From Gammaproteobacteria bacterium (GTDB taxonomy: Bacteria; Pseudomonadota; Gammaproteobacteria; Pseudomonadales; Azotimanducaceae): a stretch of DNA of 36,885 nt. Both the position numbers and the translations under genes were made by a program. Each line of letters begins with the position of its first letter. The first letter of the stretch is position 1. The notes beneath the pieces were generated by a model. The model was not told where the DNA came from. It worked only from the letters and a program-made list of their open reading frames with translations, and ran no database searches. The stretch lies in contig VXYL01000055.1 in NCBI GenBank assembly GCA_009846005.1, forward strand, positions 1 through 36,885, given 5' to 3'. This document shows positions 1-36,885 of this stretch, in pieces.

Positions 1-15
1 CCCCCCCCCCACGAA

Positions 16-52
16 AGAGCCTTCAGCCGGGGAGCGCGAGGGGCCCCCTCGC
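16..52. repeat. Palindromic repeat type A, copy 1
   Basis: Arms GCGAGGGG (36-43) and CCCCTCGC (45-52) form a perfect 8-bp inverted repeat. Bases 16-43 match the reverse complement of 5460-5487 with one mismatch in 28, so this is a dispersed element. It lies just before the tonB start. Confidence 0.75.
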
Positions 53-66
53 ACGAGAGGCCCCGC

Positions 67-861
67 TTGAATACCGACGCAACCGCAGCGGGTGATCGGC
101 GACGCCTGGCAGTCTGCCTATTGGTCGCCGCAGCACTGCATGCCGCCGTTCTGCTGAACATCGACTTCACCGACCTGCGGCCGCCCGATCCGTTGCCAAC
201 CATCGACTTGGTGCTGGGCCAGAGACTGGCCGAAGCCCCGCGAGTGGACGATGCCGACGTCGGGTCGCACACCGCCGAGGCGGTGGACGCAGCCGTCGCG
301 GACCCGTCTCCACCTGCGCCTGCGTCATTGCCCGCACCCACCGAATCCCGCCCCGAGCCGTCGGAAAGCCAGCCGGCGGCGGTGCCCGCACCGAGCGTAC
401 TGGCTGACACGACGACGCACGACCTTGCCCGTGCGATCACGGCACAGGCCCAGAAACTGTCGTCGCGGCCTGGCAACGGACCCGGGGCCGGCGACTCTGC
501 GACGCGGGTCCGGCGTTTGGCCGGCCCGCCCAACGACGATCCCGAGCTCGCGTACTACCTTGACTCGTGGCGACGCAAGGTGGAACGCGTCGGCACGATC
601 AACTACCCGAGCGAAGCCCGGGCACGCGGTCTGTCCGGAACCCTGCGCCTGCTCGTGGTCATCGACCCGGACGGCGAACTGCACACCGTTCGTGTACTCG
701 CGTCGAGTGGCCATCCGCTGCTCGACGAGGGCGCCGTTCGAATCGTCAATCTCGCGGCACCGTTTTCTCCGTTTACCAAGAGCATGCGGGCTCGCATCGA
801 CTTGCTGGAGATCGAGCGCACGTGGCGGTTCCGAAAGGACCGCCTCACACCCATGCCGTAG
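67..861 (+). CDS. tonB: TonB-family energy transducer
   Basis: Inner-membrane protein of about 264 aa that couples the proton motive force to outer-membrane receptors. Visible parts: a short basic N-terminus, one hydrophobic anchor at about residues 14-32, a Pro/Ala/Glu-rich periplasmic linker (about 75-115), and a C-terminal TonB domain (about 170-258) with the YPSEARARGLSGTLRLLVVI pattern and a terminal TWRF strand. Start TTG 67 follows GAGAGG by six bases, but the frame stays open to the window edge, so the true start could lie further left. The neighbouring yqgE-ruvX and the nearby pilT match the P. aeruginosa tonB3 locus, where TonB3 is linked to twitching motility (family knowledge). 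A hairpin repeat directly precedes the start. Confidence 0.9.
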   Translation: MNTDATAAGDRRRLAVCLLVAAALHAAVLLNIDFTDLRPPDPLPTIDLVLGQRLAEAPRVDDADVGSHTAEAVDAAVADPSPPAPASLPAPTESRPEPSESQPAAVPAPSVLADTTTHDLARAITAQAQKLSSRPGNGPGAGDSATRVRRLAGPPNDDPELAYYLDSWRRKVERVGTINYPSEARARGLSGTLRLLVVIDPDGELHTVRVLASSGHPLLDEGAVRIVNLAAPFSPFTKSMRARIDLLEIERTWRFRKDRLTPMP

Positions 862-891
862 GCACCCCGGCGGGAGGGGTCGTCAAAACGT

Positions 892-920
892 TTGCCCAAA
901 CGGCCAGCGACGTTTGTAAA
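892..920 (+). promoter_or_regulatory. Candidate promoter for yqgE-ruvX
   Basis: TTGCCC (892-897), a 17-base spacer and TGTAAA (915-920) resemble a sigma70 promoter 34 bases before the yqgE start. The inverted repeat CGTTTG/CAAACG overlaps the -35. Weak, based on consensus only. Confidence 0.3.
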
Positions 921-954
921 CTTGCCCCATGCAACGAGGCTGCGGGAGAGGCGA

Positions 955-1509
955 GTGCACGCCGGCGAGTTCCTGATCAGCATGCCCAAGCTGCGCGGCA
1001 GCTTTTTCGGCGACAGTTTGATCTACCTCTGGGCGCACGACGAGGACGGTGCGCAGGGCCTGGTCGTCAATCATCCTTTCGACCTTACACTTGGCGAGTT
1101 GATGAAGCAGCTGCAGTTGCCCACGGCGACGAACCTGGCCGGCAAGGTCGTATCGGGCGGCCCGGTGGAACCGCAACAGGGCTTCATCCTGCACACCGAC
1201 GACGTCAGCGTGGAAGGCAGCGAACCGGCCGCAGGTGTCGGCGGGGTTGGTTTGACCGTGTCCTACAGCCGCGAAATGCTGGAGTTGATCGCCGCTGAAC
1301 GCGGGCCGAACCGGTTCCTGCTCGCGTTGGGCTACGCCGGATGGGGTGCGGGGCAACTCGAAGAGGAGTTGGCCGACGGAGCGTGGTTGACCGCCCCGAG
1401 TTCCCAGGACGTGCTGTTCGAGACACCGTTTGAGCAACGTCTGGATCGGGTCGCCCACGAGCTCGGCATAGACTGGCGGCTGTTCGCCTCCGAGGGCGGT
1501 GTGGCATGA
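955..1509 (+). CDS. yqgE: YqgE/AlgH family protein (UPF0301)
   Basis: Protein of 184 aa in the YqgE/AlgH family, whose biochemical role is unsettled. The N-terminus GEFLISMPKLRGSFFGDSLI followed by GAQGLVVNHPF is the family signature, and the C-terminal part has GYAGWGAGQLEEEL. GTG 955 is chosen because GGGAGAGG (943-950) sits just upstream and the protein then begins at the usual family position. An in-frame TTG at 892 would add 21 residues unlike the family. The stop overlaps the ruvX start (ATGA), so the two are probably translationally coupled, as in many gammaproteobacteria. Confidence 0.93.
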   Translation: MHAGEFLISMPKLRGSFFGDSLIYLWAHDEDGAQGLVVNHPFDLTLGELMKQLQLPTATNLAGKVVSGGPVEPQQGFILHTDDVSVEGSEPAAGVGGVGLTVSYSREMLELIAAERGPNRFLLALGYAGWGAGQLEEELADGAWLTAPSSQDVLFETPFEQRLDRVAHELGIDWRLFASEGGVA

Positions 1510-1940
1510 ACCCCTCGGCCGGAGGACGGGCCGGCACGGCACTGGTTTTCGACTTCGGCATGAAGCACATCGGCGTTGCCATCGCCGAACCCCAGGCCCA
1601 ACTCGCACGGGGACTTGTCACCATTCCCGCCAAGGCCGGCGAACCGCATTGGCACGCCCTCGATCCTGTGGTGAAGGAGTGGCAGCCCGAGCGTCTGGTC
1701 GTCGGACTTCCGATCAACATGGACGGGACACCGAGCGAAGGTTCGGCCCGGGCGCGACGCTTCGGTAGGCGACTCGCCGCTCGCTACGCCCTGACCGTAG
1801 ACTACGCCGACGAGCGCTTGTCGACGTTCGAGGCAATCTCGCGCGGCGCGCCGGCGGACGCCGCCCACACCCAGGCGGCCGAGGTCATTGGCGAGACGTG
1901 GCTCAACCAACGCGCGCCGGTTGCCTCGGATGAGCCGTAG
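1506..1940 (+). CDS. ruvX: Putative pre-16S rRNA nuclease / RuvX (YqgF)
   Basis: YqgF-family RNase H-fold nuclease of 144 aa, implicated in 16S rRNA 5' maturation and Holliday-junction processing. Visible motifs: LVFDFGMKHIGVAIAE with Asp16, VVGLPINMDG (about 65-74) and DERLST with Glu103. The third acidic position, Asp in the family pattern VDSxxA/VDALAA, appears to be His121 (AHTQAAEVIGETWL), and the loop before it is short. It overlaps yqgE upstream by 4 bases. Its last 38 bases overlap the 3' end of the convergent pilT. The family call is secure; full catalytic competence is not. Confidence 0.93.
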   Translation: MNPSAGGRAGTALVFDFGMKHIGVAIAEPQAQLARGLVTIPAKAGEPHWHALDPVVKEWQPERLVVGLPINMDGTPSEGSARARRFGRRLAARYALTVDYADERLSTFEAISRGAPADAAHTQAAEVIGETWLNQRAPVASDEP

Positions 1941-3006
1941 CGGGAAACCGCGCGTGCTCGCGTGCCGTGTCTTCGCCGATCTGACCGTTCGCCACCAATC
2001 GTTGCAGGCTCTGGTCGAGGGTTTGCATGCCCGATGCCGACGAGGTCTGCATCGCCGTGTAGATCTGCGCGATCTTCTGCTCCCGGATCAAGTTCCTGAT
2101 CGCCGTCGTCGCCACGAGGATCTCGTGCGCCGCGACCCGGCCACGGCGAGCGGGAAGCGTTCCCGAGCGCGCTGCCGGATCGGCGCCTTCGGAACGCCTC
2201 AATAGCGTTTGCCACACCACCGCATGCAGGGACTCCGACAGGATCGACCGAATCGTGTCCTTCTCGGCAGCGGGAAACACGTCTACGATCCGGTCGACGG
2301 CTTTCGGGGCCGACGGCGTGTGCAGCGAGGCGAAGACCAGGTGGCCCGTCTCCGCGGCCGTGAGTGCCAATCGAATGGTGTCGAGATCGCGCATTTCGCC
2401 GATCAGGATCACGTCCGGATCCTCGCGCAGCGCGGCGCGCAACGCATCCGCAAGCCCAGCGGTATCTCGACCCACCTCGCGCTGGTTGACGAGGCAGTTC
2501 CGAGATTCGTGGATGAACTCGATCGGATCTTCAATGGTGAGAATGTGCTGTCGGCGCGTGGCGTTGACATGGTCGATCATCGCGGCGAGCGTTGTGCTCT
2601 TGCCCGAACCGGTGGGCCCGGTCACCAAGACGAGCCCGCGCGGTGCGCCGGCGATCCGCTGGAACATCGCTCCAAGACCTAGGTCCGACAGCGTGGGTAC
2701 TGCGGTCGGGACCGCCCGACACACGACCCCGACGCCGCGACGGGATTGAAAGACGTTGACGCGAAAGCGGCCCACCCCCGAAACCGCCAGGCAGAAGTCC
2801 GCTTCGCGACCCTCGGCAACGACTTGCCGGTCCGACGGTGTGACGCTGGCGTCGATCCATGCTTTCAGGTCGTCCGGGGAAACCAACTCCCGGGACAGGG
2901 GCTCGATGTCTCCATCGACGCGAATCATGGGCCGCAATCCCGCCGACAGGTGCACATCCGATGCACCGCGGTCCACGGCTTCGCCAAGCAGGCCGGAGAT
3001 GTCCAT
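1903..3006 (-). CDS. pilT: Type IV pilus retraction ATPase PilT
   Basis: Cytoplasmic hexameric ATPase (367 aa) that depolymerises type IV pili for twitching. Visible: N-terminal RGASDVHLSAG, Walker A GPTGSGKS (130-137), Asp box TIEDPIEF, Walker B LIGEMRD, His box LVFASLHT followed by DRIVDVFP, and the C-terminal AIRNLIREQKI motif typical of PilT. The family is usually about 345 aa; the extra tail (AREHARFPATAHPRQPARVG) lies partly in the region overlapping ruvX. Start ATG 3006. It is divergent from yggS across 135 bp, the same pairing as in Pseudomonas. PilU is the alternative paralogue, but AIRNLIRE favours PilT. Confidence 0.93.
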   Translation of the reverse strand: MDISGLLGEAVDRGASDVHLSAGLRPMIRVDGDIEPLSRELVSPDDLKAWIDASVTPSDRQVVAEGREADFCLAVSGVGRFRVNVFQSRRGVGVVCRAVPTAVPTLSDLGLGAMFQRIAGAPRGLVLVTGPTGSGKSTTLAAMIDHVNATRRQHILTIEDPIEFIHESRNCLVNQREVGRDTAGLADALRAALREDPDVILIGEMRDLDTIRLALTAAETGHLVFASLHTPSAPKAVDRIVDVFPAAEKDTIRSILSESLHAVVWQTLLRRSEGADPAARSGTLPARRGRVAAHEILVATTAIRNLIREQKIAQIYTAMQTSSASGMQTLDQSLQRLVANGQIGEDTAREHARFPATAHPRQPARVG

Positions 3007-3099
3007 GCGCGAACTCTACGGGACGGCGTTCGCCGGGTATGACAGCTAACCGCCCATGGGGATGTACGATTTCTCTGCAATTTCCCGGCCCCGCCGATA

Positions 3100-3120
3100 G
3101 CCGCCGCCAAAACCGGCGGC
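3100..3120. other. GC hairpin upstream of yggS
   Basis: GCCGCCG (3100-3106) and CGGCGGC (3114-3120) are a perfect 7-bp inverted repeat around loop CCAAAAC. It ends 21 bases before the yggS start, inside the pilT/yggS divergent region. It has no T-run, so it is not a standard terminator; it could be a leader hairpin or operator. Confidence 0.4.
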
Positions 3121-3141
3121 GCGGTCGGGTTAAACTGCGTC

Positions 3142-3834
3142 GTGGACTATGACAAGCGAATCGAGGCGGTCGACGCCGCCATCAGTCTAGCCGAAGCCCG
3201 GGCAGGCCAGCGTTCCGCCCGGACGCGACTGATTGCCGTATCCAAGGCTCGAGTTGCTGCCGACGTCCGAGCCGCCTACGAGGCAGGTCAGCGCGACTTC
3301 GGCGAAAACTACCTCAAGGAAGCCCTCGCCAAGATGACCGCCTTGTCGGATCTCGACATCGTCTGGCACTTCATCGGCGCCATCCAGTCGAACAAGACCC
3401 GCGACATCGCGCGCCGCTTCCAATGGATCCATACCGTCGATCGCGCACGGATCGCCAGCCGACTGGACGCCGCGGCCGAACGCCCCCTGGACGTTTGCGT
3501 TCAGGTAAACGTCGACGCCGAGCCGCGGAAGGCGGGTGTCGCCCCGTCGAACCTTGCCGCGCTGGTGGCGCACATCCGAGAGCTACCGCGTCTTCGCCTG
3601 CGCGGCCTGATGGCCATTCCCCGGGCCGATGGCGACCACCGGGCGAGTTTCGGCACCCTGCGGTCACTGTTCGATGCCCATGCCAATGCTGCCGGCGACC
3701 ACTGGGATTCGCTGTCGATGGGCATGTCGGATGACTTCGAGATCGCCATCGAAGAAGGTGCCACCATGGTGCGCATCGGAACGGCAATCTTCGGGCCGCG
3801 CCCCACGCCGGCCCGAGAACGGGTGCTCGCATGA
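3142..3834 (+). CDS. yggS: YggS-family PLP homeostasis protein
   Basis: Single-domain alanine-racemase-fold PLP protein (230 aa), thought to buffer pyridoxal phosphate rather than catalyse a reaction. Lys35 in LIAVSK is the expected PLP lysine. Other hallmarks are RDFGENYLKEALAK, WHFIGAIQSNK, VNVDAEPRKAG, LRLRGLMAIP and the C-terminal LSMGMSDDFEIAIEEGATMV with RIGTAIFG. Start GTG 3142 is the only start that keeps the conserved N-terminus intact. It overlaps proC by ATGA, a very common linkage. Confidence 0.95.
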   Translation: MDYDKRIEAVDAAISLAEARAGQRSARTRLIAVSKARVAADVRAAYEAGQRDFGENYLKEALAKMTALSDLDIVWHFIGAIQSNKTRDIARRFQWIHTVDRARIASRLDAAAERPLDVCVQVNVDAEPRKAGVAPSNLAALVAHIRELPRLRLRGLMAIPRADGDHRASFGTLRSLFDAHANAAGDHWDSLSMGMSDDFEIAIEEGATMVRIGTAIFGPRPTPARERVLA

Positions 3835-4664
3835 CCGGGCGCATCGCCTTCGTCGGCGGCGGCAACATGGCGTTCGCGCTGGCGACGCGCCTTGCCGAGC
3901 ATGCGCATGACGTGGTGGTCGCGGAACCGCTAGCCCAACAGCGGGCGCGATTCCGTCCACCGGTCTCGACGACGCCGGACAACACCGCGGCAGTCCAAGG
4001 GGCGTCCACCGTCGTGCTGGCGGTCAAGCCCCAGGTACTCGAGTCCGTCGTCGCCGAAATCGCCCCGGGGATACGCGATGACCAGCTCGTGGTTTCCATT
4101 GCCGCGGGCGTTCCCATGGCCGCAATCGAACGGTGGCTCGGCACCCCTCGGGCCCTGGTGCGCTGCATGCCGAACACCCCCGCGCTCGTCGGTGCGGGCA
4201 TCAGCGGCCTAATCGCCAATGGCTTGGTCACGCCGGACCAACGCGCACAAGCCGAAACGATCCTGCGGGCGGCGGGCGAAGTCGTCTGGTTCGCGACCGA
4301 CACCGATCTCGATGCCGTGACGGCGCTTTCCGGCAGCGGGCCCGCCTACTTCTTCGCCGTCATCGAAGCCCTGGCGGCCGCCGGGACGAACATCGGCCTC
4401 GATCCCGAGACAGCCAAGCGATTGGTGGTCGCCACCGCCCAGGGCGCCGCGATCATGGCCACGGACGACGACCCCGCAGAACTCCGGGCGCGAGTTACGT
4501 CTCCTGGCGGGACGACGGAGCGGGCGCTCTCTATACTTACCGAACGGTCGTTTCCCGAATCCCTCGACGCCGCCGTGCGTGGCGCCTACGAACGGTCCCG
4601 GGAGTTGGCGCGCGAGTTGTCCGGCGAATCCGGCCTAGCGCAGGCTCTTCCGCCCGACGAATGA
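3831..4664 (+). CDS. proC: Pyrroline-5-carboxylate reductase
   Basis: Last step of proline synthesis: NAD(P)H-dependent reduction of 1-pyrroline-5-carboxylate. 277 aa, the normal length. N-terminal Rossmann motif FVGGGNMAFAL, then VLAVKPQVLE, RCMPNTPALVGAGISGL, and the C-terminal helical domain with ALSGSGPAYFFAVIEAL and the signature RVTSPGGTTERAL. Start ATG 3831 overlaps the yggS stop (ATGA). Followed by a 167-bp gap before yggT. Confidence 0.97.
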   Translation: MTGRIAFVGGGNMAFALATRLAEHAHDVVVAEPLAQQRARFRPPVSTTPDNTAAVQGASTVVLAVKPQVLESVVAEIAPGIRDDQLVVSIAAGVPMAAIERWLGTPRALVRCMPNTPALVGAGISGLIANGLVTPDQRAQAETILRAAGEVVWFATDTDLDAVTALSGSGPAYFFAVIEALAAAGTNIGLDPETAKRLVVATAQGAAIMATDDDPAELRARVTSPGGTTERALSILTERSFPESLDAAVRGAYERSRELARELSGESGLAQALPPDE

Positions 4665-4765
4665 TGACGACAATACGGCATCGAAATTGAGTCGAGTGAG
4701 CCTTTTGCCGCGGGCAAGGAGACGGCAGTCGGTCAAATGTTCACGGCGAACTGCAAACCGCGAAT

Positions 4766-4795
4766 TGAACCCATTGCCTTGGTTATGGTTAAAAG
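4766..4795 (+). promoter_or_regulatory. Candidate promoter for yggT
   Basis: TTGAAC (4766-4771), 18-base spacer, TTAAAA (4790-4795), in the most AT-rich part of the proC-yggT gap. It would separate yggT from proC transcription. Consensus match only. Confidence 0.3.
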
Positions 4796-4831
4796 GTCTG
4801 ATCAGCGCGTCTTCAAAGGAGTCCATGGCAG

Positions 4832-5398
4832 ATGGGTGAACCACTGACCTTCGTCGTCACGCTCGTCCTAAAGGTCGCCGCACTGTTGTTCCTGCTGCGT
4901 TTTATCCTGCAGGCAGTACACGCGAGCTTCTACAACCCGGTCTCCGAAGGCATCGTTCGGTTCACCAACCCGGTTCTGGATCCCGTGCGCAAGGTATTGC
5001 GCCCCTACCGCAACCTGGACTTCGCTTCGTTCGCCACCGCCTGGGTGGTGCACATGCTGGCGGTCACGTTCCACATTTGGTCGTTCGGGCTACCAATCGA
5101 GATATTCGCCATCCTGACCGACGGCTTGCGTACCACGCTCAGCCTCGTTGTGGGCATCTTCCTGGTGGCGATCCTGGTGTCGATCATCATGAGCTGGATC
5201 GCGCCACAGGTGTACTCGCCGGCGGCGATCATCGCCCGGGAACTCGCGGAGCCGCTGCTCGCCCCGGCGCGACGGATCCTGCCGCCCCTCGGCGGGATAG
5301 ACCTCTCGCCGATGATCACCATCGTGGTGTTGATGCTTATCCAAAGCTACGCCATCGGCGGCGTACTGCCCTGCCAGTACCAATCGTGGTGCGGTTGA
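4832..5398 (+). CDS. yggT: YggT family integral membrane protein
   Basis: Small inner-membrane protein (188 aa) of the YggT family, function poorly defined. Two YggT repeats are visible: hydrophobic helices at about 5-25 and 65-90 with [20 protein letters not shown] between, and again at about 95-125 and 160-180 with [31 protein letters not shown] (4815-4821) precedes the start. An ATG at 4825 is closer to this Shine-Dalgarno but opens only a four-codon frame ending at 4839, overlapping the real ATG at 4832. yggS-proC-yggT clustering is standard. Confidence 0.92.
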
Positions 5399-5425
5399 GG
5401 GAAACCGAGGACGCTTGCTTGCGCC

Positions 5426-5487
5426 CCCCGGCTGAGGGCTCTTCCATGCGAGGGGCAAGCCCCTCGCGCTCCCCGGCTGAGGGCTCT
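5426..5487. repeat. Palindromic repeat type A, copy 2, at the metX 5' end
   Basis: A 17-bp direct repeat (CCCCGGCTGAGGGCTCT at 5426-5442 and 5471-5487) flanks a perfect hairpin with arms GCGAGGGG (5448-5455) and CCCCTCGC (5460-5467) and loop CAAG. Bases 5460-5487 are the inverted counterpart of 16-43 (27/28). The element contains the metX start codon. Confidence 0.8.
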
Positions 5488-6603
5488 GTCGGCCTAGTCG
5501 AACCGCGCATCGCCGGTTTCGAGGAGCCCTTCGAGCTGCAGTGCCAGGAAACGCTGCCGCGGTTCGACCTCGTGTACGAGACCTACGGCGAGCTCGACGA
5601 GAACCGGGCCAACGCGGTACTCGTCTGCCACGCCCTGTCCGGCGACCATCACGCCGCCGGCTACCACGCCGCCGAGGACGCCAAGCCGGGGTGGTGGGAT
5701 ACCTGCATCGGGCCCGGCAAGCCGATCGACACGGGCAAGTTCTTCGTCGTTGCGCTCAACAACCTTGGCGGCTGCAACGGCAGCACCGGACCGCGCAGCG
5801 TCGATCCCGCCACCGGCGAACCCTACGGCGAACGGTTCCCCACCGTGACCGTCAAGGACTGGGTCAAGAGCCAGGCGATGCTTGCGGACGTCCTGGGCAT
5901 CTCGCGTTTCGCGGCAGTGGTCGGCGGCAGCCTGGGCGGTATGCAGGCGCTGCAATGGGCGATCGACTATCCCGACCGGATCGCGCACGCGATCGTCATC
6001 GCCGCCGCCGCAAAGCTCTCGGCGCAGAACATCGCATTCAACGAGATCGCGCGACAGGCAATCCAGGCCGACCCGGAGTTCCACGACGGCCGCTATTTCC
6101 AAGCCGACGCGATTCCGCGCAAAGGCCTGATGCTCGCCCGGATGGTCGGACACGTGACCTACCTGTCCGACGACAGCATGGGCGACAGGTTCGGCCGCGA
6201 ACTGAAGTCCGGGGACATCGGGTCGGCCCAGGATGTGCAATTCCAGGTGGAGAGCTATCTCCACTACCAGGGAACTTCGTTCTCGGAACGGTTCGATGCC
6301 AACACCTACCTGCTCATGACCCGGGCGTTGGACTACTTCGATCCCGCGCTTGAGTTCGACGGCGACCTCGTTCGTGCCTTGGCCGGCACCCAGGCCAAGT
6401 TCCTGGTGCTGTCGTTCCTGTCCGACTGGCGGTTCTCGCCGGCACGCTCCGACGAGATCGTCGACGCCTTGATCGAGGCCCGCAAGGACGTGGTAAGCGC
6501 GAAGATCGACGCGCCGCACGGGCACGACTCCTTCCTGCTCCCCAACGAGCGCTACTTCGACGTGCTCGGTGGCTACCTCGACGCGGTGGCCGGACTGGGA
6601 TAG
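5446..6603 (+). CDS. metX: Homoserine O-acyltransferase MetX
   Basis: Alpha/beta-hydrolase-fold enzyme (385 aa) that activates homoserine with acetyl- or succinyl-CoA, the first committed step of methionine synthesis. Motifs: [47 protein letters not shown], nucleophile Ser162 in [14 protein letters not shown], and the late [12 protein letters not shown] with the catalytic His. Gammaproteobacterial MetX enzymes linked to metW are often succinyltransferases that need MetW, so acyl specificity is open. ATG 5446 leaves 13 residues before the conserved SVGLVEP; these are encoded by the type A repeat. TTG 5419 is an alternative start, also in the repeat region. Confidence 0.95.
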
Positions 6604-6608
6604 GCGGC

Positions 6609-7211
6609 ATGAGACCCGATCTTCAGATCATTGCCGCTCTCGTCAATCCGGGTGCGCGCGTGTTGGACCTTGGCTGCGGCAGCGGCGAGCTTCTCAAGTG
6701 GCTCGCCGCCGAGAAGGGCGTCAACGGCTACGGCATCGAAAAGGACCCGGTACAGATCAGCGCCTGCGTGCGCGCCGGGGTAAACGTCATCGAACACGAT
6801 CTCGACGACGGTTTGGGGCGATTCCCGGATTCCAGCTTCGACATGGTCGTGATGACCGAAACGCTGCAGGCCGTATCGTCGCCGGATGCACTGATCGAGG
6901 AAATGCTGCGCATCGGCGAACAGTGCGTGGTCACTTTCCCGAACTTCGGACATTGGCGATGCCGGCTCCAGCTTGCCGCGTTGGGCCGGATGCCGGTCGC
7001 CAATCACCTGCCCCACCAATGGTACGACACGCCGAACATCCACCTGTGTACCTTCAGTGACTTCGAGCGGCTCGTGGCGGCGAAGGGGATGCCGATCATC
7101 GAGCGTCACGTTGTCGACGGCGACTACCGCGTCCACGGTCGTATGAACCCGCTCCGCAACCTATTCGGCACCATCGCCTTCTACCGTCTCGGACGGGCCA
7201 TCGCGACATGA
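6609..7211 (+). CDS. metW: Methionine biosynthesis protein MetW
   Basis: SAM-methyltransferase-fold protein (200 aa) of the MetW family, the usual partner of MetX in proteobacteria. Motif I is ARVLDLGCGSGELLKWL, followed by YGIEKDPVQI, the family VIEHDLDDGLGRFPDSSFD and GRMPVANHLPHQWYDTPNIH. It starts five bases after metX stops and overlaps the next gene (ATGA at 7208), so it is cotranscribed with both. Confidence 0.96.
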   Translation: MRPDLQIIAALVNPGARVLDLGCGSGELLKWLAAEKGVNGYGIEKDPVQISACVRAGVNVIEHDLDDGLGRFPDSSFDMVVMTETLQAVSSPDALIEEMLRIGEQCVVTFPNFGHWRCRLQLAALGRMPVANHLPHQWYDTPNIHLCTFSDFERLVAAKGMPIIERHVVDGDYRVHGRMNPLRNLFGTIAFYRLGRAIAT

Positions 7212-7630
7212 CGAGGATCCTCCTGGCAGCGCCCATGCTGCTCGTGCTGTTCGTCGCACACGCCGAGCAATTCAAGCGATTCGGCGACTACCGCGTGCAC
7301 TACATGGCGTTCAACGCCTCGGTTCTATCCGCCGAAATCGCCGAGCGCTACGAGATCGTGCGGGGATCCGACAAGGGCCTGGTCAACATCACCGCGATCG
7401 GACCCTCAGGTCGCGGCGAAAAGGTGACGGTGAAGGGCGATTTCAGGAACTTGCTCGACCAGACGACGAAGCTCGACTTCCGCGAGATCGACGACAGGGG
7501 AACGGTGTACTACCTGGCGGCGTTCGACTTCGAGAACGCGGAGAACCTGCGCTTCGAAATCACCGTCGAGCTGCCGAAGCACGGGTCCGAAACCTTTCGG
7601 TTCCAGCACGCGCTCTATCGAGAAGAGTAG
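7208..7630 (+). CDS. DUF4426 domain-containing exported protein
   Basis: Small secreted protein of 140 aa with an N-terminal signal peptide (about residues 1-19, LLAAPMLLVLFVAHA then EQF). The mature part, from FKRFGDYRVHYMAFNASVL to LPKHGSETFRFQHALY, matches the DUF4426 family, which sits between metW and rdgB in Pseudomonas. Function unknown; probably periplasmic. It overlaps metW by four bases and abuts rdgB with no gap. Confidence 0.85.
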   Translation: MTRILLAAPMLLVLFVAHAEQFKRFGDYRVHYMAFNASVLSAEIAERYEIVRGSDKGLVNITAIGPSGRGEKVTVKGDFRNLLDQTTKLDFREIDDRGTVYYLAAFDFENAENLRFEITVELPKHGSETFRFQHALYREE

Positions 7631-8257
7631 GTGGTCGGCGAATCGTCAACGCGTGTCGTTGTCGCGACGGGAAACACCGGCAAGGTTAGGGAACTCGCCG
7701 AGGCGTTGGCCCGGCTCCCTTTCGAACTCGTAGCCCAAGGCGCACTCGGCATCGAGGCAGCGCCGGAGACCGCCTGCACGTTCCTCGAGAATGCCTTGGG
7801 TAAGGCCCGGCACGCGGCCGCCGAATCCGGGTTGCCTGCCATTGCCGACGACTCCGGCCTCGTGGTCCCCGCCTTGGGCGGCGTTCCTGGCATTCACTCC
7901 GCGCGCTTCGCCGGAGCGGCTGCAACTGACGCCGACAACAACGCCAAGTTGCTGCGCGAACTCGGCACCAACATGCCCTGCGCCGCGTACTTCACCTGCT
8001 GCCTAATCTACATTGCCTCGCCCGCCGACCCGGCCCCCATCGTTGCGACAGCGCGGTGGCAGGGGCAGATCATATCCTCCCCCCGGGGAAGCAACGGCTT
8101 CGGCTACGACCCCCATTTTCTCGTGCCGACCTTGGGGAAGACGTCGGCGCAACTGCCTCTGGCCGAGAAGAACCGTCTGTCGCACCGTGGCCAGGCATGC
8201 CGCCAACTCGCCGCGCTGCTGGCCGAGAACGGACGCACGCGCGCCCGCCAACGATGA
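7631..8257 (+). CDS. rdgB: XTP/dITP diphosphatase RdgB
   Basis: Ham1/RdgB pyrophosphatase (208 aa) that hydrolyses non-canonical purine NTPs (ITP, XTP) and keeps them out of DNA. Motifs: VVVATGNTGKVRELAEAL, ENALGKARHAAAESGLPAIA, DDSGLVVPALGGVPGIHSAR, GSNGFGYDPHFLVP, and AEKNRLSHRGQA. GTG 7631 follows the DUF4426 stop directly. The C-terminal RTRARQR is a few residues longer than usual. The stop overlaps the hemW start (ATGA). Confidence 0.96.
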   Translation: MVGESSTRVVVATGNTGKVRELAEALARLPFELVAQGALGIEAAPETACTFLENALGKARHAAAESGLPAIADDSGLVVPALGGVPGIHSARFAGAAATDADNNAKLLRELGTNMPCAAYFTCCLIYIASPADPAPIVATARWQGQIISSPRGSNGFGYDPHFLVPTLGKTSAQLPLAEKNRLSHRGQACRQLAALLAENGRTRARQR

Positions 8258-9363
8258 CGCCGCCCGCCGAAGTTGGCCTCTATGTCCACTTCCCCTGGTG
8301 CGTGCGCAAGTGCCCCTATTGCGATTTCAACTCGCATCCGCTGAAGGAACCGCTACGCGAGAGGGAGTATCGCGAGGCGCTGCTCGACGATTTCGAACGG
8401 GAACTCGAACGATTCGGCGAGCGACGCATCACCACCGTGTATTTCGGGGGCGGCACGCCCAGCCTGTTCTCGCCGGAGACTTTTCGAGCGCTGCTCCGTC
8501 GCCTGCCCGGTGTCCACGAGGCTACGATCGAGGCCAATCCCGGAACGATCGAGCGCGGCGACTTCGCCGACTATCGCCGTGCCGGCATCACGCGGGTGTC
8601 CCTCGGGGCGCAGAGTTTCGACGCAGTACGCCTGAATGTTCTCGGTCGGATCCATGGCACCGACGACATTGGCAACGCCGCCCGCGAAGTCAGGTCGGCC
8701 GCTGTCCAGAGCCTGAACATCGACCTCATGTATGCACTGCCGGGGCAAACCGTCGAGGAGGCTCTCGACGACCTGGCGCAAGCAATTCGCCTGGAACCTG
8801 ACCACATCTCCTGGTACCAGCTCACCATTGAACCGAAGACGGAATTCGCCCGCCGGCCTCCGGCCGGGCTACCCGATGCCGATCGTGCCGCGGAAATCGA
8901 AGAAGCCGGCATCGCGTTGCTGGCCGACTATGGCTACAGGCGCTACGAAGTCTCCGCGTTCGCCCGAAACGGCCACGTTTGCGCGCACAACGTCAACTAC
9001 TGGCGGTTCGGCGACTACATGGGCATCGGTGCCGGCGCCCACGGCAAGTTCACGAACGACGAGGGTGAAGTCGTCCGCACCGCCAAGGCGAGCCAGCCAC
9101 GCCTCTACCTCGATGGCAGCGACGGCCATGTCAACAGAGTCTCCCCCGTGGAGCTGCCAGGGGAGTTCATGATGAACGCGCTACGGCTTGTGGAAGGCGT
9201 CGAACCAGAGCTATTCGAGGCGCGGACGGGGTTGGGACTCGATGACCTTGCGGACAAGGTAGCCGAGTTGGTGGATTGGGGTCTTATGCACCCCGGCCGG
9301 CTGGCGTTGACGACAACCGGGTTTCGCCAACTGAACAGCGTGGTGTTGCGGTTTTTGCTTTGA
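8254..9363 (+). CDS. hemW: Radical SAM protein HemW (HemN-like)
   Basis: HemW family, 369 aa: radical-SAM protein thought to be a heme chaperone, formerly called coproporphyrinogen oxidase-like. The 4Fe-4S cluster motif is Cys16-x3-Cys20-x2-Cys23 (PWCVRKCPYCDF). Also present: VYFGGGTPSLF, TIEANPGTI, RVSLGAQSF, LNIDLMYALPGQT, SWYQLTIEPKTEF, YEVSAFAR and the C-terminal HemN domain with GIGAGAH. ATG 8254 overlaps the rdgB stop. The longer upstream open frame is rdgB read in another frame. Confidence 0.95.
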   Translation: MTPPAEVGLYVHFPWCVRKCPYCDFNSHPLKEPLREREYREALLDDFERELERFGERRITTVYFGGGTPSLFSPETFRALLRRLPGVHEATIEANPGTIERGDFADYRRAGITRVSLGAQSFDAVRLNVLGRIHGTDDIGNAAREVRSAAVQSLNIDLMYALPGQTVEEALDDLAQAIRLEPDHISWYQLTIEPKTEFARRPPAGLPDADRAAEIEEAGIALLADYGYRRYEVSAFARNGHVCAHNVNYWRFGDYMGIGAGAHGKFTNDEGEVVRTAKASQPRLYLDGSDGHVNRVSPVELPGEFMMNALRLVEGVEPELFEARTGLGLDDLADKVAELVDWGLMHPGRLALTTTGFRQLNSVVLRFLL

Positions 9364-9372
9364 CCCACACTC

Positions 9373-9399
9373 AGCCGCCACCACTTGCGGCTTCTTGTT
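9373..9399 (+). terminator. Weak terminator-like hairpin after hemW
   Basis: AGCCGC (9373-9378) and GCGGCT (9387-9392) pair around an 8-nt loop and are followed by TCTTGTT. It lies in the 119-bp gap between convergent hemW and trmB. The short stem and broken T-tract make this tentative. Confidence 0.3.
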
Positions 9400-9482
9400 G
9401 AATATCGTCGTCCGTCCAACGGCTAGTCGACAATCGTTGCCGGAACAACCCGCTACTCAAGCCCAACCAAGCGAGCCGGGCG

Positions 9483-10154
9483 CTACGCTACGCGCCGATA
9501 CGTAAGATCCACGACGCGACGGCCACCGGCGCGTCCCTTGGCCTCGAAAGCGGTGACGGGTCGTTCGACACGCGCGGACACACCGCCTTCCAATCCCGGT
9601 ACCGCCCGAAGCACGTCGACCATCTGCGCCGCGTAGTCCGCCCAGTCCGTCGCCAAGTGCAGCGTTCCACCAACCACGAGGCATGCGGCGACCGCCTCCG
9701 CGAACGCAGCATTGACTAGACGTCGCTTGTGATGCCGTTTCTTCGGCCACGGGTCCGGGAAGAATGCGCTGACGCGACGTGCGGTGCCGGGTTCGAGCCG
9801 ATGCAGAAAGTCCAAAACCTCCGCGTCCGCGATACGGACGTTGTCGAGGCCGTCCCGTTCGCAGGCGAGCATGAGGGCACCGAACCCGGGCCGGTAGATG
9901 TTGACGCCCAGGCAGTTCCAAGTCGGATGGGATTTGGCGAGATCCGCCACCGCGGCACCGTTGCCGAAACAGGTCTCGATGGCCAACGGGCCGTCACGAC
10001 CGAAAACCTCCCGCCAGAAGTCTGCGCCAATCCCTGTGTCGGGTAGATCGACCAGATAGCGATCGGTCAACTCGTCGAGTGCGCGCGCCTGCGCAGCCGT
10101 CAGTCGTCCTCGGCGACGAAGATAGGCGTGCTGCGGCGCGGCTGCCCGGCTCAA
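9483..10154 (-). CDS. trmB: tRNA (guanine-N7-)-methyltransferase TrmB
   Basis: SAM-dependent enzyme (223 aa) making m7G46 in tRNA. N-terminal [17 protein letters not shown], motif I Glu60 in [10 protein letters not shown]110 in IADAEV, and the signature [16 protein letters not shown] with Asp134, then [10 protein letters not shown]. The family motif GIEVHxPGVG reads [10 protein letters not shown] here, so the usual SAM-ribose Glu is Asn85. Start TTG 10154 overlaps the rpoH stop as TTGA; the conserved N-terminal region needs a start this far upstream, so coupled reinitiation from rpoH is likely. Confidence 0.94.
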
Positions 10155-11017
10155 GCCGCTTCGGCGACCTCCATGTGCTTGCGGAGTTTCTTCATCGCGC
10201 TCTGCTCGAGTTGGCGGATGCGCTCCGCCGAAACGCCGTAGCGGTGCGCGAGTTCGGTCAAGGTTTCCTTGTCGTCGCGCAGCCAGCGCGACTCGAGAAT
10301 GTCCCGGCTGCGTCCGTCCAAGGTCTTGATGGCATCCGCGAGGTGCTTCGAAGCAGCCTTTGAGGCATCTTCCTCGACGACGATGTCGGCGGGATTGGAT
10401 GTCGTGTCTTCGAGATAGAGCGCAGGGGCCGGCGGCGCTTCGTCGGCATCGTCGTTCGGATAGCCGTCGAAGGCCAAATCCCGGGACGACAGGCGACCCT
10501 CCATTTGCGTTACCGTTGCCGCCGGTACGCCGAGGTCATGCGCAATGGCCCGGGTCTCGGCATCGTTCAACCAGCCAAGCTTGTTCTTCCTGCTGCGCAG
10601 GTTGAAGAAGAGCTTGCGCTGCGCCTTGGTGGTCGCGACCTTGACGATGCGCCAGTTGCGGAGAATGAACTCGTGCATCTCGGCACGGATCCAGTGCACC
10701 GCGAAGGACACCAGGCGGACGCCGACCTCGGGGTCGAACCGGCGCACGGCCTTCATGAGACCGATGTTGCCTTCCTGGATGAGATCGGCCTGGGATAGTC
10801 CATAGCCCGCGTAGCTACGGGCGAGATGCACGACGAAGCGCATATGGCAGAGCACGAGTTCCCTTGCCGCCTCGAGGTCTTGTTCGTAGTAGAAACGTTC
10901 CGCGAGGGCTCGTTCATCCTCGGCGCTCAATACCGGGAACGCGTTGATGGTCTGGATATAGGCTTCCAAGTCGCGGCCCGGCGACAGGCTCGCTAGGGAA
11001 AGTACCTTGGTGCTCAT
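10151..11017 (-). CDS. rpoH: RNA polymerase heat-shock sigma factor RpoH (sigma-32)
   Basis: Alternative sigma factor (288 aa) directing RNA polymerase to heat-shock promoters. Region 2 is visible at [20 protein letters not shown] with [20 protein letters not shown], the RpoH box at 133-141 (QRKLFFNLR), and region 4 with [20 protein letters not shown]. The RpoH box separates it from RpoD and RpoS. ATG 11017 is preceded by GGAGGGA. It lies next to ftsEX as in E. coli and Pseudomonas, but 181 bp of non-coding DNA with a CIRCE operator precedes it. The stop overlaps the trmB start. Confidence 0.97.
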
Positions 11018-11092
11018 ATCGTCCCTCCGCTACCTTGTGCGTCTGCCCGTCAAGCGTGGCAAGAACGCTACCGTTGGTAACACTTAGACCCG

Positions 11093-11122
11093 ATCTTAGC
11101 ACTCTTGTTCCGAGAGTGCTAA
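11093..11122 (-). promoter_or_regulatory. CIRCE operator overlapping a candidate rpoH promoter
   Basis: Bases 11096-11122 read TTAGCACTC-N9-GAGTGCTAA, a perfect 9-9-9 inverted repeat identical in design to CIRCE, the operator of the HrcA heat-shock repressor. On the minus strand, TTAGCA (11117-11122) and TAAGAT (11093-11098) are 18 bases apart and could be the -35 and -10, so HrcA binding would cover the promoter. It lies 79 bp upstream of the rpoH ATG. ftsX ends upstream on the same strand, so rpoH is the only gene start it can serve. Confidence 0.85.
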
Positions 11123-11198
11123 CAGGAGATCCCGGTCTCCGATGCCGGCTCCAGCAACTTAAGCGATGCCAAACGCGTCGTGCCGGCGGCCGCCCGCA

Positions 11199-12149
11199 CT
11201 ACGCCAAACCCATGCGGTCAAGCCGTTGGCGCGAAGCAGCAGCCGCCCCAAGAACGCCCAAAACAGCACCGGCCGCCAGCAGCATCACATGAAAGATGGG
11301 GTCGAAACCGGCGAGTTCCAAGTCCCTGCCGTAGCTGGCGAACAGCCGCACGAGCGGCCCTTCGAGGAGCAGCAACAACCCCGAGACCGCCATCGCGGCA
11401 ATCACCGCGCCACCCAACCCGTAGACCGCCCCAAGGTACAGGAACGGTCGCCGCACGTATGCCCTGCCTGCGCCGACCAGCGTGAGCACCTTGACTTCCT
11501 CCAAGCGCGATTCAATCGCCAAGCGAACCGTCGCACCGGAGGTCAGGACTGCGCCAAGTCCGAGGATCGCCGCCAGCGACCAATACAGGCGGATCACGAT
11601 CTCGCGAACCGCCCCAAGCCGTTCGAGCCAACTCCGCTCCACGACGACATCCGCGACGCCGTTCGCCCCGGCTGCTTCCTCGGCAAGCCTTGCCACGCCG
11701 TCCGTCGATACCGTGGCATTGACCGTGGCGCGAACGCTGGCCGGCAACGGATTGTCCTCCAAGAGCCCCAGGGCATCGCCAATACCCGACAACTCCCGGA
11801 ACTCCGCAAGGGCTTCGTCGGGCGTCATGAGCCAGACGCGTTCGACGCCATCCATGGCTTGAAGGCGCTTGGCGAGGGTCTGCGGCTCATTGAGCGGCAC
11901 GCCGGGTTTGTAATATACCGAGAAGCCGAGATTCTCGCGCCATTGGCCAGCCGCCTGGCCGAGGTTCGCCTCCAGGAGGTAGAGGGCGGCGGGCACCGCC
12001 AAGGCGACTCCGATGGTCAGCCAGACCCATAGCGTCGTCGCGAACCGTCCCGTTACGTAGCTCAGGGTGTCTCCGACGACCCGCCCATGGTCGCGCCAAT
12101 ACGCACTCCACGGCCGGGACTCCGCCTGCCAGATCCGTACCCTAGCCAT
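11199..12149 (-). CDS. ftsX: Cell division protein FtsX
   Basis: Integral-membrane partner of FtsE (316 aa) that controls septal peptidoglycan hydrolysis through periplasmic activators. A cytoplasmic N-terminus precedes the first membrane helix (about 31-55, ATTLWVWLTIGVALAVPAAL). A periplasmic domain (about 60-180) contains LAEFRELSGIGDALGLLEDN. Three further helices lie in the C-terminal third, around LYWSLAAILGLGAVLTSGAT, YLGAVYGLGGAVIAAM and the final LLAAGAVLGVLGA. ATG 12149 overlaps the ftsE end by 8 bases; the same frame continues open inside ftsE but that part is not FtsX-like. Confidence 0.94.
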   Translation of the reverse strand: MARVRIWQAESRPWSAYWRDHGRVVGDTLSYVTGRFATTLWVWLTIGVALAVPAALYLLEANLGQAAGQWRENLGFSVYYKPGVPLNEPQTLAKRLQAMDGVERVWLMTPDEALAEFRELSGIGDALGLLEDNPLPASVRATVNATVSTDGVARLAEEAAGANGVADVVVERSWLERLGAVREIVIRLYWSLAAILGLGAVLTSGATVRLAIESRLEEVKVLTLVGAGRAYVRRPFLYLGAVYGLGGAVIAAMAVSGLLLLLEGPLVRLFASYGRDLELAGFDPIFHVMLLAAGAVLGVLGAAAASRQRLDRMGLA

Positions 12150-12822
12150 CGGCGCTCGTCCCCCCCTGCCCGACGATCCGGCCGTGGTCCAACTCCACCA
12201 CACGGCTGCCCATCGTGCCGACCAGTTCGGTGTCGTGGCTAGCGACGACGACGGTGACGCCGACATCGTGAAAACGACGGAACAGCCGAATGATGGTTCT
12301 CGACAACGTCGGGTCGAGATTGCCGGTGGGCTCGTCCGCCAGCAGGATCTTGGGGCGATTGACGACCGCGCGAGCAATCACGACCCGTTGGCGTTCCCCT
12401 GCGGAGAGCTGCGCCGGAAGAAGCCGCGCCTTGGCAAGAAGGTCAACGCTCCCGAGCGCCGCCCGAACGCGTCGCGCCATGTCCCGTGCCCTCGTCCCCG
12501 CCACGTGGAGCGGCAGCGCGACGTTGTCGAAGATACTGCGCCCGTCCAGCAGTTGTCCGTCTTGGAATACGACACCGAGATGCCGCCGATAGACCGGCAG
12601 ATGCCGGCGCTTTATTCCCGCGATGTCGACGTCGTTGACGAGGACGCTGCCGCGGGTTGGCGAATCCAACCGCAGAAGGAGGTTCAGAAACGTCGTCTTT
12701 CCCGCTCCCGAATGCCCGGTGAGGAAAGTCATCGACCCGGTCGGGATCGCGATCGATACATCCGAGAGCGCCTCCGTGCCGTTTTCGAAGCGCTTCACGA
12801 CGTGGCGGAATTCGATCCCCAT
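12142..12822 (-). CDS. ftsE: Cell division ATP-binding protein FtsE
   Basis: ABC-type ATPase (226 aa) of the FtsEX complex. Walker A GHSGAGKT at 36-43, Q-loop VVFQDGQLL, signature LSAGERQR (usual LSGGE carries Ala here), Walker B ILLADEPTGNLD and switch His in VVVASHDTEL. Length is typical. ATG 12822 lies 16 bases after the ftsY stop, giving the conserved ftsY-ftsE-ftsX order. Confidence 0.96.
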   Translation of the reverse strand: MGIEFRHVVKRFENGTEALSDVSIAIPTGSMTFLTGHSGAGKTTFLNLLLRLDSPTRGSVLVNDVDIAGIKRRHLPVYRRHLGVVFQDGQLLDGRSIFDNVALPLHVAGTRARDMARRVRAALGSVDLLAKARLLPAQLSAGERQRVVIARAVVNRPKILLADEPTGNLDPTLSRTIIRLFRRFHDVGVTVVVASHDTELVGTMGSRVVELDHGRIVGQGGTSADG

Positions 12823-12838
12823 GCCAGAGGCCCGCTTG

Positions 12839-13801
12839 CTAGGCGAGGTCCGCCAGCAGCGCGTTCACGAATCCCTCGGGCTCGAAGTCCTGCAAATCAT
12901 CCTCGCCCTCGCCGACCCCGATGAAACGTACGGGCAATCCGGTCGATGCCGCGATGGCAACGATCACGCCTGCCTTGGCGGTTCCATCGAGCTTGGTGAT
13001 GGCGAGCGACGCCACACCCACGGCGCGGTCGAACTCAGCCACTTGGCTAAGCGCGTTCTGGCCGACGCCGGCGTCGAGCACCAACAGCACTTCATGGGGC
13101 GCCCCCCCCTGCAGGCGACCCATCACGCGCTTGATCTTCCTAAGCTCCTCCATGAGCCCCACCTTGGCCTGGAGCCGACCGGCCGTATCGGCAAGCACGA
13201 CATCCATGTTGCGTGCCCTGGCCGCCTCGATCGCGTCGTAGATCACAGAGGCGCTGTCGGCGCCCTTGCCCTGCGAGACGACAGCCGCGCCGTTGCGTCG
13301 ACCCCAGTCGCTCAACTGCTCAACGGCTGCCGCACGGAACGTGTCCCCCGCCGCCAACAGCACGCCGTGGCCTTGCGCGACGAGGCGTTTCGCGAGCTTG
13401 CCGATGAGCGTTGTCTTGCCCGCGCCATTGACGCCGACCACCAGCACCACGTAGGGACGCTCCGGTCCCACCTCGAACGGTTTCGAAACCGGCGCGAGTA
13501 TCTCGACGAGTTCTCGGGCCAATGCCTCGCGCAGGTGCGCGGCGCTGGCCAGTTCGCGACGGGACACGCCATCCTTGATGGCGTCGATGATTCGCAAAGT
13601 TGCGTCGACACCCACATCCGCCGCCAGCAAGACCGTCTCGAGTTCATCGAGGAGATCCGCATCGATCACCCGCTCGCCGAGAATCAGATCGCCCACACCC
13701 GTGGCAATCCGTTGACGCGTCTTGGCGAGAGAGCCTTTGAGGCGCGCCCACGAGGACGCTTCCTGGTCCAAGGGGTCGAGTTTTCGCTTGCCTTTCAGCA
13801 C
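12839..13801 (-). CDS. ftsY: Signal recognition particle receptor FtsY
   Basis: SRP receptor GTPase (about 320 aa) that docks ribosome-SRP complexes at the membrane. NG domain: helical N part from about residue 20, G1 GVNGAGKT (123-130), DTFRAAAVEQL, ADTAGRLQ, ITKLDGTAKAG and FIGVGEGEDDL. The long acidic A domain of E. coli FtsY is absent, as in many bacteria. GTG 13801 is the most plausible start; TTG just downstream is possible. The open frame continues up to 14377, but that part is antisense to rsmD and not FtsY-like. The start is only nine bases from the divergent rsmD ATG. Confidence 0.93.
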   Translation of the reverse strand: MLKGKRKLDPLDQEASSWARLKGSLAKTRQRIATGVGDLILGERVIDADLLDELETVLLAADVGVDATLRIIDAIKDGVSRRELASAAHLREALARELVEILAPVSKPFEVGPERPYVVLVVGVNGAGKTTLIGKLAKRLVAQGHGVLLAAGDTFRAAAVEQLSDWGRRNGAAVVSQGKGADSASVIYDAIEAARARNMDVVLADTAGRLQAKVGLMEELRKIKRVMGRLQGGAPHEVLLVLDAGVGQNALSQVAEFDRAVGVASLAITKLDGTAKAGVIVAIAASTGLPVRFIGVGEGEDDLQDFEPEGFVNALLADLA

Positions 13802-13810
13802 TATCCGACC

Positions 13811-14383
13811 ATGTCTCGACGACCCGCCAACCGACGCGCCCAAGTCCGCATTATCGGCGGTAAGTGGAGGGGGCGAAAGCTGCAACTCGCCAGTGCATCC
13901 ATCAGACCGACGCCCGACAGAACACGGGTCACCTTGTTCAACTGGCTTAGCGCGGATCTGCCCGGAAGCCTTGTGCTCGATCTCTTTGCAGGCACCGGCG
14001 TGCTCGGTTTCGAGGCCTTGTCCCGAGGCGCCGACCACGCCACTTTCGTTGACAACGACCGTGTCGCGATCGCCTGGCTCCTCCGGCAGCGTACGCGGCT
14101 CGACGCCATCGGCGCTGCCGTCGAACACGCCGACGCCTTGCGGTGGCTGGCGAGCCAATCCGCGGATCGACGATGGGACTTGATCTTCCTCGATCCGCCG
14201 TTTGCATCGCCCTTGCTCGGACCCGCCCTTGGGGCCGCGGCAGGCCATCTGTCTGAAGGCGGCTTCGTCTACGCCGAGGCCGACGATGGGTTCGACTGGG
14301 ACGCCAACGCCGCAGCGGCGGGCCTTCGAATCTGGCGACGCGGAAGTGCGGGTGCCGTTCGCTACGGCTTGCTGCACAGATAG
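13811..14383 (+). CDS. rsmD: 16S rRNA (guanine966-N2)-methyltransferase RsmD
   Basis: SAM-dependent rRNA methyltransferase (190 aa). Family motifs: VRIIGGKWRGRKLQ, RPTPDRTRVTLFNWL, motif I LVLDLFAGTGVLGFEALSRG and catalytic DLIFLDPPF. ATG 13811 gives the standard N-terminus. rsmD divergent from ftsY is a classic gammaproteobacterial arrangement. It is followed by 272 bp of non-coding DNA holding palindromic repeats. Confidence 0.95.
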   Translation: MSRRPANRRAQVRIIGGKWRGRKLQLASASIRPTPDRTRVTLFNWLSADLPGSLVLDLFAGTGVLGFEALSRGADHATFVDNDRVAIAWLLRQRTRLDAIGAAVEHADALRWLASQSADRRWDLIFLDPPFASPLLGPALGAAAGHLSEGGFVYAEADDGFDWDANAAAAGLRIWRRGSAGAVRYGLLHR

Positions 14384-14464
14384 GTCGTGGCCCGTGGGCG
14401 GCGAAGCCCTCGATCGAGGCCGGCATTCGACGCGGCAGCGCCGCAGGGCGACCTAATCGCGCCT

Positions 14465-14508
14465 CAAGGGAGCACGGTCGCCGGTGGCCGGGCGTACCGG
14501 CTCCCTTG
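14465..14508. repeat. Long imperfect hairpin between rsmD and coaD
   Basis: CAAGGGAGC (14465-14473) pairs perfectly with GCTCCCTTG (14500-14508); CGGT/ACCG inside extends the stem past a one-base bulge. No T-tract follows, so it is not an obvious terminator. It sits six bases before a type B palindrome. Confidence 0.6.
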
Positions 14509-14513
14509 GCAAA

Positions 14514-14539
14514 CGGGACGGGACAAGCCCGTCCCCTAC
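14514..14539. repeat. Palindromic repeat type B, copy 1
   Basis: A 26-base block with core GACGGGACAAGCCCGTC, identical base for base to 30752-30777. On the other strand it starts GTAGGGGACGGGCTTG. It lies in the rsmD-coaD gap; the whole gap (14384-14655) holds no gene. Confidence 0.8.
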
Positions 14540-14655
14540 CCGTGTTCCGTGCAAGTCCAAGCCCGGCCCGTGCGAAAAACCGCCAAGCTGCCTTGGTGTT
14601 TGTTCCGTGCGAGGCCATCGCTTAACATCAATTCGCGTTCCCGGCCGGTCTCGAC

Positions 14656-15135
14656 ATGACGAGCGTCGTCTATCCAGGTAGCTTCAATCCGATCACCAAC
14701 GGTCACCGGGACATCGTCGAACGCGCACTGCGACTGTTCGACAAGGTGATCGTCGCCGTCGGCACATCGCCCGACAAGGATCCCGAGACGCACTTGGCTG
14801 AACGGATCGGTCTTTGCCGGATGGCACTAGCCGAATTCGGCGATCGGGTGGAAGTGGAGGGCTTCAACACGCTTCTGGTCGACTATGCGCATAGCAAGAA
14901 CACCCGCTTTGTCGTCCGGGGACTGCGCACCATCTCGGACTTCGACTACGAGTACCAGATGATCGCCATGAACCAGACCCTCGACCCGGATCTCGAGTAC
15001 GTGCTCCTCCCCACATCCCGGCAGTGGTCGTTCCTGTCCTCCTCCCGCGTCCGCGAAATCGCCGGATTGGGGGGCGACATTTCCGAGTTCGTCCACCCCG
15101 CCGTGGCCGCCCACTACCAAAGCACGAACGGCTAG
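14656..15135 (+). CDS. coaD: Phosphopantetheine adenylyltransferase CoaD
   Basis: Fourth step of coenzyme A synthesis: transfers AMP from ATP to 4'-phosphopantetheine. 159 aa, the normal length. N-terminal YPGSFNPITNGHRD carries the nucleotidyltransferase T/SxGH-type motif, followed by VRGLRTISDFDYEYQMIAMN and the C-terminal SFLSSSRVREIA. ATG 14656 follows the repeat-bearing gap. The proximity of coaD to mutM and rpmBG matches E. coli and Pseudomonas. Confidence 0.97.
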   Translation: MTSVVYPGSFNPITNGHRDIVERALRLFDKVIVAVGTSPDKDPETHLAERIGLCRMALAEFGDRVEVEGFNTLLVDYAHSKNTRFVVRGLRTISDFDYEYQMIAMNQTLDPDLEYVLLPTSRQWSFLSSSRVREIAGLGGDISEFVHPAVAAHYQSTNG

Positions 15136-15164
15136 CATCTGCCCGCGTGCCCGGCCCGGCACGC

Positions 15165-15183
15165 CGGGACGGGGCGAGCCCGT
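15165..15183. repeat. Degenerate type B palindrome after coaD
   Basis: Matches the first 19 bases of the type B repeat at 17 positions, then diverges. It lies between the convergent coaD and the outer-membrane-type gene. Confidence 0.45.
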
Positions 15184-15194
15184 ACGGGGATCGT

Positions 15195-15893
15195 TCAGCA
15201 GCCGAGCAACGCGCAGTGATCCACCCGGTACAGCAAGGTCGCCCGGACCTCGAGTGCGCCGGGTTCGACGTCCAGGCTGACGCCTTGATCCCGGTATGCG
15301 CGCTCCTCGTAGTAGGCGTAGTTCGCGCGGACCTGCAGCGTCGCCGACGCGCCCAGATCGAACTCGACCCCAGCGCCGAACTTCAACCCGAAGTGCTTGC
15401 TCTCGTCGCCACCGGACAAGCCGAGGTCCGGCAGCACCACGCCGATTTCGCCCTTGGCGTAGGTCGCGCCCACGCTCCCGAAGACCGTGAGATCCCCAAC
15501 GCCTCCGAAGGCGGCCGTCTCGCCTAGGTTGAACCCGGCGAGCCAAGCCACGTCGGTCACCCAGGCGGTTTCCGCGACCACGTTGACGGGTGTTCCCAGC
15601 AGCGTCAGCCGCTCCATGCCAGAGCCGCTCTCCATGCCGAGCGACGCTTCGACCCCCACGTAGAAGCTGCCGTCGTCGCCGTCGCCGGAGCGGAGAATGT
15701 ACTGGCCCACGACCCCGAAGGAAGGCTCGGCGTCCGGTTCCACGCTGGTGGACTCACCAAGCGCAGCCACGCCCACGTCGAAGGACCAACCGGGCAGGCC
15801 GGCCTGCGCGCCGATGCGGAATTCGTCACCCAGGCTCACCTGCGCACAAAGAACACCCAACACGGCCATCGCCACGGTTTGCTTGTGTATCAC
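15195..15893 (-). CDS. Putative outer-membrane beta-barrel protein
   Basis: Exported protein of about 232 aa, no precise family recognised. GTG 15893, preceded by GGGGGA, gives a clean signal peptide (about 1-22, KQTVAMAVLGVLCAQVSLG then DEF). The rest alternates polar and hydrophobic residues with many Gly and aromatic residues, as in small beta-barrels (GSFYVGVEASLG, TVFGSVGATYAKGEIG, HFGLKFGAGVEFDLG, LQVRANYAYYEER). It ends in Cys rather than the usual terminal Phe. Probably an OmpA-like or porin-like barrel; ligand unknown. It is read convergently to coaD, and mutM ends 96 bases upstream of its start. Confidence 0.6.
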   Translation of the reverse strand: MIHKQTVAMAVLGVLCAQVSLGDEFRIGAQAGLPGWSFDVGVAALGESTSVEPDAEPSFGVVGQYILRSGDGDDGSFYVGVEASLGMESGSGMERLTLLGTPVNVVAETAWVTDVAWLAGFNLGETAAFGGVGDLTVFGSVGATYAKGEIGVVLPDLGLSGGDESKHFGLKFGAGVEFDLGASATLQVRANYAYYEERAYRDQGVSLDVEPGALEVRATLLYRVDHCALLGC

Positions 15894-15989
15894 TTGATCC
15901 CCCAAAAACACCCGCGTTCTAAACCCCTGACGGTCGCTAGGCCAAGGTCCAAACACGCACTATAGCGCAGCACCCGCTCGTCAGCTTGC

Positions 15990-16799
15990 TCAGGGCTGAC
16001 AGCGCGGGCAATAGACGGTGGCACGACCGCTCAGGCGGACTTCCTTGAGTGTCGTCTCGCAGCGCACGCAGGGTTCCCCGCCACGCCCGTATACCGCGAG
16101 CTCGTGGGCGAAATAGCCCGGTCGACCGTCCGTGGCCGCGAAGTCCCGAAGCGTGGTGCCACCGCTCTGTATCGCGCTCGCAAGCGTCGCCTTGACGGCG
16201 TCGACGAGGACGCCAAGGCGGGGCACCGACAACCTACCCGCAGCGATTCGGGGCCGGATACGCGCCAGAAACAGTGCCTCGTTGGCGTAGATGTTCCCGA
16301 CGCCAACCACCACCCGCGAGTCCATCAGGAGCGTCTTGATGGCGAGCCGCCGCCCCCTCGCGCGTCCCCCGAGATACCGTGCGTTGAACTCCACCGACAG
16401 CGGTTCCGGACCCAATCCCTCAAGCAGCCAATGATCCTCCACCGGATACGGTTGCCAGTGGACGCTGCCAAAGCGGCGCGGATCGGTGAGTCTGACGGTC
16501 CGGCCGTCGTCGAGCACGAAGTCCACGTGATCGTGTCTTGCAGGTGCTGTGGCCACCGACACCACCGAAAGGTGGCCCGACATGCCGAGATGCACGATCA
16601 GCGCACCGCTCTCGAGTGGCATCAGAAGGTACTTGGCGCGCCGCCCGATTCGGCCGATTCGCTGGCCGCGGACGTCGTTCGGAATCGCCACCGGCCAGCG
16701 CATCGCGGGGTTGCGCACGATCACCGTGCGCAAGCGCCGTCCCGCAATCGCCGTGTCGAGTCCACGCCGAGTGGTTTCGACTTCGGGGAGTTCCGGCAG
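15990..16799 (-). CDS. mutM: Formamidopyrimidine-DNA glycosylase MutM (CTG start)
   Basis: Base-excision glycosylase/AP lyase for 8-oxoguanine. The frame encodes PELPEVETTRRG after a CTG at 16797-16799; Pro2 and Glu3 are the catalytic nucleophile and acid of the family, so the start must be there. AAGGGGG lies about six bases upstream. The frame upstream reaches a TAG without any ATG, GTG or TTG. From CTG the protein is 269 aa, the E. coli length. Lys56 (RRAKYLL), the DPRRFG region, VGVGNIYANEALF and a C-terminal zinc finger (CVRC...CPRC) are intact. Starting at the next usual codon would delete the active site. It lies in the rpmB-rpmG-mutM operon as in E. coli. Confidence 0.93.
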   Translation of the reverse strand: MPELPEVETTRRGLDTAIAGRRLRTVIVRNPAMRWPVAIPNDVRGQRIGRIGRRAKYLLMPLESGALIVHLGMSGHLSVVSVATAPARHDHVDFVLDDGRTVRLTDPRRFGSVHWQPYPVEDHWLLEGLGPEPLSVEFNARYLGGRARGRRLAIKTLLMDSRVVVGVGNIYANEALFLARIRPRIAAGRLSVPRLGVLVDAVKATLASAIQSGGTTLRDFAATDGRPGYFAHELAVYGRGGEPCVRCETTLKEVRLSGRATVYCPRCQP

Positions 16800-16839
16800 A
16801 AGACCCCCTTCTGGGATTAAGGGCTAACGACGACGTCCG

Positions 16840-16995
16840 CTACTTGATCTTGTCTTCCCGGTACACGACGTGCTTGCGCACCACCGGGTCGTACTTCTTG
16901 AGCTCGAGCTTGTCGGGCATCGTGCGCTTGTTCTTGGTCGTCGTGTAGTAATGGCCGGTACCGGCGCTGGAGACGAGCTTGATCTTTTCCCGCAT
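16840..16995 (-). CDS. rpmG: 50S ribosomal protein L33
   Basis: Ribosomal protein L33, 51 aa. Translation begins [20 protein letters not shown] and ends [20 protein letters not shown]. It is the cysteine-free (zinc-independent) form. ATG 16995 lies 34 bases after the rpmB stop, and mutM follows after 40 bases. Confidence 0.96.
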
Positions 16996-17029
16996 GGCTT
17001 CCTCGACTATTACCCGATACTTCCGCGTC

Positions 17030-17281
17030 CTATCCCAACGCGCGCTTGCCTGCCGATTCCCGCTTCTCGATGTCCTTCAGGACTGCCTCGATACCCTTTT
17101 TGTCGATGATGCGCATACCCGCCGCCGAAACGCGCAGGCGCACGAAGCGGTTCTCCGACGGCACCCAGAACCGATGATGGTGCAGGTTGGGCTCGAAGGT
17201 CCGCCGCGTCTTGTTGTGCGCGTGCGAGACGTTGTTGCCGCTCATCGGGCGCTTGCCTGTGACTTGACAGACCTTCGACAT
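17030..17281 (-). CDS. rpmB: 50S ribosomal protein L28
   Basis: Ribosomal protein L28, 83 aa. It begins [20 protein letters not shown], then [18 protein letters not shown] and a C-terminal [14 protein letters not shown] few residues longer than the usual 78. ATG 17281 is chosen by the conserved N-terminus; an upstream in-frame extension is not L28-like. First gene of rpmB-rpmG-mutM. Confidence 0.96.
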
Positions 17282-17309
17282 TGCGGGGCTCGGTTCGGAG
17301 AAGGCGCGC

Positions 17310-17338
17310 TTTATACCAAACGCGGGTCGCCTCGCCAA
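17310..17338 (-). promoter_or_regulatory. Sigma70-type promoter of rpmB-rpmG-mutM
   Basis: On the minus strand TTGGCG (17333-17338), exactly 17 bases, and TATAAA (17310-17315), ending 28 bases before the rpmB ATG. The best promoter match in the window, as expected for a ribosomal operon. Confidence 0.6.
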
Positions 17339-17395
17339 GGGGATCCGGTGCCGGCGGTACCGTTACTTGCGGGCGTTCCCCGCGCTTTCGTTGAC

Positions 17396-19174
17396 TCACT
17401 CGATCAGCGCTACGTTGTCGATCTCCAGCCAGAACGGGCCGAGTTCGCTTGGGCTACCGATGAAGAACGCCATGGCACCATCGGGGTCGAAGCCGGGAAA
17501 CCCGGTCAACGGGAGCTCGACGCGCTGCCACTGCGCCGATGCCTTGAACTCGACGATGGCGGGCATCTGCCCGAGGTTCTCGGCGAACGCCATGGCGCGG
17601 TAGCGCTTGCCCTCTCCGCGGGCGTCGAACGCGAGCTTGCCGCTGCCACCGAGATTCACAGGCTCCATGATCGTCGACCCGAGGTTGACCATCGCGCCGC
17701 TCCAGGGATAGGCGTAGCCGCGGGCGTTGTCGCCTTGGATCCTCAGCGCGCCGCCACCGCCGCCCATACCTGCGACGATGCTGAGTTCCACGGTCGATTT
17801 GCCGCCGGCGAAGGAGTCGGTGGACGCAGACCATCCACTCTCCGCCACATCGGTACCAGTGTCGAACACCCCCAATACTCTCGGCTCCCGCGGCGGTCGG
17901 TCGGTTGAACGGTCGTGCCGTTTACGCTCGAAACGGACGCCGTCCTTCCAAATCGCGACGATGTCCTTAGTCGTTGCCAGATCCTGTAACGGGTCGCCCC
18001 GCACCAGGACTAGGTCCGCCTTCTTCCCCGCAGCGATCCGTCCCCGGTCGTGGAGGCGGAACGCGTCGGCGGCGTTGGACGTGGCGGTGCGCAGAACCTC
18101 TGCGTTCGGAATCCCCGCCGAGGCGAGCAGCTCGAGTTCCCGATGCAGGCTTGCGCCGTGCGTCACGCCTGGATTGGCAGCGTCGGTACCGGCGAGGATC
18201 GGCACCCCCGCGTCGAACAAGGCTCGGACGTTAACGAGCGCAGTGTCCATCGCCGCAGGGTTCGCGCCCTGGTTGAACAAACGCTTGAGATTGGCCTCGC
18301 CATTGGCCGAAAGGTAGTCCGATACAACGGGATCAGCCGCCAAAGCGTCGGGGTTCGACAAACCAAACACGCTTTGCATCACCGCCAGGGTGGGAACGAC
18401 GAAGGTGCCCGCCTCGCGGATCGCGGCGACCAGGTCGGCGCCGCCCACGTCCCGGTAGACGTGCATGAGGCCGTCGGCACCGGCCGCGACAGCCATATCC
18501 GCCCCGCGTGCCGTGCCGACGTGGAATAACGCCAGCTTGCCGCCGTCGTGAGCGGCGGCCGCGATTCGCTTCAGTTGGTCACCGTCGAAGGTCGGGAAGC
18601 GCCAGCGAGCCGATCCCGCTTCGTGGATGATCTTGATGTAGTCCGATCCCTCCGCGATTCGCGCGGTCACGAATGCCTCCGTCTCTTCGGGGTCGTCGAG
18701 CGTGGGGATGTCAATTCCGAACTGGGTGCCGTGGCCGCCGGTCACAGTCACCAGAGTGCCCGCGGAGAACACGTCGGCGCGGTCGGGGACCGGTCCGGCG
18801 CGTTGTTCCCGCCGCCAAGCTGCGGCAAGGCTAGGCTCCGTGAACATGTCCAGAACCGTCGTAACGCCGAAGTTCAGCGCCTCCTGCGGCGCCGTCCCCC
18901 AACTGTGGGTGTGGGAGTCGATGAGGCCTGGCAACAAGGTCATGCCGGTGGCATCGACCTCCAGCGCGCCCTCGGGTACGGACTTCAGCACCTCGGCAAT
19001 GGCGGAAACCCGCCCATCTCGGATCAAGACCGTCGCACTGTCGATCACGGCGTCGCCGTCGAAAACTCGGGCGTTGCGAATCACCGTGGCGCCCTCGGCC
19101 GGATGGATTGCCGCGGCAAGCGCGGTCATGGCCACGAGCCGGATCGTGCAACGGAGGAGTTTGTGGGTTGGCAT
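17396..19174 (-). CDS. Secreted amidohydrolase with C-terminal beta-sandwich domain
   Basis: Amidohydrolase-superfamily metal hydrolase, 592 aa. Signal peptide at about 1-29. TIM-barrel domain to about 425: first metal site His88-x-His90 (GLIDSHTHSWG), DYIKIIHEAG with a candidate carboxylated Lys, LALFHVGTARGADMAVAAG, VPILAGTDAANPGVTHG with the catalytic Asp, and the returning strand RIAAGKKADLVLVRGDPLQD. The last 150 or so residues (SGWSASTDSFAGG through WQRVELPLTGF to FWLEIDNVALIE) look like a CIA30/CBM-type jelly roll. Imidazolonepropionase- or prolidase-like hydrolases are the nearest type; substrate unknown. GGGAGA precedes ATG 19174. A conserved 40-bp block lies 76 bases upstream. Confidence 0.85.
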   Translation of the reverse strand: MPTHKLLRCTIRLVAMTALAAAIHPAEGATVIRNARVFDGDAVIDSATVLIRDGRVSAIAEVLKSVPEGALEVDATGMTLLPGLIDSHTHSWGTAPQEALNFGVTTVLDMFTEPSLAAAWRREQRAGPVPDRADVFSAGTLVTVTGGHGTQFGIDIPTLDDPEETEAFVTARIAEGSDYIKIIHEAGSARWRFPTFDGDQLKRIAAAAHDGGKLALFHVGTARGADMAVAAGADGLMHVYRDVGGADLVAAIREAGTFVVPTLAVMQSVFGLSNPDALAADPVVSDYLSANGEANLKRLFNQGANPAAMDTALVNVRALFDAGVPILAGTDAANPGVTHGASLHRELELLASAGIPNAEVLRTATSNAADAFRLHDRGRIAAGKKADLVLVRGDPLQDLATTKDIVAIWKDGVRFERKRHDRSTDRPPREPRVLGVFDTGTDVAESGWSASTDSFAGGKSTVELSIVAGMGGGGGALRIQGDNARGYAYPWSGAMVNLGSTIMEPVNLGGSGKLAFDARGEGKRYRAMAFAENLGQMPAIVEFKASAQWQRVELPLTGFPGFDPDGAMAFFIGSPSELGPFWLEIDNVALIE

Positions 19175-19249
19175 TGCTGTGTCTCCCGGTGTCCGTCATT
19201 CCGGACGGCGATCGATGCCCGGACTGTGGGCGCTTCGACAAGCTGTGGT

Positions 19250-19289
19250 CAGTGACATCCGTAACGGCCTCCCCTGACGTTTGTCAGTA
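19250..19289. promoter_or_regulatory. Candidate operator block, copy A
   Basis: Contains TGACATCCGTAA and the inverted repeat CTGAC-GTTT-GTCAG (19274-19287). It aligns without gaps to 23031-23070 at 27 of 40 positions, with identities concentrated in those two motifs. It lies between the amidohydrolase and phosphoesterase genes. Probably a binding site; the regulator is inferred. Confidence 0.5.
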
Positions 19290-19367
19290 GCCAAGTCGCC
19301 CGCTTGCCCAACACCGGGCATAGGGGCTTCTGGTACGCTGCATGGTTTTCGTTCGAACGGCGACGCC

Positions 19368-19904
19368 ATGCGCATCGGATTGATCTCCGACACGCACATC
19401 TCGAAACGGGGAGAACTGTGGCCGCAGGTGTTCGACGCGTTCGACGGCGTGGACGCCATCTGGCATGCCGGGGATGTCTGGTCCCCCGCCCTTCTAGACG
19501 AGCTTGAGGCGATCGCTCCGGTCCGGGTGGCCCGGGGCAACGGGGATTTCGGGCAGATCGACCCGCGCCTGGAAGATCAGTGCGTCATGACCCTCGATGG
19601 CGTGACCGTCGCCATGCTGCACGACTTCCCGACACCCGCACATCGACCCGCCGGATTGATCCTGGACCGCGTCGGGCAGCGTTTTCCCGACATCTCACCC
19701 GATGTCGTCGTTTACGGGCACACCCACATCGAGGCAATCGACGCCGTCAACGGGCTGCTCTTCGTCAATCCGGGTTCGCCGACGCTGCCCCATAACAAGT
19801 CGTTGCGCTTGGGCACCATCGGATTCCTGAACCTCGCAAACGGCGTTCTCGACGCCGAACTCAGGCAGTTGACTGCAGACGGTACCGAACGAATCCGCAG
19901 CTAG
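19368..19904 (+). CDS. Metallophosphoesterase, YfcE/MJ0936 type
   Basis: Small calcineurin-like phosphoesterase (178 aa), probably a phosphodiesterase. Dimetal motifs in order: DTH (Asp8, His10), AIWHAGDVW, VARGNGDFG (GNxD with Gly where His or Cys is common), MLHDFP and VVYGHTHIEA, then FVNPGSPTLPHNKS. ATG 19368 begins MRIGLISDTH, the family start. It is divergent from the amidohydrolase and converges with the PLP enzyme, leaving 8 bases. Substrate cannot be read from the sequence. Confidence 0.9.
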   Translation: MRIGLISDTHISKRGELWPQVFDAFDGVDAIWHAGDVWSPALLDELEAIAPVRVARGNGDFGQIDPRLEDQCVMTLDGVTVAMLHDFPTPAHRPAGLILDRVGQRFPDISPDVVVYGHTHIEAIDAVNGLLFVNPGSPTLPHNKSLRLGTIGFLNLANGVLDAELRQLTADGTERIRS

Positions 19905-19912
19905 GCAGTCCG

Positions 19913-21106
19913 TCAGGCCAAGACATGAGCGAGGTCGCTGCACAGGTCGTTCGCGTCTTCGAGCCCCACTGAGAGCCGGAATACGCCGTCGCCAGCATAC
20001 TCGCGGTAGTGCGCGAGTTGCTGGCCCGTCAGCTTGAAGGTCGACTCCATCATGGCGTCCGTGTCGATCCAGTAGATCAGGCTGCGGTGGTGGCCGAGCG
20101 AGACCGCGTAGTGGATGATCTCGAGTTCCTTGGCCATGCGCCCGGCCAGGGCCGCGCCGTCGCCGTGCACCTGAAACGACAGCGTGCCGCCGGTGTTGCG
20201 CATCTGCCTTTTGGCAAGTTCCCGTTGCGGGTGGGAGTCCAGACCGGGGTGGTTGACCCGTGCTACGGCCGGATGGTTGTCGAGGAATTCGGCCACCTTT
20301 AACGCGCCCTCTTCATGGGCGCGCATCCGAATGGGCAGCGTGGCGGCGCCCCGGGCGATCAGCCAGGCGTTGAAGGGGCTAATCACCCCGCCCAGGTAGA
20401 TCAAGGCATGGGTCCGCAGCGGCTCCAGACGCTCCCGGCTGCCGAGCACGGCGCCGCCGAGCGCGTCCCCATGCCCGCCGATGTACTTGGTGAGCGAATG
20501 CACCACGAAGTCGGCACCGAGTTCCGCACCTCGGGTGGCGATGGGCGTCGCGAACGTGGAGTCCACTGCCAGGGCAACGCCATGCGGCTTGGCGATGGCG
20601 GCGACGGCAGCAATGTCCGTCAGGCGGAGGATGGGATTCGCCGGGGTTTCGATCCAGATCATGCGCGTGTTGGGGCGGATTGCGGCCTCGATGGCGGCGA
20701 GGTCCGTGGTGTCCACCGCACTGACCGTGATCCCATAGTCCGGCAGCGTTCCTCGGGCAAGCTCGGCGGTGCCGGCGTAGTTGACGTCGCTGATGACGAG
20801 GTGGTCCCCCGACTTCAGCGACTCGAACATCAACGCTGCCGTGGCGGCCATGCCCGAACCGAACGCGACACAGTCCTCCGTGCCTTCCAGGGCCGCCAGC
20901 TTCTCCTCCAGCATGCGGATCGTCGGATTTCCCCAGCGCGTGTAGATGTACGGAATCTCGCCTTCGAAGGCATTGATGGAGAAGCCGGCCGGTTCTTCCA
21001 TCGTGAAGGTCGTCGACATGACGAGGTTCGGTGCCGAGGCGCCGGTTAGCGGGTCTGGGGCCTCGCCGGCGTGGACGGCGCGGGTACGGATTCCTTCGTT
21101 CTTCAT
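19913..21106 (-). CDS. Cys/Met metabolism PLP-dependent enzyme (gamma-lyase / O-acylhomoserine sulfhydrylase type)
   Basis: Trans-sulfuration family (fold I) enzyme, 397 aa. PLP Lys207 in HSLTKYIGGHGD, Asp182 in AVDSTFATP, phosphate-binding YTRWGNPT (55-62) and GSGMAATAALM. The C-terminal domain has TGGTLSFQV and a terminal FRLSVGLEDANDL. Methionine gamma-lyase, cystathionine gamma-synthase and O-acylhomoserine sulfhydrylase share these motifs. With metX in the same window, use of acylated homoserine is possible but not shown. ATG 21106 gives the family N-terminus (RTRAVHAGE); the open frame upstream is not family-like. Confidence 0.9.
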   Translation of the reverse strand: MKNEGIRTRAVHAGEAPDPLTGASAPNLVMSTTFTMEEPAGFSINAFEGEIPYIYTRWGNPTIRMLEEKLAALEGTEDCVAFGSGMAATAALMFESLKSGDHLVISDVNYAGTAELARGTLPDYGITVSAVDTTDLAAIEAAIRPNTRMIWIETPANPILRLTDIAAVAAIAKPHGVALAVDSTFATPIATRGAELGADFVVHSLTKYIGGHGDALGGAVLGSRERLEPLRTHALIYLGGVISPFNAWLIARGAATLPIRMRAHEEGALKVAEFLDNHPAVARVNHPGLDSHPQRELAKRQMRNTGGTLSFQVHGDGAALAGRMAKELEIIHYAVSLGHHRSLIYWIDTDAMMESTFKLTGQQLAHYREYAGDGVFRLSVGLEDANDLCSDLAHVLA

Positions 21107-21197
21107 GTCCTGCCCGGTGTCGCTTGGTGTTCCGCTATGGTACGGAGTCGCCCGCGACAACGGGCTGAGAATGGTGGCTGGTCTTGCGGTTCGCGGG

Positions 21198-21797
21198 TCA
21201 GAGCCAACCGCGCGACCGTGCCAGTCTGGCGGCCTCGATGCGGTTGGAGGCACCGAGCTTGCTGATCGCCTCCGACAGGTAATTGCGGACAGTGCCCTCG
21301 GTCAAATGCAGCCTATGACCAATTTCGGCGCTCCTCAAGCCTTCGCCCGCGAGGCGGAGGACCTGGCGCTCGCGATCGGTCAACGGATCGACTTCGCCCC
21401 ACGCGGCCGCCGCCAGTTCGGGATCCACGACGCGACGTCCGGCGTGGACACGGCGCAATGCGGCAGCGAGCGTCGGTGCCGGTGCGTCCTTCAGCAGGTA
21501 GCCTGCGGTTCCCGCGTCCAAGGCGCGCTTCAGGTAGCCGCTGCGGGCGAACGTGGTCACGATGACCACCTTGGTCGACGGTGCCGCGACCGCCACCTTC
21601 TGAGCCAGCTCGAGTCCGGTGAGACCGGGCATTTCGATATCCGTGAGCAGGATGTCGGGTGCCGTGTCCTTGACGAGCCGCAACGCCGCGTCGCCATCCG
21701 CCGCCTGTCCGACGACCTCGAACCCTTCGAGTTCTAGCAATGCCGCGAGCGCCCCGAGGACCATCTGCTGGTCTTCGGCGATGACCACCCGGATCAT
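21198..21797 (-). CDS. NarL/LuxR-family response regulator (DesR-like)
   Basis: Two-component regulator, 199 aa. The receiver domain has acidic Glu8/Asp9, phosphoacceptor Asp53 (LLTDIEMPG), VIVTTFARSGY and GYLLKDAPA. A LuxR-type HTH occupies about 136-199 (LTDRERQVLRLAGEGLRSAE, then TVRNYLSEAISKLGASNRIE). It overlaps the kinase gene by four bases, so it is the cognate partner. The DesK/DesR type controls membrane lipid or envelope genes in other bacteria; its targets here are unknown but two candidate sites are described. Confidence 0.94.
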   Translation of the reverse strand: MIRVVIAEDQQMVLGALAALLELEGFEVVGQAADGDAALRLVKDTAPDILLTDIEMPGLTGLELAQKVAVAAPSTKVVIVTTFARSGYLKRALDAGTAGYLLKDAPAPTLAAALRRVHAGRRVVDPELAAAAWGEVDPLTDRERQVLRLAGEGLRSAEIGHRLHLTEGTVRNYLSEAISKLGASNRIEAARLARSRGWL

Positions 21798-22966
21798 GGT
21801 TGACAGGCCGATTCTGCGCGCAGTGGGAGAGTCCTCATCGGCAGGCGAACCGTCAGCCTCGTGCCTTCCTCCGTCGTCCGGGAAAAGGTTCCTCCCAACG
21901 CCTGCATCCGCAGCCGGATGCCGGACAGCCCGTTGCCTTCGCTGCCGCCGCCTTGGCCGTTGTCGGTAATGGTGAGCACGATTTCCGATCCTTCAGCGCG
22001 AAGCGCGGCGCGCACTTGTGTGGCACCCGAGTGGCGGAGCACATTGGTGGCGCTTTCCCGCAGGGCAAGTGCGAGCGCGCTTTCCTGCTCCGGGGCCAGG
22101 TCCACGGGCTCGACCTCCACGTGGAAGCCGATGTCCGCGGTCTCCAGGGTCTTGCGGATACCCGAGATCTCCTCCGCGAGGCCGCTCCTGCGGTAGCCTC
22201 GCACCGCTTCGCGAACCTGGTCGAGGGTGGTCCGCGAGATCTCCTCCACGTCCCGTATTTCCTTGCTGGCGCGCTCCGGGTCGGTGGATCCGAGACGGGC
22301 GGCGAGCGCACTCTTTAGGGTGATCGTCGACAGGGTGTGCCCGAGGAGATCGTGAAGGTCCCGGGAGATGCGTTCGCGTTCGGCGATTGCCGCCAGGCGT
22401 TCGATCTCCTCTTCGCTAAGTCTCAGCCGCGCGTTGTGGCGGTCCCGCTCGGCCTGGAGCAGTTGGGTGACGACGATGACCGGGACGAGCAAGAGGGCGG
22501 GAAGGAACGACGCCCAGCGGAAGGGGAGCGGAAAATCGGAGACGAAGAAAAGGCCCGCAAGGATCGCAAATGCCAGACCGACCACGACGACGGCCCTGGG
22601 CACAGTGGTGTCGCGGGTTGCCGACGCGGCGGCGTAGATGAGGAACATCGTGGCGTTGACGTTCAGTTGAAACGAGACGCCGACGATTGCCAGGGTCGCC
22701 ATCGCGCCGCAAGCAACGTAGAGCTTCGGACGCTTGTCCTGCCAATGCACGCCGGCGACATAGGTCGGGACGAAAACGGCGATTAGAAGCAGGGTCGGCA
22801 GCCAGCGTCCGTCCACCGATAGGGCCGGTTCGAATGCCAGGAAGCCGAGAAAACACAGGTAGATGTAGGGTTCGAGGGCTCGCCAGCGGCGAAAGGGTGG
22901 CGTAACAGCCCCTCCCTCGACGGCCGCTTCTCGTTCCACCGTGCTTGCGACGTTTGCGCTGGACAT
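21794..22966 (-). CDS. Sensor histidine kinase, DesK-like (HisKA_3)
   Basis: Membrane kinase of about 390 aa. N-terminal sensor part has about five hydrophobic segments (around YIYLCFLGFLAFEP, LLLIAVFVPTYVAGV, ATLAIVGVSF, VVVVGLAFAILAGLFFV and FLPALLLVPVIVV), followed by a short coiled linker and the HisKA_3 box RERISRDLHDLLGHTLSTI with phosphoacceptor His205. HATPase_c motifs: LRESATNVLRHSGA, LTITDNGQG and GNGLSGIRLRMQAL. ATG 22966 is preferred because AGGTGA lies six bases upstream; GTG 22975 would add three residues. There is no periplasmic ligand domain, so it probably senses the membrane itself. Confidence 0.92.
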   Translation of the reverse strand: MSSANVASTVEREAAVEGGAVTPPFRRWRALEPYIYLCFLGFLAFEPALSVDGRWLPTLLLIAVFVPTYVAGVHWQDKRPKLYVACGAMATLAIVGVSFQLNVNATMFLIYAAASATRDTTVPRAVVVVGLAFAILAGLFFVSDFPLPFRWASFLPALLLVPVIVVTQLLQAERDRHNARLRLSEEEIERLAAIAERERISRDLHDLLGHTLSTITLKSALAARLGSTDPERASKEIRDVEEISRTTLDQVREAVRGYRRSGLAEEISGIRKTLETADIGFHVEVEPVDLAPEQESALALALRESATNVLRHSGATQVRAALRAEGSEIVLTITDNGQGGGSEGNGLSGIRLRMQALGGTFSRTTEEGTRLTVRLPMRTLPLRAESACQP

Positions 22967-22986
22967 TTTGCTCACCTACTTTCGAG

Positions 22987-23015
22987 GTTGTACACGCCGC
23001 GTAGTGTGTTTGTCA
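22987..23015 (-). promoter_or_regulatory. Candidate promoter of the kinase-regulator operon
   Basis: On the minus strand TGACAA (23010-23015), 17 bases, TACAAC (22987-22992). The operator-like block 23031-23070 begins 15 bases upstream of this -35, a usual place for an activator site. Confidence 0.45.
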
Positions 23016-23030
23016 CATCGCGCTGAGGTG

Positions 23031-23070
23031 CACTGACACCCGTAATCGGGTTGCATGACTTTTGTCATCG
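23031..23070. promoter_or_regulatory. Candidate operator block, copy B
   Basis: Contains TGACACCCGTAA and the perfect inverted repeat ATGAC-TTTT-GTCAT (23055-23068). Pairs with copy A at 19250-19289. It lies between the kinase gene and the PhyH-type gene and could serve either. Confidence 0.55.
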
Positions 23071-23163
23071 CTGCGCGACCCCACGGCGATGAGGTGACCA
23101 TACGATCTCTCGACTCGCCTTCACGGCGCGTGGAATACTGTTCGCTCGACTACGGAGTCCATC

Positions 23164-23991
23164 TTGAACGAAGAGCAACGCTACCTGTTCGATACGTTCG
23201 GCTACTTGGTTGTTCCCGGCGTGCTCACCGCAGCCCAGGTCGATGAACTTCGCGCTACGCTCAAGCAGCCGACGGAGCAATTCGATTCCGCCGATCAGAA
23301 GGTGATACCCCTGCATTGGTCCAAGGTATGGCGGGACATTCTCGACCTGCCGACGTTGAGCCCGATCCTCGAGGAGTTGATCGGCAACCACGGGCGGCGC
23401 AAGGCGCACGAAGACCAGGCACGGAAGGATCCGGACGTAGAGGTTCTGCCCACGTTCCGGCTCGATCACATCAACGTGCATACCCACATCGGCAAGGGCT
23501 TCAAGGGCGGCATGCTGCACGGCGGCTGGCTCGGCACCGGTGGTTGTCAGTTCTTCCGCTATCACGACGGCAGGTTCTACAACGGCCTCATGTCTGTCAC
23601 CTTCGAACTGCACGACAGCCACGCCAATGGCGGGGGCTTCGGCTGCATTCCAGGGACGCACAAGGCCAACCTGCCTCTGCCCGAACGATGGCGTGATCTG
23701 AGTCAGGATGTCCCCGACTTCGTGGAGCGCGTGGCCGCTAGGCCCGGCGATGCCATCGTGTTCACCGAAGCGCTGATCCACGGCACCCTGCCGTGGACCG
23801 TCGACGACATCCGCAGCACGGTGTTCTACAAGTTCTCGCCCCATGCCTCGTCGTGGTCGGGCAACTATTTCGACCCCGACGACTTTCGCGACTACCCCGA
23901 CATGGACGACCGCAAGATGGCCGTTCTCGAGCCGCCGAGTGCCCGCTACCCGGGTCGCCCGACGCGGCCTAGGCCCATGTCGGAACGATAG
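23164..23991 (+). CDS. Phytanoyl-CoA dioxygenase (PhyH) family protein
   Basis: Predicted Fe(II)/2-oxoglutarate oxygenase, 275 aa. It begins QRYLFDTFGYLVVPGVLTAA, the PhyH N-terminus. The core has GGMLHGGW (His119), GGGFGCIPGTHKANLPLP and GDAIVFTEALIHGTLPW (distal His206), with Arg217 after it. The classical HxD iron motif is not evident at His119, where Gly follows; the LHGG form appears in environmental PhyH-like proteins, so the iron site needs care. Start TTG 23164 has GGAG six bases upstream. First gene of a three-gene cassette; substrate unknown. Confidence 0.85.
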   Translation: MNEEQRYLFDTFGYLVVPGVLTAAQVDELRATLKQPTEQFDSADQKVIPLHWSKVWRDILDLPTLSPILEELIGNHGRRKAHEDQARKDPDVEVLPTFRLDHINVHTHIGKGFKGGMLHGGWLGTGGCQFFRYHDGRFYNGLMSVTFELHDSHANGGGFGCIPGTHKANLPLPERWRDLSQDVPDFVERVAARPGDAIVFTEALIHGTLPWTVDDIRSTVFYKFSPHASSWSGNYFDPDDFRDYPDMDDRKMAVLEPPSARYPGRPTRPRPMSER

Positions 23992-23994
23992 GTC

Positions 23995-25152
23995 TTGACA
24001 CTTGGGGGCTCCGTCCAAACACCGTTGAGCGCAAAACGCGGCCTTGACATCGCACGCATCGTGCTCTGCCTTGTGGCGGGGTCTGCGACGGCGACCGAGG
24101 GCTATCTCGACATGCACGTCCACACCGCTGGCATCGGTGCGGGTGGCAGCGGGGCGTTCGTCGGTGCCGAGATGCGGGGCAACGTGCGGTTTCGGTTCTA
24201 CCTGAGTGCCTTCGGCGTCAGTGAAGAGGAACTTGAAGCCGAGGGCGACGGGCTCGTCATCCGGAAGATCAGCGCCGGGGTCGCGGAGTCGAAGCAGGTG
24301 GCGCGTGCGGTGATCCTTGCCATGGACGGCGTGGTCGCCGATGGCGAACTGGATCGGGAAGCCACGCAGTTCTTTGTTCCGAACGATTTCGTCGCCGCCG
24401 AGGTCAAGCGCTACGACAACCTCTGCTACGGTGCGAGCGTCAATCCGTACCGGCACGACGCGCTCGCCCGGCTGGAGCAGGCGAGGGAAGACGGCGCCCT
24501 GCTCGTGAAGTGGATCCCGAACATCATGCATTTCGACCCGGCGGATGCTGCCATCGAGCCGTTCTACAGGAAACTCATCGAACTCGATCTGCCCCTTCTG
24601 AGCCACGCCGGCAACGAGCAGGCGTTTGCAGACGCGAGGGATGATCTCGGCGATCCGCGGCGCTTGGCGTTTCCCCTGTCATTGGGGGTGACGGTAATCG
24701 CGGCGCATATCGCCACAACGGGAAAAAACGAGGGGGAAGGCAACTTCGAGCGCATTCTGCCGATGTTCGCCGAATACCCGAATCTCTACTCGGAAGTCTC
24801 GAGCCTGACCCAGTTGAACAAACGCAACTACCTAAAGCGCGCCCTCGATGTTCCCGGTCTCGATGCACGTCTGCTCTACGGTACCGACTACCCGCTTCAG
24901 TTCTTCCCCCTGGTCTCGTCGTTGTGGCATCTCCGGCATATCGGGGTCGGCACCGCGCGCTTGGTGGGCTCCATCCCGAATCGATGGGATCGCGACGTGG
25001 CCCTCAAACGGGCGATCGGTACGCCGGAGCACGTCTTCGCCCGCAGTGCCGAACTGCTCGATGTCGAGCGCTGCACCGAGCCACCCGCCTTGGACGAAAC
25101 CGGCGCGCAGTCGGCTATGCTAACCGGCTTGACGGCGGCGGAGCCCCGATGA
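23995..25152 (+). CDS. Exported amidohydrolase (Amidohydro_2 type)
   Basis: TIM-barrel metal hydrolase or decarboxylase-like protein, about 385 aa. Metal site His-x-His in LDMHVHTAG directly after a signal-like segment (IARIVLCLVAGSATA), then LLVKWIPNIMHFDP with the bridging Lys, LPLLSHAGNEQ, VIAAHIATTG and LLYGTDYPLQFF with the catalytic Asp. The set is complete, so it should be active. TTG 23995 is three bases after the PhyH stop; TTG 24025 is an alternative that gives a tighter signal peptide. The stop overlaps the TauD-type gene (ATGA). Substrate unknown. Confidence 0.85.
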   Translation: MTLGGSVQTPLSAKRGLDIARIVLCLVAGSATATEGYLDMHVHTAGIGAGGSGAFVGAEMRGNVRFRFYLSAFGVSEEELEAEGDGLVIRKISAGVAESKQVARAVILAMDGVVADGELDREATQFFVPNDFVAAEVKRYDNLCYGASVNPYRHDALARLEQAREDGALLVKWIPNIMHFDPADAAIEPFYRKLIELDLPLLSHAGNEQAFADARDDLGDPRRLAFPLSLGVTVIAAHIATTGKNEGEGNFERILPMFAEYPNLYSEVSSLTQLNKRNYLKRALDVPGLDARLLYGTDYPLQFFPLVSSLWHLRHIGVGTARLVGSIPNRWDRDVALKRAIGTPEHVFARSAELLDVERCTEPPALDETGAQSAMLTGLTAAEPR

Positions 25153-25970
25153 CCGAGGCAGCGAGCGGATTGGCGATCGAGCGTCTCGACCCGGTCGTGA
25201 CGCCGCTTGCGGGGTTGATCGGGGCGGAGATCGACGTCGACCTGCGCCACATCGACGATGATGTGTTCGGACGCATTCGCAAGGCGTTCCTCGAGTACGT
25301 CATCCTCGTCTTTCCCGGCCAGCAACTCACGGCAGACGATCAGGTTGCCTTTGCCCGTCGCTTCGGGGACCTCTACCTCTACCCGCACGGCCCGGGCATG
25401 AAGGGCCACGAAATGGTCCTGCCCGTTAACATGCCGAGCGGCGTGCGACGGGGCCGATGGCACTCCGATGCCACCTTCGACGAGCGCCCGCCAGCCATCT
25501 CAATCCTCTCCGCCCGTGAATTGCCGAGCCGGGGCGGCGAGACGGCGTTCGCCAACCAGTACGCCGCCTTCGAGGCGTTGTCCGACGGCATGAAGAAACT
25601 GCTCGCGGGTATGGAGGCGGTACACGACGCGTCGTCCCACAATCGTCCCGAGGAGTGGACGACGCATCCCGTGCTGCGCACGCATCCCGAGACCGGCCGC
25701 ACGGCATTGTTCGTCAACAGCGAATTCACCCGGCGTTTCGCGCAAATGACCGCGGAGGAGAGCGAAGGGCTCCTGAAGTTCCTGACGACCCACGCCCACC
25801 GCCCGGAGTTCTGCTACGTGCACCGTTGGCGTCCCGGCGACGTGGTGATGTGGGACAACCGGGCCGCACAGCACTACCCGGTGCTGAACCGCCCGCATGG
25901 GGAGGTCCGCCGCATGTGGCGCGTCACGGTGGCGGGAGACCGGCCTCGCTACGACGGCGTAGGCACGTAG
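25149..25970 (+). CDS. TauD/TfdA-family 2-oxoglutarate dioxygenase
   Basis: Fe(II)/2-oxoglutarate dioxygenase, 273 aa. N-terminal GLIGAEIDVDL, iron ligands His105-x-Asp107 (GRWHSDATF) and distal His242 (WDNRAAQHYPV), and a basic RRMWRVTV near 254-261 for 2-oxoglutarate. The family hydroxylates small acids such as taurine, chlorophenoxyacetate and alkyl sulfates; the substrate here is unknown. ATG 25149 overlaps the preceding stop, so it is coupled to the amidohydrolase. Cytoplasmic, with no signal peptide. Confidence 0.92.
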   Translation: MTEAASGLAIERLDPVVTPLAGLIGAEIDVDLRHIDDDVFGRIRKAFLEYVILVFPGQQLTADDQVAFARRFGDLYLYPHGPGMKGHEMVLPVNMPSGVRRGRWHSDATFDERPPAISILSARELPSRGGETAFANQYAAFEALSDGMKKLLAGMEAVHDASSHNRPEEWTTHPVLRTHPETGRTALFVNSEFTRRFAQMTAEESEGLLKFLTTHAHRPEFCYVHRWRPGDVVMWDNRAAQHYPVLNRPHGEVRRMWRVTVAGDRPRYDGVGT

Positions 25971-26044
25971 ATCGTTCCCTGCCCGCGCGTTTGACGGGCT
26001 CGACGTGGCCCAATAGGGTGTGCGCCTTGGCGATGGAGATCGAC

Positions 26045-27871
26045 ATGGACATAGCGCGGACCGACTTTCGATTCAGTTGGCAGCGCCCCGCAAGGGACGG
26101 GCTTATCCTGTCCCGCTCGCGGAGTACGACGGGCGACCACAAGGGTCGCCCCCACGGGCTTGGTACCCGCAACCCAAGTTCCCTGGCGGTCCTTGCGGTT
26201 GCGTTGTTTGCGAGCAGCGCTGGTGCCGATGTGCTTGGTGTCATGCGGGGGGAACTTGAACGTTCCCAGCAGGTTCTCAGCGACCAACCAACGCCGATCT
26301 ACTACCTGAGCTACGAGATCACCGAGGACAAAACCGCGTCCGTGAACGGGTCCTTCGGCGCGTTGACGGGGTGGAACGAGACCGAGACCCGAGGGCTCGA
26401 CATCGACCTTCGGGTCGGTAGCCCGGATTTCGACAACACCCGGGAACTCCGCTCGCAGCGCGGGGGGTTCCCGAATTTCAGGACCATCGTGCAGGTGCCC
26501 TTGGAGGACGAAGCGCTGCGCACCATCCTCTGGTACCAGACCGACCGCAAATACAAGGAAGCGTTGGAGCGGTTCACGATGGTGCAGTCGGACGAGCAGG
26601 TGAGCGTGGAGGCGGACGACCAATCCGGTGATTTCTCGGTCGAGAAAGCGGAACAGGCGTCCGAAACGACGGCTGTCATCGAAGTCGATCGCGGTGCCTG
26701 GGAGGAGAGGGTACGGCGGTTTTCGGCGCCGTTCGCCGCATCGCCGCACGTGTTCGCGGCGAACGCGACGATCTGGGCCGATGCCGAGACCCGCTGGTAC
26801 GTCAACACGGAAGGCTCGGCGATCAAGACGTCGAACGCCTACTACCGGATATCGATATCCGCGTCGACACGCGCCGACGACGGCATGGTGTTGCCGCGCA
26901 CCGAGCAGTTCTTCTCCCTGACCCCCGAGGGGTTGCCCGACGACGAGACGGTGATGGCGACCGTCCACCAAATGGTTGACGACCTCGAGGCATTGCGCGA
27001 AGCCCCGTTGGTCGAACCATATACCGGACCGGCGATGCTATCGGGCCGGGCAAGCGGCGTGTTCTTCCACGAAATCCTCGGACACCGGTTGGAGGGACAT
27101 CGGCAGAAGGGCGCCACGGAGGGCCAGACCTTTCGCAAGATGGTGGGCGAGTCCGTGCTGCCGGAGACCTTTTCCGTGGTATTCGATCCGACCATCAGGC
27201 AATTGGGTGGAACGGACCTGGTCGGGGCGTATCGCTATGACAACCAAGGCGTGAAGGCGCGGCGCGTAGCGGTCATCGAGGATGGCGTTCTGACCAATTT
27301 CCTCATGGGGCGGATACCCATCGAGGGCTTCCCAAAGTCCAACGGCCACGGTCGCAAGAACACCGGGTTCGCGCCGGTGGCGAGACAGTCGAACCTCATC
27401 GTGGAGGTATCCGAGACGAAAACCCGCGACGAGTTGAAAGCGCAGCTGGTCGCCATGGCCGAGGAGGAAGGCAAGCCCTTCGGCCTGTTGTTCGATCGCA
27501 TCCAGGGCGGTTTCACCATCACCGGCCGGTCGTTGCCGAACGCGTTCAACGTCACCCCCACGGTGGTCTACCGGATCAATCTCGACGGCTCCGAGGAACT
27601 CGTGCGCGGCGTCGATCTGATCGGCACGCCGCTCACCGCGTTCAGCCGGATCGTCGCGGCCGGGGACGATCTGGAGGTGTTCAACGGCACATGCGGCGCC
27701 GAGTCCGGTCCCGTGCCGGTCTCAGCGGTTTCGCCGTCGATCCTGGTCTCCCAGATCGAGGTGCAGAAGAAGGACAAATCCCAGACGCGATTGCCGATCC
27801 TATCGCCGCCCGGGGATCCATCGAGTGCCTTTGGTGCGATGCGGCCGGGTTCGGCGGACGCACTCCGATGA
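26045..27871 (+). CDS. Exported TldD/PmbA-family metallopeptidase
   Basis: About 608 aa, TldD family. N-terminal TldD domain from about residue 65, zinc motif His342-Glu343-x3-His347 (VFFHEILGHRLEG), followed by LIVEVSETKT, GFTITGRSLPNAFNVTP and Cys550 (NGTCGAESGPVPV), an expected conserved Cys. A hydrophobic stretch SLAVLAVALFASSAGA precedes the domain and looks like a signal peptide, unlike cytoplasmic E. coli TldD. ATG 26045 has GGAG (26035-26038) six bases upstream; ATG 26033 is an alternative. About 20 residues between the start and the hydrophobic segment are encoded by palindromic repeats. It overlaps the next paralogue (ATGA). Confidence 0.88.
   Translation: MDIARTDFRFSWQRPARDGLILSRSRSTTGDHKGRPHGLGTRNPSSLAVLAVALFASSAGADVLGVMRGELERSQQVLSDQPTPIYYLSYEITEDKTASVNGSFGALTGWNETETRGLDIDLRVGSPDFDNTRELRSQRGGFPNFRTIVQVPLEDEALRTILWYQTDRKYKEALERFTMVQSDEQVSVEADDQSGDFSVEKAEQASETTAVIEVDRGAWEERVRRFSAPFAASPHVFAANATIWADAETRWYVNTEGSAIKTSNAYYRISISASTRADDGMVLPRTEQFFSLTPEGLPDDETVMATVHQMVDDLEALREAPLVEPYTGPAMLSGRASGVFFHEILGHRLEGHRQKGATEGQTFRKMVGESVLPETFSVVFDPTIRQLGGTDLVGAYRYDNQGVKARRVAVIEDGVLTNFLMGRIPIEGFPKSNGHGRKNTGFAPVARQSNLIVEVSETKTRDELKAQLVAMAEEEGKPFGLLFDRIQGGFTITGRSLPNAFNVTPTVVYRINLDGSEELVRGVDLIGTPLTAFSRIVAAGDDLEVFNGTCGAESGPVPVSAVSPSILVSQIEVQKKDKSQTRLPILSPPGDPSSAFGAMRPGSADALR
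26094..26116. repeat. Palindromic repeat type B, inverted copy
   Basis: Matches the reverse complement of 14514-14539 at 20 of 22 aligned positions (GGGACGGGCTTATCCTGTCC). It lies inside the 5' end of the TldD-like gene. Confidence 0.7.
26131..26151. repeat. Palindromic repeat type C, copy 1
   Basis: Perfect hairpin: GGGCGACC (26131-26138), loop ACAAG, GGTCGCCC (26144-26151). The same arms recur at 30647-30685. It lies within the TldD-like coding region, 14 bases after the type B copy. Confidence 0.75.
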
Positions 27872-29610
27872 AGTGGATGCGGAGCACCGTCGCGGCCACG
27901 GCGCTGGCTTTGGCCGCCTCGCCCGTGGCGGAGGATGTGGCCCCGGACAGCGTCCTGATGCAGGCGCTACGCGACGAGATGGCGCGGTCGATGGAGGAAC
28001 TGCAACTTGAGGATGCGGAGAAGCCCTACTTCCTCGCCTACCGCGTGTTCGAGAATGCCACCAGCAGCACGACCGCAAGCCTCGGCGGACTTCTCAATTT
28101 CAATGACGGGTTCAACCGCCAGTTGGTGGTGGAATTGCGCGTGGGCGACTACGACTTCGACAATACGAACTTCATCTCGCTTCGGAACGCGTCGGCGATG
28201 TTGCCAGCCGTCGCGTCGCTCTCCGTGGACGACGACTACGACACGCTACGGCGGCAAATCTGGCTCGCCACCGACACCGCCTACAAGCGAGCCCTCGACG
28301 GGCTTGCCGGAAAACGCGCCGCCCTGCAGAACAAGACGCAGGTTGAGGAGGTTGCGGACTTCACCCGCGAGGAACCGTACCAGTACGACGGCTTGACCGT
28401 GTCTCGACTGGATACCTCGCCGGCGCGTGACCTGGCCGTCGACGTCTCCGCAGCCATGCGGGGCATGCCGCATCTCTCGCGTTCCGAAGTGCGCGTCCTC
28501 ACCTCCTACGACCGCACCTGGTTCGTGAACAGCGAGGGATCGGCATTCGTGCGCGAGACACCGTTCATCGGTCTATATGGGCTGGCCGCGTCCCAAGCCG
28601 AGGATGGCGCGGAACTGCAGGACGGGGTTCACCTTTGGGTGAGGGATTGGACCGAGATGCCGGACGCCTCGGCCCTGACCTCTGCGGTTCAGGCCATGAC
28701 GGCGCGCCTCTTTGAGCGTCGAGAAGCGCCCGTGTCGGATCGCTACTCGGGCCCCGTGCTGTTCGAGGGTCAAGCGGCGGCGGAACTCGTCACTCAGGTC
28801 CTCGGCCCGCGCCTCATCGCGCTGCGCCTGCCGACGCCGGACAATCCGCAAATGGAACAGGCCATGGCCCAGTTCCGCAATCCGTTCCTCGACAAGATCG
28901 GAGGTCGGGTACTTCCCCGGTTCCTTTCCGTTGTCAGCGATCCGACCCTCGAGTCGCACGAGGGCATCCCGTTGCGCGGGCGTCAGCCCGTGGACGACGA
29001 TGGCGTGCCGACGCGGCGCAGCGTGCTCATCGAACGCGGGATGCTCAAGACCCTGTTGTCGACCCGGGTGCCGCTCGCCGAAGTGCCCGAAAGCAGCGGC
29101 AGCCGCTGGCGGGATTCCCCGATGCCGAGCAACATCATCGTGCAGCCGTCACGAGGCATGAGTGACGAGGAGCTACGAGAGGAGTTGTTTCTCCTAGCCG
29201 AGGACCGTGGATTGGACCACGCCATCGTTGTGCGCCGTATCGGCACGCGGTTGGCCAAACTGGTCTCGGGGCCCTTGGGTTTCTTCGGTCCGGATGCATC
29301 TAGCGCCGAGCCCTTGATCGGCGTCTACAAGGTCTATCCCGACGGGTCCGAGGAGCGTATACGGCTCGCGAGCCTCTCGGCGTTTTCCGAGTCGGACTTC
29401 CGGGACATCGTCGCGGTATCCGATGCCACGAGCCGTCACGAGACGGGTTTCTCGCCGATGCCGCCCGGCGTTCCGGCAGCGGGCGGCGGTCTGATCTGGC
29501 CGATCTCGGTGATCACGCCCGCGCTCTTGTTCGAGGACGTCACCGTGCGCCGTCCGCCCGGGAACCTCCGCAAGCCGCCGGTAACGCCGCATCCGCTGGC
29601 GAAGGACTGA
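27868..29610 (+). CDS. Exported TldD/TldE-like protein lacking the zinc motif
   Basis: About 580 aa, a paralogue of the preceding protein: LELR/VELRVGDYDFDNTNF matches DLRVGSPDFDNT, and the same domains follow. The position of HEILGH holds TQVLGP (309-314), and the C-terminal conserved Cys is missing (SRHETGFSPMPPGVP). It is therefore probably non-catalytic, like TldE/PmbA in the E. coli TldD/TldE pair. ATG 27868 begins MKWMRSTVAATALALAASPV, a clear signal peptide. It overlaps the upstream gene by ATGA, which favours equal production and complex formation. Confidence 0.87.
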   Translation: MKWMRSTVAATALALAASPVAEDVAPDSVLMQALRDEMARSMEELQLEDAEKPYFLAYRVFENATSSTTASLGGLLNFNDGFNRQLVVELRVGDYDFDNTNFISLRNASAMLPAVASLSVDDDYDTLRRQIWLATDTAYKRALDGLAGKRAALQNKTQVEEVADFTREEPYQYDGLTVSRLDTSPARDLAVDVSAAMRGMPHLSRSEVRVLTSYDRTWFVNSEGSAFVRETPFIGLYGLAASQAEDGAELQDGVHLWVRDWTEMPDASALTSAVQAMTARLFERREAPVSDRYSGPVLFEGQAAAELVTQVLGPRLIALRLPTPDNPQMEQAMAQFRNPFLDKIGGRVLPRFLSVVSDPTLESHEGIPLRGRQPVDDDGVPTRRSVLIERGMLKTLLSTRVPLAEVPESSGSRWRDSPMPSNIIVQPSRGMSDEELREELFLLAEDRGLDHAIVVRRIGTRLAKLVSGPLGFFGPDASSAEPLIGVYKVYPDGSEERIRLASLSAFSESDFRDIVAVSDATSRHETGFSPMPPGVPAAGGGLIWPISVITPALLFEDVTVRRPPGNLRKPPVTPHPLAKD

Positions 29611-29612
29611 TT

Positions 29613-29648
29613 CGGCAACCGGCTCTCGTTAGGCGTAGGCGGTTGCCG
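29613..29648. terminator. Inverted repeat after the TldE-like gene
   Basis: CGGCAACCG (29613-29621) and CGGTTGCCG (29640-29648) form a perfect 9-bp stem with an 18-nt loop, directly after the stop and before the convergent beta-propeller gene. No T-run follows, so termination is only a possibility. Confidence 0.35.
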
Positions 29649-29698
29649 GAGCTATCGACGGATCGAGGTGACGCCTACACTTGACGAAGGAATGAGGG

Positions 29699-30619
29699 TC
29701 AATCGTATGGCCACACCTCGAGGCCGTGGATCGCGTTCCTGACATCCATCGACAGGTTCACCGACGCGAGCCGGCGATTGCCGGCAAGGTCGTAGACGAC
29801 CACCGTTGAAGGCGAAGAGCCGCCGGCCACCACTGAGTCGGAGACGACCGCAAGGCCGCGTGCAAAGCCCTGCCGGGCGATGTGGCCGTCGTCGAACTCG
29901 GCGTGCCGAAGATCCTTTTGCGCATACTTCGGTACGGCCATGGCGCGGTCTTCTTTTCCGTCGCGCCCCGCATAGCGTAGGCGGTCGGCTTCGCTGTCGT
30001 TGAACAGAACACCGTTCCGGAAGGGTCGCGCGTTGTGCGTGCCGGCGGGCAACTCCGCGCTCATGGCAAGCGTCGTCCCGTTGAAATGAACCATGCCGCC
30101 CGTGCGCAGGCCACTCAGGTACATACCATCGTCGTTGCAGTGCACGTTGTTGATGTGCAGCTTGTTGAGTTGCAGGGGACCGTCATCGCCCTGGGGATCG
30201 TAGATCTCGCCCCTGAACCGGAACCGTTGCACGTCGACATGCATGGCCCAGTTGAAAGTCTCGTCGTCGAGGTCGAATCCGATGATCGAGTCGAATCCGG
30301 TCGAAGCGATGTAGAGCGTGCGTTCGTACACCCTCGTTTCGTGGCAGTGCTTCAAGTACGGGTTGCGCCACGAACCGATCGGGGAAAAGTCGGGACGGAA
30401 GGCGAATAATTCGTCGCTCGCCGTGATGTAGACGGTATCGCCATCGAAGGCGATGCCGCGCAGGCCGCGGTCGCCGCCCCGCCCGGACCAGTCGATTCCA
30501 ACGGCGTCCCAGTCGAGTTTGAGCTCGGCGCGCTGCCGTTCGAGGTCCAGCAGGTAGACGCCCCCATGACTCTCGCCTTGCTGGCTGCCACGCACGACCG
30601 AAGTGGCGACGAGTTTCAT
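29699..30619 (-). CDS. Beta-propeller-like protein of unknown function
   Basis: 306 aa, no exact family recognised. Repeating strand patterns such as LRGIAFDGDTVYITASDELF, RTLYIASTGFDSIIGFDL, GMYLSGLRTGGMVHF and STVVVYDLAGNRRLASV are typical of NHL/WD-like propellers. His and Asn clusters (NKLHINNVHCNDDG, KHCHETRVY) might bind a ligand. No signal peptide, so probably cytoplasmic. ATG 30619 (MKLVATSVVRGS) is chosen because the open frame upstream runs through palindromic repeats. It is on the same strand as the TonB receptor, 184 bp downstream of it. Confidence 0.75.
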   Translation of the reverse strand: MKLVATSVVRGSQQGESHGGVYLLDLERQRAELKLDWDAVGIDWSGRGGDRGLRGIAFDGDTVYITASDELFAFRPDFSPIGSWRNPYLKHCHETRVYERTLYIASTGFDSIIGFDLDDETFNWAMHVDVQRFRFRGEIYDPQGDDGPLQLNKLHINNVHCNDDGMYLSGLRTGGMVHFNGTTLAMSAELPAGTHNARPFRNGVLFNDSEADRLRYAGRDGKEDRAMAVPKYAQKDLRHAEFDDGHIARQGFARGLAVVSDSVVAGGSSPSTVVVYDLAGNRRLASVNLSMDVRNAIHGLEVWPYD

Positions 30620-30646
30620 CCGTGGCCGGGCGCAGGCGCCCCGTAG

Positions 30647-30685
30647 GGGCGACCGCGCGCCCTGACGGGCGTGATGTGGTCGCCC
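30647..30685. repeat. Palindromic repeat type C, copy 2
   Basis: GGGCGACC (30647-30654) and GGTCGCCC (30678-30685), the same arms as 26131-26151 but with a 23-nt loop containing its own short inverted repeat (GCGCCC/GGGCGT). Preceded by GTAG. It lies in the propeller-receptor gap. Confidence 0.65.
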
Positions 30686-30751
30686 GCACTGCATGGGTCG
30701 CGGTCATTTCCCAGGATGGTCGATGGATTAGACGCGGCAACGCAACAACCG

Positions 30752-30777
30752 CGGGACGGGACAAGCCCGTCCCCTAC
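30752..30777. repeat. Palindromic repeat type B, copy 3
   Basis: Identical over 26 bases to 14514-14539. It lies 66 bases after a type C hairpin and 27 bases before the end of the TonB receptor gene. Confidence 0.8.
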
Positions 30778-30803
30778 GGTGCGCTTGGGCACGCGTTTGA
30801 TAT

Positions 30804-33224
30804 CTAGAAGCGGAACGTGGCGGAGAGGCCGACGGTGCGTGGCGCTACGTAGGACCGGATGTTGTGGAAACGTGCATCGCCGAACTGCGCGGCCTGGAAG
30901 TTGCCGCCGTTGTCCAGGTAGTTGATGGTGCGCTCGTCCCAGAGGTTGTTGACTTCCAACATGAACTGCGGCCCCTCGGGCAGTTCGATGCCGAGTTGGA
31001 AGTTGCTGAGCGTCCAGGATGGCTGCTTGCCTTCGGGGTCTTCCGCGATGGCGCTGGAGAGGCCGTTGTAGACCTCGGCCTGGTGGCTGGTGTCGTAGCG
31101 CACCCAGAGGTCGCCCAAATCGCGCCAGTTCCAGAACGTGTACTCGACGGCGAAGTAGTACTTGAACTCCGGCGAGATGGGCATCGTGGTGCCGTCGGTG
31201 ATCTGCTCGCCCGAGATCAGCGTGAATTCGGAATTGAACTCGGGATCGGCCAAGAAGATGCTGCCCTCGAAGCGCAGGCTGTCGGTGATGCTGGCGTCCC
31301 AGGTGACCTCCACGCCCATGGTGCGGGCGGTATCGCCGTTGATCATGCCGCGCAGCCACCACTTGTCGTCGACGCCGCCGGCGTTGTCGATCTGGATGTC
31401 CTCCCAGAGCATGTAGAACGCGGACACGTTCAATTGCAGGCGGTTGTCGAACCATTCGCTCTTAAGGCCCGCCTCGTAGTTGTTGAGTATGTCGGCGCCG
31501 TAGTTCTGGGGCACGCGACCGGTGGCGGCGGCGCGCTGGCTGTTCGAGCCGCCGAGCCGAAATCCTTGGCTGAACAGGGCATACACCATCCGGTCGTTGT
31601 CGAGCGTGTACTGCGCGGAGAGCTTCAGGGCCGTGTCCTGCTCAACACCGGCTGCCCGGTAGGCACCGTCGCTGTCGAGGGCGGAGAGCGGCGGCAGGCC
31701 GTGCGGGAAATGGAACTGGTCGTACTCGTTGCGATCGTACTCGAACCAACGCAGACCCACGGTCGTGGTCAGCCGTTCGCTCACGTCGTAGACCAGTTCG
31801 CCGAACGCCGCGGTCTGCTGGACGGCACGAACGAAGTGGTTGAAATAGCCGATGTCCGACGCTGGCAGCGGGTAGTCGATGTGGTCATAGGCTGCGTAGT
31901 AGGTGTAGGCGTAGTAGTTGGCCGTCTCCCAGGCCACGGTGTCCATGAGAGCCGGATTCTGCGCGCCGTAGAACCACTCGTCGTCGACGTCCTCGTAGAA
32001 CGCGCCGACCATCCACTGGAAGCGGCTGGCACCCGTCGAGGTAAGCCGGACTTCCTGCGAGAAGCGTTCCTGCGTCTGGTCGTTGAAGATCGTGCCGAAG
32101 GTGTACTCGGAATTGTAGAGACCGTAGCCGCTGTAAACCCCCCAGTAGGCGTCCTTGTACTGCTCGTAGACATGGTTGTCCCACTCGTAGGCGATGTCAC
32201 GGTCGAAGATCGCGGTGGTGGCGGAGAACTCGGCGGCACCGAGGTCGGCCTTGATGGTGATCGAGTGCTGGCTCCAGTCGTCGTCACGGTACTCGTCGAA
32301 GAACTTGACGATCTTGAAATCGCCAAGGGAGGGGTCGGACTCCCAAGCGCCGGTGGTTGAACTGTTCTGGGCGATGATGCCGGCGATCACCGACCAGCGG
32401 TCCCCCAACTCCCACGATGCCGCCACGCGGCCGCCGGAGACCTCGTACTCGTTGAAGTCGTCCTCGACGACATCGGCGTTGTCCCGGGTGTCGGCCAGGT
32501 CGCGGCCGAGCACGTTGTCGACGTAGCCGCCCTCTTGGGATGTGAAGGCCGCGACCCGCACCGCGAATCGATCCGCGACCGGGATGTTGACGTGGCCGCT
32601 CAAGTCGTAGCTCGGTTCGCCGCCGCGCGTGGAATAGGCGCTGGCGTCGACCTGGGCGCCGAACCCGCTCGGATCGGGTTTGTTGGTGATGACGCGCAGC
32701 GTGCCGGATTGGGAACTGGATCCGAATAGCGTGCCCTGGGGTCCGGGCAACGCTTCGACCCGTGCGATGTCCACCAGCCAGGGGTCGACCTGCTGGGAGT
32801 TGGTGGTGAGCGGCTGCTCGTCGAGGTAGACCGCGGTCATGCTGTCGGTGCGGTATTCGGACGAACCGGTCGACACACCCCGGAACACCACGGAATTGCG
32901 GCCTGGGACGCTGTTGACCAGGGCAACGCTCGGCAGCGCGTCGATGTACTCCTTCATGTCCCGGGCGCGCAGGCGTTCGAGGTCGTCGGTGGTGAAGGCG
33001 GTGATGCTCTGCGCGACATCCTGCATGTTGGCTTCGCGCTTGGTCGCGGTGACGATGACCTCTTCGATGGTGCGACCGGTTGCGTCTTCCTCGATCTGTT
33101 CCTGCGCAACGGCGACCAGCGGCGAGTGCACGGCAATAACGGCGATGGCCAACGGCTTCAGTCGGAACGCTGGCTGTGTAGGAGGTAGTTCAGACGTCTG
33201 GGCGTGTGCCCGGTTGCGCGACAT
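30804..33224 (-). CDS. TonB-dependent outer-membrane receptor
   Basis: About 806 aa. Signal segment around 21-41 (LKPLAIAVIAVHSPLVAVA), TonB box near 53-60 (IEEVIVTATK), plug domain with ALVNSVPGRNSVVFRGVSTG and VEALPGPQGTLFGSSSQSGT, then a 22-strand-type barrel to the C-terminal GLSATFRF ending in Phe. The barrel is rich in Tyr, Trp and Asp. It resembles the large receptor class of marine gammaproteobacteria and sphingomonads rather than a recognised siderophore receptor; the ligand is unknown. ATG 33224 has GGGGGG about six bases upstream; an in-frame ATG ten codons earlier is possible. It would be energised by a TonB such as that at 67-861. Confidence 0.95.
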   Translation of the reverse strand: MSRNRAHAQTSELPPTQPAFRLKPLAIAVIAVHSPLVAVAQEQIEEDATGRTIEEVIVTATKREANMQDVAQSITAFTTDDLERLRARDMKEYIDALPSVALVNSVPGRNSVVFRGVSTGSSEYRTDSMTAVYLDEQPLTTNSQQVDPWLVDIARVEALPGPQGTLFGSSSQSGTLRVITNKPDPSGFGAQVDASAYSTRGGEPSYDLSGHVNIPVADRFAVRVAAFTSQEGGYVDNVLGRDLADTRDNADVVEDDFNEYEVSGGRVAASWELGDRWSVIAGIIAQNSSTTGAWESDPSLGDFKIVKFFDEYRDDDWSQHSITIKADLGAAEFSATTAIFDRDIAYEWDNHVYEQYKDAYWGVYSGYGLYNSEYTFGTIFNDQTQERFSQEVRLTSTGASRFQWMVGAFYEDVDDEWFYGAQNPALMDTVAWETANYYAYTYYAAYDHIDYPLPASDIGYFNHFVRAVQQTAAFGELVYDVSERLTTTVGLRWFEYDRNEYDQFHFPHGLPPLSALDSDGAYRAAGVEQDTALKLSAQYTLDNDRMVYALFSQGFRLGGSNSQRAAATGRVPQNYGADILNNYEAGLKSEWFDNRLQLNVSAFYMLWEDIQIDNAGGVDDKWWLRGMINGDTARTMGVEVTWDASITDSLRFEGSIFLADPEFNSEFTLISGEQITDGTTMPISPEFKYYFAVEYTFWNWRDLGDLWVRYDTSHQAEVYNGLSSAIAEDPEGKQPSWTLSNFQLGIELPEGPQFMLEVNNLWDERTINYLDNGGNFQAAQFGDARFHNIRSYVAPRTVGLSATFRF

Positions 33225-33313
33225 TTGGAGCCCCCCGCCGATCGGATGCCTCAACCGACCATTAGGCGGTCAAGGACGAGGCTTGTCAACCGGAGTGCTG
33301 TGAGCGACGGCGC

Positions 33314-33961
33314 CTACAGACGCATCAAGGCGTCGTCGATCGACGCCTCCCGGAACGACTGCTCGAACGTCGGCCTTTCGTCGTCTTGGCTTTTCAACCA
33401 GTCGGGCATTCGCTCGTCGACGGCGCGCAGGAGGTTTGCGACGTAGGTGCCCAACGGCTCGACGGCGCAGCGGATCACCAGGTCCGCGTCGGCCACTTCG
33501 CCGTGGCGGGAGTAGACGAAGCAGCGCTTGAGCGTTCGTCGTATTCGTTCGTCCTGAACACGGTCGAAGCGACGTTCGATCGGGGGGGTGTCCGGCACGA
33601 GCAGGATGTTGATTGCGCGGTCCGCGATGGCGGCCACCGTGGCGTTGCGGTCGTCGGGCACCCGGACGTCCTTGTCGGGCCAGAAGTCGAAACAGCCGTA
33701 GTCTACGAGGCGGTCTCGACGCTGGAACGTGAAGAAGTCCGGATACGCGAAGAACTCGCCCCCCTTGTCTCGGAAACCATCGTAGAAGGCGGTGACGCAG
33801 GCCATTGCCAAGTTGACCGCGCCGACTCCCTCCGTGCCTTGGGGTGCAAGCAGCCCGACGCGCGTGTTGGGTCCGTGGTCTCGGAAGAAATCCCGGTGCA
33901 ACACCTCGCGTCCCATCCACGACAGGCGGAAGTCTGTACCGCGAAGGATGCTGCTGTGCAT
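33314..33961 (-). CDS. Hypothetical protein next to the TonB receptor
   Basis: 215 aa, no family recognised. No signal peptide or membrane helix. Rich in Arg, Asp and aromatic residues (DFFRDHGPNTRVGLLAPQGT, GGEFFAYPDFFTFQRRDRLV, YGCFDFWPDKDVRV), suggesting a soluble globular enzyme or binding protein. ATG 33961 starts MHSSILRGTDFRLSW. It lies upstream of the receptor on the same strand (89 bp gap), so may be cotranscribed, and is divergent from the hydroxylase-sulfotransferase pair. The antisense frame in the same place is probably a shadow. Confidence 0.7.
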   Translation of the reverse strand: MHSSILRGTDFRLSWMGREVLHRDFFRDHGPNTRVGLLAPQGTEGVGAVNLAMACVTAFYDGFRDKGGEFFAYPDFFTFQRRDRLVDYGCFDFWPDKDVRVPDDRNATVAAIADRAINILLVPDTPPIERRFDRVQDERIRRTLKRCFVYSRHGEVADADLVIRCAVEPLGTYVANLLRAVDERMPDWLKSQDDERPTFEQSFREASIDDALMRL

Positions 33962-34043
33962 GGCTACGCCCCGATGATGTCGGTCCCGGCGGCCCGATGA
34001 CGTTTACGTACAATAGCGGCAACTCGAACCGCGGGGTACTGCC

Positions 34044-34655
34044 ATGGCCGCGACCAGGGTCGGCCAACTGCGTGCTTGCGATCGGACCCGGGATCTTGGT
34101 CGGGTGCCCTGCGCCGCGCTGCTGGACGCCGTCGGCGACCTCGACGAGGCCGCGTGGACAGCGAAGGAGTACCGACAGAAGTCGTTCAACGTACACCGCA
34201 GTACGCAGTCCATCGTGCTTGCCTTCATCGACCTCGAACAATGGCCGAACCTGGCCATCGCGCGCGATGTGGGCTGGGAGCGTCTCGGTAACAGTGCCGA
34301 ACCGGTGATGGAGACGATCATTTCGCGAAACTACCCGCCCGGGGGCGTCGTGATCCGAGCCATGGCCGTGCGCCTTCCGGCGGGGGCGAGGATTACGCCG
34401 CATGTCGACGAGCACGAGTCACTCCGGTTGAGCCACCGCATCCACCTGCCACTCGTGACCAATCCCCGGGTGCGGTTCTTCATCGACGGGGTCCCGCACC
34501 GCTTCGAACCTGGTCGTGCCGTGGAAGTGAACAATCAGATGTCGCACTCGGTCATGAACGACGGCTCGAGCGGCCGGATCCACTTCATCTTCGACTACCT
34601 GCCCCCCGATCGCTTGGCCGGTCCCGCGCTCGCCAAGTCCGACGCAGCGAGCTGA
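34044..34655 (+). CDS. Aspartyl/asparaginyl beta-hydroxylase-family oxygenase
   Basis: Fe(II)/2-oxoglutarate hydroxylase-like protein, 203 aa. Double-stranded beta-helix: iron ligands His120-x-Asp122 (ARITPHVDEHESLRL), SHRIHLPLVTN, FFIDGVPHRFEPGRAVEVNN and distal His168 (QMSHSVMND), then RIHFIFDYL. Family members hydroxylate Asp/Asn in peptides or free amino acids. ATG 34044; a TACAAT box at 34009-34014 may be part of its promoter, though no good -35 is seen. The stop overlaps the sulfotransferase start (TGATG), so the pair is coupled. Confidence 0.88.
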   Translation: MAATRVGQLRACDRTRDLGRVPCAALLDAVGDLDEAAWTAKEYRQKSFNVHRSTQSIVLAFIDLEQWPNLAIARDVGWERLGNSAEPVMETIISRNYPPGGVVIRAMAVRLPAGARITPHVDEHESLRLSHRIHLPLVTNPRVRFFIDGVPHRFEPGRAVEVNNQMSHSVMNDGSSGRIHFIFDYLPPDRLAGPALAKSDAAS

Positions 34656-36670
34656 TGCCCGAAGGCGAACCAAGTATCCGACGAGCGGTTGCCGCCATGA
34701 AGGCCAACCGACCTTTGCGCGCGGAGGAAATCTGCCGTCAACACCTGATCATGGAACCTGGAAGCATCCAGCACCTCGCATTGCTTGGGCGGGCGTTGGC
34801 CAAACAGGGTCGCTACGACGAAGCGGCCGCGCAGCTTGACCAGGCGATTGGCTTGGCGCCCGAAGTCCCCTTGCTCTACGAGGATCTCGGCAGCGTGCGG
34901 GCTTACCAGGGCCGGCACGAAGATGCCGTGGGGCTGTTCGAGAAGGCGATTCGCCTCGATCCACGGCAGCCGTCGGCGCATAGGAAACTTGGCGAGGCCT
35001 TGGCCGCGGCGGGTCGGGGCGACGAGGCCGACCGGCACTTCGAATCCTACTTCGACCGGGATCCCGTAGCCGGCCGGGTGGCCGAAGCTGCCGATCACCT
35101 TCGCGCGGGCCGGGCGGACGAGGCCATCGCCACGCTCCGGGATGTGCTCCGCAGCCATCCGGACAACGTCGATGCCATGCGCTATCTCGGCATCGCCTAC
35201 TGGCGCGAGAAGAAGAAGCCCGGCGATGCCGAGGCCTGGTTGCGCCGGGCAACTTCGGTCGCGCCGGACTTCGCGGCGGCTTGGATGAGCCTCGGTCTGG
35301 TCCAACTTGACAACGGCAAGCCGAACGACGCCATCGCAGCGTATCGACGGGCCGTGGAAATCGCTCCGGACAACGCCGCAGCGTGGGCGGGGGCCGGCAA
35401 CGCCCATGCCCAGGCTGGGCAGCAGGAATCCAGCGTCCAGGCATACGCAAAATCCCTGGCACTGAATTCCCGCGCCCCCGGTGTCCACATGAGCCACGGC
35501 CATGCCCTGAAGACCGTCGGCGATCAAAAGGCGGCGCTGGCCGCGTACAGGGCGGCCATCGCTCGGCGACCCCGATTCGGCGAGGTCTACTGGAGCATGG
35601 CCAATCTCAAGGTGTTTCGCTTCGAAGAAGCCGAGATCCGCGCGATGGAAGCACAACTCGAGCGTGGCGACCTGACCGACAGCGAGCGCATCCACTTCTC
35701 GTTTGCCCTAGGCAAGGCGTACGAGGACAAGGACGACTACGAGGCGGCTTGGTCGCACTACGATGCGGGCAACCGCCTGCAACGTCCGTTGGTCAAGCAC
35801 GACCCGCTGGAGCTGGAGAAGCGGCACGAGGACATCCGCGCCTTGTTCGACCGGGAGTTCCTGGCCCGGCACGCGGGCAACGGACACGAGGCGCCGGACC
35901 CGATCCTCATCGTCGGGCTGCCGCGCTCCGGATCCACGCTGGTCGAGCAGATCCTCGCCAGTCACAGCCAGGTCGAGGGAACCTCGGAACTCCCGACGCT
36001 CGGCAAGATCGCCACGTCCATCGGACGGTACCGGCGCGGCGACGTGCAGTTCCCTGACTCGGCGACCGAACTCGAAGGCCAGGACTGGCGTGCCTACGGG
36101 CAACGCTACCTGGAGGACGCAGCGCGGCACCGCTTCACGGACCGTCCGTTCTTCACGGACAAGATGCCGAACAACTACCCGCTCCTGGGTTTGCTGCACC
36201 TCATCCTGCCCAACGCCAGGATCATCGATGCGCGCCGGCATCCCGTCGACAGCTGCATCGGCTGCTACAAGCAACTCTTCGCAAAGGGGCAGAACTTCAC
36301 CTACGACTTGGAGGACCTAAGCCACTACTACCGGAACTACGATGCCATGATGAACCACTGGCACAGCGTACTCCCCGGCAACGTGCTGACCGTCCACTAC
36401 GAGGAGACGGTCACCGACCTCGAGGGACAGGTGCGGCGCATCCTCGATCACTGCGGGCTGCCGTTCGAGGCTTCGTGCGTGCGTTTCCACGAGACCCGCC
36501 GGGCGGTCAGAACGGCGAGTTCCGAGCAGGTCCGCCAACCCATCTACTTCGACGCGCTCGGCAAGTGGCGGCACTACGCGCCCTTCTGCGACTGGCTTGT
36601 CGCGGATCTGAAACCCATCGTCGACGCCTTGCCGGAAACGGTCAGGGCGGCCGGAAAAACACAGGAGTAG
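34655..36670 (+). CDS. TPR-repeat sulfotransferase
   Basis: 671 aa fusion. The N-terminal half (about 1-380) is a chain of TPR units (for example GRYDEAAAQLDQAIGLAPEV, GRHEDAVGLFEKAIRLDPRQ, GKPNDAIAAYRRAVEIAPDN). The C-terminal sulfotransferase domain has the PAPS 5'-phosphosulfate loop GLPRSGST (421-428), TDKMPNNYPLLGLL and the 3'-phosphate motif around 520-533 (ARIIDARRHPVDSC). It transfers sulfate from PAPS to an unknown acceptor; TPR repeats often bind the protein or peptide partner. No signal peptide. ATG 34655 overlaps the hydroxylase stop. Confidence 0.94.
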   Translation: MPEGEPSIRRAVAAMKANRPLRAEEICRQHLIMEPGSIQHLALLGRALAKQGRYDEAAAQLDQAIGLAPEVPLLYEDLGSVRAYQGRHEDAVGLFEKAIRLDPRQPSAHRKLGEALAAAGRGDEADRHFESYFDRDPVAGRVAEAADHLRAGRADEAIATLRDVLRSHPDNVDAMRYLGIAYWREKKKPGDAEAWLRRATSVAPDFAAAWMSLGLVQLDNGKPNDAIAAYRRAVEIAPDNAAAWAGAGNAHAQAGQQESSVQAYAKSLALNSRAPGVHMSHGHALKTVGDQKAALAAYRAAIARRPRFGEVYWSMANLKVFRFEEAEIRAMEAQLERGDLTDSERIHFSFALGKAYEDKDDYEAAWSHYDAGNRLQRPLVKHDPLELEKRHEDIRALFDREFLARHAGNGHEAPDPILIVGLPRSGSTLVEQILASHSQVEGTSELPTLGKIATSIGRYRRGDVQFPDSATELEGQDWRAYGQRYLEDAARHRFTDRPFFTDKMPNNYPLLGLLHLILPNARIIDARRHPVDSCIGCYKQLFAKGQNFTYDLEDLSHYYRNYDAMMNHWHSVLPGNVLTVHYEETVTDLEGQVRRILDHCGLPFEASCVRFHETRRAVRTASSEQVRQPIYFDALGKWRHYAPFCDWLVADLKPIVDALPETVRAAGKTQE

Positions 36671-36739
36671 CATTGGGGGCGAGGACTGACGGCGGTCCGT
36701 TCGCCCAATAGAACGAGTCACCCGCGGGGAGGAGCGGGC

Positions 36740-36885
36740 GTGGCCGACATGACGAACTACACAGGCCGGGTTCGACGAACAGCGACGATGATGTCGGTGT
36801 TTTGCTTGGGCTGCGGCTTGGCACTCGCAGGCTGCGGCGGCGGAGGTGGTGGTTCGTCGCTGCCGCCCCCGACGCCGTCTCCACC
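36740..36885 (+). CDS. Lipoprotein, 5' part only
   Basis: Runs off the window edge. GTG 36740 has GGGGAGGAG just upstream; ATG 36749 is an alternative. The peptide has a basic n-region (GRVRR), a hydrophobic segment and a lipobox LAGC, then a Gly/Ser/Pro-rich linker (GGGGGGSSLPPPTPSP). Predicted lipid-anchored protein; its functional domain lies outside the window. It follows the sulfotransferase by 69 bases on the same strand and may belong to that operon. Confidence 0.7.
   Translation, partial: MADMTNYTGRVRRTATMMSVFCLGCGLALAGCGGGGGGSSLPPPTPSP

Follow-up and report, generated by a model that had tools for sequence, protein, structure and literature searches.

HrcA and sigma-32 are commonly presented as two separate heat responses. 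In Bacillus subtilis, HrcA loses activity when unfolded protein occupies GroEL. The groESL operons under HrcA and CIRCE share the operator consensus and spacing of the element described here, and the genome that carries this element has such a groESL copy of its own. The sigma-E-driven rpoH promoter P3 of E. coli and Pseudomonas aeruginosa resembles the putative promoter of the present locus in gene, promoter type and GAAC-to-TC distance. In P. aeruginosa the sigma-E that drives P3 is AlgU (PMC13104619). HrcA is mentioned nowhere in that paper (0 occurrences), and the E. coli control genome gave no HrcA match.

For Geobacter sulfurreducens, a perfect CIRCE at position -51 relative to rpoH was predicted in 2004 (Rodionov et al. 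2004, PMC545781, Table 8), so the wiring of CIRCE to rpoH is not new in kind. Like our genome, G. sulfurreducens has a perfect CIRCE before rpoH and a CIRCE before groESL, both identified computationally. However, it is a deltaproteobacterium, was one genome among those studied, and has CIRCE also before hrcA-grpE-dnaKJ, where none was found in our genome; no sigma-E promoter overlap is described in the accessible part of that report (PMC545781). Nor is CIRCE before rpoH reported in the accessible text of PMC13104619, PMC10696704, PMC11764788, PMC3224663 or PMC3989490. The sequence-only reading of this locus had left open whether such wiring was on record for related species; beyond the Geobacter prediction, no gammaproteobacterial report of CIRCE at rpoH, or of its overlap with a sigma-E promoter, was found in the literature searched, most of it open-access. 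A 2003 study by Permina and Gelfand, which reportedly treats heat-shock regulation in the beta-, gamma- and epsilon-proteobacteria, may already describe part of this pattern, which limits any claim that the class-wide rule and the sigma-E overlap are new.

We consider that the repeat before rpoH in the present genome is probably (at about 0.82) a functional HrcA operator governing rpoH through the promoters it overlaps. The sequences show the site, hrcA, the conservation of the site, its co-occurrence with hrcA and, in most relatives, its fixed register with the sigma-E-type motif; binding, repression, promoter use and, for this organism, the link to GroEL are inferences.

The CIRCE element between ftsX and rpoH

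In the window, that is, the whole 36.9 kb stretch of DNA analysed, the genes around the element run on the minus strand in the order ftsE, ftsX, a gap of 181 bp, rpoH and a trmB-like gene:

9483..10154, minus strand, trmB-like tRNA methyltransferase gene (TIGR00091, over cut-off)
10151..11017, minus strand, rpoH (sigma-32), the gene that the element would serve (TIGR02392, 396.8 bits, cut-off 323.1; NF005143, over cut-off)
11096..11122, minus strand, perfect CIRCE inverted repeat, a candidate HrcA operator (pattern match, conserved before rpoH in relatives)
11199..12149, minus strand, ftsX, start codon assumed (FtsX models match; TIGR00439 at 239.1 bits, under its cut-off of 255)
12142..12822, minus strand, ftsE (TIGR02673, 270.1 bits, over cut-off)

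Read in the direction of rpoH, from 11122 to 11096, the element is TTAGCACTC-TCGGAACAA-GAGTGCTAA, with TCGGAACAA as the spacer, and hence has 0 mismatches to the consensus TTAGCACTC-N9-GAGTGCTAA. It lies within the ftsX-rpoH gap, in the promoter or leader region of a heat-shock gene, and ends 78 bp upstream of the rpoH ATG. That an exact CIRCE stands at 11096-11122 had been read from the letters before, and it is the sole match in the window at three or fewer mismatches; none at this threshold arose in 100 dinucleotide shuffles of the window. On the strength of these shuffles, of the genome-wide scan and of the shuffled upstream sequences of both surveys described below, 0/2220 of which reach three mismatches, we rejected a chance origin of the match. 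Because ftsX lies upstream on the same strand, rpoH is the only start that the element can serve, as had been proposed; a second target on the plus strand was considered and rejected, the frame from 11166 being a mechanical frame opposite ftsX. The first 4 nt of the trmB-like gene coincide with the end of rpoH, so the tRNA methyltransferase gene is possibly co-transcribed with rpoH and under the same control. Among the best 80 matches listed, the named relatives of this RpoH are uncultured gammaproteobacteria and Pseudomonadales, the closest being the MAG UBA2168 (71% identity), a Pseudomonadales MAG (69%) and a K189A-clade bacterium (65%).

The genome (4.96 Mb in 106 contigs) has CIRCE at three or fewer mismatches at two sites, both perfect, one before rpoH and the other before groESL, whose groES and groEL were identified by Pfam; the reversed pattern, taken as a control, matched once in these 4.96 Mb. 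A single copy of hrcA is present (PF01628, E 2.4e-59), followed by grpE and then dnaK. The sequence-only reading had pointed to hrcA and to further CIRCE sites in the genome as its checks. The gene was there and so was the groESL site, but no CIRCE was found around hrcA-grpE-dnaK, at six or fewer mismatches in the surrounding 3.7 kb. Upstream of grpE there is instead a sigma-32-like GTTGAAA-N14-CGCCAT (11/13), and groESL has GTTGAAT-N13-CCCTAT (10/13) upstream of its CIRCE. Such matches recur in the window (three at 11 or more of 13 and thirteen at 10 or more, counting both strands), and the motifs at groESL and grpE are therefore suggestive only. The hrcA-grpE spacing of about 300 bp (L003:2214-2513) contains a sigma-32-like match and no CIRCE.

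By its letters 11096-11122 is an ordinary CIRCE; its interest is in its location and in its overlap with a putative sigma-E-type rpoH promoter.

CIRCE at rpoH and hrcA across relatives, order and class

A set of 29 near-relative genomes, the window's included, gave readable DNA before rpoH in 28 (in L013 the contig ends there), and CIRCE with three or fewer mismatches was found in 19 of the 28. Fifteen other genomes of the window's own genus were drawn; with the window counted, 13 of the 15 readable genus members have the element at this threshold, in 8 of them perfect, and the repeat is hence conserved before rpoH in close relatives, one of the two points, with the presence of hrcA, on which the earlier proposal had staked itself; both came out in its favour. 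In G011 and G086 the sole CIRCE at two or fewer mismatches sits before rpoH, with none found before groESL, and G016, G017 and G021 are among the genomes with a second RpoH-like protein (46-53% identity). Of the best 80 named RpoH loci listed, 17 have CIRCE at three or fewer mismatches, Alcanivorax, Ketobacter and Halieaceae among them, and in the culturable Alcanivorax jadensis the element is perfect, starting 92 bp upstream of the rpoH match; the Pseudomonas and Enterobacterales loci named in the same 80 have none at rpoH, their best matches showing at least six mismatches.

For the order, 145 genomes were drawn, of which 142 have rpoH (E 1e-90 or better) and 42 have hrcA, and in all 142 the 350 bp upstream of the rpoH match were searched for CIRCE at three or fewer mismatches. 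It is present in 40 of the 41 genomes with hrcA (the window included; 26 perfect) and in 4 of the 101 without it. For the class, 107 genomes were taken, one per family, of which 79 have hrcA and 98 have rpoH (E 1e-60 or better). Six of the hrcA carriers gave no rpoH match and 72 had both genes, the window being left out; where several RpoH exist (G191, G241) the best was used. Upstream DNA was analysed for these 72 and for 8 genomes lacking hrcA, 17 further hrcA-less genomes with rpoH not being included. CIRCE at three or fewer mismatches precedes rpoH in 66/72 with hrcA (37 perfect) and in 2/8 without; two of the six hrcA-carrying genomes that have no site (G195, G258) keep a lone right half. 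The Fisher values, uncorrected for kinship in both surveys, are 1.6e-29 for the order and 7e-5 for the class. Within families f17, f22 and f44, mixed for hrcA, the site is present with hrcA and absent without it among the sampled members.

CIRCE at rpoH thus tracks hrcA, with exceptions, over a broader range of genomes than the sequence-only reading had supposed. The single hrcA-carrying genome of the order survey that misses the site is G113. It belongs to genus g17 (same family), where both G113 and G159 (L257, L258) have hrcA and have lost the CIRCE at rpoH; in both, RpoH has diverged further (55% and 54% identity) and its gene has no recognised ftsX upstream. A paralogue as the cause of the G113 exception was considered and rejected, as a looser search (E 1e-40) gave one RpoH and inspection by eye of the 1.5 kb upstream showed no ftsX. 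The four order genomes with CIRCE at rpoH and no hrcA are G033, G099 and, in genus g19, G145 and G096. In the last two (L254, L255) the element has 0 and 1 mismatch, no hrcA was found, and three genus-mates have hrcA; either an assembly gap or a recent loss would explain them.

Candidate promoters overlapping the element

In the sigma-E consensus, a GGAACTT-like -35 is paired with TCnnA as the -10, some 17-18 nt away from GAAC. Against this and the sigma-70 pattern, the following candidate promoter elements were identified at the site:

11105..11111, minus strand, sigma-E-type -35 within the spacer of the CIRCE, GGAACAA (GGAAC at 11111-11107; offset +11 from the CIRCE start)
11084..11088, minus strand, sigma-E-type -10, TCTAA, 18 nt after GGAAC
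11117..11122, minus strand, sigma-70-like -35, TTAGCA, the first six CIRCE bases (weak, 4/6; below the scan cut-off)
11093..11098, minus strand, sigma-70-like extended -10, TGC-TAAGAT, the CIRCE end plus three bases (4/6 in the hexamer)

The GGAACAA matches the sigma-E -35 at 5/7, and sigma-E initiation some 7 nt downstream of TCTAA would place the rpoH transcript start near 11077. The combination GAAC-N17/18-TCNRA occurs seven times in the 36.9 kb window, on the two strands together, which makes a chance match in the rpoH gap unlikely but possible. A candidate for the cognate sigma factor is encoded in the genome: rpoE is over its cut-off (TIGR02939, 291 bits), with the anti-sigma gene rseA (RseA_N) adjoining. 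The RpoE model has 21 matches in the genome, one of them over the cut-off, which points to many ECF-type sigma factors. Of the other sigma-E genes of this genome, rpoE was checked for the motif: there is one loose sigma-E-type match, GAAC-N17-TCGGA, 144 bp before the rpoE match, and 9/500 shuffles also have one, which leaves the sigma-E motif poorly calibrated for this genome.

The sequence-only reading had also placed a plausible -35/-10 pair inside the repeat, most likely TTAGCA (11122-11117) and TAAGAT (11098-11093), 18 bp apart. The pair is visible and, with its TGn extension, matches TTGACA/16-18 nt/TATAAT at 8/12, but it is weak, and a promoter scan of 10900-11300 gave no sigma-70 site over the cut-off; the sigma-E-type elements match better. 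CIRCE could nevertheless act on a sigma-70-type housekeeping promoter of rpoH only, with the sigma-E-type letters of the genus being either fortuitous or a promoter no longer in use. In favour of this are the hexamer TA[AG]N[AC]T that ends the site, after the right arm, in 101 of the 112 rpoH CIRCEs of the two surveys, the absence of GGAAC, and so of the window-type sigma-E motif, from four of the 15 genus members (G004, G009, G014 and G015, the last with three mismatches in its CIRCE), and the register of GGAAC-N18-TCTAA in the window, which differs from that of most relatives. On the other hand, GGAAC is kept in 11 of the 15, with TCNAA at the same 18 nt in all 11 while some neighbouring spacer letters vary; the same spacer register recurs in G179, a genome of another order; and transcription of rpoH by sigma-E from P3 is established in P. 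aeruginosa, where the factor is AlgU (PMC13104619, accessible part). Given these points, the rarity of the motif in the window and the weakness of the sigma-70 pair, we regard a purely sigma-70-type target as unlikely and favour an operator that overlaps promoters of both types.

The association of CIRCE with sigma-E-type letters at rpoH is wider than the window's register. In most relatives the sigma-E-type -35 (GAAC) starts 15-17 bp before the CIRCE, in 88/112 rpoH sites (order 41/44, class 47/68), which puts the -10 across the junction of left arm and spacer. Within the order, a GGAAC-like motif stands 15 or 16 bp before the CIRCE in 36 of the 40 genomes that have both hrcA and the element, and 17 bp before it in one more. 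GAAC is in neither register at 21/112 sites; G238, with GAAC in the spacer and a damaged right arm, was not counted as having the window-type layout. At groESL, by contrast, GAAC is found 15-17 bp upstream of CIRCE in 0/15 control sites, a narrow control with 13 from the window's family, which leaves unsupported the idea that this distance is a general feature of CIRCE. Similarly, the spacer starts with TAA, which CIRCE does not demand, in 44/112 rpoH elements versus 1/15 at groESL.

Loss of the element and the proposed circuit

Some members of the window's genus have hrcA and an impaired element. G006, G007 and G012, with 4, 3 and 4 mismatches in total, have a damaged left arm yet keep hrcA and the groESL CIRCE (two or fewer mismatches), so control of rpoH either can disappear or can operate without both arms intact. 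At the genus loci L011, L012 and L015 the left arm is damaged, the right arm is kept (with one change in L011) and so is GGAAC...TCGAA. The damaged arms would fit a relic, that is, a genome with hrcA in which the site at rpoH is no longer used. Against this, the repeat is perfect in the window and in seven other genus members, with the spacer identical in the five closest of these seven, and we consider a disused site in the present genome quite improbable. Traces of the element persist in hrcA-less genomes of the order. Seventy of the 101 have a [GT]GAAC[CT] motif with room to look for a decayed CIRCE, and at 15-16 bp from the motif one with eight or fewer mismatches was found in 19/70, including four near-intact, versus 1/70, 0/70, 0/71 and 2/69 at four control distances. 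A sigma-E-type motif (score of at least 10) is found in 47/101, against a shuffle mean of 1.0. The palindrome therefore decays while the motif persists without hrcA, and the promoter tends to outlive the operator.

This also bears on whether the palindrome is kept as the promoter itself, its left arm supplying the sigma-E -10 and its right arm the extended -10, rather than for HrcA. Promoter letters are indeed contained in the arms, parts of which are kept in some hrcA-less genomes; but with the repeat in 4/101 genomes without hrcA as against 40/41 with it, and the sigma-E-type motif persisting without it, the need for a promoter alone does not hold the repeat, and this explanation is very improbable. 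An effect of CIRCE on mRNA stability has been reported in Bacillus, and the perfect 9 bp inverted repeat could form an RNA hairpin in the rpoH leader (for mRNA stability or as a thermometer), but this has the slightest chance of all, as the repeat, judging by the promoter positions, would lie upstream of the likely start or be cut by it and so not be whole in the transcript, and its sequence is conserved beyond pairing and follows hrcA.

As a working HrcA operator, the element would function as follows. In the unstressed cell, HrcA on CIRCE would block RNA polymerase from the overlapping rpoH promoters, both the sigma-E-type GGAAC/TCTAA and the weaker sigma-70-type one made from the two CIRCE ends. 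Under folding stress, unfolded protein would occupy GroEL, HrcA would become inactive, and rpoH would be freed and sigma-32 made. Since HrcA would cover the rpoH promoters, sigma-32 would be under HrcA, which is what had been proposed for this locus; the presence of hrcA, the conservation in the genus and the co-occurrence across order and class support this placement, from which we infer the repression itself. With CIRCE found only at groESL and rpoH, and grpE-dnaK behind a putative sigma-32-like promoter, HrcA would act directly on groESL and reach dnaK only indirectly, through sigma-32.

Our analyses suggest that, in most hrcA-carrying relatives sampled, one of the two classical heat-shock circuits sits above the other instead of running alongside it. 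We lean towards the further view that HrcA control of rpoH is the rule, and ancestral, in Gammaproteobacteria with hrcA, with the operator fused to the sigma-E promoter, and that the arrangement in E. coli and Pseudomonas is what remained after hrcA was lost. If HrcA does repress rpoH in most of these bacteria, the stack would include a feed-forward loop at groESL, reached by HrcA both directly and via sigma-32. It would also explain concretely how loss of hrcA could have produced the E. coli circuit, with a decayed CIRCE in place in some genomes that lack the gene. Through the overlap with a sigma-E-type promoter, a single short stretch of DNA would combine cytoplasmic folding stress, sensed through HrcA, with envelope stress, sensed through sigma-E, and HrcA would gate the envelope-stress signal reaching the sigma factor of the cytoplasmic heat-shock response.
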